A DNA stretch of 64,000 nucleotides, from contig NZ_SOMG01000030.1 of assembly GCF_004402045.1 (NCBI RefSeq), forward strand, positions 186,001 to 250,000. Direction: 5' to 3'. Shown here piece by piece: positions 1-64,000 of this stretch (the first letter of the stretch is position 1; each line of letters opens with the position of its first letter). The notes under the pieces were generated by a model, which saw only the letters and a program-made list of their open reading frames with translations, had not been told where the DNA came from and did not search any database. This stretch comes from Lelliottia nimipressuralis (lineage in GTDB: Bacteria; Pseudomonadota; Gammaproteobacteria; Enterobacterales; Enterobacteriaceae). A program made the translations under genes and the position numbers.

Positions 1-595
1 ACGTATCCACCAGGCCCCAGCCCAGCAGGCGCTCCATCCACTCACGCTCTTCCGGCAGGAAGGAGCATTTGCCGGTACGTAACCAGCGCTTGCGGTTCTC
101 TTCGCCAATACCGATATCCAGATCCGTCGGGCTAATATTCATGTCGCCCATAATCAGCACCGGATTCTCTTTTTTGAGTTCGGTTGTCAGGTAGTCCTGC
201 AGATCCTGATAAAACTTCGCTTTGGCCGGGAATTTTGTCTCGTGATCGCGGCTCTCACCCTGCGGGAAATAGCCGTTAATGACCGTGATATTTCCAAGCG
301 CAGAAGGCACTTCCGCCATGATGATGCGACGCTGCGCCTCTTCACCGTCGCCGGGGAAGCCGCGACGCACGGAAACCGGCGGCGCTTTGGTGAGCAGCGC
401 GACGCCATAGTGTCCTTTCTGACCGTGATAAAAGACGTTGTAACCAAGTTTCGCCACCTCTTCGAGGGGGAACATGTCGTCGTGAACCTTGGTCTCCTGC
501 AGGCCGATCACATCTGGCTGATGTTGCTCAACGATAGCTTCAAGCTGATGAGGGCGGGCACGCAGGCCGTTGATATTAAAAGAGACAAATTTCAT
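1..595 (-). CDS. xthA: Exonuclease III, 5' part (cut by window start)
   Basis: The product is the major AP endonuclease and 3'-5' exonuclease of base-excision repair. Read on the minus strand, the protein opens [14 protein letters not shown], the signature start of exonuclease III, with the catalytic Asn in the FNINGLR motif. About 198 of the usual 268 residues are present; the C-terminal part with the last catalytic Asp/His lies beyond position 1. The gene is divergent from the ast operon, as in E. coli. An opposite-strand open frame over the same bases (242-673) is only its shadow. The identity is secure. Confidence 0.96.
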
Positions 596-692
596 AGTCG
601 CTGCCAGTGCAAGGTGAATAGTGCAAGGATGGTAGCAGAATTTGCGACAACTGTTACGGGGATCCACCAATAACTGCGACAGATAATGCCAG

Positions 693-711
693 TGGTGCAA
701 TATTTGCACCA
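693..711. promoter_or_regulatory. 19-bp perfect palindrome upstream of astC
   Basis: TGGTGCAATATTTGCACCA is a perfect inverted repeat in the xthA-astC gap, about 265 bp upstream of the predicted sigma-54 start site. That distance suits an enhancer. Its halves match the TGCACC/GGTGCA half-sites of NtrC (NtrC sites read TGCACC-N5-GGTGCA), but here the two halves are in the opposite order. It is therefore a candidate enhancer, not a canonical NtrC site. Confidence 0.4.
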
Positions 712-890
712 TTCTGACGCGCTTCGCCCCCAAACAGGGCGTAAATGACCGATAAATTTCGCGAGCGATCACAATTCCAGAATTATATTTGGCTCGTGCA
801 TACTCTTTCTGATTTTCATGCGGCAAAGCGCCGCTTGTCGTAAAAATATTCACTTTTTATGCACTAACAGTGAATAACTCCATATTGTAA

Positions 891-6076
<5,186 letters not shown>

Positions 6077-6085
6077 GGAGTGGGT

Positions 6086-7051
6086 ATGGAAAATTTACTG
6101 GCACTGACCCTGGCCGATGAAACGCCGGAACAGAATGAGGGGCAGGGCCCCTCATTCCGCTGGCGTTGGCTGGGGCGCGGGGTGCTTGAGCTGACGCCGG
6201 GTGCAAAAAGCGAGCTGTCGCTGCTGCTTTCAACGGGCATCCACGGGAATGAAACGGCGCCCGTTGAGATTGTTGACCTGCTGCTGCGCGCGCTGTATCG
6301 CGGAGAGATTGCGCTTACGTGCCGCGTGCTGGTGGTGCTCGGGAATCCGCCTGCGCTGGCGCAAAACAAACGGTATCTGGTGAGTGACATTAACCGCATG
6401 TTCGGCGGGCGCTGGTCGCAGTTCCCGCAGAGTGACGAAACGGCGCGGGCACAGTGGCTGGAGAACGTCGTGACCGCGTTTTTTGCGGCTGCGGGACCCG
6501 CGCGCTGGCATCTTGATCTGCATACCGCCATTCGCGCGTCTTACCATGTCCGCTTTGGCGTTCTGCCGCAGCGCAATCAGCCGTGGGATGAAGCATTCCT
6601 GAGCTGGCTGGGTGACGCGGGGCTGGAGGCGCTGGTATTTCATCAGTCGCCGGGCGGAACGTTTACCCACTTTACCTGTGAAAACTTCGGCGCGCTGGCC
6701 TGTACGCTGGAGCTGGGAAAAGCACTGCCGTTCGGCCAGAACGATCTGTCCCGCTTTGCGCCAACGCACCTTGCCCTTCGGGCGCTGCTGGGCGGGACGG
6801 TTCCCGAGCACGCGCATCAGCCCGTTGAGCGGTATCGGGTCGTGCAGCAGATCACGCGCCGCAGCGATGCCTTCCTGCTTCATATGGCCGCGCACACCCT
6901 GAACTTCACGCCGTTTCGCAAAGGGGCGCTGCTGGCTGAAGATGGCGAAGAGCGTTACGAGGTACAAAAAAAAACCGAGTATGTTTTATTCCCGAATCCC
7001 ACCGTGGCGTTTGGCCTGCGAGCCGGACTGATGCTGGAAAAAATATCCTGA
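6086..7051 (+). CDS. astE: Succinylglutamate desuccinylase
   Basis: This zinc-dependent hydrolase of the AspA/AstE family splits succinylglutamate into glutamate and succinate, the last AST step. The product has 321 residues. The zinc-binding motif [13 protein letters not shown] and the later LDLHTAIR motif supply the metal ligands. The start at 6086 is chosen because AAGGAG at 6075-6080 sits 5 bases upstream; a GTG at 6080 in the same frame overlaps that site. It closes the ast operon and is followed by a GC-rich hairpin. Confidence 0.95.
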
Positions 7052-7054
7052 ACG

Positions 7055-7083
7055 TTTCCCCTCTTGTCATCCGGGAGGGGAAA
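7055..7083 (+). terminator. Hairpin after astE
   Basis: TTTCCCCTC at 7055-7063 pairs perfectly with GAGGGGAAA at 7075-7083, four bases after the astE stop. There is no clean U-run behind it, so termination may be incomplete. The rest of the gap to spy (7084-7389) is AT-rich and holds no gene. GATAAACCCCGTAAA near 7317-7331 is only a weak match to the CpxR box expected upstream of spy. Confidence 0.6.
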
Positions 7084-7389
7084 TACAATCTCTTTTCTTA
7101 ACGTTTAAAGCGCTCACCCTTCTTTTGCGGAATATTCCTGGTGAATTGCTTTATTATTAATCTTCACTTCGCTATACTTCTGCTTAATTTCTTTAAAATC
7201 ATCGTATTGAATATTTTTTGTTGCAACTCTCCACGCTTTATCCTTATTTCCTCCACATTTGGCGAAAATTTGTTTTTTACACTTTCATTGTTTTACCGTT
7301 GCTCTGACTAATTGACGATAAACCCCGTAAAGTTAATCTCGTCAACACGGCATAGCGCCGAAGAATAACTGAAAGAAAGGAAATAAATT

Positions 7390-7887
7390 ATGCGTAAGTT
7401 TACTGCACTGTTTGTTGCTTCTACCCTGGCTCTGGGCGCTACTAGCATGGCGTTCGCCGCAGATACCGCGACCACTACCGCTGCTGCGCCTGCTGAAGGC
7501 AAAATGATGATGCATCATAAAGGCAAGCCGGGTATGCACAACGAGATGATGATGTTTAAGGATCTCAACCTGACGGATGCGCAGAAGCAGCAGATCCGCG
7601 ACATCAAGAAAAGCGAACGCGACCAGATGAAACGTCCTCCGCTTGAAGAGCGTCGTGCGATGCATGACATCATCGCCAGCGACAGCTTCGATAAGGCGAA
7701 AGCCGAAGCGCAGATCGACAAAATGGCCGAGCAGCACAAAGCCCGCATGCTGGCTCATATGGAAACCCAGAATAAGATCTACAACATTCTGACGCCGGAA
7801 CAGAAAAAACAATTTAATGCGAATTTTGAGAAGCGTCTGACAGAACGTCCGGCGATGGAAGGTAAAATGCCAGCACCAACCGAATAA
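7390..7887 (+). CDS. spy: Periplasmic ATP-independent chaperone Spy
   Basis: Spy prevents aggregation and aids folding in the periplasm and is induced by envelope stress through CpxAR and BaeSR in related bacteria. The 165-residue precursor has a clean signal peptide with cleavage after MAFA (about residue 23). Two LTxxQ motifs follow, LTDAQ and LTPEQ, and the mature chain is rich in Met, Lys and Glu and helical, as expected of the cradle-shaped dimer. AAGGAAATAAATT provides the ribosome site. A strong terminator follows, so the gene is monocistronic. Confidence 0.95.
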   Translation: MRKFTALFVASTLALGATSMAFAADTATTTAAAPAEGKMMMHHKGKPGMHNEMMMFKDLNLTDAQKQQIRDIKKSERDQMKRPPLEERRAMHDIIASDSFDKAKAEAQIDKMAEQHKARMLAHMETQNKIYNILTPEQKKQFNANFEKRLTERPAMEGKMPAPTE

Positions 7888-7906
7888 TCGGTTCACTCTC
7901 TTAAGA

Positions 7907-7963
7907 CCGCCGGGATCCTGTCCACAAAAGCGCAACCGCTGTGGACAGGACCGGCGGTTTTTC
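7907..7963 (+). terminator. Rho-independent terminator of spy
   Basis: A long stem pairs CCGCCGG-at-CCTGTCCACA with TGTGGACAGG-a-CCGGCGG and is followed by TTTTTC. It lies about 20 bases after the spy stop. The remaining gap up to ves holds no supportable gene. Confidence 0.9.
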
Positions 7964-8184
7964 TTTCCTGCCCTCTTGTCTGCCGCCGCCAGCGCGGTAT
8001 TCTCCTGTAGTCGCTTCAGAGAATGTTTGTAGAGTCATGGCGTTAGAATTTTTATTAACGTTCTGCTAAGGCCTGTCCGCTCTGCTGCCGATACTGTGTC
8101 TGTGAATACCCAACGATAACAAACAAGACAGCAACGATAGCGATATCCTTGCCCTGGCACGGGTTGTGCCATTCAGGAGTGGTG

Positions 8185-8742
8185 ATGGAGTTCTTTGATA
8201 TCCGTAAGATGCCGGTCAGCCTCTGGCGCAATGGTGCTGGCGAAACGCGTGAGATTTGTTGTTTCCCTCCCGCGACGCGCGATTTTCACTGGCGTGCCAG
8301 TATCGCGACTATCGCCAGCAACGGCGAATTCTCCTCTTTCCCCGGCGTCGATCGGGTGATTACCTTGCTGGAAGGAGGGGAGGTGACGCTCGATGCCGGT
8401 CAGGCGTTCTTTCATATCCTCAAGCACCATCAGCCCTACAGTTTTGCCGGCGACCTGCCGGTAAAGGCGCTGCTTTCGGATGGAAAGATGGCGATGGACT
8501 TCAACATTATGACCCGTCGCGACTGCTGTCAGGCGAAGGTGCGCGTTGCCGACCGTACCTTTACCACCTTTGGAACACGCGGGGGCGTGGTCTTCGTGTT
8601 AAGCGGTGCATGGCAGTTGGGCGATAAATTGCTGACAGCCGATCAGGGTGCCAGCTGGGAGGAGGGGACCCATACTCTGCGTCTGCTGGAGCCTCAGGGT
8701 ACCCTGTTGTTCAGCGAAATCACGTGGCTGCCAGGTCATTGA
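8185..8742 (+). CDS. ves: Ves, HutD-family cupin protein
   Basis: Ves is a small cytoplasmic cupin-fold protein of the HutD family, described in E. coli as cold- and stress-inducible; its biochemical role is unclear. The 185-residue product opens [24 protein letters not shown], a HutD signature (WxNGxGxT). The start at 8185 is preferred to an in-frame ATG at 8149 because CAGGAG lies just upstream and family alignment begins here. Its 3' end overlaps the convergent gene cho by 23 bases. Confidence 0.88.
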
Positions 8743-9598
8743 GCACAATGACCTCAAACTTACCGGCTAAAACGGGTTTACAGAGAATTTTGTAGCCATC
8801 GTGGTCAAACCCGGCGGGCGTGCGCAACAAGGTTGCCGCGTCGTTGATGTCGTCGACGGCGCCCAGCCAGAACCAGTTGTTGACAATGTGATATTGGGTC
8901 ATCGCTTCACCCACTTCTTTTAGCGCGACGGCATTTTCCCACGGCCAGCAGTTAACGCTGATGGTCGCCAGGCCTGCGAGGAGCCGGGCGTGATGCGCCT
9001 CAACGCTCTCTTTCCCACAGCAGGCGCCCGCACAGCGCTTCAGCGCGGATCGGAAACAGGCGCGCCTGCGGGTGGTTGCCTCCAGACCCAAAAGGCTGTA
9101 GCAAAGCTGTAGATCGTCCGCCAGCGTTTGCAGCGCCTGGAGTGCGGCACGTTTATTGGCGAACAGCCCATAGAGATTCGGGGCATGAGAAAAATCGACT
9201 TCGCGCGCGTAGACAACCTGCGGTTTGCCGGCGGTTATCTGCAGGGAGCAGAGCTGACGATTGCGGCGCAGGCGCTTATTGAACAACGGTTGTTGTTCTT
9301 TGATTAACCGCGCTTCCAGTAATAACGCGCCCATTTCTCCCGCCGTCTGGAACCAGGTAATACGTCGCGACTGGCGCAGCATGGCGGCCTCGTCCGGCGT
9401 ACGCAGATGGGATAACACCCGGCTTCGAATATTGACGCTTTTGCCGATATAGAGCGGCAGAGTGTCGCTTTCACCGTGAAAAATGTACACGCCCGGCAGC
9501 TTAGGCAGTGCCTCAAGCCAGGGGCGAAGGTGCTCGGGATATTCGTAGATAGCCGCCGCTTCAAACTCAAGACGCGGGGCGGATTGACGCCTGCTCAC
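8720..9598 (-). CDS. cho: Excinuclease Cho (UvrC-like 3' incision nuclease)
   Basis: Cho makes the 3' incision in nucleotide-excision repair together with UvrAB, especially on bulky lesions UvrC cuts poorly. The 292-residue protein carries a GIY-YIG nuclease domain ([20 protein letters not shown], then [16 protein letters not shown]) and the UvrC-like Cys-rich stretch [20 protein letters not shown] place the start at a GTG (9598), six bases after GGAG and giving [12 protein letters not shown] like the E. coli protein; an ATG at 9610 would add four residues. A consensus LexA box sits directly upstream. Confidence 0.93.
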
Positions 9599-9613
9599 AT
9601 ACCACTCCATATA

Positions 9614-9629
9614 CTGTTCAGGTATACAG
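9614..9629 (-). promoter_or_regulatory. LexA box of cho
   Basis: CTGTTCAGGTATACAG on the plus strand is CTGT-N8-ACAG, a full SOS-box match. It lies 16 bases upstream of the GTG start of cho and just downstream of a TACACT -10-like hexamer on the minus strand. SOS control of cho is established in E. coli. Confidence 0.88.
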
Positions 9630-9659
9630 TGTAGCAGGTGTGTGGTGGTTAAAAAAGAG

Positions 9660-9689
9660 CCGGGTGGCGCTGCGCTTACCCGGCCTACG
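9660..9689. repeat. REP-like element between cho and nadE
   Basis: GCCGGGTGGCGC-TGCG-CTTACCCGGCCTAC folds into an imperfect hairpin and belongs to the family also seen near 16620, 16667, 45840 and 54921. On the minus strand it is followed by CTCTTTTTTAACC, so here it could also terminate the nadE transcript before cho. Confidence 0.8.
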
Positions 9690-9711
9690 AAACGGGGTTG
9701 CCGTTTTGCGT

Positions 9712-10539
9712 TTATTTTTTCCAGAAATCGTCAAACACCGTAATCGGAGGGCGACGTTTGTGTTCGGTTTTCAGATACCAGCTTTCGATGATTTTCGCGG
9801 TACCGTCATCCAGTTTTTTACCTTCCAGATAATCATCAATGTTGTCATAGGTGACGCCAAGGGCCGCTTCATCCGGCAGGGAAGGACGATCGTCCTCCAG
9901 ATCCGCTGTCGGTGCTTTCTTATAGAGATGCTCAGGGCAGCCCAGAGCGGCAAGCAGCTGCTTACCCTGACGCTTGTTGAGGCGGAAGATCGGGTTAATG
10001 TCGGTGCCGCCGTCGCCGTATTTGGTGAAGAAACCGGTGATCGCTTCTGCCGCATGGTCGGTGCCTACGACGACGCCTTTGGTCATCCCGGCGATGCTGT
10101 ACTGCGCTTTCATGCGCTCGCGGGCTTTCTCGTTGCCGCGAACAAAATCGCTTAGCTCAATACCCGCTTCGCGCAGCGCCTGCTCGCTTGCCAGCACCGA
10201 TCCTTTAATATTGACGGTGAGCACGCGGTCAGGCTGGATAAAGGCAATGGCGTCCTGGCAATCCTGCTCGTCGGCCTGTACGCCATAAGGAAGACGTACA
10301 GCGATAAACTGCAGCGTCTCATCGCCCGTCTCGTCGCGCAGCTCTGAAATCGCCATCTGGCAGAGCTTGCCGGTCAGCGTCGAATCCTGGCCGCCGCTGA
10401 TGCCCAGCACCAAAGATTTCAGGAAAGAGTTCGTTTTTAAATACGATTTTAAAAAATCCACGCTGCGGCGGATCTCTTCATTTGCATCTACCGCGGGCTT
10501 CGCGCCCAGCGCCTGGATAATCTCTTGTTGCAGAGCCAT
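9712..10539 (-). CDS. nadE: NH3-dependent NAD+ synthetase
   Basis: This enzyme converts deamido-NAD (NaAD), ATP and ammonia to NAD+, the last step of NAD synthesis. The 275-residue product is the short ammonia-only form without a glutaminase domain. The P-loop of the N-type ATP pyrophosphatases is [14 protein letters not shown]. The start at 10539 ([15 protein letters not shown]) fits the family and has a G-rich ribosome site; an in-frame codon at 10551 would add four residues. It is divergent from osmE. Confidence 0.96.
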
Positions 10540-10760
10540 CACGCCCCCCATAAACAGAATGTGTTAACTGTTAAAACTAACCCTTTGGGCGAGAAACGAC
10601 AAGGATCACAGTTTCGAGTGCGTTAATTTGCGTCGATTTAGCAGGTTATCGTTGTTTTATTAGAATTTTCCGAAATTCGTCTGGCACAATTCACAAAGTT
10701 GAACAATAGTACTTTTTATCCCATGCTTAGATAACACGCTGATAAACAAGAGGACGGAAT

Positions 10761-11105
10761 ATGAACAAGAACGTAGCAGGAATTCTTAGCGCAGCGGCGG
10801 TACTGACTATGCTGGCAGGGTGTACGGCTTACGATCGCACCAAGGATCAGTTTACGCAGCCCGTAGTGAAAGACGTCAAAAAAGGGATGACCCGTTCGCA
10901 GGTGGCTGCGATTGCCGGTAAACCTTCTTCTGAAGTGACCATGATTCATGCGAAAGGGACCTGCCAGACCTATATCCTGGGTCAACGTGATGGTAAGGCA
11001 GAAACCTACTTTGTCGCCTTGGATGATACCGGTCATGTTATTAACTCCGGCTATCAGACCTGTGCTGAATACGATACCGATCCGCAGGCACCTAAGGCGC
11101 AGTAA
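10761..11105 (+). CDS. osmE: Osmotically inducible lipoprotein OsmE
   Basis: OsmE is a small outer-membrane lipoprotein induced by high osmolarity and in stationary phase (RpoS). The 114-residue precursor has the lipobox LAGC with Cys at about residue 21, followed by an SmpA/OmlA-type (BamE-like) domain containing [17 protein letters not shown]. It is divergent from nadE with a 221-base gap that should hold both promoters, and it is closed by its own terminator. Confidence 0.94.
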
Positions 11106-11130
11106 CGCTGCTTACCTGAGAATGTTAACA

Positions 11131-11156
11131 AACCGGCCCATGGGCCGGTTTTTTTA
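11131..11156 (+). terminator. Rho-independent terminator of osmE
   Basis: AACCGGCCCATGGGCCGGTT is a perfect palindrome followed by a run of T, 26 bases after the osmE stop. Confidence 0.93.
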
Positions 11157-11168
11157 TGCATACGTAAA

Positions 11169-11193
11169 TCTTATTTCTTTGCGCGAATTATTT
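11169..11193 (+). promoter_or_regulatory. NagC-like operator upstream of chbB
   Basis: TTATTTCTTTGCGCGAATTATTT resembles the AT-flanked TTCGCGAA-type NagC operator. In E. coli the chb operon is repressed by NagC, so the position upstream of chbB is sensible. The match was judged by eye only. Confidence 0.5.
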
Positions 11194-11199
11194 GCCCGA

Positions 11200-11220
11200 A
11201 ATGTGAAGGGAGTCAACAAG
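11200..11220 (+). promoter_or_regulatory. CRP-like site upstream of chbB
   Basis: AATGTGAAGGGAGTCAACAA has a perfect left half (TGTGA) and a partial right half (TCAAC for TCACA) with the correct 6-base spacer. The chb operon is CRP-activated in E. coli. A candidate -10 box, TATACT, lies at 11281-11286, which would place this site near -83. Confidence 0.5.
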
Positions 11221-11315
11221 CCAGGTCAATGAGAGACAATTTGAGTCTATCCAGAATTATCCCCTGTCTGTACCATTGCGTATACTCACTCCAACGACAA
11301 ACAACAGTACGCAAG

Positions 11316-11365
11316 CTACCTGTCTGCCGGGACAGCGAGTCGAGTGATAGCGCGATGGCAGGTAG
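11316..11365 (+). other. Possible alternative stem-loops in the chbB leader
   Basis: CTACCTG at 11316-11322 can pair with CAGGTAG at 11359-11365, just before the chbB ribosome site. An inner hairpin CTGTC (11320-11324)/GACAG (11331-11335) competes for the same bases. The arrangement could be an RNA structure or a protein-binding palindrome; no function is assigned. Confidence 0.4.
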
Positions 11366-11386
11366 TCATACAAGAGGGAAATTACG

Positions 11387-11704
11387 ATGGAAAAGAAACA
11401 TATCTACCTGTTCTGCTCAGCGGGCATGTCAACCTCACTGCTGGTGTCAAAGATGCGTGCGCAGGCTGAAAAGTATGAAGTCCCTGTGGTGATTGAAGCG
11501 TTTCCAGAGACGCTGGCGGGCGAAAAGGGCCAGACCGCCGACGTTGTTTTACTGGGACCGCAAATTGCCTATATGTTGCCCGAAATACAACGACTGTTAC
11601 CCAATAAACCGGTCGAGGTGATCGACTCGGGGCTGTACGGCAAGATTGATGGTTTAGGTGTACTGAAAGCTGCTGTGGCAGCAATTAAAAAAGCTGCTAA
11701 TTAA
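11387..11704 (+). CDS. chbB: PTS chitobiose-specific enzyme IIB
   Basis: This cytoplasmic IIB domain passes phosphate from ChbA to N,N'-diacetylchitobiose during its uptake by ChbC. The 105-residue protein is of the lactose/cellobiose IIB family. The phospho-acceptor is Cys10 in [28 protein letters not shown] supplies the ribosome site. It is the first gene of chbBCARFG, and an RNA-pairing site for ChiX follows it. Confidence 0.96.
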
Positions 11705-11715
11705 TTTTTATTTTT

Positions 11716-11733
11716 CCCGTCAAAGAGTAATTT
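11716..11733 (+). promoter_or_regulatory. ChiX sRNA pairing site (chbB-chbC decoy)
   Basis: CCCGTCAAAGAGTAATTT in the chbB-chbC intercistronic gap is complementary, with one mismatch, to the seed I recall for the sRNA ChiX. In E. coli and Salmonella this region of chb mRNA pairs with and inactivates ChiX, which relieves repression of the chitoporin gene chiP. The ChiX gene itself is not in the window. Confidence 0.75.
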
Positions 11734-11784
11734 CACACACAATTACGCCGTAACCTCTGTTGCGGCATTTAAGGGTATTTTCCT

Positions 11785-13143
11785 ATGAGTAAAGTCATCG
11801 CTTCACTTGAAAAGGTACTCCTTCCTTTTGCTGTTAAAATAGGAAAGCAGCCTCACGTTAATGCCATCAAAAACGGCTTTATTAAATTAATGCCGTTGAC
11901 GCTGGCCGGGGCCATGTTCGTTTTAATTAACAACGTTTTTCTGAGCTTTGGTGAAGGTTCCTTCTTTTATTCATTAGGAATTCGGTTAGACGCGTCCACT
12001 ATTGAAACCCTTAACGGTTTAAAAGCCATCGGCGGCAACGTCTATAACGGTACGTTGGGGATTATGTCGCTGATGGCGCCTTTCTTTATTGGGATGGCGC
12101 TGGCAGAAGAGCGGAAAGTGGATCCACTTGCCGCCGGGTTATTATCCGTTGCCGCCTTTATGACCGTAACCCCTTACAGCGTCGGTGAAGCCTATGCCGT
12201 TGGTGCCAACTGGCTGGGCGGGGCTAACATCATCTCCGGTATTGTTATCGGTCTGGTGGTGGCGGAGATGTTCACCTTTATTATCCGTCGCAACTGGGTT
12301 ATCAGCCTGCCGGATAGCGTACCGGCATCTGTATCTCGTTCATTTTCCGCGTTGATTCCAGGCTTCATTATCCTCTCCATTATGGGGATTATTGCCTGGG
12401 CGCTTTCTCACTGGGGCACGAACTTCCACCAGATCATCATGGATTCTATCTCTACGCCGCTGGCGTCGATGGGTGGCGTGGTTGGTTGGGCGTATGTGAT
12501 TTTCACTTCTCTGCTGTGGTTCTTCGGCGTGCATGGTTCACTGGCACTGGCCGCGCTGGACAGCGGGATTATGACCCCATGGGCACTGGAAAACGTTGCG
12601 CTTTACCAGCAGTACGGCTCCGTTGACGCGGCGCTGGCAGCGGGTAAAACCTTCCATGTGTGGGCGAAGCCGATGCTTGACTCCTATATCTTCCTGGGTG
12701 GTACCGGGGCGACCTTGGGTCTGATCATCGCGGTCTTTATTGTCTCTCGTCGCGCTGATTACCGTCAGGTCGCGAAGCTGGCGCTGCCATCAGGCATCTT
12801 CCAGATTAACGAACCGATTCTGTTCGGTCTGCCAATCATCATGAACCCGGTGATGTTCATTCCGTTCATCCTGATTCAGCCGCTGCTGGCCGCTATTACC
12901 CTGACGGCGTATTACATGGGCATCATTCCGCCAGTCACCAACATTGCACCGTGGACCATGCCGGCGGGTCTGGGCGCCTTCTTCAACACCAACGGTAGCG
13001 TTGCAGCCTTCCTGCTGGCGATATTCAACCTCGGGATTGCAACCCTGCTCTATATGCCGTTTGTGGCGATTGCGAACAAAGCCGCCACCATCATCGATGA
13101 AGAAGAGAGCGAAGAGGATATTGCCCTCTCATTGAAATTCTAA
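11785..13143 (+). CDS. chbC: PTS chitobiose-specific enzyme IIC
   Basis: ChbC is the inner-membrane channel of the chitobiose phosphotransferase system. The 452-residue protein is strongly hydrophobic with about ten membrane segments, typical of the lactose/cellobiose IIC family. It contains the conserved substrate-site region [20 protein letters not shown] near residue 350. The charged C-terminal tail ([15 protein letters not shown]) is cytoplasmic. It sits 80 bases after chbB and 47 bases before chbA. Confidence 0.96.
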
Positions 13144-13190
13144 GATTGACCGGCGCGGGGCAGCTCGCGCCAGCCACAAGGAGCTTAAAG

Positions 13191-13538
13191 ATGTTAGATT
13201 TGGATAGTATCGTTGCAGAAGAAACCGCAGAGAACGATCTCGAAGAAGTGGTGATGGGTCTTATCATCAACTCCGGGCAGGCCCGCAGCCTGGCGTATGC
13301 CGCACTCAAGCAGGCCAAGCAGGGGGATTTCGCCGCCGCGAAAACCATGATGGACCAGTCCCGTATGGCGCTGAATGAAGCGCACCTGGTGCAGACAAAG
13401 CTGATTGAAGGTGATCAGGGTGAAGGAAAAATGAAGGTCAGTCTGGTGCTGGTCCACGCGCAGGATCATCTGATGACGTCGATGCTGGCGCGTGAGCTGG
13501 TGGCGGAGCTAATCGAGCTTCACGAGAAGATGCAGTAA
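13191..13538 (+). CDS. chbA: PTS chitobiose-specific enzyme IIA
   Basis: ChbA accepts phosphate from HPr and gives it to ChbB. The 115-residue helical protein matches the lactose/cellobiose IIA family; the phospho-histidine is expected at His89 in [11 protein letters not shown]. The start MLDLDSI at 13191 has AAGGAG 7 bases upstream and is preferred to an in-frame start at 13146 that would add 15 unrelated residues. The N-terminal segment is rich in Glu. Confidence 0.95.
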
Positions 13539-13567
13539 GTCAGACTGAGTGGCAGGAGGTCAGCACG

Positions 13568-14386
13568 ATGGAAATTAAAACCGCACTTGAGCAGCAGCTG
13601 TTTAATGGCAAGAATTTTCACGTGGTTATCTACAACAAGACGGAAAGCGCCAGTGGTCTGCACCAGCATGACTACTACGAGTTCACGATTGTTCTGACCG
13701 GTCGCTACTACCAGGAGATCAACGGCAAGCGCGTTCTGCTCGAACGAGGGGATTTTGTCTTCCTGCCGATGGGATCCCATCACCAGAGCTTTTACGAATT
13801 TGGTGCGACCCGCATTCTGAACGTGGGCGTCAGCAGACGCTTCTTTGAGAAGCACTACCTGCCGCTGGTGCCGTTCTGTTTTGTGGCGTCCCAGGTCTAT
13901 CGGGTCAAAAACGAGTTCATGACCTGGATTGAAACGGTAATTGCCTCGCTTAACTTCCGCGACAATGAATTTGATGAGTTTATTGAAACGGTCACCTTCT
14001 ACGTGATGAACCGACTGCGTCATCATCGTGAAGAGCAGCAGGTGACGGATGATATCCCGCAATGGCTGCGCAGCACCGTTGAACTGATGCACGATAAAGG
14101 TCAGTTCAGCGAAAACGCGCTGGAAAATATGGTCTCTCTGTCGGGAAAATCCCAGGAATATCTGACCCGTGCGACGCAGCGTTATTATCGTAAAACGCCC
14201 GTGCAGATTATTAATGAAATCCGCATTAACTTTGCCAAAAAACAGCTGGAAATTACCAACTATTCTGTCACCGATATTGCTTATGAGTCCGGTTACAGTA
14301 GCCCCAGCCTGTTTATAAAAACCTTTAAGAAATTTACCTCATTCACACCAAACAGTTACCGGAAAAATTTGACGGTAATTAATTAG
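13568..14386 (+). CDS. chbR: AraC-family regulator of the chb operon
   Basis: ChbR represses chb without inducer and activates it with chitobiose derivatives (monodeacetylated chitobiose-6-P in E. coli). The 272-residue protein has an N-terminal cupin sensor ([19 protein letters not shown], about residues 35-55) and a C-terminal AraC/XylS double helix-turn-helix (about 175-270), ending [23 protein letters not shown]-like in form. AGGAGG lies 8 bases before the ATG. It lies inside the operon it controls. Confidence 0.95.
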
Positions 14387-14496
14387 TACCTGGCGATTTC
14401 ATTCGCCACAAATATTGCCTTGATTGCTTGCCCAAATAGCGGGAAGAGTCCGCTATACCTTGCAGGCGATTAACCTGATACACGAAGGGAGATGTT

Positions 14497-15852
14497 ATGC
14501 AAAAGAAATTAAAAGTCGTGACCATTGGTGGCGGCAGCAGCTATACCCCGGAATTACTGGAAGGTTTCCTGAAACGTTATCATGAATTACCGGTCAGCGA
14601 ATTATGGCTGGTTGACGTTGAGGAAGGTCAGGAAAAACTGAATATCATTTTCGACCTGTGCAAACGAATGGTTGAAAAAGCCGGTGTACCCTTGACCGTG
14701 CATAAGACGCTCGATCGTCGCCAGGCATTAAAAGACGCTGACTTCGTGACCACCCAGCTGCGCGTGGGCCAGCTCAAAGCGCGTGAACTGGACGAACGCA
14801 TTCCCCTGAGCCACGGTTATCTGGGGCAGGAAACCAACGGCGCGGGCGGCTTGTTTAAAGGTCTGCGCACCATTCCGGTCATTTTCGACATCGTCAAAGA
14901 TGTGCAGGAGGTCTGCCCGAACGCGTGGGTGATTAACTTTACCAACCCGGCCGGGATGGTGACCGAGGCGGTTTATCGCCACACCGGGTTCAAACGGTTT
15001 ATCGGCGTCTGTAATATTCCGATTGGCATGAAAATGTTCATTCGTGACGTGCTGGAGCTGACCGACAACGACGATCTCTCTATCGATCTGTTCGGCCTGA
15101 ACCACATGGTGTTTATTAAAGACGTTATCGTGAACGGAAAATCGCGTTTTGCCGAACTGCTCGACGGTGTGGCTTCCGGCCGCCTGACTGCCGCATCGGT
15201 GAAAAATATCTTCGATCTGCCGTTCAGCGAAGGGTTAATCCGCTCCCTGAATCTGCTGCCATGCTCTTATCTGCTCTACTACTTCAAGCAGAAAGAGATG
15301 CTGGCTATCGAAATGGGCGAGTACTATAAAGGCGGAGCGCGTGCACAAATAGTACAGAAAGTTGAGAAACAGCTGTTTGATTTGTATAAAGATCCGAACC
15401 TGAACGTCAAACCGAAAGAACTTGAGCAGCGCGGCGGGGCCTACTACTCCGATGCCGCATGTGAAGTCATCAACGCCATTTACAATGACAAGCAGGCGGA
15501 GCACTACGTTAACGTGCCGCATCACGGTCACATCGACAACATCCCGGCTGACTGGGCCGTTGAGATGACCTGCATCCTGGGGCGCGATGGCGCAAAACCT
15601 CATCCGCGCATCACCCATTTTGATGATAAGGTCATGGGTCTTATCCACACCATCAAAGGCTTTGAAGTGGCTGCCAGCAACGCGGCGCTAAGCGGTGAAC
15701 TCAATGACGTGCTGCTGGCGCTGAACCTTAGCCCGCTGGTGCATTCTGACCGCGATGCGGAGCAGCTGGCCAGGGAGATGATTCTGGCGCATGAAAAATG
15801 GTTGCCGAACTTTGCCGCCACGATCGAGAAGCTGAAGTTCAAACAGCACTGA
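14497..15852 (+). CDS. chbF: 6-phospho-beta-glucosidase (chitobiose-6-P hydrolase), GH4
   Basis: ChbF hydrolyses the phosphorylated, monodeacetylated chitobiose. It is a family-4 glycoside hydrolase, which needs NAD+ and a divalent metal. The 451-residue product shows the Rossmann motif [17 protein letters not shown] at residues 8-24 and the metal-binding motifs GVCNIP and GLNHM in the middle. It is 110 bases after chbR and is followed by chbG after 11 bases. Confidence 0.95.
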
Positions 15853-15863
15853 GAGGATGCACA

Positions 15864-16613
15864 ATGGAAAACCTGCTGATCGTTAATGCCGATGATTTTG
15901 GCCTCTCGAAAGGCCAAAACTACGGCATTATTGAAGCCTGTCGCCGGGGGGTTGTGACCTCTACAACGGCTTTGGTTAATGGTGAAGCGGTTGAACACGC
16001 GGCGCAGCTGAGCCGCGAAGTGCCAGCGCTGGGCGTCGGCATGCATTTTGTGCTGACGCTCGGGATGCCGCTTTCGCCGATGCCTGGCCTGACCCGCGAA
16101 GGACATCTGGGCAAGTGGATTTGGGAACTGGCGGAGCAGGGCGCTCTGCCGCTTGATGAGATTACCCGCGAACTGGAGTGTCAGTTCAACCGCTTTGTTG
16201 ACGTGTTTGGTCAGGCACCGACGCACATCGACAGCCATCACCACGTGCATATGATCCCGGCGATTTTCCCGATTGTCGCGGCGTTTACTCAGCGCAAGGG
16301 CGTGGCGATGCGTGTGGATCGCGAGATACGCGGGTTGCCGGAGTGCGCGGTGACAACCACAGCGGGGTTCAGCAGCGCGTTTTATGGCGATGAAATCGAC
16401 GAAGCGCTGTTCCTGAAGGTGCTGGATGATTCCGCCGCCCGTGGTGAAACGTCGGTGGAAGTGATGGCGCATCCTGCCTTTGTGGATAATACCGTGCGTA
16501 AGAGCGCCTACTGCTGGCCGCGTCTGGCGGAGCTGGATGTGCTGACGTCGGCCTCGCTGAAATACGCCATTGCAGAGCGTGGGTATCGGTTGGGGACTTT
16601 CGGGGATCTTTAA
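15864..16613 (+). CDS. chbG: Chitooligosaccharide deacetylase (YdjC family)
   Basis: ChbG removes one acetyl group from chitobiose-6-P and related oligomers; this is needed for ChbR activation and ChbF cleavage. The 249-residue YdjC-family protein shows the metal-binding motifs [13 protein letters not shown] at the N terminus and [10 protein letters not shown] near residue 120. The start at 15864 follows GAGAGGATGCACA and matches the family; an in-frame ATG at 15798 lies inside chbF. It is the last gene of the operon. Confidence 0.95.
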
Positions 16614-16619
16614 AACAAA

Positions 16620-16697
16620 GCCCGGTGGCGGCTTCGCCTTACCGGGCCTACAAAACCAGTCGAAATGTAGGCCGGGTAAGCGCAAGCGCCACCCGGC
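16620..16697. repeat. Pair of inverted REP-like elements (BIME-like)
   Basis: Two REP units in opposite orientation (16620-16651 and 16667-16697) fill the gap between the ends of chbG and katE. The right unit is followed by TTTTTTC and can act as the terminator of the chb transcript. Confidence 0.85.
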
Positions 16698-16702
16698 TTT
16701 TT

Positions 16703-18952
16703 TCACGCCGGGATCAGGTCAATCTTACTGCTGCGAGACCAGACGCGGTGTGCGGCGAGCAAATCAAACAGCTTCGTCATAAACGCATTGTCAACGTTAT
16801 CTCCTTCGACAATGCCGTCCTCACCTTGTTCTGCCACCTTCAGCTGCGCTTTAAACTGTCGCGCATCGCCGGACAGCGCGATCGGTTTAAGGTGCTTATA
16901 GGCTTCCAGCAGGTAATAAACGGCGTCACCGTTGTTCAGCAGGCTGGCAATATCCCCGCACGGCACAATCACCGCATCAACGGTCAGCGACGGCGCACCG
17001 GCAAAGGTCGCTGCCACCGGCAGCACGGAGCCGTCATCGGCGGTCACTTCACCCATGCGCGAATAGAGCAGTTTGGCGTGCACGCCCTGGGTTTTCAGCG
17101 CCTGCATGATCCCCAGCACGTCGCTGGCGCGGGTTTTGTCGTTCAGCAGGATGGCGACTACGCGGCCCTTAATCGAGCCACCCGGCACCGCATAAAGGCT
17201 CAGCGACGGATCTTTCTTCACGCCGTTAACCTCTTTTGGCGGAGCCAGGTTGCGCTGTTCATCGGTCAGCGTAATACCCAGGTTATCCGCCACGCTCTGG
17301 GCAAGCTGAATATCAATATGCGCTAGCTGATCGACCACGCGCTCTCGGATGTATGTGCGTACCACTTTGCTAAGTTCAAAGCTGAAGCCGCCGATAATGT
17401 GTTGCTGCTCAATCGGCGTCTGGCTGTTCCAGAACAGGCGCGGGTGGGCGTAATACTCGCCGAATGACGGGCTGCGTTCGCGAATTTTGTTGCCATCGAT
17501 ACGCTCCTGATACGATTCGAATCCACCGCGTTTCGGTCCGGGAGGGGTTTCACGCGGCCAGTTATCGTTGATGGAGTTCGGTTCATAGTTGGCCGGGTTG
17601 GTATCAATATCCTGACGGTGCATCCCGTCACGCTGGAAGTTGTGGTACGGGCAGGTTGGCCGGTTAATCGGAATTTCGTGGAAGTTCGGCCCGCCAAGAC
17701 GACTGATCTGCGTATCGGTATACGAGAACAAACGTCCCTGTAAGAGTGGGTCGTTGGTGAAATCCAGCCCCGGCACGATATGCCCCGGGTGGAACGCGGC
17801 CTGCTCGTTTTCGGCAAAGAAATTATCCGGGTTGCGGTTGAGCACCATTTTACCCACCAGTTGAACCGGCACCAGCTCTTCCGGGATCAGCTTCGTCGGG
17901 TCCAGAAGATCGAAATCGAACTTAAATTCGTCCTCTTCCGGAATGAGCTGCAGGCCCAGTTCATACTCCGGGAAGTCACCTGCTTCAATGGATTCCCACA
18001 GCTCGCGGCGATGGAAGTCCGGATCGCGCCCGGTCAGCTTCTGCGCCTCATCCCATACCAGGGAGGCTTTACCCGCAACGGGCTTCCAGTGGAAACGGAC
18101 AAACGTGGCTTTTCCCTCGGCGTTGATCAGACGGAAGGTATGAATACCAAATCCCTCCATCGTACGATAACTGCGCGGAATGCCCCGGTCTGACATCGCC
18201 CACATCACGTTATGCAAGGTTTCAGGCTGCAGGGAGACATAGTCCCAGAAGGTGTCGTGCGCACTTTGTCCCTGTGGTATGGCCCAGTGGGGCTCCGGTT
18301 TTACCGCATGGACAAAGTCAGGAAATTTATGCGCATCCTGAATGAAAAACACCGGGGTGTTGTTGCCTACCAGATCGAAAATACCTTCTTCGGTATAAAA
18401 CTTGGTGGCAAAGCCGCGGATATCGCGCACCGTGTCTGCTGAACCCGCGCCACCCTGCACGGTGGAGAAACGCACAAACACCGGGGTGATTTTATCCGGG
18501 TCGGAGAGGAAATCCGCTTTAGTGATCGCTTTCAGGCTCTTGTATGGCTGGAAGTAGCCGTGCGCAGCGGAACCGCGCGCGTGGACGATGCGTTCCGGTA
18601 TCCGTTCGTGATCAAAATGGGTGATTTTTTCCCGCAGGATAAAGTCTTCCAGCAGGGTTGGCCCACGCGCCCCGGCGCGCAGGGAGTTCTGATCATCTGC
18701 GATGCGTACGCCCTGATTGGTGGTGAGCGCAAAACCTTCACCGCCTTTACGGTGCGGCTCAAGGGATTTCAGCTTCTCGTTCCCGGTGTCCGGGGATTTC
18801 ATACTTCCCGGTGCGGTAGGCTGTTCGCCAGGGGCGGAAGGGCCAGGGGAGGGGCGGTGAGAGCCGTCTGAAGGGGCGAGAGAGTCCATGCCCGGTTGAG
18901 ATTCTTCAGTGCCATGAATGGGTGATTGATGTGTTTTATCTTTGTTCGACAT
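16703..18952 (-). CDS. katE: Catalase HPII
   Basis: This large-subunit monofunctional heme catalase removes H2O2 and is RpoS-dependent in stationary phase in E. coli. The 749-residue product has a hydrophilic N-terminal arm, the catalytic His near residue 131 in [10 protein letters not shown], the catalase core, the proximal heme-Tyr region RLFSYTDTQ, and a C-terminal flavodoxin-like domain (about 600-749). The whole reading frame is intact. It converges with chbG, with REP elements between them. Confidence 0.97.
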
Positions 18953-19155
18953 TGCACGATTCTCCTTGATTCATTGCTAAAAACCCTATTAAGGATAGAA
19001 CAATGTCGCGAGATGGCTCGCGAACTAAGAGTTTTCACATGCCGTCCTTAACGAAAGGAGCTATCTCACCCACTCGGTGCGCGACGGAAGGCAGCAGGAT
19101 CGGCTATCATAGGATTTTCCTGCTTCAAGAATTTGCTTTAGTGAACCAGTCGCTT

Positions 19156-19395
19156 ATGAAACCTCTTCGTCAACAAAACCGCCAGGTTATTAGCTACGTG
19201 CCCCGCGTTGAGCCCGCGCCGCCTGACCATGCCCTGAAAGTGGAGGGGTATCGCGATGTCTGGCAACTGCGGGGTAAATTCGTGGCCTTTGTGCTGATCG
19301 GCGAACATTTCCGCCGCTCTCCCACTTTTACAGTGCCGGAAGCGGCGCAGCGGTGGGCGATGCAGATCCGCCAGGATGAAGAGGTTGAAGAATAA
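19156..19395 (+). CDS. cedA: Cell division activator CedA
   Basis: CedA is a small DNA-binding protein that relieves division inhibition in over-replicating dnaAcos cells of E. coli and has been found with RNA polymerase. The 79-residue form starts MKPLRQQNRQVISYVPR and contains the conserved core VWQLRGKFVAFVLIGEHFRRSP. No strong ribosome site precedes it; a GTG at 19141 in the same frame would add five residues, so the start is uncertain. A bidirectional terminator separates it from tcyP. Confidence 0.9.
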   Translation: MKPLRQQNRQVISYVPRVEPAPPDHALKVEGYRDVWQLRGKFVAFVLIGEHFRRSPTFTVPEAAQRWAMQIRQDEEVEE

Positions 19396-19402
19396 CAGCC
19401 AT

Positions 19403-19430
19403 AAAAAAACCGCCATCAGGCGGTTTTTTT
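19403..19430. terminator. Bidirectional terminator between cedA and tcyP
   Basis: AAAAAAACCGCC-atca-GGCGGTTTTTTT has an A-run on one side and a T-run on the other, so it can end both convergent transcripts. Confidence 0.93.
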
Positions 19431-19443
19431 ATTTCTACAGTGA

Positions 19444-20835
19444 TTAACGGTGCGCCAGCTCGGCGTCGTCTTCACTTTCCAGAATCGCTTTGTCAGTCTG
19501 CTTCAGCCACTGGCTGGTCAGCGTTCCGGCGGTCATGGAGCCGCTCACGTTCAGCGCGGTACGGCCCATGTCGATCAGCGGCTCAACGGAGATGAGCAGG
19601 GCGACCAGCGTGACCGGCAGACCCAGCGCAGGCAGAACAATCAGCGCGGCGAAGGTTGCGCCACCGCCAACACCCGCAACGCCTGCGGAGCTTACGGTAA
19701 CAATCCCGACCAGCGTGGCAATCCATACTGGATCCAGCGGGTTGATACCCACCGTCGGGGCGACCATCACGGCCAGCATTGCCGGGTACAGACCCGCACA
19801 GCCGTTCTGACCAATGGTCGCGCCAAAGGAGGCAGAGAAGCTGGCGATGGATTCAGGCACGCCCAGACGACGGGTTTGCGCTTCAACGTTCAGCGGAATA
19901 GACGCGGCGCTGGAACGGCTGGTGAAGGCAAAGGTCAGTACCGGCCAGACTTTACGGAAATATTTCAGCGGGCTGACGCCGTTCACGCCCAGCAGGATAC
20001 CGTGCACTACGAACATAATGCCCAGGCCCAGATAAGAGGCGACGACGAAACTACCCAGCTTAATGATGTCCTGCAGGTTAGAGCCGGCAACCACTTTGGT
20101 CATCAGCGCCAGGACGCCGTAAGGGGTTAACTGCATCACCAGACGAACCAGCTTCATCACCCAGCTTTGCAGGGTATCAATCGCGGTCAGCACACGTTCG
20201 CCTTTTGGCGCGTCGTCTTTCAGCAGCTTCAGCGCCGCCACGCCGAGGAACGCGGCGAAAATGACCACGCTGATGATGGAGGTTGGGCTCGCGCCGGTCA
20301 GGTCAGCAAACGGGTTCTTCGGAATGAAGGAGAGCACCATCTGCGGCACGGTCAGGTCAGCCACTTTACCCACATAGTTGGTTTGAATCGCGGTCAGACG
20401 CGCCGTTTCAGCACTCCCCTGAACCAGACCTTCGGCAGTCAGGCCAAACAGGTTGGTTACCAGCACACCCACCAGCGCGGCAATCAGCGTGGTAAACAGC
20501 AGCGTACCAATGGTCAGGAAGCTGATTTTGCCCAGCTGAGTTGCGCTATGCAGGCGCGCAACGGCGCTCAGAATAGAGGCGAACACCAGCGGCATAACGA
20601 TCATCTGCAGCAGCTGGACATAGCCGTTACCGACAATGTTGAACCACTGAATAGAATCTTTCAGAACTGGATTATCGGAGCCATAAATCGCCTGTAATGC
20701 CAGACCAAATACGACACCCATGGCCAGACCAACCAGCACTTTTTTCGCCAGGCTCCACTGTTTGTGGCGCGCCTGCGCGAGAAGCAATAGCAATACAACG
20801 AACACAACGACGTTCGCGATGAGTGGAAAATTCAT
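19444..20835 (-). CDS. tcyP: L-cystine:cation symporter TcyP
   Basis: TcyP (formerly YdjN) imports L-cystine and related sulfur compounds. The 463-residue inner-membrane protein belongs to the dicarboxylate/amino acid:cation symporter (DAACS) family. It has multiple hydrophobic segments and the re-entrant-loop motif [19 protein letters not shown] near residue 300. CysB control is known in E. coli; no clear CysB site was picked out here. It is convergent with cedA. Confidence 0.95.
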
Positions 20836-20962
20836 CTCCGTTCTCCTGATTTATTATCGGGTCGGTTTTTACCGATCCTGTTGGCGGAAGGTTAGCAGAA
20901 GTGTGATGTAGCGCTTATATCCAAATGGAATGGGTTATGACAAACGGGATGATTTTGTCGGT

Positions 20963-21553
20963 TTACTGTTCAATCTGGTGATGAATAAAGCGATTAAACT
21001 GAAATTGCAGCGAATTAATCATCTGGGAAGACCAGCGGACTGCACTGTTTTCGGGCAATGTTTGTGGCATCCAGACGGCGTAAGCAAACAGCGCCATGCA
21101 CAGCGCGCGCTCAAGCTGGTTACCTTTCTGAGGAGCAAGGATGGGAAAACGGAAACGCCAGCGGCAGGGCCACAGCAGCGGCACGCCCGCAGGCGTGAGC
21201 ATATCGGCGAGAATATGGCTTAAATAACCCAGCACCATTCCCTGAATGGCATCGGCGGGAACTATCCAGCTATCGGGCACTTTTAAATAGAAGAGCGTCA
21301 GCAGGCCAAACACGGCCAGCAGACTGTGCGTAAACCCCCGGTGGCCGAACGCGCGGGCAATGGGTTTCGACACCCACTTCAGGCGCTGACCGAGGAAGGA
21401 TTTGGGATGGTCAATATCGGGCAACAGACAGGTCAAAACGGCGGAAGGGACAATATGCCACCAGTCCCCCTGCGCCAGCACAGGAGTGAGTTCAGCGTTT
21501 TTGGCAAATACTGCGCACGCAATAGAAAAAAGCAGGTGGCCTTCCGCCGTCAT
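20963..21553 (-). CDS. ydjM: LexA-regulated inner-membrane protein YdjM
   Basis: YdjM belongs to the DUF457 family of membrane-bound, probably metal-dependent hydrolases; the substrate is unknown. The 196-residue protein has several hydrophobic segments and conserved acid/His motifs LLPDIDHPKS, GHRGFTHSL and LSHILADMLTPAG. The start at 21553 (MTAEGHLLF) fits the family; an in-frame ATG at 21565 would add four residues. A LexA box directly upstream matches its known SOS control in E. coli. Confidence 0.92.
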   Translation of the reverse strand: MTAEGHLLFSIACAVFAKNAELTPVLAQGDWWHIVPSAVLTCLLPDIDHPKSFLGQRLKWVSKPIARAFGHRGFTHSLLAVFGLLTLFYLKVPDSWIVPADAIQGMVLGYLSHILADMLTPAGVPLLWPCRWRFRFPILAPQKGNQLERALCMALFAYAVWMPQTLPENSAVRWSSQMINSLQFQFNRFIHHQIEQ

Positions 21554-21569
21554 GATAAAACCCACAAAA

Positions 21570-21603
21570 CTGTCAATTCATACAGTATAGGGTTTTTATA
21601 CAG
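21570..21603 (-). promoter_or_regulatory. LexA box (plus a degenerate second box) of ydjM
   Basis: CTGTCAATTCATACAG at 21570-21585 is a full CTGT-N8-ACAG box 16 bases upstream of the ydjM start. Two bases further, 21588-21603 reads CTGTATAAAAACCCTA on the minus strand, with a perfect left half and a poor right half. This suggests a tandem site whose second member has decayed or is weak. Confidence 0.82.
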
Positions 21604-21653
21604 TAGGCGGAAGAGGTGACGGTGTAACTGTTTGTCACAACCGGAGGGGGGCG

Positions 21654-22325
21654 TTAACCGCCCTGCAGGTGCTGCGCCGTGAGCTCTGCCAGTGAAGTGA
21701 GCTTCACATCGGCAAGGGCAAAGCGGGGATCGTGGCGGCCTTCTTCCGCAGGCACCACAATGGAGCGCATCCGCGCGGCTTTCGACGCCACCATACCGTT
21801 AACGGAATCTTCCAGAGCAACACAGTTGAGCGGATCAAGGCCCAGCTTAGCGGCGCAGTCCAGATAGACCTGCGGGTGGGGTTTGCTGTAAGGCAGTTTT
21901 TCAGCGGACGCCAGGGCGTCGAAACTGTCGCGCAGTTCAAACATGGTGAGCACTTTTTCCAGCATATGCAGTGGTGAAGCCGAGGCCAGGCCGACCTTCA
22001 GCCCCTGAGCTTTGCACAGCGCGACAGCATCACGTACGCCGGGCAGCAGCGGCTTGTTCTCTTCTACCAGCGAAATGGCACGGCTGATAATGCGTGCGGT
22101 CACTTCATCGCGACCGGGTCCAACCCATGGCTGTTGGGCAAACCACAGTTCAACCACCATATCGATGCGCAGACCCAGCGTATCAGGAAGTTCATTACGG
22201 CGGTTGATATCAACGCCAAGGCTGGCCATGACGTCCAGTTCGGCGCGATCCCACAACGGTTCGGAATCGATCAGTAATCCATCCATGTCAAAAATTGCGG
22301 CAAGAATTTGGCGCGGTGTCGACAT
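21654..22325 (-). CDS. hxpB: Hexitol phosphatase / 2-deoxyglucose-6-P phosphatase (HAD family)
   Basis: HxpB (YniC) dephosphorylates sugar phosphates such as 2-deoxyglucose-6-P and hexitol phosphates. The 223-residue HAD-superfamily protein has motif I AAIFDMDGLLIDSEP with nucleophile and acid Asp residues, motif II GLASASP, the Lys motif SKPHPQVY and motif IV ALEDSVNG. The start at 22325 (MSTPRQ) is preferred to a GTG one codon upstream. It is divergent from yniB. Confidence 0.95.
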   Translation of the reverse strand: MSTPRQILAAIFDMDGLLIDSEPLWDRAELDVMASLGVDINRRNELPDTLGLRIDMVVELWFAQQPWVGPGRDEVTARIISRAISLVEENKPLLPGVRDAVALCKAQGLKVGLASASPLHMLEKVLTMFELRDSFDALASAEKLPYSKPHPQVYLDCAAKLGLDPLNCVALEDSVNGMVASKAARMRSIVVPAEEGRHDPRFALADVKLTSLAELTAQHLQGG

Positions 22326-22473
22326 CACAACGTCTCCTTATCCAGGGTGTTCGACAGACGATAAGTGCTAAGCACACTCTGCAATTTAGCATATTGCTTT
22401 TAAAGAGCGGGCGAAATTGATGACCAGCAGGTAGACTTAGGCACAAATAACGCGTCTTTATGAAGAGGAACTG

Positions 22474-23010
22474 ATGACGTATCAACAAGCTGGACGCATC
22501 GCGGTCTTAAAACGTATTGCTGGCTGGGTGATTTTTATTCCTGCCGTCATTTCTACGCTGATTTCAGTGCTCAAATTTATGTACGATCACAGCGAAAAAC
22601 AGCCGGGTATCAATGCGGTAATGCTTGATTTCGCTCATGTCATGATTGAGATGATGCGTTTTAATACGCCATTTTTGAATGTCTTCTGGTTCAACTCACC
22701 CACCCCGGATTTTCAGCATCAGTTGAATATCGGCTTCTGGGTGATTTACGCCCTCATCTTTGTCGCCCTGGCCCTGCAGGCCTCTGGCGCGCGAATGAGC
22801 CGCCAGACGCGCTTTTTACGCGAAGGCGTTGAGGACCAGTTAATTCTGGAACAGGCCAAAGGTCCGGAAGGAATGAGTCGGGAGCAGATTGAATCCCGTA
22901 TTGTTGTTCCGCGTCATACCATTTTCCTGCAGATTTTCCCGCTCTATATCCTTCCCGTGCTCATCATTGTGGCGGGATATTTCTTTTTCTCACTGCTCGG
23001 TTTTCTGTAA
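22474..23010 (+). CDS. yniB: YniB family inner-membrane protein
   Basis: This protein is conserved in enterobacteria and has no assigned function. The 178-residue product has four likely membrane segments: about residues 15-35, a hydrophobic stretch near 85-100 (FWVIYALIFVALAL), and a C-terminal pair around 148-178 (FLQIFPLYILPVLIIVAGYFFFSLLGFL in parts). GAGGAACTG is the ribosome site. It converges with yniA over a hairpin. Confidence 0.9.
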   Translation: MTYQQAGRIAVLKRIAGWVIFIPAVISTLISVLKFMYDHSEKQPGINAVMLDFAHVMIEMMRFNTPFLNVFWFNSPTPDFQHQLNIGFWVIYALIFVALALQASGARMSRQTRFLREGVEDQLILEQAKGPEGMSREQIESRIVVPRHTIFLQIFPLYILPVLIIVAGYFFFSLLGFL

Positions 23011-23017
23011 TTGATAA

Positions 23018-23037
23018 GGGTGGCGGTAAGGCCACCC
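23018..23037. terminator. Hairpin between yniB and yniA
   Basis: GGGTGGC (23018-23024) pairs with GCCACCC (23031-23037) between two convergent genes. The T-run behind it is poor (GTTCTCTTCTC), so it is a probable but not strong terminator. Confidence 0.6.
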
Positions 23038-23046
23038 GTTCTCTTC

Positions 23047-23907
23047 TCAGGCGGCAAGCATGCGCTCCAGCGCCCGCTGCGCGTTAACAAGGTGTTCACC
23101 GCCAAAAAGAATGGCACGGTTCATCAGCGTATAAAGCTGGTATACCGGTTGGCGATCGAGGAAGCCGGGCGGCAGGGGGGAAACAGACTGGTACCCGTCG
23201 TATATCTGCGGTGGCTGCTCAGGGTGTAGCGGCAGCATGGCAAGATCGCACTCTCTGTCACCCCAGTAGCAGGCCGGGTCGAAGATGTAGGGGCCGTTGG
23301 GACCCAGCGCGCAATTATCGGACCACAAATCGCCGTGAAGCAAAGAGGCCTGAGGCTGGTGGGATGCCAGACGCTGTTGAACATGCTCGACGATGGCATC
23401 AATATTGCCAAACTCAAGCCCTTTCTCAGCGGCCAGCTCAAGCTGCCAGCCAATGCGCTGCTCGGCAAAAAACGTCGACCAGCGGCGCTGCCAGGCGTTG
23501 GGCTGTGGCGTGGTGGAGAGATCATTGTCAAAATCGAGACCAAACTGCGGCTGGTCGCTCCATTGATGCAGGCGCGCTAACTGTTGACCGAGAATGAAAG
23601 CATTGTGGGCATCCAGCGGGCGGGCAGGGAGATATTCCATGACCAGAAAACTGTAGTCGCGGTCGCTACCCACGGCCAGGACCTGCGGGACGGTCACCGT
23701 TTTACTGCGCGACAGTAGCTCCAGCTGGTCGGCTTCGGCGGTAAATATCGGGAGCAACTCTCGCTCGTCGCATTTAACGAAAAGATCGCGCCCAGCGTAG
23801 CGTAAATGCCACGCGGCATGGATCTCACCGCCTGGCAGTTCGTTACGCAGTTCGATTTCACCTTCACCCAGTTGCTCACTTAAAAGATGACTGATAGCCT
23901 GCCACAT
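23047..23907 (-). CDS. yniA: Fructosamine kinase family protein YniA
   Basis: YniA resembles fructosamine-3-kinases, which phosphorylate glycated amines for protein deglycation; the E. coli substrate is not established. The 286-residue protein has a kinase-like fold with the APH-type catalytic loop LLHGDLWSDN near residue 190 and the metal-binding Asp in YIFDPACYWGDRE. The frame is intact and full length. About 105 bases separate it from ydiZ, and no gene is visible there. Confidence 0.92.
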   Translation of the reverse strand: MWQAISHLLSEQLGEGEIELRNELPGGEIHAAWHLRYAGRDLFVKCDERELLPIFTAEADQLELLSRSKTVTVPQVLAVGSDRDYSFLVMEYLPARPLDAHNAFILGQQLARLHQWSDQPQFGLDFDNDLSTTPQPNAWQRRWSTFFAEQRIGWQLELAAEKGLEFGNIDAIVEHVQQRLASHQPQASLLHGDLWSDNCALGPNGPYIFDPACYWGDRECDLAMLPLHPEQPPQIYDGYQSVSPLPPGFLDRQPVYQLYTLMNRAILFGGEHLVNAQRALERMLAA

Positions 23908-24012
23908 GTTCTCTCTCCCATGTTGTCTGCCAGATCATAAAGTTAGCGCATAATTGCGGTAAAAAAATACGAACTAACGCACACCTGAGCGGTTTAAATT
24001 CATACAGGGCAC

Positions 24013-24303
24013 TTATTGTTCTTTTTTCTGCCAGCTTTCCCAGGTTTTCACGTCAATTTCGGCTGGCTTGTCGGTCACACTTTCCACCAGACTGGCGCCC
24101 AGCGCATGAACCTCTTCCTGGCTCAGGGGGGTTATCAGGCCAAATGCCAGGGTGCCTAAATCATGAACATTGCCCTCGTCATCCGTGAGCGTGAGGAGAA
24201 AATTAGCCCGGGTGAAGGCGTTATTGAGCTCATTCAGCTCGGTCAGCGATGCTTCATGAAGGTTGATGGTAACGACGTAGCGGGTGATGTCACCACTGCT
24301 CAT
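24013..24303 (-). CDS. ydiZ: YdiZ, GhoS-like small protein
   Basis: This 96-residue cytoplasmic protein has no proven function. Its N-terminal ferredoxin-like segment (ITRYVVTINLHEASLTELNELNNAF) and size resemble the GhoS endoribonuclease antitoxin family, to which YdiZ has been related; no partner toxin gene lies next to it. It lies between yniA and pfkB as in E. coli. Confidence 0.85.
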   Translation of the reverse strand: MSSGDITRYVVTINLHEASLTELNELNNAFTRANFLLTLTDDEGNVHDLGTLAFGLITPLSQEEVHALGASLVESVTDKPAEIDVKTWESWQKKEQ

Positions 24304-24377
24304 AATTCACCTCATTGTTATCATGGAAGTTTTCTTAGCATAGTCGATAGTTTGCGTTTGGCGACTCAGAGATGACA

Positions 24378-24403
24378 TTCCCCTCCATAAAGATGAAGGG
24401 GAA
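24378..24403 (-). terminator. Hairpin after pfkB
   Basis: TTCCCCT (24378-24384) and AGGGGAA (24397-24403) can pair just downstream of the pfkB stop on the minus strand, with inner CAT/ATG pairing. There is no T-run, so the terminator call is tentative. Confidence 0.4.
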
Positions 24404-24409
24404 CAGGCG

Positions 24410-25342
24410 TTAATTTCGGGACAGGTAATCGACAATTTTTTGCGTATCGGATAACGAACAAAGACGCGTGCCCTGGTTGATGGTTGCGGCACTGCCTGCC
24501 GCCACGCCATAACGTGTCATTTCCAGCAGCGACGCGCCCTGCGCCAGTTTCAGCGTCATCGCGCCCACCATGCTGTCGCCAGCGCCTACCGTGCTCTGAC
24601 TTTTCATCGGCGGCGGGACAACCTGAACGGACGACGTTTCATCAACTGCCAGTGCCCCCTGAGGGCCAAGGGAAACCACGACGCGTCGTGCTTTGCCGCT
24701 GCGTACCAGCTCCTGCGCGGCAGTGAGAACATCATCAGGCTGCGTCAACGCGCGGTTGACCAGTGCGCTAAGCTCTTTCTGGTTGGGTTTGACCAGCTCA
24801 AGATTGCCCGGTACCAGGGCCGCCAGCAGGGCCTCGCCGCTGCTGTCGACAATGCAGCGGATCCCGCGTTGCTGCGCGGCCTGAATCAGCGCGGTTAACT
24901 TTTCCGGGCTTACGCCGGGCGGCAGGCTACCGCTTATTACCAGCAGCGCACCGCTTTCTATCGTCAGCACTTTCTCTTCAAGCTGACGAAATTCATCATC
25001 GCTAAGTTTCGCACCAGGCATGACAAAACGGTACTGCTCGCCGCTTGATTCCACGTGGACATGCAGGTTTTGCCGCGTCCAGTCTTTGGCCTCGACGGTC
25101 TCTGCGGCCACCTGTTCATCTGCCAGCAGAGAGACCAGGTGTTCGCCGGTGGCACCGCCGGCGGGGAAAATTGCCGTCGCTTTACCGCCGAGGTGCGTAA
25201 TGGCGCGCGCCACGTTGATACCGCCGCCGCCGGGCTCAAAGACAGGGGCGCTACAGCGCAATTTACCTTCCGGGTAAATCTGCGGCGTCAGGGTTGCGGA
25301 ATCAAGGGAAGGGGAGAGCGTCAGGGTGTAGATAGAAACCAT
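24410..25342 (-). CDS. pfkB: 6-phosphofructokinase II (PfkB type)
   Basis: This minor phosphofructokinase converts fructose-6-P to fructose-1,6-bisphosphate and belongs to the ribokinase/PfkB family. The 310-residue protein has signature 1 GGGGINVARAITHLGG near residue 39 and signature 2 STVGAGDSMVGAM near 250, with the catalytic Asp in GAGDS. AGGAGG lies 5 bases before the ATG at 25342, so this start is preferred to the ATG one codon upstream. It is divergent from ydiY. Confidence 0.96.
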   Translation of the reverse strand: MVSIYTLTLSPSLDSATLTPQIYPEGKLRCSAPVFEPGGGGINVARAITHLGGKATAIFPAGGATGEHLVSLLADEQVAAETVEAKDWTRQNLHVHVESSGEQYRFVMPGAKLSDDEFRQLEEKVLTIESGALLVISGSLPPGVSPEKLTALIQAAQQRGIRCIVDSSGEALLAALVPGNLELVKPNQKELSALVNRALTQPDDVLTAAQELVRSGKARRVVVSLGPQGALAVDETSSVQVVPPPMKSQSTVGAGDSMVGAMTLKLAQGASLLEMTRYGVAAGSAATINQGTRLCSLSDTQKIVDYLSRN

Positions 25343-25637
25343 CATTACCTCCTTTTAGCGTGGGTTCTTATTAGTCTGGCACCATTTGTCAGGAAGGCAA
25401 TGTAAATAACAGTATGATTTTAAATATGAATACTGACGAAAAGTGAGGCGCGGGTTATATAAAATAAAACGCTTTTTGGGATCGTTCTTATTCAAAAAAT
25501 GAAATAAGAAAACATTGCTATGTTATTTGCGGCTTTTTATAATTTGTTACCTTTCTCTGGACGCCTTGTCATTGATCCTCAAGAAAGATTCCGGGACCGT
25601 GTGGTCTCTTTTTTTGTTGTACGGACTCCTTAATAAA

Positions 25638-26396
25638 ATGAAGCTTTTAAAGACAGTTCCCGCTGCACTGATGCTGGCGGGTGGCGTGTTTGCAGCTATG
25701 AACGCAGCCGCCGATGATACCGTTTTTACTGTCATGGACGATCCCACCACCGCGAAAAAACCTTTTGAAGGTAACCTGAACGCAGGGTATCTGGCACAAT
25801 CCGGTAACACGAAAAGCTCTTCTCTGACGGCGGACAGTACGCTCACCTGGTACGGTAGCAACACCGCCTGGTCTCTGTGGGGCAATGCCAGCAACACGTC
25901 CGCTAATGACGAACGCTCTTCCGAGAAATATGCGGCAGGCGGACGTAGCCGTTACAACATGACTGACTATGACTACCTGTTTGGTCAGGCAAGCTGGTTA
26001 ACCGACCGTTACAACGGATATCGTCAGCGCGATGTGTTTACCGCCGGTTATGGTCGCCAGTTCCTGAATGGTCCGGTACACAGCTTCCGCTTTGAATTCG
26101 GTCCGGGTGTGCGTTATGACGAGTACACCGATGGTGATACCAAAACCCAACCGCTCGGTTACGCTTCCGGTACCTATGCCTGGCAGATGACGGACAACAC
26201 CAAATTTACCCAGGGTGTTTCAGTATTTGGTGCCGACGATACGACGCTGAACTCTGAGACGGCGCTGAACGTGGCTATCAACGAGCACTTTGGTCTGAAA
26301 GTGGCTTACAACGTGACCTGGAACTCTTCACCACCAGAAACTGCACCGGATCATACCGATCGCAGAACCACGATTTCACTGGGTTACAGAATGTAA
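25638..26396 (+). CDS. ydiY: YdiY, acid-inducible putative outer-membrane protein (DUF481)
   Basis: YdiY is a DUF481-family protein of unknown function, described in E. coli as acid-inducible. The 252-residue precursor has a signal peptide with cleavage after AAMNAAA (near residue 24). A mature chain rich in alternating polar and aromatic residues follows and ends in ISLGYRM, which suits an outer-membrane beta-barrel. The start at 25638 gives the signal peptide; an in-frame ATG at 25515 adds an unrelated hydrophobic lead and was rejected. Confidence 0.9.
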   Translation: MKLLKTVPAALMLAGGVFAAMNAAADDTVFTVMDDPTTAKKPFEGNLNAGYLAQSGNTKSSSLTADSTLTWYGSNTAWSLWGNASNTSANDERSSEKYAAGGRSRYNMTDYDYLFGQASWLTDRYNGYRQRDVFTAGYGRQFLNGPVHSFRFEFGPGVRYDEYTDGDTKTQPLGYASGTYAWQMTDNTKFTQGVSVFGADDTTLNSETALNVAINEHFGLKVAYNVTWNSSPPETAPDHTDRRTTISLGYRM

Positions 26397-26402
26397 TAAT
26401 GG

Positions 26403-26432
26403 CGGGCCGATGATGTTGTCGGCCCGTATTTC
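26403..26432 (+). terminator. Terminator after ydiY
   Basis: CGGGCCGA (26403-26410) pairs with TCGGCCCG (26419-26426) and is followed by TATTTC, a few bases after the ydiY stop. Confidence 0.75.
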
Positions 26433-26476
26433 AGCTCAGGCCTTTTGACGTCCCTTCTGATTACTGCTATTCGCCT

Positions 26477-26584
26477 CTAGCCCCAAATCATTGCCGCCCA
26501 ACGAAGTAGCAGCATTGCGCCGCAGATGGCAATCAGCACCAGCACCATTTTCCAGTGTTTTACGGCAAATCGTTTTGTTGGCAT
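26477..26584 (-). CDS. yniD: Small membrane protein YniD (35 aa)
   Basis: This 35-residue protein opens MPTKRFAVKHWKM, continues with one hydrophobic helix (VLVLIAICGAMLLLRW) and ends AAMIWG. It closely matches the E. coli small protein YniD as I remember it. The positively charged N-terminus before the helix predicts an N-in orientation. It is antisense to nothing and lies alone between ydiY and thrS. Its function is unknown. Confidence 0.85.
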   Translation of the reverse strand: MPTKRFAVKHWKMVLVLIAICGAMLLLRWAAMIWG

Positions 26585-26682
26585 AACCTAATCCTTGTCC
26601 GTTGATATCCACAGTCTACCAAACAGGGCCGAAATATGCCCCTTCTCAGGATCGATTGGGTTATGCCAGCGCAGGGTTAGGC

Positions 26683-26775
26683 TCAGAACCAGTGGAATCG
26701 TTCGGCGAGAATCAACAATAAACCTGTGGCTGAAAGGATGTTCAATATCACAACCGTTCTACTAGATACGTTCAT
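26683..26775 (-). CDS. YncL-like small membrane protein (30 aa)
   Basis: The 30-residue product starts MNVSSRTVVILNILSATG, has a single hydrophobic helix and ends ILAERFHWF. It strongly resembles the E. coli stress-induced small protein YncL (MNVSSRTVVLINFFAAVG... from memory), which is encoded elsewhere in K-12. AAAGGTG sits 6 bases before the ATG. A longer in-frame start at 26886 would add 37 residues without family support. Function unknown. Confidence 0.7.
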   Translation of the reverse strand: MNVSSRTVVILNILSATGLLLILAERFHWF

Positions 26776-26944
26776 GGTATGCACCTTTGGGTTTAAAGAC
26801 CTGTTCAAGAGTAGCCCAGCATTTCTGGAATGCGAGCACCGGGAATATGCGACCTGCAAATTCATGCGAAAGTGCCAGCGCATCAATCTGCCGGCAGAGG
26901 GTGCAATCTCCCTTTTGTTAGTGTTAACATTACAAGCCTTGCTG

Positions 26945-27098
26945 TAAATCCGACGTAGTCTGATTTTCGGCAGGTGAATGATGACGAACCAATTTGACGA
27001 TTGTTGGTCAGATGGTGTCGTAATCTATTGTCAAATCACGATTATTTTCTTTGTATATGCTCTTATGTGTGGGGCATCACTGCAAATAAGGATATAAA
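26945..27098 (+). promoter_or_regulatory. thrS leader with translational operator (candidate)
   Basis: The 150 bases upstream of thrS hold no gene but are well ordered. They end GCTCTTATGTGTGGGGCATC and ACTGCAAATAAGGATATAAA before the ATG, very like the E. coli thrS leader, where threonyl-tRNA synthetase binds a tRNA-like operator and represses its own translation. Exact operator limits cannot be set by eye. Confidence 0.6.
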
Positions 27099-29027
27099 AT
27101 GCCTGTAATTACTCTTCCTGATGGCAGCCAACGCCATTTCGACCACGCTGTTAGCCCAATGGATGTTGCCCTGGACATCGGTCCTGGTCTCGCGAAGGCG
27201 ACCATCGCCGGCCGCGTTAACGGTGAACTGGTTGATGCGTCCGATCTGATCGAAAACGATGCGACGCTTGCAATCATTACCGCGAAAGACGAAGAAGGTC
27301 TGGAGATCATTCGTCACTCCTGCGCGCACCTGCTTGGCCATGCTATCAAACAGCTGTGGCCAAACACCAAAATGGCGATCGGTCCGGTTATCGACAATGG
27401 TTTCTACTACGACGTTGACCTTGATCACACCCTGACTCAGGAAGATATAGACGCGCTCGAAAAACGTATGCACGAGCTCGCCGAAACGAACTATGACGTC
27501 ATCAAGAAGAAAGTCAGCTGGCACGAAGCGCGTGAAACCTTCGTGAAGCGTGGCGAGAGCTACAAGGTCTCAATTCTTGACGAAAACATTTCGCATGATG
27601 ACAAGCCTGGCTTGTATCATCACGAAGAATACGTCGACATGTGCCGTGGACCGCACGTGCCGAACATGCGCTTCTGTCATCACTTCAAACTGATGAAGAT
27701 CGCGGGTGCCTACTGGCGCGGCGACAGCAACAACAAGATGTTGCAGCGTATTTATGGTACCGCGTGGGCCGATAAAAAAGCCCTGAACGCGTACCTGCTG
27801 CGCCTGGAAGAGGCCGCGAAGCGTGACCACCGTAAAATCGGTAAGCAGCTTGACCTGTACCACATGCAGGAAGAAGCGCCGGGTATGGTGTTCTGGCATA
27901 ACGATGGCTGGACTATCTTCCGTGAACTGGAAACCTTCGTACGCTCCAAGCTGAAAGAGTACCAGTATCAGGAAGTGAAGGGCCCGTTCATGATGGACCG
28001 TGTGCTGTGGGAAAAAACCGGCCACTGGGACAACTACAAAGATGCGATGTTCACCACCTCTTCTGAGAACCGTGAATATTGCATTAAGCCAATGAACTGC
28101 CCAGGCCACGTTCAGATCTTCAACCAGGGTCTGAAATCCTACCGCGATCTGCCGCTGCGTATGGCGGAGTTCGGTAGCTGCCACCGTAACGAACCATCAG
28201 GTGCGCTGCACGGTCTGATGCGTGTTCGTGGCTTTACTCAGGATGATGCGCATATCTTCTGTACGGAAGATCAGGTACGTGATGAAGTTAACGCCTGTAT
28301 TCGTATGGTCTACGATATGTACAGCACCTTTGGCTTCGAGAAAATCGTGGTCAAACTCTCAACGCGTCCGGAAAAACGTATCGGTAGCGATGAGACATGG
28401 GATCGCGCAGAAGCGGATCTTGCCGTGGCGCTGGAAGAGAACGGCATTCCGTTCGAATACCAGCTGGGCGAGGGCGCATTCTACGGTCCGAAAATTGAAT
28501 TTACCCTGTATGACTGTCTCGACAGAGCTTGGCAGTGCGGTACTGTACAGCTGGACTTCTCCCTGCCTCAGCGTCTTAGCGCCTCTTATGTTGGCGAAGA
28601 CAACGAGCGTCAGGTGCCGGTAATGATTCACCGTGCAATCCTCGGTTCTCTGGAGCGCTTCATCGGCATCCTGACCGAAGAGTTTGCAGGCTTCTTCCCA
28701 ACCTGGCTTGCGCCAGTGCAGGTTGTCGTGATGAATATTACCGATTCTCAGGCGGATTACGTTAAAGAATTGACGCAGAAACTTCAAAATGCGGGCATTC
28801 GCGTAAAAGCAGACTTGAGAAATGAGAAGATTGGCTTTAAAATCCGCGAGCACACTTTACGTCGTGTCCCGTATATGTTGGTCTGTGGTGATAAAGAGGT
28901 GGAAGCAGGCAAAGTTGCCGTTCGCACCCGCCGTGGTAAAGACCTGGGCAGCCTGGACGTAAGTGAAGTGATTGAGAAGCTGCAACAAGAGATTCGCAGC
29001 CGCAGTCTTCAACAACTGGAGGAATAA
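27099..29027 (+). CDS. thrS: Threonyl-tRNA synthetase
   Basis: This class II synthetase charges tRNA-Thr. The 642-residue protein is full length: an N-terminal TGS domain (1-61), the editing domain with the HxxxH motif [10 protein letters not shown] (about 70), the catalytic core with the zinc-ligand Cys in [12 protein letters not shown], and a C-terminal anticodon-binding domain (about 535-642). It heads the translation cluster; the infC start follows after 3 bases. Confidence 0.98.
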
Positions 29028-29868
<841 letters not shown>

Positions 29869-29895
29869 GCCGTTAACGTTTAATTTTTTTACTAA

Positions 29896-30276
<381 letters not shown>

Positions 30277-30284
30277 GCCAGTTG

Positions 30285-30314
30285 AAAGAGGGGGCTTTGC
30301 TCCCTCTTTTGTTT
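30285..30314 (+). terminator. Terminator after rplT
   Basis: AAAGAGGG (30285-30292) pairs with CCCTCTTT (30302-30309), and TGTTTT follows, a few bases after the rplT stop. Confidence 0.8.
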
Positions 30315-30398
30315 TAACATCATCAGAACATTGACTTTTACCGGTCCAGGCTTTTCAATAAGGTCTTAACGGTTTTTACCCTACAAGGTAACGCAAGC

Positions 30399-30443
30399 AT
30401 GAATGCTGCTATTTTCCGCTTCTTCTTTTACTTTAGCACCTGA
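30399..30443 (+). CDS. pheM: Phe-tRNA synthetase operon leader peptide
   Basis: The 14-residue peptide [14 protein letters not shown] has five Phe codons, four of them within five residues. Ribosome stalling there under Phe-tRNA shortage prevents the downstream terminator from forming and so raises pheST expression. It is the classic pheM attenuator peptide. Confidence 0.95.
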
Positions 30444-30490
30444 GTTCAGGAGGCTAGCGCGTGAAAGATGAAACGAAAAACAGCGCCAGA

Positions 30491-30517
30491 TAAGCCTCCC
30501 GATGGAGGCTTTTTTTG
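30491..30517 (+). terminator. pheST transcription attenuator
   Basis: AAGCCTCC-cgat-GGAGGCTTTTTTT is a strong intrinsic terminator 48 bases after the pheM stop and 64 bases before pheS. Together with pheM it forms the attenuation control. Confidence 0.93.
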
Positions 30518-30538
30518 TGCCTGAATTTGAGAGAATAA

Positions 30539-31564
<1,026 letters not shown>

Positions 31565-31579
31565 GGGCAGGACAGAACA

Positions 31580-33967
31580 ATGAAATTCAGTGAACTGTGG
31601 TTACGCGAATGGGTGAATACCACGCTGGACAGCGACGCGCTTTCTAACCAGATCACCATGGCGGGTCTGGAAGTGGATGGTGTTGAGCCGGTTTCAGGGG
31701 CATTCAACGGCGTGGTGGTTGGTGAAGTGGTGGAGTGCGGTCAGCACCCTAACGCTGACAAACTGCGCGTAACAAAGGTTAATGTGGGCGGCGACCGTCT
31801 GCTGGATATCGTCTGCGGTGCGCCAAACTGCCGTCAGGGGCTGAAAGTGGCCGTGGCGACCGTGGGTGCGGTGCTGCCGGGTGATTTCAAAATTAAAGCT
31901 GCCAAACTGCGCGGTGAGCCGTCTGAAGGCATGCTGTGCTCGTTCTCCGAGCTGGGTATTTCCGACGATCACAACGGCATCATTGAGCTACCGCTGGATG
32001 CGCCAATCGGCACCGATATCCGCGAATATCTGAAGCTTGATGACAACACCATCGAAATCAGCGTCACGCCAAACCGCGCTGACTGCTTAGGTATCATCGG
32101 CGTGGCGCGCGACGTTGCCGTGCTGAACCAGACCGAGCTGAACGCGCCGGAGATCGCCCCGGTTGAAGCGACCATCAGTGACGTGCTGCCTATTCAGGTT
32201 GACGCTGCGGATGCTTGCCCACGCTATCTTGGTCGCGTGGTGAAAGGCATCAACGTTAAAGCGCCAACCCCGCTGTGGATGAAAGAAAAACTGCGTCGTT
32301 GCGGTATCCGTTCTATCGATGCGGTAGTTGACGTGACTAACTACGTTCTGCTGGAGCTGGGCCAGCCGATGCATGCGTTCGATAAAGATCGTATCGAAGG
32401 CGGTATTGTGGTCCGTATGGCGAAAGAGGGTGAAACCCTGGTTCTGCTGGACGGCAGCGAAGCGAAACTGAACGCTGACACGCTGGTTATTGCCGACCAC
32501 GCTAAAGCGCTGGCAATGGGTGGTATCTTCGGCGGTGAACACTCTGGCGTGAACGATGAGACGCAAAACGTGCTGCTGGAATGCGCGTTCTTCAGCCCGC
32601 TCTCTATCACCGGTCGCGCACGTCGTCATGGCCTGCACACCGATGCCTCACATCGCTACGAGCGCGGCGTTGACCCGGCGCTGCAGTACAAAGCGATGGA
32701 ACGTGCGACCCGTCTGCTGATCGACATCTGCGGCGGTGAAGCGGGCCCGGTTATCGACGTCACCAGTGAAGAGACTCTGCCGAAGCGCGCAACCATCACC
32801 CTGCGTCGCAGCAAGCTGGATCGCCTGATTGGGCACCATGTTGCCGATGCGCAGGTGACCGATATCCTGAAGCGTCTGGGTTGCGACGTGACCGAAGGCC
32901 AGGACGAGTGGAAAGCCGTTGCGCCATCCTGGCGTTTCGATATGGAAATCGAAGAAGATCTGGTGGAAGAAGTGGCCCGCGTATACGGCTACAACAACAT
33001 CCCTGACGAGCCTGTCCAGGCCGGTCTGGTGATGGGTTCCCACCGTGAAGCCGACCTGTCCCTGAAGCGTGTGAAAACCATGCTGAACGACAAAGGCTAC
33101 CAGGAAGTGATCACCTACAGCTTTGTTGATCCAAAACTGCAGCAGCTGATCCACCCGGGCCAGGAAGCGCTGATCCTGCCAAGCCCAATCTCCAGCGAAA
33201 TGTCTGCAATGCGTCTGTCCCTGTGGACGGGGCTGCTGGGCACTATCGTTTATAACCAGAATCGCCAGCAAAACCGCGTGCGAATTTTCGAAAGCGGTTT
33301 GCGCTTTGTGCCGGATAATCAGGCAAATTTAGGCATCCGTCAGGATCTCATGCTGGCTGGCGCTATCAGCGGTAACCGCTATGAAGAGCACTGGGACCTG
33401 GCAAAAGGCACGGTTGATTTCTACGATATGAAGGGCGATCTGGAAGCGATTCTGGATCTGACCGGTAAATTATCTGAAATTGAATTCCGCGCAGAAGCCA
33501 TCCCGGCGCTGCATCCGGGCCAGAGCGCGGCCATCTATTTAGACGGTAAACGCGTTGGTTTCATTGGGGTTGTTCACCCTGAGCTGGAGCGTAAACTGGA
33601 CCTGAACGGCCGTACCATCGTGTTTGAGCTGGAATGGAACCTGGTGGCAGACCGCGTGATTCCTCAGGCTCAGGACGTCTCCCGCTTCCCGGCAAACCGC
33701 CGTGACATCGCGGTTGTGGTCGCGGAAAACGTGCCCGCAGCAGATATTTTGGCCGAATGTAAGAAAGTTGGCGTAAATCAGGTAGTTGGCGTAAACTTAT
33801 TTGACGTGTACCGCGGCAAGGGCGTAGCAGAAGGTTTCAAGAGCCTCGCTATTAGCCTTATCCTTCAGGATACCAGCCGTACACTCGAAGAAGAGGAGAT
33901 TGCCGCTACCGTCGCCAAATGTGTAGAGGCATTAAAAGAGCGATTCCAGGCATCATTGAGGGATTGA
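31580..33967 (+). CDS. pheT: Phenylalanyl-tRNA synthetase beta subunit
   Basis: PheT contributes tRNA binding and editing of mischarged Tyr-tRNA-Phe. The 795-residue protein is full length: an N-terminal EMAP/OB-like tRNA-binding domain (about 39-150), B3/B4 editing domain (about 210-375), B5 domain (about 400-475) and a C-terminal ferredoxin-fold anticodon-binding domain (about 700-795). The frame is intact, and ihfA starts 4 bases after the stop. Confidence 0.98.
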
Positions 33968-33971
33968 ACCT

Positions 33972-34271
33972 ATGGCGCTTACAAAAGCTGAAATGTCAGA
34001 ATATCTGTTTGATAAGCTTGGGCTTAGCAAACGGGATGCCAAAGAGCTGGTAGAGCTGTTTTTCGAAGAGATCCGTCGTGCTCTGGAAAATGGTGAGCAG
34101 GTAAAACTCTCCGGTTTTGGCAATTTTGATTTGCGAGACAAAAACCAACGTCCGGGTCGCAACCCGAAGACGGGGGAAGATATTCCCATTACAGCCCGCC
34201 GCGTGGTGACCTTCAGACCCGGCCAGAAGTTAAAAAGCCGTGTCGAAAACGCAACGCCCAAAGCAGAGTAA
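33972..34271 (+). CDS. ihfA: Integration host factor alpha subunit
   Basis: IhfA pairs with IhfB to bend DNA sharply at specific sites and acts in recombination, replication and sigma-54 transcription, including probably the ast promoter. The 99-residue protein is complete. The beta-arm that enters the minor groove is present, with [17 protein letters not shown] around the conserved Pro. It is at the end of the pheST operon and is followed by a strong terminator. Confidence 0.98.
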
Positions 34272-34285
34272 TATGAACTAACCAA

Positions 34286-34312
34286 AAAGGCCGCCCACGC
34301 GGCCTTTTTTCT
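34286..34312 (+). terminator. Terminator after ihfA
   Basis: AAAAGGCCGC-ccac-GCGGCCTTTTTT is a strong intrinsic terminator about 15 bases after the ihfA stop. Confidence 0.94.
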
Positions 34313-34375
34313 TTGCGCTCTCTGGTAAACCCACCGTAAAATCAATTACATCTCACGCTACTAATAACCGTACAT

Positions 34376-35356
34376 ATGCTTGATTATGCCCATCGCCAGC
34401 ACCGTTCCGATCGACGTCGCCTGTTTTTGCTGGTGCTGTTGCTCATTGTCGCCGCGGGTGTAAGCCTCTGCGCCGGCGACAGATGGATAGGGCCCGGAAG
34501 CTGGTGGGGGCCTGACGGGCAGCTCTTCGTCTGGCAAATTCGTCTACCGCGCACCGTCGCGGTGATTCTGGTAGGTGCCTCGCTGGCGCTGTGCGGTACC
34601 ATTATGCAGGCGTTGTTTGATAACCCGCTGGCGGAGCCCGGGCTGCTCGGCGTGTCGAACGGCGCAGGCGTGGGGCTGATTGCGGCGGTGATGCTGGGCG
34701 GGGGAGAACTCTCCGGATGGGGGATTAGCCTGAGCGCTATTCTCGGCGCATTAGTGATAACAGCGATCCTTCTTCGCTTCGCCAGACGGCACTTATCCAC
34801 CAGCCGCCTGCTGCTTGCCGGCGTGGCGCTGGGGATAATCTGCAGCGCGCTGATGACCTGGGCGGTCTACTTCTCGACATCCTTTGACTTGCGCCAGCTG
34901 ATGTACTGGATGATGGGCGGCTTTGGCGGCGTTGACTGGCACCAGGGATGGCTAATGGCGCTGCTGGTACCGGTTATCGCGTGGGCTGCCCTGCAGGCGC
35001 AGCCGCTGAATATGCTCGCGCTGGGTGAAACCTCCGCCCGCCAGCTCGGGATGCCAATAGGGTTCTGGCGTAATGTGCTGGTCATCGCCATTGGCTGGCT
35101 GGTCGGCGTTAGCGTCGCCCTGGCGGGCGCGATTGGCTTTATCGGTCTGGTTATTCCGCACATGCTGCGGCTATGTGGCCTCACGGACCATCGAACCTTA
35201 CTTCCGGCCTCGGCTGTTGCCGGGGCCGTCACGCTGCTGGTCGCCGATATCATCGCCCGGCTTGCCCTGACAGCCGCAGAGCTACCCATTGGCGTGGTGA
35301 CCGCCACGCTGGGCGCGCCGGTATTTATCTGGCTACTATTAAAAGCTGGACGTTAA
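34376..35356 (+). CDS. btuC: Vitamin B12 ABC transporter permease
   Basis: BtuC is the inner-membrane channel of the BtuCDF cobalamin importer. The 326-residue FecCD-family protein has about ten membrane segments and the conserved motifs [20 protein letters not shown] and [17 protein letters not shown], the latter being the coupling helix that meets BtuD. It ends [15 protein letters not shown]. No strong ribosome site is visible, but the start fits the family. btuE follows after 35 bases. Confidence 0.95.
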
Positions 35357-35391
35357 ATCACTATACCCGTAAGACAACCTGAGGGAATGCT

Positions 35392-35943
35392 ATGCAGTCA
35401 GATATCCTGAATACTGAAGTGACCACCATTGATGGCGAAAACACTACGCTTGAAGGCTACAAAGGTAACGTGTTGCTCATCGTCAACGTGGCATCCAAAT
35501 GTGGCCTGACGCCACAGTACGAGCAGCTGGAAAACATTCAGAAGGCCTGGGAGAAGGACGGTTTCACCGTGCTGGGTTTCCCATGCAATCAGTTCCTGGG
35601 ACAGGAGCCGGGCAGCGAAGAGGAAATCAAAACGTTTTGCAGCACCACCTACGGCGTGACGTTCCCACTGTTCAGCAAAATCGACGTCAACGGTGAAGCT
35701 CGCCATCCTTTGTATACGAAGCTGATCGCTGCCGCACCGAAAGCCGTTGCGCCGGAAGGAAGCGGTTTCTATGAACGCATGGCCAGCAAAGGCCGCGCGC
35801 CGCTCTATCCGGACGACATTCTGTGGAACTTCGAAAAATTCCTGATTGGCCGTGATGGCCAGGTCGTTCAGCGTTTTTCACCGGATATGACGCCTGAAGA
35901 TCCGATTGTCATGGAATCTATCAAGCTGGCGCTGGCGAAATAA
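35392..35943 (+). CDS. btuE: Thioredoxin/glutathione peroxidase BtuE
   Basis: BtuE reduces peroxides using thioredoxin, and it is not required for B12 transport despite its place in btuCED. The 183-residue glutathione-peroxidase-family protein has the catalytic Cys in [16 protein letters not shown], the Gln-bearing motif [14 protein letters not shown], and [12 protein letters not shown] with the catalytic Trp/Asn. The stop overlaps the btuD start (TAATG). Confidence 0.95.
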
Positions 35944-36698
35944 TGTCTTTGCTAATGCAGCTCACGGACGTTGCCGAGAAGGGACGTCTGGAACCGATAA
36001 CCGGTACCCTCAATGCGGGAGAAATCCTGCATCTTGTTGGGCCGAACGGCGCAGGGAAAAGCACGCTGCTGGCGCGGATGGCAGGCCTGACCGGCGGAGC
36101 AGGGCGGATAACGTTGCTGGAGCATACGCTTGCCGACTGGTCGCCGGTCTCGCTGGCGCATCGGCGCAGTTACCTCGTTCAGCAGCAACTGCCACCCTTT
36201 GCCATGCCTGTCTGGCACTATCTGATGCTGCATTTGCACGACAAACAACATACGGCACTGCTGACGGACGTGGCTGCGGCCCTGGGGCTGGAAGATAAAC
36301 TGTCCCGGCATGCCAGCCAGCTTTCCGGGGGGGAATGGCAGCGGGTGCGTCTGGCGGCTGTTATCGTTCAGATCCACCCGGCAGGTAATCCTCACGGGCG
36401 GATGCTGCTGCTCGATGAACCCATGAGCGGTCTGGATGTGGCGCAGCAGGCGGCGCTGGATACGCTGTTAAGCGCCCTGAGCCGAAAAGGCATCGCCGTG
36501 GTGATGAGCAGTCACGACCTCAACCATACCTTGCGTCATGCCCACCGGGTGTGGCTGCTGTCGCGTGGAAAGATGATCGCCAGCGGTACGCGGGATCAGG
36601 TTCTTACGCCACCCAATCTTGCCCGCGCGTACAATATGTCGTTTCGCAGGCTAGATATAGAGGGACATAAGATGCTGATTTCTACCGGGCAGGAGTAA
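35943..36698 (+). CDS. btuD: Vitamin B12 ABC transporter ATPase
   Basis: BtuD powers BtuC by ATP hydrolysis. The 251-residue protein has the Walker A motif GPNGAGKST near residue 33, the ABC signature [12 protein letters not shown] near 127, Walker [13 protein letters not shown] near 156 and the switch His in SSHDLNHTL. Its start overlaps btuE, so the two are translationally coupled. It is two residues longer than the common form. Confidence 0.95.
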
Positions 36699-36771
36699 CC
36701 GTTTCTTGCCTGTTAGCACAATTGCACGCTAAATTACGAAAAGAATAAAAAAAGCAGAGGATTCGTCTGAA

Positions 36772-37236
36772 ATGCGATTCTGGTTTATCCTGATGGCCGC
36801 ACTCTTTCTTGCGGGATGCAGTAGCCATCGTGCCACGCCGCCTAACCCACGGCTTTCAGATTCGATCACCGTCATCGCCAGCCTCAACGATCAGCTGAGC
36901 AACTGGCGCGGCACCCCTTATCGCTACGGCGGCATGAGCCGGGGTGGTGTGGATTGTTCCGGCTTTGTTCTGATGACATTTCGCGACAAGTTTGATTTAC
37001 AGCTACCGCGCGAAACGCGCAAACAGGCTGAAATCGGTACTGAAATTGATAAAGACGATCTTCTGCCTGGGGACCTGGTTTTCTTCAAAACCGGATCGGG
37101 TGAAAGCGGTCTTCATGTGGGGATATATGATACAGACAATCAGTTTATTCACGCCTCAACCAGTCGCGGCGTGATGCGCTCATCTCTTGATAATGTTTAC
37201 TGGCGTAAAAATTTCTGGCAGGCACGACGTATATAG
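36772..37236 (+). CDS. nlpC: NlpC/P60 lipoprotein (putative peptidoglycan endopeptidase)
   Basis: NlpC is the type member of the NlpC/P60 cysteine peptidase family; its cell-wall substrate in enterobacteria is not well defined. The 154-residue precursor has the lipobox LAGC with Cys at residue 15, the catalytic Cys in GGVDCSGFV and the catalytic His in GLHVGIYD. It lies 73 bases after btuD, as in E. coli. Confidence 0.94.
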   Translation: MRFWFILMAALFLAGCSSHRATPPNPRLSDSITVIASLNDQLSNWRGTPYRYGGMSRGGVDCSGFVLMTFRDKFDLQLPRETRKQAEIGTEIDKDDLLPGDLVFFKTGSGESGLHVGIYDTDNQFIHASTSRGVMRSSLDNVYWRKNFWQARRI

Positions 37237-37260
37237 ACTTCGTCGGACGCATCTCTTATG

Positions 37261-37294
37261 ACGGCATGGTAACTAATAAACCATGCCGTTTTTC
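37261..37294 (+). terminator. Terminator after nlpC
   Basis: ACGGCATGG (37261-37269) pairs with CCATGCCGT (37281-37289), followed by TTTTTC. The rest of the gap up to ydiV is AT-rich and holds no gene; it should hold the ydiV promoter. Confidence 0.85.
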
Positions 37295-37529
37295 TCAAAT
37301 AAGATGATTAAAGTTAAATTTGCCTAAAATTATGTAAGCTCGCATGTGTCTGTTTTATCTAAAACTGGCTATTATTCTGTAACCAGGATAAGATTATTTT
37401 AGATTCAGGGATAAATCTGAAAATTAATACGGAACTAATGAAATTAATCTTATTAAAATCAAGACAGTGGAATTGTGTCGGCAATTGCTCCAGGATGTCC
37501 TCTCTCATCTTTAATGCGGGGCGAGTGCA

Positions 37530-38246
37530 ATGATTATTACGCTAGATAATGCTTACCAGTCTGAACTGATGCTTTTGCCTGCCCGTAATAGTGCAGGTGA
37601 GCTTAAAGGTTTAGAAATTCTGGTTAATTTTACTGGCGTCGGCAGCGATGTGAGGATCCCCACTGAACTCGTTATCCCAAGGCTTTCAGCAGCCGAAGAG
37701 TTAGAACTGTTTAACGAAAAACTGCAATTGCTTGATACCTGCAAACTGTTTTTTATTCAGCATCAGTTAATTGCATGGATCAATATTACACCTGTAATTG
37801 TTGAATTTTTATTAAGTAATGGGAACGCTGTTTCAATCCTTGAGCGTTATCCGTTTCTTGAGTTTACTGTTAATGAGAACTATCCAGGTTTAAATAACGG
37901 AAAGGACGATCTGCAGCTGGCGAGAATGGCGATCCATTTTCCGTTGGTTCTGGCAAACTTTGGCGCAGGCGCTGCATCGCTCAAAGCGGTCTATGATGGA
38001 TTATTTAAACGGGTCATTCTCGACAAGGGTTTCATTCAGCAGCGTGCTCCTGAGCTCTCTTTTGAGCCATTTATGCGCGCCATCCTCTGGCAAATTACGC
38101 CGCACTGCCAGTCGGTGATCGTTTCGGGCATTGACGACCACGGCCTGTTGCAGCGCGTCCTGTCCTTCAATTTTGGCGCAATGCAGGGGGCGCTCTGGCC
38201 TGCCGTCTCTGCAGAACACGTCACTACGCTGGTTCAGCAGCGATAA
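37530..38246 (+). CDS. rflP: Anti-FlhDC factor, degenerate EAL protein RflP/YdiV
   Basis: RflP (YdiV) is an EAL-like protein that no longer binds cyclic-di-GMP; it binds FlhD and represses flagellar genes in E. coli and Salmonella. The 238-residue protein covers the EAL fold. The usual catalytic E-x-L is degenerate ([10 protein letters not shown]), and the sequence [16 protein letters not shown] is typical of YdiV. Its base composition is more AT-rich than that of its neighbours. It precedes selO by 61 bases. Confidence 0.92.
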
Positions 38247-38307
38247 CCCTTGCTTTCGCCCGTGTTTAAGTCCGGGTAAACCCTCTACACTAAAAGCAGG
38301 AGGACTT

Positions 38308-39750
38308 ATGACCCTGTCTTTTACTGCTCACTGGCATGACGAGTTGCCTGGCTTTTATACCGCACTCAAACCAACACCATTACAAAATTCACGTCTTATC
38401 TGGCATAACGATCGGCTGGCCGATGAACTGGCTATTCCGCCTGAGCTGTTTCAGCGTTCTGAGGGCGCTGGCGTCTGGGGAGGCGAAACGTTGCTCGCCG
38501 GTATGCAACCTCTGGCGCAGGTCTATAGCGGACATCAGTTTGGCGTCTGGGCGGGTCAACTGGGCGACGGCAGGGGGATCCTGCTCGGCGAACAACGGCT
38601 TCCCAGCGGGGAGACGGTTGACTGGCACCTGAAAGGCGCCGGGCTTACCCCCTATTCGCGGATGGGCGACGGGCGCGCGGTACTGCGTTCAACCATTCGC
38701 GAATGTCTGGCCTCTGAAGCGATGCATGCGCTGGGTATACCGACTACCCGAGCGCTGTCGATTGTCACCAGTGATACACCGGTTGCACGCGAAACGATGG
38801 AAAAAGGGGCAATGCTGATGCGCATTGCGCAAAGCCATTTGCGCTTCGGCCATTTCGAGCACTTTTACTATCGTCGCGAGCAGGACAAGGTTCGCCAGCT
38901 GGCTGACTTTGCCATTCGTCACCACTGGGCACATTTGCAGGGCGAGGCAGATAAATACGTTCTCTGGTTCAGGGATGTGGTGGCCCGCACCGCCACCCTG
39001 ATTGCCCGCTGGCAAACGGTCGGCTTTGCCCATGGCGTCATGAATACGGACAATATGTCGATCCTCGGGCTGACCTTTGATTACGGTCCGTTTGGTTTCC
39101 TGGATGATTATCAGCCTGGGTATATCTGCAACCATTCCGACTATCAGGGACGTTACAGCTTTGACAATCAGCCTGCGGTTGGCCTGTGGAACCTGCAGCG
39201 CCTTGCGCAAACCCTGTCGCCGTTTATCGATGTGGATGCCCTGAACGATGCGCTTGACGGCTATCAGGACATATTGCTGCGAGAGTATGGCACGCTGATG
39301 CGCAACAAGCTGGGGCTGGTGACGCAGGAGAGGGGCGATAACGACATCCTCAATGGTCTGTTTGCTCTGATGGCGCGTGAGGGCAGCGATTATACCCGGA
39401 CCTTCCGAATGCTGGGCCAGACGGAGCAGCACAGCGCGGCCTCGCCGCTGCGCGACGAGTTTATTGACAGGCAGGCGTTTGACGACTGGTTTGCTCAGTA
39501 CCGCACGCGGCTGCAGCAGGAGCAGGTGGATGACGCCACCCGCCAGACGCAGATGAACGCAACGAACCCGGCGATGGTATTGCGCAACTGGCTGGCGCAG
39601 CGGGCGATTGAGCAGGCAGAGCAGGGCGAATACGACGAGTTACACCGTCTGCACGTGGCGTTGCGCACGCCGTTTGCCGACCGGGATGATGACTATGTAA
39701 GCCGCCCGCCTGACTGGGGCAAGCGGCTGGAGGTAAGCTGCTCGAGCTAA
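38308..39750 (+). CDS. selO: Protein adenylyltransferase SelO (AMPylator)
   Basis: SelO (YdiU) is a pseudokinase-fold enzyme that transfers AMP to Ser, Thr or Tyr of target proteins. The 480-residue product opens [20 protein letters not shown] and shows [23 protein letters not shown], the nucleotide-binding region, and [25 protein letters not shown], with the catalytic Asp. It ends CSS, the bacterial form of the C-terminal redox Cys that is selenocysteine in animals. AGGAGG lies 4 bases before the ATG at 38308; an in-frame ATG at 38131 lies inside rflP. Confidence 0.96.
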
Positions 39751-39758
39751 CCCTATTT

Positions 39759-39785
39759 GCCGGGTGGCGGTTTACCAGCCCGGTC
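39759..39785. repeat. Degenerate REP-like element after selO
   Basis: GCCGGGTGGCGG-TTTACC-AGCCCGGT is a shortened form of the REP family in this window. It sits between the convergent selO and hmuV and touches the hmuV stop. Confidence 0.55.
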
Positions 39786-40563
39786 AGGGGGCAAGAAATA
39801 CCTGCGGCGCGGCGTGAGCCGGATGACTGCCAATGTGGACCTGCGCGCCGTACCAGCGCGCCAGCGCATCGGCCTGTAAAACGGTCTCTGGTTTCCCCTG
39901 GGACACGATTTTTCCGCCGTGCAGCAGCAGGATGCGATCCGCCCACAGCGCCGCCAGATTGAGGTCGTGCAGCACCGCGCACACGTGCAGATGTCCCCGA
40001 CGGGTCAGGGATTTCAGCAGGCGCAGCAGATGCTGCTGATGATAGAGATCCAGCGCCGACGTAGGTTCATCAAGGAACAGCCAGCCGCGCGGCGCACCGT
40101 CGCACCAGAGTTGAGCCAGCGCGCGGGCGAGCTGGATGCGCTGCTGTTCACCGCCGGAAAGCGCCGCAAACTGCCTGCCCGCCAGCGGTAAACAACCGGT
40201 GACGGCCATCACCTCCTCAATAACCGATGCTTCAGGCGTGCGGGTCCAGGGCGCGCGCCCCATGCCGACGACCGCTTCAACCGGCCAGTCGAATCCGAGC
40301 TGCGTATTCTGGCGCATCACCGCCCGGTAGCGGGAAAGCGTGTCGGTCTGCCAGGCCGCAAGCGGCGTGCCCGCCAGGCTGCACCGTCCCGCTGCCGGTT
40401 TAAGATAGCCGGTAAGCAGCCGCAATAGCGTCGATTTCCCCGCGCCGTTGGGGCCAATCAACGCCACCAGCTCGCCCTGAGATAAGGTCAGCGACACGTC
40501 GTTAATCAGCGTCCGTTGTCCGGCGCGAAAAACAAGGTTTTCTGCACCATAGCGTTCAGCCAT
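39784..40563 (-). CDS. hmuV: Hemin ABC transporter ATPase
   Basis: HmuV powers heme import through HmuU. The 259-residue protein has Walker [15 protein letters not shown] near residue 37, the signature LSGGEQQRIQLARAL near 135, Walker B GWLFLDEPTSALD near 155 and the switch His in VLHDLNLA. The start at 40563 has GGAGG 5 bases upstream and overlaps the end of hmuU by 8 bases; a GTG four codons upstream is less likely. It is the last gene of hemP-hmuRSTUV. Confidence 0.94.
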   Translation of the reverse strand: MAERYGAENLVFRAGQRTLINDVSLTLSQGELVALIGPNGAGKSTLLRLLTGYLKPAAGRCSLAGTPLAAWQTDTLSRYRAVMRQNTQLGFDWPVEAVVGMGRAPWTRTPEASVIEEVMAVTGCLPLAGRQFAALSGGEQQRIQLARALAQLWCDGAPRGWLFLDEPTSALDLYHQQHLLRLLKSLTRRGHLHVCAVLHDLNLAALWADRILLLHGGKIVSQGKPETVLQADALARWYGAQVHIGSHPAHAAPQVFLAP

Positions 40564-41548
40564 GCGTACCTCCACGACGAAAGATAAGCCACAGGAACCC
40601 CGGCGCGCCGAGAAGGCTGGTCAATAAGCCGACCGGCATTTCCGCCGGAGCGACCAGACTGCGCGCCAGCGTATCGGCAACCAGCAGGAGCAACGCGCCG
40701 GCCAGCACCGAGCCGGGGAGCACGGCCCGGTGGTCGGCCCCCAGCCACATGCGCACCAGGTGCGGCACCACCAGGCCGACAAAGCCGATAACGCCGCTGA
40801 CCGCAACCGCGGCAGCCACCAGCAGGGCGCTACACAGCAGCAGGATCCGCTGCACGGTAGCAACCTCCACGCCGAGGTAGTGCGCCTCTTCGTCGCCTAA
40901 TTGCAGCAAATTGAGGGCGCCTGCCAGACGCCAGATAACCAGCGCGGTGGGTACCATCAGCGACGCGACGGCCAGCAGGGTTGACCACTGCGCCTGGCCG
41001 AGGCTGCCCATTCCCCAGAGCGAAAGCTGGCGAAGCTGGGCATCATTGCTGAGCCATGACAGCACACCGACGGCCGCGCCGCACAGGGCGTTGATGGCAA
41101 TGCCTACCAGCAGCAGGCGCGACAGGGAACCGTCACGCTGCCGGCTGAGCAGGAAAATCACGAGGGTGGCGGCCAGCGCGCCGACAAACGCCGCCAGCAT
41201 CGGGGCATACAGCATTACCAGTGCAGGCAGCGAGAATGGAAGCACCACCCACAGCGCGACGGCAAGTGCCGCGCCGCTGCTGATGCCGAGCAGGCCCGGG
41301 TCCGCCAGCGGGTTGCGGAACAGCCCCTGCATCACGCAGCCCGCCAGCGCCAGTGAACCACCGATCGCCAGCGCCAGCAGCACGCGGGGCAGGCGGATCG
41401 TCAGCCAGACCTGACGCAGCGCCTCGTCGCTGCCGTTCCACAGCAGGCTGACCGGCAGGTGTAATGCCCCAACCCCGGTCGCGGCGAGCGTCATGATGGT
41501 CAGGATCGCGGTCAGCATCCATAACGATAAGGCTATCCGCCGGGACAT
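40556..41548 (-). CDS. hmuU: Hemin ABC transporter permease
   Basis: HmuU is the inner-membrane channel for heme. The 330-residue FecCD-family protein has multiple membrane segments and the family motifs MQGLFRNPLADPGLLGISSGAA and VSGVIGFVGLVVPHLVRMW (coupling helix). It starts within the hmuT stop (TGATG) and overlaps hmuV, so the three transporter genes are coupled. It is a distant paralogue of btuC at 34376. Confidence 0.94.
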   Translation of the reverse strand: MSRRIALSLWMLTAILTIMTLAATGVGALHLPVSLLWNGSDEALRQVWLTIRLPRVLLALAIGGSLALAGCVMQGLFRNPLADPGLLGISSGAALAVALWVVLPFSLPALVMLYAPMLAAFVGALAATLVIFLLSRQRDGSLSRLLLVGIAINALCGAAVGVLSWLSNDAQLRQLSLWGMGSLGQAQWSTLLAVASLMVPTALVIWRLAGALNLLQLGDEEAHYLGVEVATVQRILLLCSALLVAAAVAVSGVIGFVGLVVPHLVRMWLGADHRAVLPGSVLAGALLLLVADTLARSLVAPAEMPVGLLTSLLGAPGFLWLIFRRGGTHG

Positions 41549-42369
41549 CAGGGCAGCTGTTCCGCTTTTGCACGCAGCTGCTGGATGGCTTCCGGCGTTC
41601 GCACGCTAAAGCCCAGCAGCGCCATATCGTCAATCGCCAGCACTTGCCTGTTCCGTCCTGCCGGGGTTTGCGCCAGACCGGGGAGCTTCCACAGATTCGC
41701 TTCACCGCCCAGGGCGTTGATCCCGTCCTGCGAAATCACCACCAGATCGGGCCGGCTGGCGATCGTGCCCTCCTGCGACAGCGGCTGATAGCGGGTGAAC
41801 CCCTGCATCGCGTTCTGCAGGCCTGCCGCACGGATGGCCGCATCCGCGGCGGTCTGCTGTCCGGCAGCCATCGCGGTCATCCCGCCGTGGTTGAGAATAA
41901 ACAGCACCCGCTTGTTGAGCGGTGACGCGGGAAGCGCCGACAGCGCCTGGCGTAGCGTGCTGCGCAGGACCTCTCCCTCGGCCTCGCGGTGCGTCGCTTC
42001 AGCGACGATCCGCACCTTTTCGTCAATGACGTTCAGGTCGTTACTGGCAGGAACAGCGATCACCCTGACGTGGCTTTGCTCAACCTGCTTTAGCGCCAGA
42101 GACGGCTGCGCCTGGGCGCTGGCCAGCACCAGCGTGGGGCGCATGGATAAGATCCCTTCCGCGTTGAGCTGGCGCAGATAGCCCACGTCCGGGAGCGCGT
42201 TCGCCGCCGGTGGCCACTGGCTGGTGCTGTCGCGCGCCACCAGTGAAGGTGCCGCGCCGAGGGCGTAGACAATCTCGGTAACGTCGCCGCCGAGCGTGAC
42301 GATTTTCTCCTGTGGCGCTGCAAACGCCAGCAGCGGCAGAGCGCTGAGCAGGGCAAGCCACCGTTTCAT
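41548..42369 (-). CDS. hmuT: Periplasmic heme-binding protein
   Basis: HmuT carries heme from the outer-membrane receptor to HmuUV. The 273-residue precursor has a short signal peptide ending LLAFA with cleavage before APQEK (about residue 18). The mature chain is a class III binding protein with IVTLGGDVTEIVYALG at the start and the heme-ligand Tyr region GFTRYQPLSQEGT. It overlaps hmuS by ATGA. Confidence 0.93.
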   Translation of the reverse strand: MKRWLALLSALPLLAFAAPQEKIVTLGGDVTEIVYALGAAPSLVARDSTSQWPPAANALPDVGYLRQLNAEGILSMRPTLVLASAQAQPSLALKQVEQSHVRVIAVPASNDLNVIDEKVRIVAEATHREAEGEVLRSTLRQALSALPASPLNKRVLFILNHGGMTAMAAGQQTAADAAIRAAGLQNAMQGFTRYQPLSQEGTIASRPDLVVISQDGINALGGEANLWKLPGLAQTPAGRNRQVLAIDDMALLGFSVRTPEAIQQLRAKAEQLP

Positions 42370-43394
42370 GCGGCCAGCCCTTTCGCCGTCAGGGCGTCAA
42401 TCTGGCTACGCCACTGGCTCTGCTCCGGCTCGCCTTCGGTACGCTGGCCGTACAGCTGGGCGATTTGCGTCCCGTCGGCGGCAAACAGCTCCAGGCTGGT
42501 GACATGCCCGTCAGCCGTCGGCTTGCGCGTGACCCACGTTTCCGCAATGGAATCTTCAAGCAGATGCAGGGTGAAGGTTGGGTTAAAGACGTTGAGCCAG
42601 CCTTTCATCGGCACCAGCTTTTCCACCGCGCCGGTGAAGATCTGCACGCAGCCGCGGTTGCCGACGAAGATCATGATTTCGTTTCCGTCCCGGCGCGCCG
42701 TCTCCAGCAGCTGCGCCAGCGCCGAGTTCTCTACCCTGCAGGCCAGATCGTCACCCACCAGGCGAAACGCCTGCTGGCGGCTGAGATTGTGGCGCTTCAG
42801 CAGGCCGAAGAACTGGTGCACGTCGGTCATGGCGCGCCACTCTGCGTCCACGAGCGCGGTTTGCGCGTTTTCTGCGTGAGCCGGGACATCGGCCACCTTC
42901 AGCGCCAGCGGTGGATTATCGGCAAAGATAAAGCGGGTCAGCACGTCGCCCCAGGCGGAAACGTCGGTGTTATCCGTGGCGTAGACCTTCAGCAGGGCAT
43001 CACCCTGATGGTCGAAGAACTGAATGCTCTGCCGCTCGCCGCGGGCGGTGGTTTCACTGATGTGAAACACGCTTGCCCACTGGTTGAGGAACAGGCGCAG
43101 ATCCAGCGCGCGCGGGTTCAGCACCAGCCCGGCGTGGCCGTTCAGGTGCTGGTGGGTGAAGCTCCCTACCTGCTCGTGCACGGCGTATTCGTTGCGGCAG
43201 ATACATTTGGTTTCGCCCACCGCTTCCAGCGCGCCCAGGATCTCGCGGATGTCACCGCGCAGTCGCCAGGCGTCGTGACCCACGCGGGCAAAGGTCAGCT
43301 CTGCTTCGCTGATGTTCATTAGGCCGGCGATGTCGCGCGCGTACTTACCCGGATTGTCTTCTTTTAGCTCAAGCCAGCGCGTGTAATGATTCAT
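42366..43394 (-). CDS. hmuS: Hemin-degrading/hemin transport factor HmuS (HemS/ChuS family)
   Basis: Members of this cytoplasmic family bind imported heme and, in ChuS and HemS, can degrade it or help release iron. The 342-residue protein has the family's duplicated fold; its first half contains RNEYAVHEQVGSF (proposed heme-binding region) and its second half FVGNRGCVQIFTGAVEKL. It is tightly coupled to hmuT. Whether it acts as an oxygenase or only as a carrier cannot be told from sequence. Confidence 0.93.
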   Translation of the reverse strand: MNHYTRWLELKEDNPGKYARDIAGLMNISEAELTFARVGHDAWRLRGDIREILGALEAVGETKCICRNEYAVHEQVGSFTHQHLNGHAGLVLNPRALDLRLFLNQWASVFHISETTARGERQSIQFFDHQGDALLKVYATDNTDVSAWGDVLTRFIFADNPPLALKVADVPAHAENAQTALVDAEWRAMTDVHQFFGLLKRHNLSRQQAFRLVGDDLACRVENSALAQLLETARRDGNEIMIFVGNRGCVQIFTGAVEKLVPMKGWLNVFNPTFTLHLLEDSIAETWVTRKPTADGHVTSLELFAADGTQIAQLYGQRTEGEPEQSQWRSQIDALTAKGLAA

Positions 43395-43428
43395 TGTCTT
43401 ATCCTTCTAATAGTTGCCCCGACGGGCA

Positions 43429-45411
43429 TTACCACTGATAGCTTACGAAAATCTTGCCGTTACGGCCGTCCTGCGGAATGCCCTGCGGAGACCAATATTC
43501 TTTGTCAAAGGCGTTGCCGAGTACCAGCGTTGTGGTCACGCCTTTCAGCTGCTCCTGGCCCTTATAGCTTACGTAGAAGTCGTTGACCGCATAGCCCGGC
43601 TGCTTGCTGTAGCTGCTGCTGATATGCGTTGAGCGATCGACAAAGGTGCCAATCCAGCCGACGGAAAAGCCGCTTTGCGCCACCGGAATGTCCAGCTTGC
43701 TGGTGACGGTATCCGGGTTAATGCTGGAGATATACTCGCCCGTATCGGTGTCTTTCCCGCGCGTGCGGTTATAGGCCAGGTCGAGGTTGAAGAAGTCGGC
43801 AGAGTATTTTGCCATCACGTCCCAGCCCCAGATTTTGGCGTTCGGGACGTTATAAGACATGGTGGTCGCGGCGGCAAAATTGACGGTGGTGGAGATATAG
43901 TCTTTGGCTTTGGTATCGAAATAGCTGGCTTTGAACTCCAGCGCATCGTTGGCAAGCATCAGATCGTCAAAGCGCAGGCCAAAACCAAACTCCTGCGTTT
44001 CGTTGGTTTCCGGGCGCAGGTTTGGGTTTGGCACCCAGTAGTTGGTATAGAAGCGGCCGATGGAGAAGTGTTTGGCGTCGTTATACATCTCGCCCATGGT
44101 GGGGGCGCGGAACGCCTGCGCGTAAGAGCCAAACAGCATCAGCCAGTCGGTCGGGCTGATGGTCAACCCGGCGCGGGAGGACCACTTATCGGCATCTACG
44201 TCGTTGTAGCCGTCGCTGCTTCCGCGGTAGTTGTCATAGCGCGTGCCGCCAAGAAAGGTGACGGGAAGGTCGCGCAGGGTAATTTCATCCTGCAGCCAGC
44301 CTGAGCTGAAATCAATTTTCGCCTCCGGGAAGCCGGTGGTCGCGCCGCCAGGGTGTTGTTCCTGACGGTAGTATTCCCCGCCGTAGGTCAGAAGGTGTGC
44401 TGCAAAGGTGTCGGTGAACAGGCGGGTGCGGTTTTCCACTTTGCCGCCTTTGGTGGTCTGCTTGCGAAACTCACCGCTGCCGTCGATATTCTGGGCGTTA
44501 ATCCGCGCTTCGGACCAGTAAATTTTCGCATCAGCGTTCAGCCAGTCGTTACCGGCCGGGGCGATGTTGTAGCCCAGCTGCGCATCACGCTGAATGGTGG
44601 AGCGATCGGTCATCGGGTTACTGCTGTCCGCCCCGGTGGTTTGCGGGTTTTTCGGCTCCTGAGCGTCGTTGTTGTAGTAACGCAGAGAGCCGCTCAGGGT
44701 CTGGGCCGGATCGATTTTCCAGCTGCCTTTCGCCAGCATGTTATTAATGGATTCGTCGTTAGGCGCGGATGCGCCGTCGCTCTGGCGGATATCACCGCGA
44801 TCCCGGCTGGACCAGGAGACCAGACCATCCAGCGTATCGGTGCGGCCGTAGGCGCTGGCCCCCATCCCGAGGCTACGATCGCCCGTCGCGCCGGTACCAA
44901 ATACGCGGTAACCGCTGTTTTTACCCGGCTCCAGCAGGTCTTTTGCATCGACGGTGTCATACGAAATCACGCCGCCCAGCGCGCCGCTGCCGTACAGCAG
45001 GGCCGACGGACCGCGTACCACTTCGATACGTTTAATCAGCGCCGGATCGAGGAAGGTGCTGTTCAGGTGCCCGGTATCGGTTCCCTGGCGCACGCCGTCA
45101 ACCAGCACCAGCACGCCGCGACGGTCATAGCCGCGCAGGTTCACGTCCTGCCCATTGGTGCGTCCGGTGCCGTCCAGCGTCAGACCGGGGACGTTACGCA
45201 GCAGGTCGGCCGCTGAGCTGGAGGTTTGTTTCTCCGGTGCGTTGGCGTCAATCACGCTCACCATCATGGGAGCTTCAAAGGCGCTGCGGGCGTTGCCCGT
45301 GGCGGTCACGGTAATGTCGTCTGTGGCGGCGAACGCGACGCCCGGCAGGGCGCTGACAATCGCCAGCGCCAGAAGTGACGGGCGTAAAGATGCGGTGTGC
45401 AGGTGTGGCAT
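43429..45411 (-). CDS. hmuR: TonB-dependent heme/hemoglobin receptor
   Basis: This outer-membrane receptor takes up heme with TonB energy. The 660-residue precursor has a signal peptide ending LPGVAFA (about residue 28) followed by a TonB box DDITVTATG. A plug domain (about 40-150) and a 22-strand barrel follow, closing with IFVSYQW. The heme-receptor motifs AFRAPTMGEMY and NPNLRPETN, which frame the conserved His region, are both present. It lies 72 bases after hemP and heads hmuRSTUV. Confidence 0.95.
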   Translation of the reverse strand: MPHLHTASLRPSLLALAIVSALPGVAFAATDDITVTATGNARSAFEAPMMVSVIDANAPEKQTSSSAADLLRNVPGLTLDGTGRTNGQDVNLRGYDRRGVLVLVDGVRQGTDTGHLNSTFLDPALIKRIEVVRGPSALLYGSGALGGVISYDTVDAKDLLEPGKNSGYRVFGTGATGDRSLGMGASAYGRTDTLDGLVSWSSRDRGDIRQSDGASAPNDESINNMLAKGSWKIDPAQTLSGSLRYYNNDAQEPKNPQTTGADSSNPMTDRSTIQRDAQLGYNIAPAGNDWLNADAKIYWSEARINAQNIDGSGEFRKQTTKGGKVENRTRLFTDTFAAHLLTYGGEYYRQEQHPGGATTGFPEAKIDFSSGWLQDEITLRDLPVTFLGGTRYDNYRGSSDGYNDVDADKWSSRAGLTISPTDWLMLFGSYAQAFRAPTMGEMYNDAKHFSIGRFYTNYWVPNPNLRPETNETQEFGFGLRFDDLMLANDALEFKASYFDTKAKDYISTTVNFAAATTMSYNVPNAKIWGWDVMAKYSADFFNLDLAYNRTRGKDTDTGEYISSINPDTVTSKLDIPVAQSGFSVGWIGTFVDRSTHISSSYSKQPGYAVNDFYVSYKGQEQLKGVTTTLVLGNAFDKEYWSPQGIPQDGRNGKIFVSYQW

Positions 45412-45483
45412 AGCAACTCTCCATAAGAATCGAAAGCGCTGGCTGCCTGGGGTTCACCTGGGGGGCTGGCGTATTTTTTTGGT

Positions 45484-45666
45484 TTATTTCGTGAGGATCA
45501 GTTTTCCGGCATGGGTCTGGCGCAGAAGATAGCGTTGGCCGTCATGCTCGATAATGACCCGCCCCTCATCGCCGAGTAGGGCTTTGCTGTCAATCCGACG
45601 CTCGGTGGGGGCTGGTGCTGTGTGTGTTTTTGCTGGCGTTGCCGCGCTGTTATCCGTACGTGACAT
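45484..45666 (-). CDS. hemP: Hemin uptake protein HemP
   Basis: HemP is a small protein found first in many heme operons; its role in heme uptake is regulatory or unclear. The 60-residue product has a low-complexity Ala/Thr/Pro N-terminal half and the conserved C-terminal core SKALLGDEGRVIIEHDGQRY ending LRQTHAGKLILTK. The start at 45666 is chosen because it lies after the Fur-controlled promoter; an ATG six codons upstream is less likely. Confidence 0.88.
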   Translation of the reverse strand: MSRTDNSAATPAKTHTAPAPTERRIDSKALLGDEGRVIIEHDGQRYLLRQTHAGKLILTK

Positions 45667-45691
45667 AATGTTTATAAATAGCAATCAATGT

Positions 45692-45710
45692 AACAATGAT
45701 AATCATTATC
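45692..45710 (-). promoter_or_regulatory. Fur box of the hem/hmu operon
   Basis: AACAATGATAATCATTATC matches the 19-bp Fur consensus GATAATGATAATCATTATC at 17 positions. It lies 26 bases upstream of hemP, so the whole heme operon should be repressed by iron-loaded Fur. Confidence 0.92.
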
Positions 45711-45790
45711 AATAAACTGCAAATTCACGGCAAGCGTTTTTGTGAAAAAAGGGTGAGGGGATCAAATTTGGGGGTGAAGTGCGGTCAGAT

Positions 45791-45832
45791 GCCCTCACCC
45801 CGACCCTCTCCCACAGGGAGAGGGAGAAGGGC
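45791..45832. repeat. GC-rich palindromic repeat (CCCTCTCCC family)
   Basis: GCCCTCACCCCGACCCTCTC then CCACAGGGAGAGGG and AGAAGGGC form a hairpin with CCCTCTCC/GGAGAGGG as core. This type of dispersed element is common between genes of Enterobacter and relatives. It sits next to a REP-like unit. Confidence 0.7.
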
Positions 45833-45839
45833 ACGGATC

Positions 45840-45870
45840 GTAGGTCGGGTAAGCGCAGCGCCACCCGACA
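45840..45870. repeat. REP-like element upstream end of aroH 3' side
   Basis: GTAGGTCGGGTAAGCGCAGC then GCCACCCGACA is a variant of the REP family (CGGGTAAGCG/CGCCACCCG). It lies just after the aroH stop in the aroH transcript direction. Confidence 0.75.
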
Positions 45871-45876
45871 ATAACA

Positions 45877-46923
45877 TCAGAAGCGAGAATCAACCGCAGA
45901 CGCCAGCTTATCCAGCAGCAGTTCGCTGTCTTCCCAGCTCAGGCACGGGTCGGTGATCGACTGCCCGTAAACCATCTGCTGTCCGGCAACGATCTTCTGC
46001 GTGCCTTCCTTGATGAAACTCTCGGCCATAATGCCCGCGATGGCGCTTGAACCGCTGCGGATCTGCTGGCAGACCTCATCACAGACGTCCAGCTGGCGGC
46101 GGTGCTGCTTCTGACAGTTGCCGTGGCTGAAGTCCACTACCAGATGTTCCGGCAGATCGAATTCGGCCAGTGATTCACAGGCCGCCGCAATATCTTCCGC
46201 ATGGTAATTGGGTTTCTTGCCGCCACGCATAATGATATGCCCGTACGGGTTACCGCTGGTCTGGTAGATGGTCATGTGACCGCTCTTGTCCGGCGACAGG
46301 AACATGTGGCTGGCACGGGCAGCGCGGATCGCATCTACCGCAATGCGGGTGTTGCCGTCAGTCCCGTTTTTAAAGCCGACCGGACAGGAAAGGGCAGAGG
46401 CCATCTCGCGGTGGATTTGGCTTTCGGTGGTACGCGCGCCGATCGCGCCCCAGCTGATCAGATCGGCGATAAACTGCCCGGTCACCATATCGAGAAACTC
46501 GGTCGCCGTCGGAACGCCCAGCTCGTTGACCTGTAAAAGCAGTTTCCGCGCCAGCTCAATACCATGATTAACGCGGTAGCTGCCGTTCAGGTCAGGGTCG
46601 GAAATCAGCCCTTTCCAGCCCACCACGGTACGTGGTTTTTCAAAGTAGGTGCGCATCACAATCTCAAGGCGATGCTGGTACTTATCCCGCAGCCCCTGAA
46701 GCCGTTTTGCATAATCCATCGCGGCATCCAGATCGTGGATGGAGCAAGGACCAATCACCACCAGAAGACGCTTGTCTTCACCATTAAGGATTTTTTCAAT
46801 ACGACGGCGGGAGGCCGTCACATGTTCCGCGACGGTGGCAGAAACAGGATGCCGCTGTGCCAGTTCAGCCGGCGTGACCAGGCTGTCAATGCGCGCAGTG
46901 CGGAGTTCATCGGTTTTATTCAT
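45877..46923 (-). CDS. aroH: DAHP synthase, tryptophan-sensitive
   Basis: AroH condenses phosphoenolpyruvate and erythrose-4-P to DAHP, the first step of aromatic amino-acid synthesis, and is inhibited by tryptophan. The 348-residue class I enzyme shows VVIGPCSIHD (PEP-binding region with metal Cys), GARTTESQIHREMAS and VDFSHGNCQK. A TrpR operator upstream identifies it as the Trp-controlled isoenzyme and not AroF or AroG. It follows ppsR on the same strand. Confidence 0.96.
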   Translation of the reverse strand: MNKTDELRTARIDSLVTPAELAQRHPVSATVAEHVTASRRRIEKILNGEDKRLLVVIGPCSIHDLDAAMDYAKRLQGLRDKYQHRLEIVMRTYFEKPRTVVGWKGLISDPDLNGSYRVNHGIELARKLLLQVNELGVPTATEFLDMVTGQFIADLISWGAIGARTTESQIHREMASALSCPVGFKNGTDGNTRIAVDAIRAARASHMFLSPDKSGHMTIYQTSGNPYGHIIMRGGKKPNYHAEDIAAACESLAEFDLPEHLVVDFSHGNCQKQHRRQLDVCDEVCQQIRSGSSAIAGIMAESFIKEGTQKIVAGQQMVYGQSITDPCLSWEDSELLLDKLASAVDSRF

Positions 46924-47063
46924 GGAATGTCTCAGAAAATTTTTGCTTCATCGGCAGACTACCGGGAAGTGATGGGCATCACCTTAAACCAATCCCTGCT
47001 GATTTCAAGTTCGGGGCGACACCGCCCCGTTGTTGCCGATGATGATAACTGAATCTGAGTTAA

Positions 47064-47083
47064 TGTACTAGCATATTAGTACA
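47064..47083 (-). promoter_or_regulatory. TrpR operator of aroH
   Basis: TGTACTAGCATATTAGTACA is a near-perfect trp operator (core GTACTAG...CTAGTAC), a 20-bp palindrome. It overlaps the last bases of ppsR: the ppsR stop codon lies at 47076-47078. The aroH promoter must therefore lie in and just after the ppsR 3' end. Confidence 0.9.
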
Positions 47084-47909
47084 TGCGGCGATTAAGTCCC
47101 ATGATGTCGAGAATTTTGGTGGCAATCTCTTCAACCGAATAGTTGGTGCTGTTCAGCCACGGGATCTGGTTTTTGCGGTACAGCGCTTCCACTTCGGAGA
47201 CCTCCATCCGGCACTGGCGCATGGAGGCGTAACGGCTGTTCTCGCGGCGCTCTTCGCGGATGGCGGCGAGGCGTTCCGGGTTGATCGTCAGGCCGAACAG
47301 CTTGTGCTGAAGCGGCTTCAGGGCGGCGGGCAGCACCAGGTTATCCATGTCGTCAGCAATAAACGGGTAGTTTGCGGCGCGAATGCCAAACTGCATCGCC
47401 AGATAGAGGCTGGTTGGGGTTTTGCCGCAGCGCGACACGCCAAGCAGAATAACCTGCGCCTGGTCAAGGTTGCGCATGGAGATGCCATCATCGTGCGCGA
47501 GGGTGTAATCAATAGCGGCAATACGCGCATCGTACTTGATCAGGTTGCCGGGATTGAGCCCGTGGGTACGGTGGGCAATGGGCGTGGGGTCGAGCTTAAG
47601 CTCGCTTTGCAGCGGGGCCACCAGCGCTTGCACAATGTCCTGACAAAAACCTTCGCTTTGTAGAATGATGTTGCGAATTTCCGGGATAACGATGGAGTAG
47701 AAGACCAGCGGGCGGACACCGGTCTGCTGATAGATGGCGTCAATCTGGTCCTTCACCGCTTTGGCGCGGCTCTCATTTTCGACAAACGGCAGCGTGATGC
47801 TGTTAATCGAAACGGGAAATTGCGACATCACCGCGTGGCCCAGCACCTCGGCGGTGATCGCCGTACCATCAGAAATATAAAAAACGTGGCGATCGACAGC
47901 ATTATCCAT
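47076..47909 (-). CDS. ppsR: PEP synthetase regulatory protein PpsR
   Basis: PpsR is a DUF299-family kinase and pyrophosphorylase that inactivates PEP synthase by ADP-dependent phosphorylation and reactivates it by phosphorolysis. The 277-residue protein has the P-loop [17 protein letters not shown] near residue 150. The start at 47909 ([17 protein letters not shown]) fits the family; an ATG 21 codons upstream adds an unrelated hydrophobic lead. It is divergent from its target ppsA. Confidence 0.95.
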
Positions 47910-48143
47910 TTTATCCACCCTGAATATCAGACCTAATTGCCTGAAAGCATAAATTAAAAAAGTAAATTTCACAGCAAAGAACTTATCTTAATTATAAATG
48001 AAACGGTGTTTTTGATTTTCCTGAAAAGTGGATTTCATTTTTCAAATAGCGACTTTATTTTTGGGGTTTCTGGCTGAATATATAGGAATCATCGGGTTGT
48101 TGGCTGGTGGGAAAGTATCCGAAAAGTTGAAAATTTAAATTGC

Positions 48144-48157
48144 TTACACGATTCACC
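48144..48157. promoter_or_regulatory. Cra (FruR) activator site of ppsA
   Basis: On the minus strand this reads GGTGAATCGTGTAA, a good match to the Cra consensus (RSTGAAWCSNT). A candidate -10 box TATAAA at 48186-48191 puts the site centre near -47, the position from which Cra activates ppsA in E. coli. Confidence 0.65.
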
Positions 48158-48244
48158 GTTTTTTTAGCGGAAATAAATATGCCAGTATAAATACGTAGTC
48201 AGGTGTTTCTTACTCCGATCAAATATCACAAAAGGATTGTTTCG

Positions 48245-50623
<2,379 letters not shown>

Positions 50624-50640
50624 CCGCTTAAAAACGGATA

Positions 50641-50672
50641 AAGGCGAGGAGATATCTCCTCGCCTTTTTTTA
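50641..50672 (+). terminator. Terminator after ppsA
   Basis: AAGGCGAGGAGA-TATCTCCTCGCCTT-TTTTT: the stem is perfectly paired and a long T-run follows, 18 bases after the ppsA stop. Confidence 0.95.
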
Positions 50673-50755
50673 TTTCCGCCCGAGTATGCTCCCCATCACA
50701 AATAAAATAAAAAACCAAATATCATAATTTGCCTGTTAATTTAGACAATTGTTAG

Positions 50756-50814
50756 TGCGCAAAGCGTTGCTAATACTTGAGCCTTACTGCGCATTTCCCT
50801 ACCGATGATGCGCA
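50756..50814 (+). promoter_or_regulatory. Three phased TGCGCA hexamers before the GPH/GH3 genes
   Basis: TGCGCA, itself a palindrome, occurs at 50756, 50788 and 50809, with start-to-start spacings of 32 and 21 bases, close to three and two helical turns. The sites lie 44-102 bases upstream of the symporter start. A LacI- or AraC-type regulator binding here is a guess; no regulator gene is adjacent, and no clear CRP site was found. Confidence 0.4.
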
Positions 50815-50857
50815 ACTGGTTGAAATACGTTTTAACCTGATAAAAAGGCAAATAACA

Positions 50858-52258
50858 ATGACACTCTCCTCTGTATTGCGTACCAAAGATAAAATAGGTT
50901 ATGGCTTAGGTGATATGGCCAGCGCGCTGGTCTGGCAAACGGCAACGTTATTTCTCGCTTATTTCTATACCGACGTTTTTGGGTTGCCCGCCGCGATTAT
51001 GGGCACCATGTTTTTAGTGGTGCGCGTGGTCGATGCGTTTGTCGACCCGTGCATTGGCGCGCTGGTCGACCGCACCCGGACGCGTCACGGTCGTTTCCGT
51101 CCCTGGCTGCTGTGGTTCGCCATTCCGTTTGGCGTGAGCTGCCTGATTACCTTCTATGTCCCGGACGCTGGGCCAACGGGGAAAATCGTTTATGCCTGCG
51201 TGACCTACGCGATCTTAAGCCTGATTTACTCCGCGATTAACGTGCCTTACTGCGCCATGCCCGGCGCGCTGACGCTGGATCCGCGCGAGCGCCACTCTCT
51301 GCAGTCGTGGCGCTTTGGCCTGTCGTTTATCGGCGGGTTGATTGTGACGGTTATTGCCCTGCCGCTGGTTTCATTGTTAGGCCAGGGCAACGTGCAGAAA
51401 GGTTATTTCTATGCCATGAGCCTGATGGGGCTACTCGGGATTGTGCTGTTCTTCTGCTGTTTCCTGATGACCCGCGAGCGTTATTCTCCGCGCAATGATA
51501 CGTCCGGCTCCATGCTCACCGATTTAAAACTGCTGGCTGGAAACAGCCAGTGGCGTATTGTGTTCCTGTTTAATATTTTGCTGTTAACGGCGGTGGTGAC
51601 GCGCGGTTCCGCCACGATGTATTACGTCAACTACGTGCTGTTGCGCCCGGATCTGGTTTTTGCCTTTATTGTTTCCGGAATGGTGGCCTCCTTAAGCGGC
51701 GCATTATTATCTGAACGGCTGCTGGGGAAATTTGACCGCGTCCGCGCCTATCAGTGGACCATTATTTCCTTCGTCATTTTCGGCGCACTGATTTTCTTCC
51801 TGCCGCCTTCACAGGTCTGGCTCATCTTTGGCCTCAACGTTGTCTTTAGCTTTGTGCAAAACCTAACCACACCGCTCCAGTGGACCATGTTCTCCGATGT
51901 GGTCGACTACGAAGAGCACCGCAGCGGCCGTCGTCTGGATGGGCTGGTCTTTTCTACTGCGCTGTTTGCCATAAAATTTGGCCTGGCGCTGGGCGGGGCG
52001 GTCGTCGGCTGGGTGCTTGGCATGGTGGATTACGCCCCGGGCCAGGCAACCCAGGCACCGAACGTTCTCTCGACCATAAACGCACTATTCACCCTCATCC
52101 CTTGCGCGCTGTTCCTCTGCATGGTCGCGCTGCTTGCCATCTACAAACTCAACAGCCGGCTGGTGGATTCCATTGCCCGGGAGCTGGCCGGCAAACGTGA
52201 GGTAAGACCCGAAGCGGGGCAGCTCAGCCCGGCAACCCCTTCCGCAATACAGGAGTAA
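50858..52258 (+). CDS. GPH-family glycoside:cation symporter
   Basis: This protein should import a glycoside or oligosaccharide with a cation. The 466-residue product has about twelve membrane segments and the GPH-family signatures KIGYGLGDMASALVWQ at the N terminus, DAFVDPCIGALVDRTRTRHG after helix 2 and MFSDVVDYEEHRSGRR in the later loop. It resembles XynP/YagG/YicJ carriers. The start at 50858 follows AAAAAGGCAAATAAC. The GH3 gene begins 3 bases after its stop, so the substrate is probably the beta-glycoside that enzyme cuts. Confidence 0.88.
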   Translation: MTLSSVLRTKDKIGYGLGDMASALVWQTATLFLAYFYTDVFGLPAAIMGTMFLVVRVVDAFVDPCIGALVDRTRTRHGRFRPWLLWFAIPFGVSCLITFYVPDAGPTGKIVYACVTYAILSLIYSAINVPYCAMPGALTLDPRERHSLQSWRFGLSFIGGLIVTVIALPLVSLLGQGNVQKGYFYAMSLMGLLGIVLFFCCFLMTRERYSPRNDTSGSMLTDLKLLAGNSQWRIVFLFNILLLTAVVTRGSATMYYVNYVLLRPDLVFAFIVSGMVASLSGALLSERLLGKFDRVRAYQWTIISFVIFGALIFFLPPSQVWLIFGLNVVFSFVQNLTTPLQWTMFSDVVDYEEHRSGRRLDGLVFSTALFAIKFGLALGGAVVGWVLGMVDYAPGQATQAPNVLSTINALFTLIPCALFLCMVALLAIYKLNSRLVDSIARELAGKREVRPEAGQLSPATPSAIQE

Positions 52259-52261
52259 AAC

Positions 52262-54637
52262 ATGACAGCTATCTATAAGGACGCGGGACGTCCCGTGCAC
52301 GAGCGCGTCGCCGACTTGCTGGCGCGCATGACCCCGGAAGAGAAGTTCGCTCAGATGCATGCGTACTGGCTGATCCTCGATGAAAACGGCAATCACCGTG
52401 AGCGAAGCGATCTGAGTGACGAATTCGCCGGCGTGAGCGAGCAGGCTGCACTCAGCGAACGGCTAAAGCTGGGGGTCGGGCAGATCACTCGTCCGCTGGG
52501 CACCCATATCGTTGAAGCAAAAACCGGCGTGCGCGCCGCGAACCGCCTGCAGCGGATGATGATGGAAGAGACGCGTCTCGGCATACCGGCGCTGTTCCAT
52601 GAAGAGTGTCTGGTGGGGCTATTGTGCAAAGAGGCCACGCTGTTCCCGTCGTCGCTGAACTACGGTTCAACCTGGGACCCGACGCTTGTGCAGCGGGCGG
52701 CAGAACAGATTGGCAAAGAGGCGCGCTCCGTTGGCTGCCAGCAGGGGCTGGCGCCAGTGCTGGACGTTTCACGCGACGTGCGCTGGGGGCGAACCGAAGA
52801 GACCTTCGGGGAAGATCCCTGGCTGGTTGGCGTGATGGCCACGGCCTACGTAAAAGGACTGCAGGGCGATAAACGCGACCTGCTGGCGACCCTCAAACAT
52901 TACGTGGGTCACTCCTTCAGTGAAGGTGCGCGCAACCATGCCCCGGTTCACCTGGGCTTTAGCGAGCTTAACGACACCTTCCTGCTGCCGTTTGAAATGG
53001 CGGTGAAGCTGGCCGATGCCGGTTCGGTGATGCCGGCCTACCACGATATCGATAATCAGCCGGGGCACAGCGACAGCTTCCTGCTGACCACCGTTCTGCG
53101 CGAACAGTGGGGATTCGATGGGATCGTTGTCGCCGATTACGGCGGCGTCAGCCTCCTGCACCAGCACCATGGCGTATCACACGATGCGGCCGAATCTGCC
53201 GCGCTGGCGTTCAACGCCGGGCTGGACGTCGAACTGCCGAAAGATGACTGCGCGCGCCACCTGGCCGAGGCCGTCGAGCGTGGGCTGATTTCCATGGCGA
53301 AAGTGGACGAAATTGTAAGCCGCGTGCTGACCGAAAAATTCCGCCTGGGCCTGTTTGAAAAGCCGTATGCCGATGAAAACGGTATCGATCTGCAAAATGA
53401 GATGACCCGCCAGACCGCGCGGGACGTGGCGACACGCTCGCTGACGCTGCTTGAGAATAACGGCATTTTGCCACTCGGCGGCAAACCCCGCGTGGCGGTG
53501 GTGGGGCCGACGGCGGACGACCCGCTGGCGTTGCTCAGCGGCTACAGCTTCCCGGTGCATTTGATCATCAGCGATATGGTGGAAGAGACCTCGCAGGTCA
53601 CGACCCCGCGCGCGGCGCTGGAACACTATCTGGGTGCATCGAATGTGCGCTATGCCAAAGGGTGTCACATCATCGAAAAACGAATGGCGGGTGCGCCGGT
53701 CTTCCCGGGTGACAGCGGCGGCAAACCGATGCAGCAGTCGCCGGTATCGCAAAGTACCGCCCTGATCCCCGAGGCCGTGAAGGCTGCGCAGGAGAGTGAT
53801 GTGGTAGTGGCCTGCGTGGGCGATCTCGCCGGGCTGTTCCAGAGCGGTACCGTGGGGGAAGGTTCCGATACCGATTCCCTGAATCTGCCGGGCGTGCAGC
53901 AACAGCTGCTGAATGCGCTGGTCGCCACGGGCAAACCGGTGATTGTCGTGATGACAGGTGGGCGCCCATACAACCTTCAGGGGCTGGAGGATAAGGTCGC
54001 GGCGCTGATAATGGCGTGGGCGCCGGGGCAGGAAGGGGGCTGGGCCATTGCGGACGTGCTAACGGGGCGTGCAGAGCCTCAGGGTCGCCTGGTCGTGAGC
54101 GTGCCGAAAAGCGCCGGCGCGATGCCGTATTACTACAATCACAAGCTCAAAAGCGGCGGTACGCCGTTTGCGTTCCATTTCGGTTCACGTTACCCGTTTG
54201 GCTTCGGCCTCGGCTGGACGACATTTAGCTGGGGCGCTGCCCGCGTAGCTGAACGCAGCGTGCCGGTCGACGGTGAGGTGACGCTGAGCGTAGATATCAC
54301 CAATACCGGGGAGCGCAGCGGCAGCGAGGTGGTGCAGGTTTACGTCAGGGATAAGGTTGCCACGCAGGTGCGTCCGCTTCAGGAGCTGAAAGCCTTCCAG
54401 CGCGTTACGCTCTCGCCTGGCGAAACCGCGACGCTCACCTTCACGCTACCGGTTGAGATGTTCAACTTCACCCGTCGGGACGGGAAACGCATCGTCGAGC
54501 CGGGGGAGTTTGAGCTGCAGGTGGGTGCATCGTCGGCGGATATCCGTGAAGTGGTAACGGTGAATGTGACCGGGGAAACGCGGGTGCTGACTGCTGAGTG
54601 GCGCATGCTCAGTACCTGTGAGGTTAAGCGCGCGTAG
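52262..54637 (+). CDS. Glycoside hydrolase family 3 (beta-xylosidase or beta-glucosidase)
   Basis: This is a 791-residue retaining beta-glycosidase. The N-terminal GH3 barrel (about 10-370) contains LFHEECLVG, GRTEETFGEDP, LKHYVGHS and the nucleophile Asp292 in GIVVADYGGV. The second GH3 domain spans about 395-620, and a fibronectin III-like domain (about 660-760) shows TNTGERSGSEVVQVYV. There is no signal peptide, so it works in the cytoplasm on sugars imported by the adjoining symporter. Beta-xyloside or gentiobiose-type substrates are possible. Confidence 0.9.
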   Translation: MTAIYKDAGRPVHERVADLLARMTPEEKFAQMHAYWLILDENGNHRERSDLSDEFAGVSEQAALSERLKLGVGQITRPLGTHIVEAKTGVRAANRLQRMMMEETRLGIPALFHEECLVGLLCKEATLFPSSLNYGSTWDPTLVQRAAEQIGKEARSVGCQQGLAPVLDVSRDVRWGRTEETFGEDPWLVGVMATAYVKGLQGDKRDLLATLKHYVGHSFSEGARNHAPVHLGFSELNDTFLLPFEMAVKLADAGSVMPAYHDIDNQPGHSDSFLLTTVLREQWGFDGIVVADYGGVSLLHQHHGVSHDAAESAALAFNAGLDVELPKDDCARHLAEAVERGLISMAKVDEIVSRVLTEKFRLGLFEKPYADENGIDLQNEMTRQTARDVATRSLTLLENNGILPLGGKPRVAVVGPTADDPLALLSGYSFPVHLIISDMVEETSQVTTPRAALEHYLGASNVRYAKGCHIIEKRMAGAPVFPGDSGGKPMQQSPVSQSTALIPEAVKAAQESDVVVACVGDLAGLFQSGTVGEGSDTDSLNLPGVQQQLLNALVATGKPVIVVMTGGRPYNLQGLEDKVAALIMAWAPGQEGGWAIADVLTGRAEPQGRLVVSVPKSAGAMPYYYNHKLKSGGTPFAFHFGSRYPFGFGLGWTTFSWGAARVAERSVPVDGEVTLSVDITNTGERSGSEVVQVYVRDKVATQVRPLQELKAFQRVTLSPGETATLTFTLPVEMFNFTRRDGKRIVEPGEFELQVGASSADIREVVTVNVTGETRVLTAEWRMLSTCEVKRA

Positions 54638-54644
54638 TCAGGAT

Positions 54645-54750
54645 AAAAAAAAGCCCATCGTGGGAGATGGGCAAAGACTACACACAGCAATTCGTTGTTT
54701 CACTCAGGGGATTTCCATGCTTATAAATCAAGGTGTTGATTTATAACCGT
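54645..54750 (-). ncRNA. rprA: Small RNA RprA
   Basis: On the minus strand the sequence begins ACGGTTATAAATCAAC, forms a stem with TTGATTTATAA, continues through GGAAATCCCCTGAGTGAAAC and ends in the terminator GCCCATCTCCCACGATGGGC plus U-run. This is nearly identical to E. coli RprA (about 106 nt), which pairs with the rpoS leader to promote translation and is controlled by RcsB. A -10 box TACTAT and a GAGACGAATCCGATCG element (RcsB-type) lie upstream. It overlaps no gene and starts 8 bases past the GH3 stop. Confidence 0.93.
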
Positions 54751-54920
54751 GTGCTAATAGTAGGCATTGTGTTATTTAGCGTCGATCGGATTCGTCTCAA
54801 TAGTTAAAGAGACGTAAAGATTTCTTGAGGTTAATAGCTGACTTACTGCTGAAATGGCGGGTCTGACCAGTGAGTAACGAATAAATACTTTAGCAGTGTT
54901 AAAGTATTGTGAGGGGGAAT

Positions 54921-54951
54921 GTAGGCCGGGTAAGCGTTAGCGCCACCCGGC
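54921..54951. repeat. REP-like element between rprA and ydiK
   Basis: GTAGGCCGGGTAAGCG-TTAG-CGCCACCCGGC is a full REP unit followed by an A-run, just downstream of the ydiK stop. The gap from 54751 to 54920 otherwise holds the rprA promoter region and no gene. Confidence 0.82.
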
Positions 54952-54959
54952 AAAAAAAC

Positions 54960-56075
54960 TTAATGCGTGTTCTTCTCTTCCAGCTCTTCCAGTTCGCTCA
55001 AGATCACGTCCGGGTCAGTTCCCGGCGGCGGAATTTCATGCACCCAGGCGGAGAACAGACGCCAGGTGACGGCGAGCAGCACCGGACCAATAAACAGGCC
55101 GATCATGCCAAAGGCAATCAGTCCGCCAATCACCCCGGAGAGGATCAGGATCAGCGGCAGGTCTGCCCCCATGCGGATGAGGATCGGACGAATGACGTTA
55201 TCCATGGTGCCGACCACGCAGCTCCAGACCAGTAAAACCGTTCCCCACGTGGTGTCCCCCGTCCAGTAAAGCCAGATAATGCTGGGGACCAGGACCAGCA
55301 ACGGCCCCAGTTGCGCAAGACAGGTCATCAGCATCACAACGGTGAACACGGTGGCGTACGGTACGCCGGAAATTGCCAGACCGATACCGCCCAGCACTGC
55401 CTGCACCAGCGCGGTGACCACCACGCCCAGCGCAACCGCGCGTACGGCCTGTGCAGCCAGCAGAACGGCGGCATCACCGCGTTTACCCGCCAGACGGGTG
55501 GCAAAGTGACGAACCCCTAAAGCCACCTGCTCGCCGCGCCAGTAGAGCAGAGCGCTGAAGAGCAGCATCAGGGTACAGTGCATCATAAAGCGGCCGATAT
55601 GCGCCGCCTGACCCACAAACCAGGTAGTGGTGGTGCCAATATACGGGCGAACTTTTGCCATCAACGCACTGCCGCCCATCTCCAGCAGGCTATGCCAGCC
55701 GCTGTAGAGTTTGGCACCCACCAGCGGAATGCTGTTCAGCCAGGCGAGATCCGGCAGGGTCAGGTCACCGCTGCTAATGGCGCGAATAACTGGGCCACTG
55801 GAGTCCACCAGGCTATTCACCAGCAGGGCAATAGGAATAATAAACAGCAGGAACAACAGGAGCGTCATGACCAGCACGGCTAACCCGCGGCGGCCGAAGA
55901 GCAGCTTCTGCAAACGCAGCAGCAAAGGCCAGGTGGCAACGACAACGGTCGCAGCCCAGGCAAAGCCGAGAATGAAGGGTTGAACAATCCACAGACACGC
56001 AATAATCATGAGGGCCAGGAACAGCACCGACAGCAAAATTTGCGCAACATCCCTGGGCTGGCGAAGATTGACCAT
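54960..56075 (-). CDS. ydiK: AI-2E family inner-membrane protein YdiK
   Basis: YdiK belongs to the PF01594 (AI-2E/YdiK/PerM) family of putative transporters; its substrate is unknown. The 371-residue protein has seven to eight hydrophobic segments, including ILLSVLFLALMIIACLWIV near residue 13 and paired helices around 290-350. Its tail is acidic (SELEELEEKNTH). The start at 56075 (MVNLRQPRDVAQ) fits the family; an upstream ATG at 56252 would add 59 unrelated residues and overlap the ydiJ promoter. Confidence 0.92.
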   Translation of the reverse strand: MVNLRQPRDVAQILLSVLFLALMIIACLWIVQPFILGFAWAATVVVATWPLLLRLQKLLFGRRGLAVLVMTLLLFLLFIIPIALLVNSLVDSSGPVIRAISSGDLTLPDLAWLNSIPLVGAKLYSGWHSLLEMGGSALMAKVRPYIGTTTTWFVGQAAHIGRFMMHCTLMLLFSALLYWRGEQVALGVRHFATRLAGKRGDAAVLLAAQAVRAVALGVVVTALVQAVLGGIGLAISGVPYATVFTVVMLMTCLAQLGPLLVLVPSIIWLYWTGDTTWGTVLLVWSCVVGTMDNVIRPILIRMGADLPLILILSGVIGGLIAFGMIGLFIGPVLLAVTWRLFSAWVHEIPPPGTDPDVILSELEELEEKNTH

Positions 56076-56233
56076 AAATGAAACTTTCCTTAAAAGAACA
56101 CCAGCCATGCTGGCGGGAACGGAAAACCGCGTCTCTCTAATCATTAATGATCTCAGCGGTTTTTGACAGGCGGATTTTGCCTGTAATTCAGCAGAGATTA
56201 TAAGAAAAAAATGTGATAAAACTTTTAAGATAC

Positions 56234-56249
56234 ACGCAAACGATTCCCA
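56234..56249. promoter_or_regulatory. PurR-like half-site between ydiK and ydiJ
   Basis: ACGCAAACGATTCCCA matches the PurR consensus ACGCAAACGTTTGCGT at 12 of 16 positions, with a perfect left half. It lies in the divergent ydiK-ydiJ promoter gap. The right half is poor, so the call is tentative. Confidence 0.4.
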
Positions 56250-56273
56250 CAACTCTAATTAGGGTCGACAGTA

Positions 56274-59200
56274 ATGATCCCACAGATTTCTCAGGCACCT
56301 GGCGTCGTTCAGCTGGTGCTTAATTTTTTGCAGGCACTGGAGCAACAGGGTTTTACAGGTGATACCGCTACGAACTATGCCGACAGGCTGACGATGGCGA
56401 CCGATAACAGTATCTACCAGCTTCTTCCCGATGCCGTCGTTTTCCCTCGCTCAACGGCCGACGTGGCGCTGATTGCCCGGCTGGCCACGCAAGAGCGCTT
56501 CGCCTCTCTGGTCTTTACGCCGCGCGGCGGCGGCACCGGGACCAATGGTCAGGCGCTGAACCAGGGCATCATTATTGATATGTCGCGCTATATGAACCGC
56601 ATTATTGAGATCAACCCTGAAGAGGGGTGGGTGCGGGTCGAAGCGGGGGTGATCAAAGATCAGCTTAATCAGTATCTCAAGCCTTACGGCTACTTCTTCG
56701 CGCCCGAACTCTCCACAAGCAACCGCGCGACCATAGGCGGGATGATCAACACGGATGCCTCCGGCCAGGGGTCGCTGGTCTACGGGAAAACTTCCGATCA
56801 CGTTCTGGGCGTGCGAGCGGTGCTGCTGGGCGGCGATATCCTCGACACTCAGCCGATGCCGGTCGAACTGGCGGAAACGCTGGGCAAAGATAACACCGCC
56901 AGCGGGCGTATTTACCGTACCGTGCTGGAGCGCTGTCGCGACAACCGTCAGCTGATCCTCGACAAATTCCCCAAACTGAACCGCTTCCTGACCGGGTACG
57001 ATCTGCGTCACGTCTTTAACGACGATCTGACCCAGTTTGATTTAACCCGCGTGCTGACCGGCTCCGAAGGGACGCTGGCGTTTATCACCGAGGCGCGGCT
57101 GGATATCACCCGGTTACCGAAGGTGCGTCGCCTGGTGAACGTCAAATATGACTCCTTCGACTCCGCGCTGCGCAATGCGCCGTTTATGGTGGAAGCGCAG
57201 GCGCTGTCGGTGGAAACCGTTGACTCTAAAGTGCTCAATCTGGCCCGGGAAGACATTGTCTGGCACTCCGTAAGCGAGCTGATTACCGACGTGCCGGATA
57301 AAGAGATGCTGGGTCTCAATATCGTGGAATTTGCCGGCGATGATGCGGAGCTGATTGAGAGCCAGGTCACCACGCTCTGCCAGCGGCTGGATGAGCTGAT
57401 TGCGCAGGGCGAAGGCGGCGTAATCGGCTGGCAGCTCTGTAACGAACTGGCCGGTATCGAGCGTATCTACGCGATGCGTAAAAAAGCCGTGGGCCTGCTC
57501 GGCAATGCGAAAGGGGCGGCGAAGCCGATTCCGTTTGCCGAAGATACCTGCGTTCCGCCTGAGCATCTGGCGGATTATATCGTTGAGTTTCGCGCCCTGC
57601 TGGACAGCCACGGTCTGAGCTACGGTATGTTCGGCCACGTTGATGCCGGGGTACTGCATGTGCGTCCGGCGCTGGATATGTGCGATCCGCAACAGGAGAT
57701 CCTGATGAAACAGATCTCCGACGATGTGGTGGCCTTAACCGCCAAATACGGCGGTCTGCTGTGGGGCGAGCACGGAAAAGGGTTCCGCGCGGAATACAGC
57801 CCGGCATTTTTTGGTGAACAGCTCTACGCGGAGCTGCGCAAGGTGAAGGCAGCATTCGACCCGGATAACCGCCTTAACCCGGGTAAAATCTGCCCGCCTG
57901 AAGGTGTCGATGCGCCAATGCTACAGGTGGACGCCGTCAAGCGCGGCACGTATGACAGACAGATCCCGATTGCGGTGCGCTCCTCCTGGCGCGGCGCGAT
58001 GGAGTGCAACGGCAACGGCCTGTGCTTTAACTTTGATGTGAAAAGCCCGATGTGTCCGTCGATGAAAATCACCAGCAACCGTATCCACTCTCCGAAAGGG
58101 CGGGCGACGCTGGTGCGTGAATGGCTGCGTCTGCTGGCCGACCGCGGGGTTGATCCGCTCAAGCTGGAGCAGGAGCTACCGGAAAAACGGGCCAGCCTGC
58201 GCTCGCTGATTGAGCGCACCCGCAACAGCTGGCATGCCAACAAGGGCGAGTACGATTTCTCCCACGAGGTGAAAGAGGCGATGTCCGGCTGTCTGGCCTG
58301 TAAAGCCTGCTCCACCCAGTGCCCGATTAAAATCGACGTGCCGGAATTCCGCTCGCGCTTCCTGCAGCTTTACCACACGCGCTATCTGCGTCCGGTGCGT
58401 GACCATCTGGTGGCGACGGTTGAAAGCTACGCGCCGCTGATGGCGCGTGCGCCAAAGACCTTTAACTTCTTTATCAACCAGCCGCTGATGCGCAAGCTCT
58501 CTGAAAAACACATCGGTATGGTTGATCTCCCGCTGCTGTCGGTGCCGTCTCTGCAGCGCCAGCTCGTCGGGCATCGCTCGGCGAACATGACCCTGGAGCA
58601 GCTGGAGGCGCTTACGCCTGAGCAGAAAGCGAACGTGGTGCTGGTGGTGCAGGATCCGTTTACCAGCTACTACGATGCGCAGGTGGTTGCTGACTTCATC
58701 CGCCTGTCGGAAAAGCTGGGCTATCAGCCGGTGGTTCTGCCGTTCTCACCCAACGGCAAGGCGCAGCACATTAAAGGTTTCCTGACGCGCTTTGCGAAGA
58801 CCGCGCAGAAAACGGCTGAATTCTTAAATCGCGTGGCGCAGCTGGGGATACCGATGGTCGGCGTCGATCCTGCGCTGGTGCTCTGCTATCGCGATGAATA
58901 CAGGCAGACGCTGGGCGATAAGCGCGGCGATTTCAACGTGATGCTGGTGCACGAGTGGCTGCCGATGGCCCTGGACGACAAAGCGGTTCAGGATGTCAGC
59001 GGTGAACCGTGGTATCTGTTCGGTCACTGCACGGAAGTGACCGCGCTGCCGGGCGCACCCGCGCAGTGGGCGTCTGTCTTTGCCCGGTTCGGCGCGAAGC
59101 TGGAGAGTGTCAACGTGGGCTGCTGCGGGATGGCCGGCACCTACGGACACGAAGTGAAAAACCACGCTAATTCGCTCGGTATCTACGAGCTTTCCTGGCA

Positions 59201-59330
59201 TCAGGCGATGCAGCGTTTACCGCGAAACCGCTGCCTGGCGACCGGCTACTCCTGCCGTAGCCAGGTCAAACGGGTCGAAGGTAACGGTGTACGTCACCCA
59301 TTACAGGCTTTACTGGAGATAATTGGATGA
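56274..59330 (+). CDS. ydiJ: FAD/Fe-S D-2-hydroxyglutarate dehydrogenase YdiJ
   Basis: YdiJ oxidises D-2-hydroxyglutarate to 2-oxoglutarate. The 1018-residue protein combines an FAD_binding_4 domain (about 45-270, with PRGGGTGTNGQALNQG), an FAD oxidase C-terminal domain (about 270-540), a ferredoxin-like Fe-S domain with SGCLACKACSTQCPIKIDVP near residue 675 and a C-terminal CCG-type domain with GCCGMAGTYGHE. It is intact and full length. The stop overlaps the menI start by ATGA. Confidence 0.95.
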   Translation: MIPQISQAPGVVQLVLNFLQALEQQGFTGDTATNYADRLTMATDNSIYQLLPDAVVFPRSTADVALIARLATQERFASLVFTPRGGGTGTNGQALNQGIIIDMSRYMNRIIEINPEEGWVRVEAGVIKDQLNQYLKPYGYFFAPELSTSNRATIGGMINTDASGQGSLVYGKTSDHVLGVRAVLLGGDILDTQPMPVELAETLGKDNTASGRIYRTVLERCRDNRQLILDKFPKLNRFLTGYDLRHVFNDDLTQFDLTRVLTGSEGTLAFITEARLDITRLPKVRRLVNVKYDSFDSALRNAPFMVEAQALSVETVDSKVLNLAREDIVWHSVSELITDVPDKEMLGLNIVEFAGDDAELIESQVTTLCQRLDELIAQGEGGVIGWQLCNELAGIERIYAMRKKAVGLLGNAKGAAKPIPFAEDTCVPPEHLADYIVEFRALLDSHGLSYGMFGHVDAGVLHVRPALDMCDPQQEILMKQISDDVVALTAKYGGLLWGEHGKGFRAEYSPAFFGEQLYAELRKVKAAFDPDNRLNPGKICPPEGVDAPMLQVDAVKRGTYDRQIPIAVRSSWRGAMECNGNGLCFNFDVKSPMCPSMKITSNRIHSPKGRATLVREWLRLLADRGVDPLKLEQELPEKRASLRSLIERTRNSWHANKGEYDFSHEVKEAMSGCLACKACSTQCPIKIDVPEFRSRFLQLYHTRYLRPVRDHLVATVESYAPLMARAPKTFNFFINQPLMRKLSEKHIGMVDLPLLSVPSLQRQLVGHRSANMTLEQLEALTPEQKANVVLVVQDPFTSYYDAQVVADFIRLSEKLGYQPVVLPFSPNGKAQHIKGFLTRFAKTAQKTAEFLNRVAQLGIPMVGVDPALVLCYRDEYRQTLGDKRGDFNVMLVHEWLPMALDDKAVQDVSGEPWYLFGHCTEVTALPGAPAQWASVFARFGAKLESVNVGCCGMAGTYGHEVKNHANSLGIYELSWHQAMQRLPRNRCLATGYSCRSQVKRVEGNGVRHPLQALLEIIG

Positions 59331-59737
59331 TCTGGAAACGTGCCGTCACGCTGCAGGCGCTGAACGCCATGGGCGAGGGGAATATGGTGGGTCTGCTGGA
59401 TATCCAGTTCATCCGCATTGGCGACGATGAGATTGAGGCCACCATGCCCGTCGATAGTCGCACCCACCAGCCGTTTGGTTTATTGCACGGCGGGGCATCC
59501 GTCGTGCTGGCCGAAACGCTAGGCTCGGTGGCGGGGTATCTCTGCACCGAAGGGGAGCAGAAGGTTGTCGGGCTTGAGGTTAACGCTAACCATATTCGTT
59601 CGGTGCGCAGCGGGCGCGTGCGCGGCATTTGCCGCGCCCTGCACGCCGGTAGCCGCCATCAGGTGTGGCAGATAGACATTCTCGATGAGCAGGATCGCCT
59701 GTGCTGCTCGTCGCGACTGACGACGGCGGTTGTGTAA
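59327..59737 (+). CDS. menI: 1,4-dihydroxy-2-naphthoyl-CoA hydrolase
   Basis: MenI (YdiI) removes CoA in menaquinone synthesis. The 136-residue hot-dog-fold thioesterase has the catalytic segment HQPFGLLHGGASVVLAETLGS with the Glu in LAETLG. Its start overlaps ydiJ, so the two are translationally coupled, an arrangement also seen in E. coli. The length is typical. Confidence 0.95.
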   Translation: MIWKRAVTLQALNAMGEGNMVGLLDIQFIRIGDDEIEATMPVDSRTHQPFGLLHGGASVVLAETLGSVAGYLCTEGEQKVVGLEVNANHIRSVRSGRVRGICRALHAGSRHQVWQIDILDEQDRLCCSSRLTTAVV

Positions 59738-59822
59738 AGTTTTCAGATGTTTTGCCTTTGGTCAAAAATTAGCCAGTGGCTTGTGATATACTGGTCAGGT
59801 TTTGTACATAAGCGAGGACATC

Positions 59823-60017
59823 ATGGATACTGAAATAACCCCAACACAGCTGGCAATTGAATATTTACGTCGCGATAAAAGCAACCTGTCTCCGGCACAG
59901 TACCTGAAAAAGCTGAAACAGCTTGAGCTGGAATTTACAGATTTGCTGGCGCTCTCTTCGAATGAACTGAAAGAAGAGATCTACTTTGCCTGGCGGTTGG
60001 GCGTTCACGTCCATTGA
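59823..60017 (+). CDS. ydiH: YdiH family small protein
   Basis: This 64-residue protein is conserved in enterobacteria and has no known function. It is highly charged, with a helical core AIEYLRRDKSNLSPAQYLKK and the tail EEIYFAWRLGVHVH. The start at 59823 follows GCGAGGACATC; an in-frame ATG at 59802 is less likely. A strong terminator follows. Confidence 0.88.
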   Translation: MDTEITPTQLAIEYLRRDKSNLSPAQYLKKLKQLELEFTDLLALSSNELKEEIYFAWRLGVHVH

Positions 60018-60023
60018 GAGAAT

Positions 60024-60050
60024 AAAAAGGCCGCGATTGCGGCCTTTTTT
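60024..60050 (+). terminator. Terminator after ydiH
   Basis: AAAAAGGCCGC-gatt-GCGGCCTTTTTT is a strong, bidirectional-type intrinsic terminator between ydiH and the convergent regulator gene. Confidence 0.94.
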
Positions 60051-60061
60051 GTGTCCGGAAT

Positions 60062-60691
60062 TCAGTATTTAGCGGGAAGTTTGTTGATTCTAATAAGCCT
60101 GCCGTCTTCCATTTCGATAAATCCACCGGTTTTTAAATCTGCCAGAATGCGCATCACACCGCTGCGGGAAAGCTGGGTTTTCTCCCTGATATACCTTTCC
60201 GCCGTGACGCCCAGTCGATAGCTCTCTTCCTCCTCCATCAGCTTCACAAGCTGCTGGCGAATCATCTCATACGCCGTCGGCGCGCCCTGCGGCATCACGT
60301 TGTTATAAAGACGACTATAAACAAACATGAGCTGTTTAGAGAGCAGCCCCCATAGTGCCTTTTCTTTGATAATTTCATTCACCCGTTCGGTGGTGAGCGT
60401 CCCTATCAGACAAGGGCTAACGGTCTTAATATAATCATTAAAATAGATATCGGTGAGGTTAGCGAGGCCGAACAGGCCGGGGCTACGGGCCGTAGACAGC
60501 ATCATGTCATCACTTCTTCTGTAGATGGCGATCGTTCCCTCAAGAATTAAATAGCACATGCCCTGACCGTTGATTTGCAAATCCAGCCGTTCACCGCGAG
60601 CAGTACGTCGCGTTGTGCAATCAGGCAACAGGTAAGAAATAAGCTCTTGCGCGTAGGGGGAACCCCGTTGAGACTGTTCTGGAAGGGACAT
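60062..60691 (-). CDS. IprA/YaiV-like winged-helix regulator (first paralogue)
   Basis: This 209-residue protein has a cyclic-nucleotide-binding-like beta-roll in its N-terminal half (GERLDLQINGQGMCYLILEG, about 35-55) and a C-terminal winged helix (YIREKTQLSRSGVMRILADL then GGFIEMEDGRLIRINKLPAKY). That ending closely matches E. coli YaiV/IprA, a regulator of peroxide resistance in Salmonella. The CRP allosteric residues are not obvious. The ATG at 60691 lacks a good ribosome site. It is 69 bases downstream of its paralogue, on the same strand. Confidence 0.85.
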   Translation of the reverse strand: MSLPEQSQRGSPYAQELISYLLPDCTTRRTARGERLDLQINGQGMCYLILEGTIAIYRRSDDMMLSTARSPGLFGLANLTDIYFNDYIKTVSPCLIGTLTTERVNEIIKEKALWGLLSKQLMFVYSRLYNNVMPQGAPTAYEMIRQQLVKLMEEEESYRLGVTAERYIREKTQLSRSGVMRILADLKTGGFIEMEDGRLIRINKLPAKY

Positions 60692-60760
60692 GGTAGCCGA
60701 CAACCTTAAAAATAACCTGGCTAATTATAGCGCTTCTCCTGTGAGCAGGCACGCTGGCTA

Positions 60761-61420
60761 TCAATATTTTCGCGGCAGATGGTGAACGTCAAGCAGCACA
60801 CCACGCTCCATGGTGATGTACTTCCCGGTGCGTAATTCCGCCAGTATTCGCATGATCCCACTTCGTGAAAGATAGGTCCGGCTTTTGATATACGCTGCCG
60901 CGGTAATATTTTGCCGTATTGCATCCGGTTCCTGCATGAGTTCAACAAGCTGAAAGCGAATGATGTCGTAGGCCGACATTTGCGAAATTTGGGCACAGTG
61001 CTCATATACCCGCGAAGCGGTATAAATCAGCAGCTTCGAAAAATGCTCCCATAAGTTTTGCTGTGCCACCACATGATTAAAACGTTCCAGCGAAACGGCT
61101 GCAATTTCTGATGTTTCCAGTGCCCTGACATAAAGATGCTCAGAGGAAAACTGACTGCTCACGCCGAGAATAAAGGGTGATGATTCAGAATTTAGCACAA
61201 TGCCGTCGCCGCGGCGGTGTAAGGCCACGCAGCCCTGGGTAAGTAAAAAACACTGACGAATATCGTTTTGATAATAATGGACGATATCACCTTTTGACAC
61301 AATCCGTCTTTCTGCAGAGGGAAGGATGTTATCAATTATTTTTTCAATATGCTCAAAAGGTTTAACACCCAACACGGTGGAGTGTTCTTTGGTTAATTCA
61401 GGTGCCATTCGCGTGTTCAT
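60761..61420 (-). CDS. IprA/YaiV-like winged-helix regulator (second paralogue)
   Basis: This 219-residue protein shares the plan of its neighbour at 60062: a beta-roll sensor-like half (VSKGDIVHYYQNDIRQCFLL) and a C-terminal winged helix (YIKSRTYLSRSGIMRILAEL then GKYITMERGVLLDVHHLPRKY). The start at 61420 has GAGG 6 bases upstream, so it is preferred to an ATG at 61432. It is divergent from the fimbrial pilin gene, and three 16-bp inverted repeats lie between them. Control of the fimbriae is inferred, not shown. Confidence 0.85.
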   Translation of the reverse strand: MNTRMAPELTKEHSTVLGVKPFEHIEKIIDNILPSAERRIVSKGDIVHYYQNDIRQCFLLTQGCVALHRRGDGIVLNSESSPFILGVSSQFSSEHLYVRALETSEIAAVSLERFNHVVAQQNLWEHFSKLLIYTASRVYEHCAQISQMSAYDIIRFQLVELMQEPDAIRQNITAAAYIKSRTYLSRSGIMRILAELRTGKYITMERGVLLDVHHLPRKY

Positions 61421-61441
61421 CAGATACCTCATTCACTGATT

Positions 61442-61458
61442 CGATCATTTTTTGATCG
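61442..61458. promoter_or_regulatory. Palindrome with two GATC sites before the regulator gene
   Basis: CGATCA-TTTTT-TGATCG lies 22 bases upstream of the regulator start at 61420 and includes two Dam methylation sites (61443 and 61454). It could be a leader hairpin or a protein site; no function is assigned. Confidence 0.4.
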
Positions 61459-61507
61459 GCATAGAGAATTATCTTAAAAAACAGCATGTCAGGGAATGAT
61501 TTCAGCG

Positions 61508-61523
61508 GGTCTAATAATAGACC
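61508..61523. promoter_or_regulatory. Inverted-repeat operator candidate, copy 1
   Basis: GGTCTA-ATAA-TAGACC is a perfect 16-bp inverted repeat. It is the copy nearest the divergent regulator gene and shares its right half TAGACC with two further copies in this gap. Confidence 0.7.
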
Positions 61524-61572
61524 AGAAGACGGTTGTGGCCTAATTTTATGAATTATAAGAAATTGCATCTTT

Positions 61573-61588
61573 GGTCCAAAAATAGACC
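61573..61588. promoter_or_regulatory. Inverted-repeat operator candidate, copy 2
   Basis: GGTCCA-AAAA-TAGACC is the second copy, with one mismatch between its arms, 65 bases after copy 1. Confidence 0.68.
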
Positions 61589-61645
61589 CGGGAAGACGTA
61601 AATAAGGTATTCCCCAATAGGTATGTTTTATTTTTGTTAAGGATG

Positions 61646-61661
61646 AGTCTACAGCTAGACC
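61646..61661. promoter_or_regulatory. Inverted-repeat operator candidate, copy 3
   Basis: AGTCTA-CAGC-TAGACC is the third copy, 73 bases after copy 2, with five of six arm positions paired. It is the copy nearest the fimbrial promoter; outer TTAAGG/CTTAA bases extend the symmetry. Confidence 0.68.
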
Positions 61662-61776
61662 TTAAAATAGATTGTGCGCGGAAAAAGAGTTGTATAAATT
61701 TTGACTCGTCAGCAGGGCTGATCCGGATTGTACTACACAAGCCGCAAGTGGTTTTTATTTAATGAATGACAGGCAG

Positions 61777-61784
61777 TATATAAA
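61777..61784 (+). promoter_or_regulatory. Candidate -10 box of the fimbrial operon
   Basis: TATATAAA lies 85 bases upstream of the pilin start, in an AT-rich context without a good -35 box, which would fit an activator-dependent promoter. The call is by eye. Confidence 0.35.
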
Positions 61785-61868
61785 GGGCCAGATGCAGTAT
61801 GGTGCTGGAACATATCAGCGCCATCGCCCAATTCCAGTAATGAATAAATCGATACAGAGTGTGATGTG

Positions 61869-62399
61869 ATGAAAAAGAATATAATGATGGTAATGCTGGC
61901 AATAAGCGCCGTGCTGCCGCTAAGTCCGGTTTTCGCTGCGGCAGGAACGGTTAATTTTAACGGGAATATTCTTGATTCTGCCTGCGATGTTGATATCGCC
62001 TCTCAGAACCAGGTGGTTGTGCTGGGCGATTATTATAAGACGGAATTCCCCTCGACGGGAGCAAGAACAGCGGCAACTCAATTCAATATTGTCTTGAAAA
62101 ACTGCCCGGTGACGGTGACTAACGCCAAAGTACGTTTTGACGGTACGCCGGATGCCACCAATGCCAGCCTGCTGGCTATCGATTCATCCGTTCCGGGGGC
62201 GGCAACGGGCGTGGCGATTAACCTGATGACGGCGGATAAGGCAGACTTACCGCTGCACGGCAGCAATAGCCATACTTATACGCTGAGCAGCACCGCCGAC
62301 AATACGTTGAACTTCTACGCACAGTATATTTCAACCGCGGCAACCGTGACCATGGGGCCGGCTAACTCGGTGGCAAACTTCTCTGTGGTTTATAACTAA
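61869..62399 (+). CDS. Type 1-like fimbrial major subunit (pilin)
   Basis: This 176-residue precursor is a chaperone-usher pilin. It has a signal peptide ending SPVFAAA (about residue 23), the GTVNFNGNI start typical of FimA-like subunits, a Cys pair (DSACDVD near 38 and KNCPVTV near 78) for the usual disulfide, and a C-terminal NFSVVYN with the penultimate Tyr used for chaperone recognition. The ATG at 61869 is preferred to the GTG one codon earlier. It heads the operon pilin-chaperone-usher. Confidence 0.92.
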   Translation: MKKNIMMVMLAISAVLPLSPVFAAAGTVNFNGNILDSACDVDIASQNQVVVLGDYYKTEFPSTGARTAATQFNIVLKNCPVTVTNAKVRFDGTPDATNASLLAIDSSVPGAATGVAINLMTADKADLPLHGSNSHTYTLSSTADNTLNFYAQYISTAATVTMGPANSVANFSVVYN

Positions 62400-62420
62400 G
62401 TCTTTTGCAGTAATCAGTAG

Positions 62421-62444
62421 GGGGCCACCCGGCCCCTTTGTTTT
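62421..62444 (+). terminator. Hairpin between pilin and chaperone genes
   Basis: GGGGCC-ACCC-GGCCCC followed by TTTGTTTT lies 21 bases after the pilin stop. Such intercistronic terminators or stabilising hairpins are common in fimbrial operons and favour high pilin to usher ratios. Confidence 0.75.
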
Positions 62445-62456
62445 ATGAGGTATAAA

Positions 62457-63134
62457 ATGCGTTTTATCAAAACCGCCGGATTGGCTGTGGCACTGTTATC
62501 GCTAATGATAACGACCGCCAGTGCCGGGGTAATTATTGGCGGCACCCGAATTATATTTGATGGTGCAAAAAAAGAAGCATCAATCAATATTAATAATCCT
62601 GACCCTACGCCCTGGTTAATTCAGTCATGGGTAGAAATGCAGGACGGGAGTTCTGGTAAGACGCCATTTATTATTACCCCACCGCTCTATCGTCTGGACG
62701 GTGGGCAAAAAAACCTTGAGCGTATTGTCATGACGGGAGCACTGCCTCAGGGGCAGGAGAGCTTATTCTGGCTGAATATCAAAGCCATTCCGTCCGCAAC
62801 GAAACAGATGAACGCTCTGCAAATTGCGGTAAAAACGCGTATTAAACTGATTTACCGACCGGATGGCCTGCGTGCGTCAACACCAGAGGAGCAGGCGGAT
62901 AAATTAACCTGGCAACGAACAGGTAATCAGCTTCAGGTAACTAATAGCACGCCCTACGTCATTAATTTTAATGAGATTACCGTAGGGGATAAAAAACTTG
63001 ATGATGTGACGTATGTTTTACCAGGCACTTTCGCGCGGTTCACATTACCGCCGGGGAGCAGCGGCAATACGCTCACGTTTAAAATTATTAACGACTATGG
63101 CAGCCCAGGGAGCACGCACCAGGCCCGTTTGTGA
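62457..63134 (+). CDS. Periplasmic fimbrial chaperone
   Basis: This 225-residue precursor folds pilin subunits by donor-strand complementation. The signal peptide ends TTASAG (about residue 24). The PapD-like N-terminal domain shows GGTRIIFDGAKKEASININN, with the subunit-anchoring Arg, and PWLIQSWVE; QESLFWLNIKAIPS and KTRIKLIYRPDGL mark the family signature. GAGG lies 6 bases before the ATG at 62457; an ATG at 62445 overlaps that ribosome site. Confidence 0.94.
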   Translation: MRFIKTAGLAVALLSLMITTASAGVIIGGTRIIFDGAKKEASININNPDPTPWLIQSWVEMQDGSSGKTPFIITPPLYRLDGGQKNLERIVMTGALPQGQESLFWLNIKAIPSATKQMNALQIAVKTRIKLIYRPDGLRASTPEEQADKLTWQRTGNQLQVTNSTPYVINFNEITVGDKKLDDVTYVLPGTFARFTLPPGSSGNTLTFKIINDYGSPGSTHQARL

Positions 63135-63178
63135 TTGTGTTACTGACGGGCACGTGAGCATTAATTAGGTTACTCGTA

Positions 63179-64000
63179 ATGACAACGTTAAATACAAAGA
63201 GGCGGCCTGCGCGCCTGGCGACGCTTATTGCCTTAGCGCTTGCAGGTCACTCACCGACGCTATATGCCAGTGAAACATTTAATACAGAACTGGTTGAGCT
63301 GGATAATCCCGGTATGGGCAAAGCTGATTTATCGGCCTTTGAATCTGGCTCTCAGGCAGCGGGAACGTATCGCGTTGACGTTATTCTCGACGACCAGTTA
63401 ATGGATACCCTTGATATAACCTTTACTGCGCTGAAAACCGACAGCGGTAATGAGGTATTGCAGCCTTGCCTGAGCATCGATCAATTAAAACAGTGGGGCG
63501 TCAGAACCGCGCTATTTCCTCAGCTCGCTTCAGGCAAGCCGGGATGTGCGGATCTGCAGGCTATTCCGCAGGCCAGCACCGATTTTCAGTTTGGTGCTCA
63601 GCGTCTGGTGATAAGCATTCCTCAGGCGGCAGTCGATCTGCCAGCGAGGGGCTACGTGTCGCCACAAATGTGGGACGAAGGAATAACGGCGGCCATGCTG
63701 AATTACAGCCTGAGCGCCGCAAACAGCCGGGCGAAAACAGGGCAGGGTGCCAGCAGCGCCAGCCAGTACGCGAACCTGCGTCCGGGGGTCAATATCGGGC
63801 CGTGGCGTTTTCGCAATTATACCACCTGGTCACGGGAGGCCACCGGGCAGAATAAATGGGACAGCGTGTACACCTACGCACAGCGCGCCGTGATCCCGCT
63901 TAAGGCCCAGCTCACGCTTGGCGACAGCTCCACACCTGCGGATGTGTTTGACGGTATCCCGTTTCGCGGTGGTCAACTGGCCTCGGACGATGACATGCTG
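63179..64000 (+). CDS. Outer-membrane fimbrial usher, 5' part (cut by window end)
   Basis: The frame is open from the ATG at 63179 to the right edge, giving 274 codons of a protein that normally has about 830. A signal peptide ends near TLYAS (residue 31). The FimD/PapC N-terminal domain follows: ETFNTELVELDNPGMGKADLSAFE, a Cys pair (QPCLSID and PGCADL), and the start of the barrel with NLRPGVNIGPWRFRNYTTW and TLGDSSTPADVFDGIPFRG. It is the third gene of the fimbrial operon; further subunit genes should follow outside the window. Confidence 0.93.
   Translation, partial: MTTLNTKRRPARLATLIALALAGHSPTLYASETFNTELVELDNPGMGKADLSAFESGSQAAGTYRVDVILDDQLMDTLDITFTALKTDSGNEVLQPCLSIDQLKQWGVRTALFPQLASGKPGCADLQAIPQASTDFQFGAQRLVISIPQAAVDLPARGYVSPQMWDEGITAAMLNYSLSAANSRAKTGQGASSASQYANLRPGVNIGPWRFRNYTTWSREATGQNKWDSVYTYAQRAVIPLKAQLTLGDSSTPADVFDGIPFRGGQLASDDDML

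Follow-up and report, generated by a model that had tools for sequence, protein, structure and literature searches.

Three inverted repeats between tandem HTH_46 regulator genes and a divergent pilus operon are predicted operators of CRP-like regulators in Lelliottia nimipressuralis

The window, by which we mean the whole stretch of DNA analysed (64,000 nucleotides of a Lelliottia nimipressuralis contig), ends in two tandem regulator genes, here named RegA and RegB, and a pilus operon that diverges from them across a gap of 433 bp. Three palindromes (S1, S2 and S3) lie in this gap, together with two predicted promoters and two further conserved elements. The features of the locus are the following:

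60062..60703, minus strand: RegB, tandem HTH_46 paralog of RegA, helix SRSGVMR
60761..61432, minus strand: RegA, 223 aa, regulator with HTH_46 and a predicted CRP/FNR fold, helix SRSGIMR
61468..61473, minus strand: predicted -10 of the regulator promoter, GATAAT, proposed from the sequence and kept in the alignment of named-genome loci
61491-61496, minus strand: -35-like TTCCCT of the regulator promoter, with a 17-bp spacer to the -10
61508..61523: S1, inverted repeat GGTCTA-N4-TAGACC, GGTCTAATAATAGACC, just 5' of the predicted regulator promoter
61541..61551: conserved TAA-N5-TGA between S1 and S2, IHF-core-like
61573..61588: S2, inverted repeat GGTCCA-N4-TAGACC, GGTCCAAAAATAGACC, the middle copy
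61624..61640: conserved TGTT-N8-GTTAA, a direct repeat with 11-bp spacing that ends 5 bp before S3
61646..61661: S3, inverted repeat AGTCTA-N4-TAGACC, AGTCTACAGCTAGACC, just 5' of the predicted pilin promoter
within 61670-61677, plus strand: weak -35 of the pilin promoter
61693..61698, plus strand: predicted -10 of the pilin promoter, TATAAA, proposed from the sequence and kept in the alignment
61866..62399, plus strand: pilin with a Fimbrial domain, opening the pilus operon
62445..63134, plus strand: PapD-type chaperone
63179..64000, plus strand: usher, running off the window (full length 847 aa in the genome)

The RegB reading frame opens with a TTG codon, and the ATG at 60691 is its likelier start. 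Beyond the window the operon continues with an adhesin matching an MrkD-like receptor-binding domain, and then with another fimbrial subunit. A LuxR-type (GerE) regulator gene is found after the pilus operon on the same strand (L318 5961-6614). A search for an E. coli counterpart of the gap returned no match.

The three palindromes are confirmed as genuine, exactly placed and far above chance. The first-pass annotation had put three copies at 61508, 61573 and 61646, with start spacings of 65 and 73, and had noticed no further copy in the window; the positions and spacings are exact, and the only extra match, at 34864, carries two mismatches. This makes four window matches to GGTCTAN4TAGACC at up to two mismatches, against a mean of 0.93 and a largest value of 4 in shuffled sequence, at least four being reached by 1 of 100 shuffles. 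Within the gap the excess is far larger, with three sites at no more than one mismatch, whereas dinucleotide shuffles held 0.0006 such sites on average and never more than one (n=5000; none of the 5000 shuffles held three). In a test that presupposes no motif, the gap yielded exactly three words of near-palindromic 6-N4-6 form, which belong to a single family; no such family of three arose in 2000 shuffles.

The sites are also kept in related genomes, as the same annotation had proposed to check. A search for RegA in named genomes gave 14 loci, 13 of which hold three gap sites, from Enterobacter species, K. michiganensis and K. grimontii; the exception (L016) has none, and its RegA match is confined to the last 111 residues. 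The genus set comprises 61 genomes and overlaps with the 14 loci in genomes (L123 of the genus set is the same contig as L016). It gave 34 RegA relatives of at least 54% identity, 30 of them retrieved as loci, and 29 of these 30 carry three sites at up to two mismatches to RGTCTAN4TAGACY, the remaining one (L090) carrying two. The other four relatives hold two exact sites (L121), one site with one mismatch (L122) and none (L123 and L124), L124 lacking a site despite a RegA 58% identical, an SRSGIMR helix and a divergent pilin. At L123/L016, a truncated RegA stands by a different fimbrial gene, the sites are lost and the RegB frame is still open. Across the 29 loci, S1 is invariant at positions 2-4, 6, 7 and 11-15 and variable at 8-10; the four central positions of S2 all vary, and its position 12 is G in 4 of 29; the centre of S3 is nearly fixed as CAGC. 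The outermost base pair is often mismatched, AGTCTA..TAGACC being common.

Outside the locus, near-exact copies are rare, which answers the concern that the motif might be frequent at unrelated places. The own genome (4.88 Mb) holds exactly three matches to RGTCTAN4TAGACY, namely S1, S3 and one on contig C8, while 67 places lie within two mismatches of GGTCTAN4TAGACC; weak matches being so common, only near-exact ones are informative. In a survey of Enterobacteriaceae with one genome per genus, the exact site occurs in 8 of 119 genomes, the own genome included, and the eight foreign sites (L022-L028, L030) are solitary, with no HTH_46 gene or pilin operon adjoining by eye. Within the genus it occurs in 43 of 61 genomes, and among the 75 matches listed a hand count places 52 in the gap, 19 upstream of pdeA and four elsewhere. 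HTH_46 loci of the genus set lacking a divergent pilin (L125, L126, L130-L136, L138 and L140) show no site within 600 bp at up to two mismatches, nor do L137, L180, L234 and L255, where HTH_46 genes of other subfamilies stand beside pilin genes. Ten of the 89 family-level loci (L171-L259) have a site at up to two mismatches to RGTCTAN4TAGACY, several of them TACAC variants.

Regarding promoter geometry, S1 and S3 each lie directly 5' of a -35 region. Of 30 loci, 28 have the centre of S1 at 47.5 bp from the regulator -10, and 20 have the centre of S3 at 43.5 or 44.5 bp from a TATAA[AT] word, which in the remaining ten is absent from the vicinity or lies elsewhere. With respect to the -10, neither S3 distance is a classical class I or class II position of CRP. 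Helical phasing between the sites was considered and rejected, since S2 and S3 are mostly 72-75 bp apart and in six loci 93, 110, 111 or 115 bp, only some of which are whole turns. The TGTT-N8-GTTAA element lies 5 bp ahead of S3 in 24 of 29 loci and could be an ArcA-type site. The TAA-N5-TGA element lies 17 or 19 bases past S1 in 27 of 29 loci; the IHF consensus used for comparison is the one quoted in PMC7861041.

Both regulators are members of HTH_46 (PF15977), RegA with 91.1 bits and RegB with 83.9 bits against a cut-off of 29.3, and their scores for the cyclic-nucleotide-binding domain PF00027 are 22.3 and 18.1 bits, below its cut-off of 27.5. The predicted structure of RegA is CRP-like, with an N-terminal beta-roll, a long dimer helix and a C-terminal winged helix, which by fold would place it in the CRP/FNR superfamily. 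A single-sequence prediction for RegB was set aside (pLDDT 38), and a sequence search for relatives in the PDB gave two matches to NCK2 that are not credible (E 0.075 and 0.081). In the tree, RegA-like proteins separate from RegB-like ones with moderate support (85/68 and 87/92). The family is numerous, with up to 10 HTH_46 matches per genome in the Enterobacteriaceae survey; G019 and G041, with ten each, represent a large expansion. The own genome holds, among others, an HTH_46 gene with the helix SRSVVAE that adjoins an apparent autotransporter end (L018; C2:123272-123472), and similar helices occur in many genomes of the genus.

Binding by one or both neighbouring regulators, described as IprA/YaiV-like, had been the simplest reading of the first-pass annotation. 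The proposed binding is well supported, most strongly by the covariation of helix and half-site described below; the two proteins, however, are HTH_46 paralogs and not IprA itself. IprA (YaiV) shares the Pfam domain HTH_46, and an effect of it on fim expression has been reported for Salmonella (PMC12502779). However, the two proteins score only 70.8 and 71.4 bits against the IprA equivalog model (NF008810; cut-off 359), identity to the own genome's IprA-like and L018 proteins is 24-25%, the helix of the own IprA-like protein is ARSTIIK, and no such site is found at its gene.

The closest analogy is with CRP itself. Besides the fold, the recognition helix of RegA begins with SR (region 190-202, R-S-G-I-M-R) and can be aligned by eye in the register R180..R185 of CRP, while the operator RGTCT-N6-AGACY has the length of the CRP box, a 16-bp inverted repeat with six bases between five-base halves, and retains its G2 and T3. 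The differences lie in the inner bases (C4-T5-A6 instead of the G4-A5 of CRP), in CRP E181, which is a serine in RegA, in the presence of HTH_46 rather than the Crp HTH model, and in the tandem paralogs. CRP was rejected as the binder because base 4 is C, not G.

Site and helix change together across genera. In three other genera (L185, L201 and L203) the repeat near the place of S1 reads GGTGTA-N4-TACACC, and the helix is SRSSIMK instead of SRSGIMR. The genus of G019 served as a further set (12 genomes, nine with hits, 13 loci), and there a first gene with S/T182 and K185, in the numbering of the equivalent CRP residues, goes with a perfect TACAC palindrome in 8/8 loci (7/7 excluding the already known G019). 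SRSGTMR paralogs of G184 and G180 stand by perfect TAGAC palindromes; in G184, SRSCAMR goes with AGTCCA/TGGACT and SRSGTMK with a TAGAC-like site of one mismatch, and two loci with SRSGVMK (L313, and L301 of the genus of G084) have no site. An exact TACAC palindrome was seen at 11 loci, of which ten combine S/T182 with K185 in a helix SRS(S/T)IMK and the eleventh (L179) has SRSGVMK, its palindrome lying 424 bp upstream; all exact TAGAC gaps observed have G182, and R185 in every case except L139. Residue 182 therefore predicts base 4 better than residue 185 does. Both kinds of site occur inside one genome (G180). In the tree, the RegA-side proteins of TACAC loci group in a single clade (95/91), and therefore count as one switch only. 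Across the family the exact TACAC pattern is present in 33 of 119 genomes, coinciding by coordinates with HTH_46 loci of this analysis only at G003, G019, G061 and G084. Three loci of one genus (L302-L304) share a further conserved palindrome, CCAGGAATGTTCCTGG or a close variant, 36 bp 5' of the RegA-like start.

The tandem pairs bear on which of the two proteins reads the sites. Of 52 tandem-pair rows, in which at least two loci are counted twice, 40 show the combination G/G at residue 182 (first gene/second gene), four S/T, two S/S and one S/A, the rest being G/S (three), G/M (one) and Y/Y (one). In one genus (that of G094) the pair is mixed, SRSGIMA in the first gene and SRSSIMK in the second, and its gap carries a hybrid site, with one TACAC-type and one TAGAC-type half, in 3/3 species (with one mismatch in the third). 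At both remaining mixed pairs, L125 and L126, neither a site nor an adjoining pilin gene is present. The overall pattern suggests that both regulators read the same operator.

It is possible, if somewhat improbable, that a RegA homodimer binds alone and that RegB modulates RegA or has another target. RegA is the gene adjacent to the gap, and RegB copies standing without RegA (L133, L134) have no adjoining site; yet the RegB helix SRSGVMR is nearly the same as SRSGIMR of RegA and covaries with it, and the hybrid site beside the mixed pair counts against RegA acting alone. A heterodimer, or interchangeable subunits, with RegA and RegB each occupying one half-site so that the pair reads the operator, is a more doubtful proposal. 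The two proteins belong to separate clades, yet in TACAC loci with a tandem partner both helices carry S, T or A at 182 together with K at 185; in 7/7 pair rows where the first gene has S182, its partner combines one of these three residues with K185; and the half-sites of the hybrid match the mixed composition of its pair. Against this, the hybrid comes from a single genus whose gap is conserved throughout, the mixed pairs L125 and L126 are without a site, competing homodimers could yield the same pattern, and TAGAC sites are also found by single HTH_46 genes with no tandem partner in view (L127-L129).

A candidate target outside the window is pdeA, whose site is, besides S1 and S3, the only exact copy in the own genome:

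C8:145198-145213 (L031 1501-1516): exact site AGTCTATAAATAGACT, upstream of pdeA

This gene, preceded by two tRNA-Ala genes, is a c-di-GMP phosphodiesterase gene: its best E. coli matches are annotated pdeA (23% of the query, 67-68% identity), and its product combines MASE1 with a GGDEF domain lacking its motif and with an EAL domain in which the catalytic residues, by eye, are apparently present. The start of the site lies 93 bp 5' of the pdeA start codon, and 5 bp separate its end from a promoter-like TTGATT-N17-TATTAT. Of the 58 genus genomes that have that upstream region, 33 keep the site in this position at no more than one mismatch; in G132, G159 and G166 its halves are kept and the centre and flanks differ. 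It is present in 21/30 genomes with RegA versus 12/28 counted as RegA-less (Fisher p 0.06 at up to one mismatch, 0.04 at none and 0.006 at up to two, uncorrected for kinship). Since this association is weak, pdeA is proposed as a target of RegA only tentatively. Still less likely than the subunit arrangement above is its extension, in which RegA and RegB would form a preferred heterodimer, one half-site per subunit, joining pilus expression to c-di-GMP breakdown via the pdeA operator. In that case the two helices and the two half-sites would evolve together, giving TAGAC or TACAC sites, or a hybrid where the pair is mixed.

The RegA-less carriers of the pdeA site raise the question of whether a third, genus-wide protein binds both the pilus gap and the pdeA motif, RegA and RegB being bystanders. 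Among these carriers, G156 has only the helices SRSVVAE and ARSTIIK, none of its HTH_46 hits having SRSG. Nevertheless, in a tree built from the pdeA genes of 30 genomes the RegA-less carriers included nest within RegA-bearing groups, which fits a recent loss of RegA; the site shifts with the HTH_46 helix even between paralogous loci of one genome; and, among the matches listed, nearly all near-exact sites belong to the pilus gap or to pdeA. A third binder is thus improbable. A GntR/HutC-type repressor of the NagR or DasR kind is very unlikely: the half-sites of dre boxes are similar to this motif, but the halves of those boxes abut or overlap, unlike the six bases between GGTCT and AGACC in S1-S3, the protein family is unrelated, and no GntR gene was found by name or position among the reading frames around the gap. 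Finally, each repeat could fold into a 6-bp stem with a 4-base loop, but S1-S3 all lie upstream of both predicted promoters, and the frequent mismatch of the outermost pair and the fixed promoter distances argue against hairpins in RNA or DNA, making this the least credible explanation.

The preferred reading, which we consider likely, is that S1-S3 are operators of RegA, and probably also of RegB, in a scheme of activation and autoregulation. We infer from the sequences that a dimer would dock on each 16-bp inverted repeat as CRP does on TGTGA-N6-TCACA. In each half, the arginine equivalent to CRP R180 would read G2, and the residues equivalent to CRP 182 and 185 would set base 4 as C (TAGAC) or G (TACAC). 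Because S3 and S1 lie just 5' of the -35 regions of the pilin and the regulators, activation of both divergent promoters, including positive autoregulation of the regulators, would be the likeliest outcome, with S2 perhaps holding the array together, by looping, around a bend between S1 and S2.

Among known systems, kpfRABCD of Klebsiella pneumoniae also has an HTH regulator gene by a type-1-like chaperone-usher cluster, with an IHF-like site near the promoter (PMC7861041). However, according to the same study, kpfR is single and co-transcribed with the pilus genes, whereas RegA and RegB lie on the minus strand and the pilus genes on the plus strand, and the box named there is a Fur box, not this palindrome. 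The earlier supposition was that no operator of this form had been described for the IprA family; in an open-licence library, searches found no paper whose title or displayed abstract names an operator for HTH_46 proteins. The CRP-like geometry, the likely base-reading residues, the probable shared specificity of the pair and the tentative c-di-GMP target go beyond the first-pass annotation.

The pairs of site and helix, with a natural switch, two versions in one genome and a natural hybrid, provide a recognition code for a family of CRP type that lends itself to testing, and the tandem arrangement allows one to ask whether a single operator is shared by paralogous subunits of this type. Should pdeA belong to the regulon, a single switch would govern both pilus production and c-di-GMP turnover.
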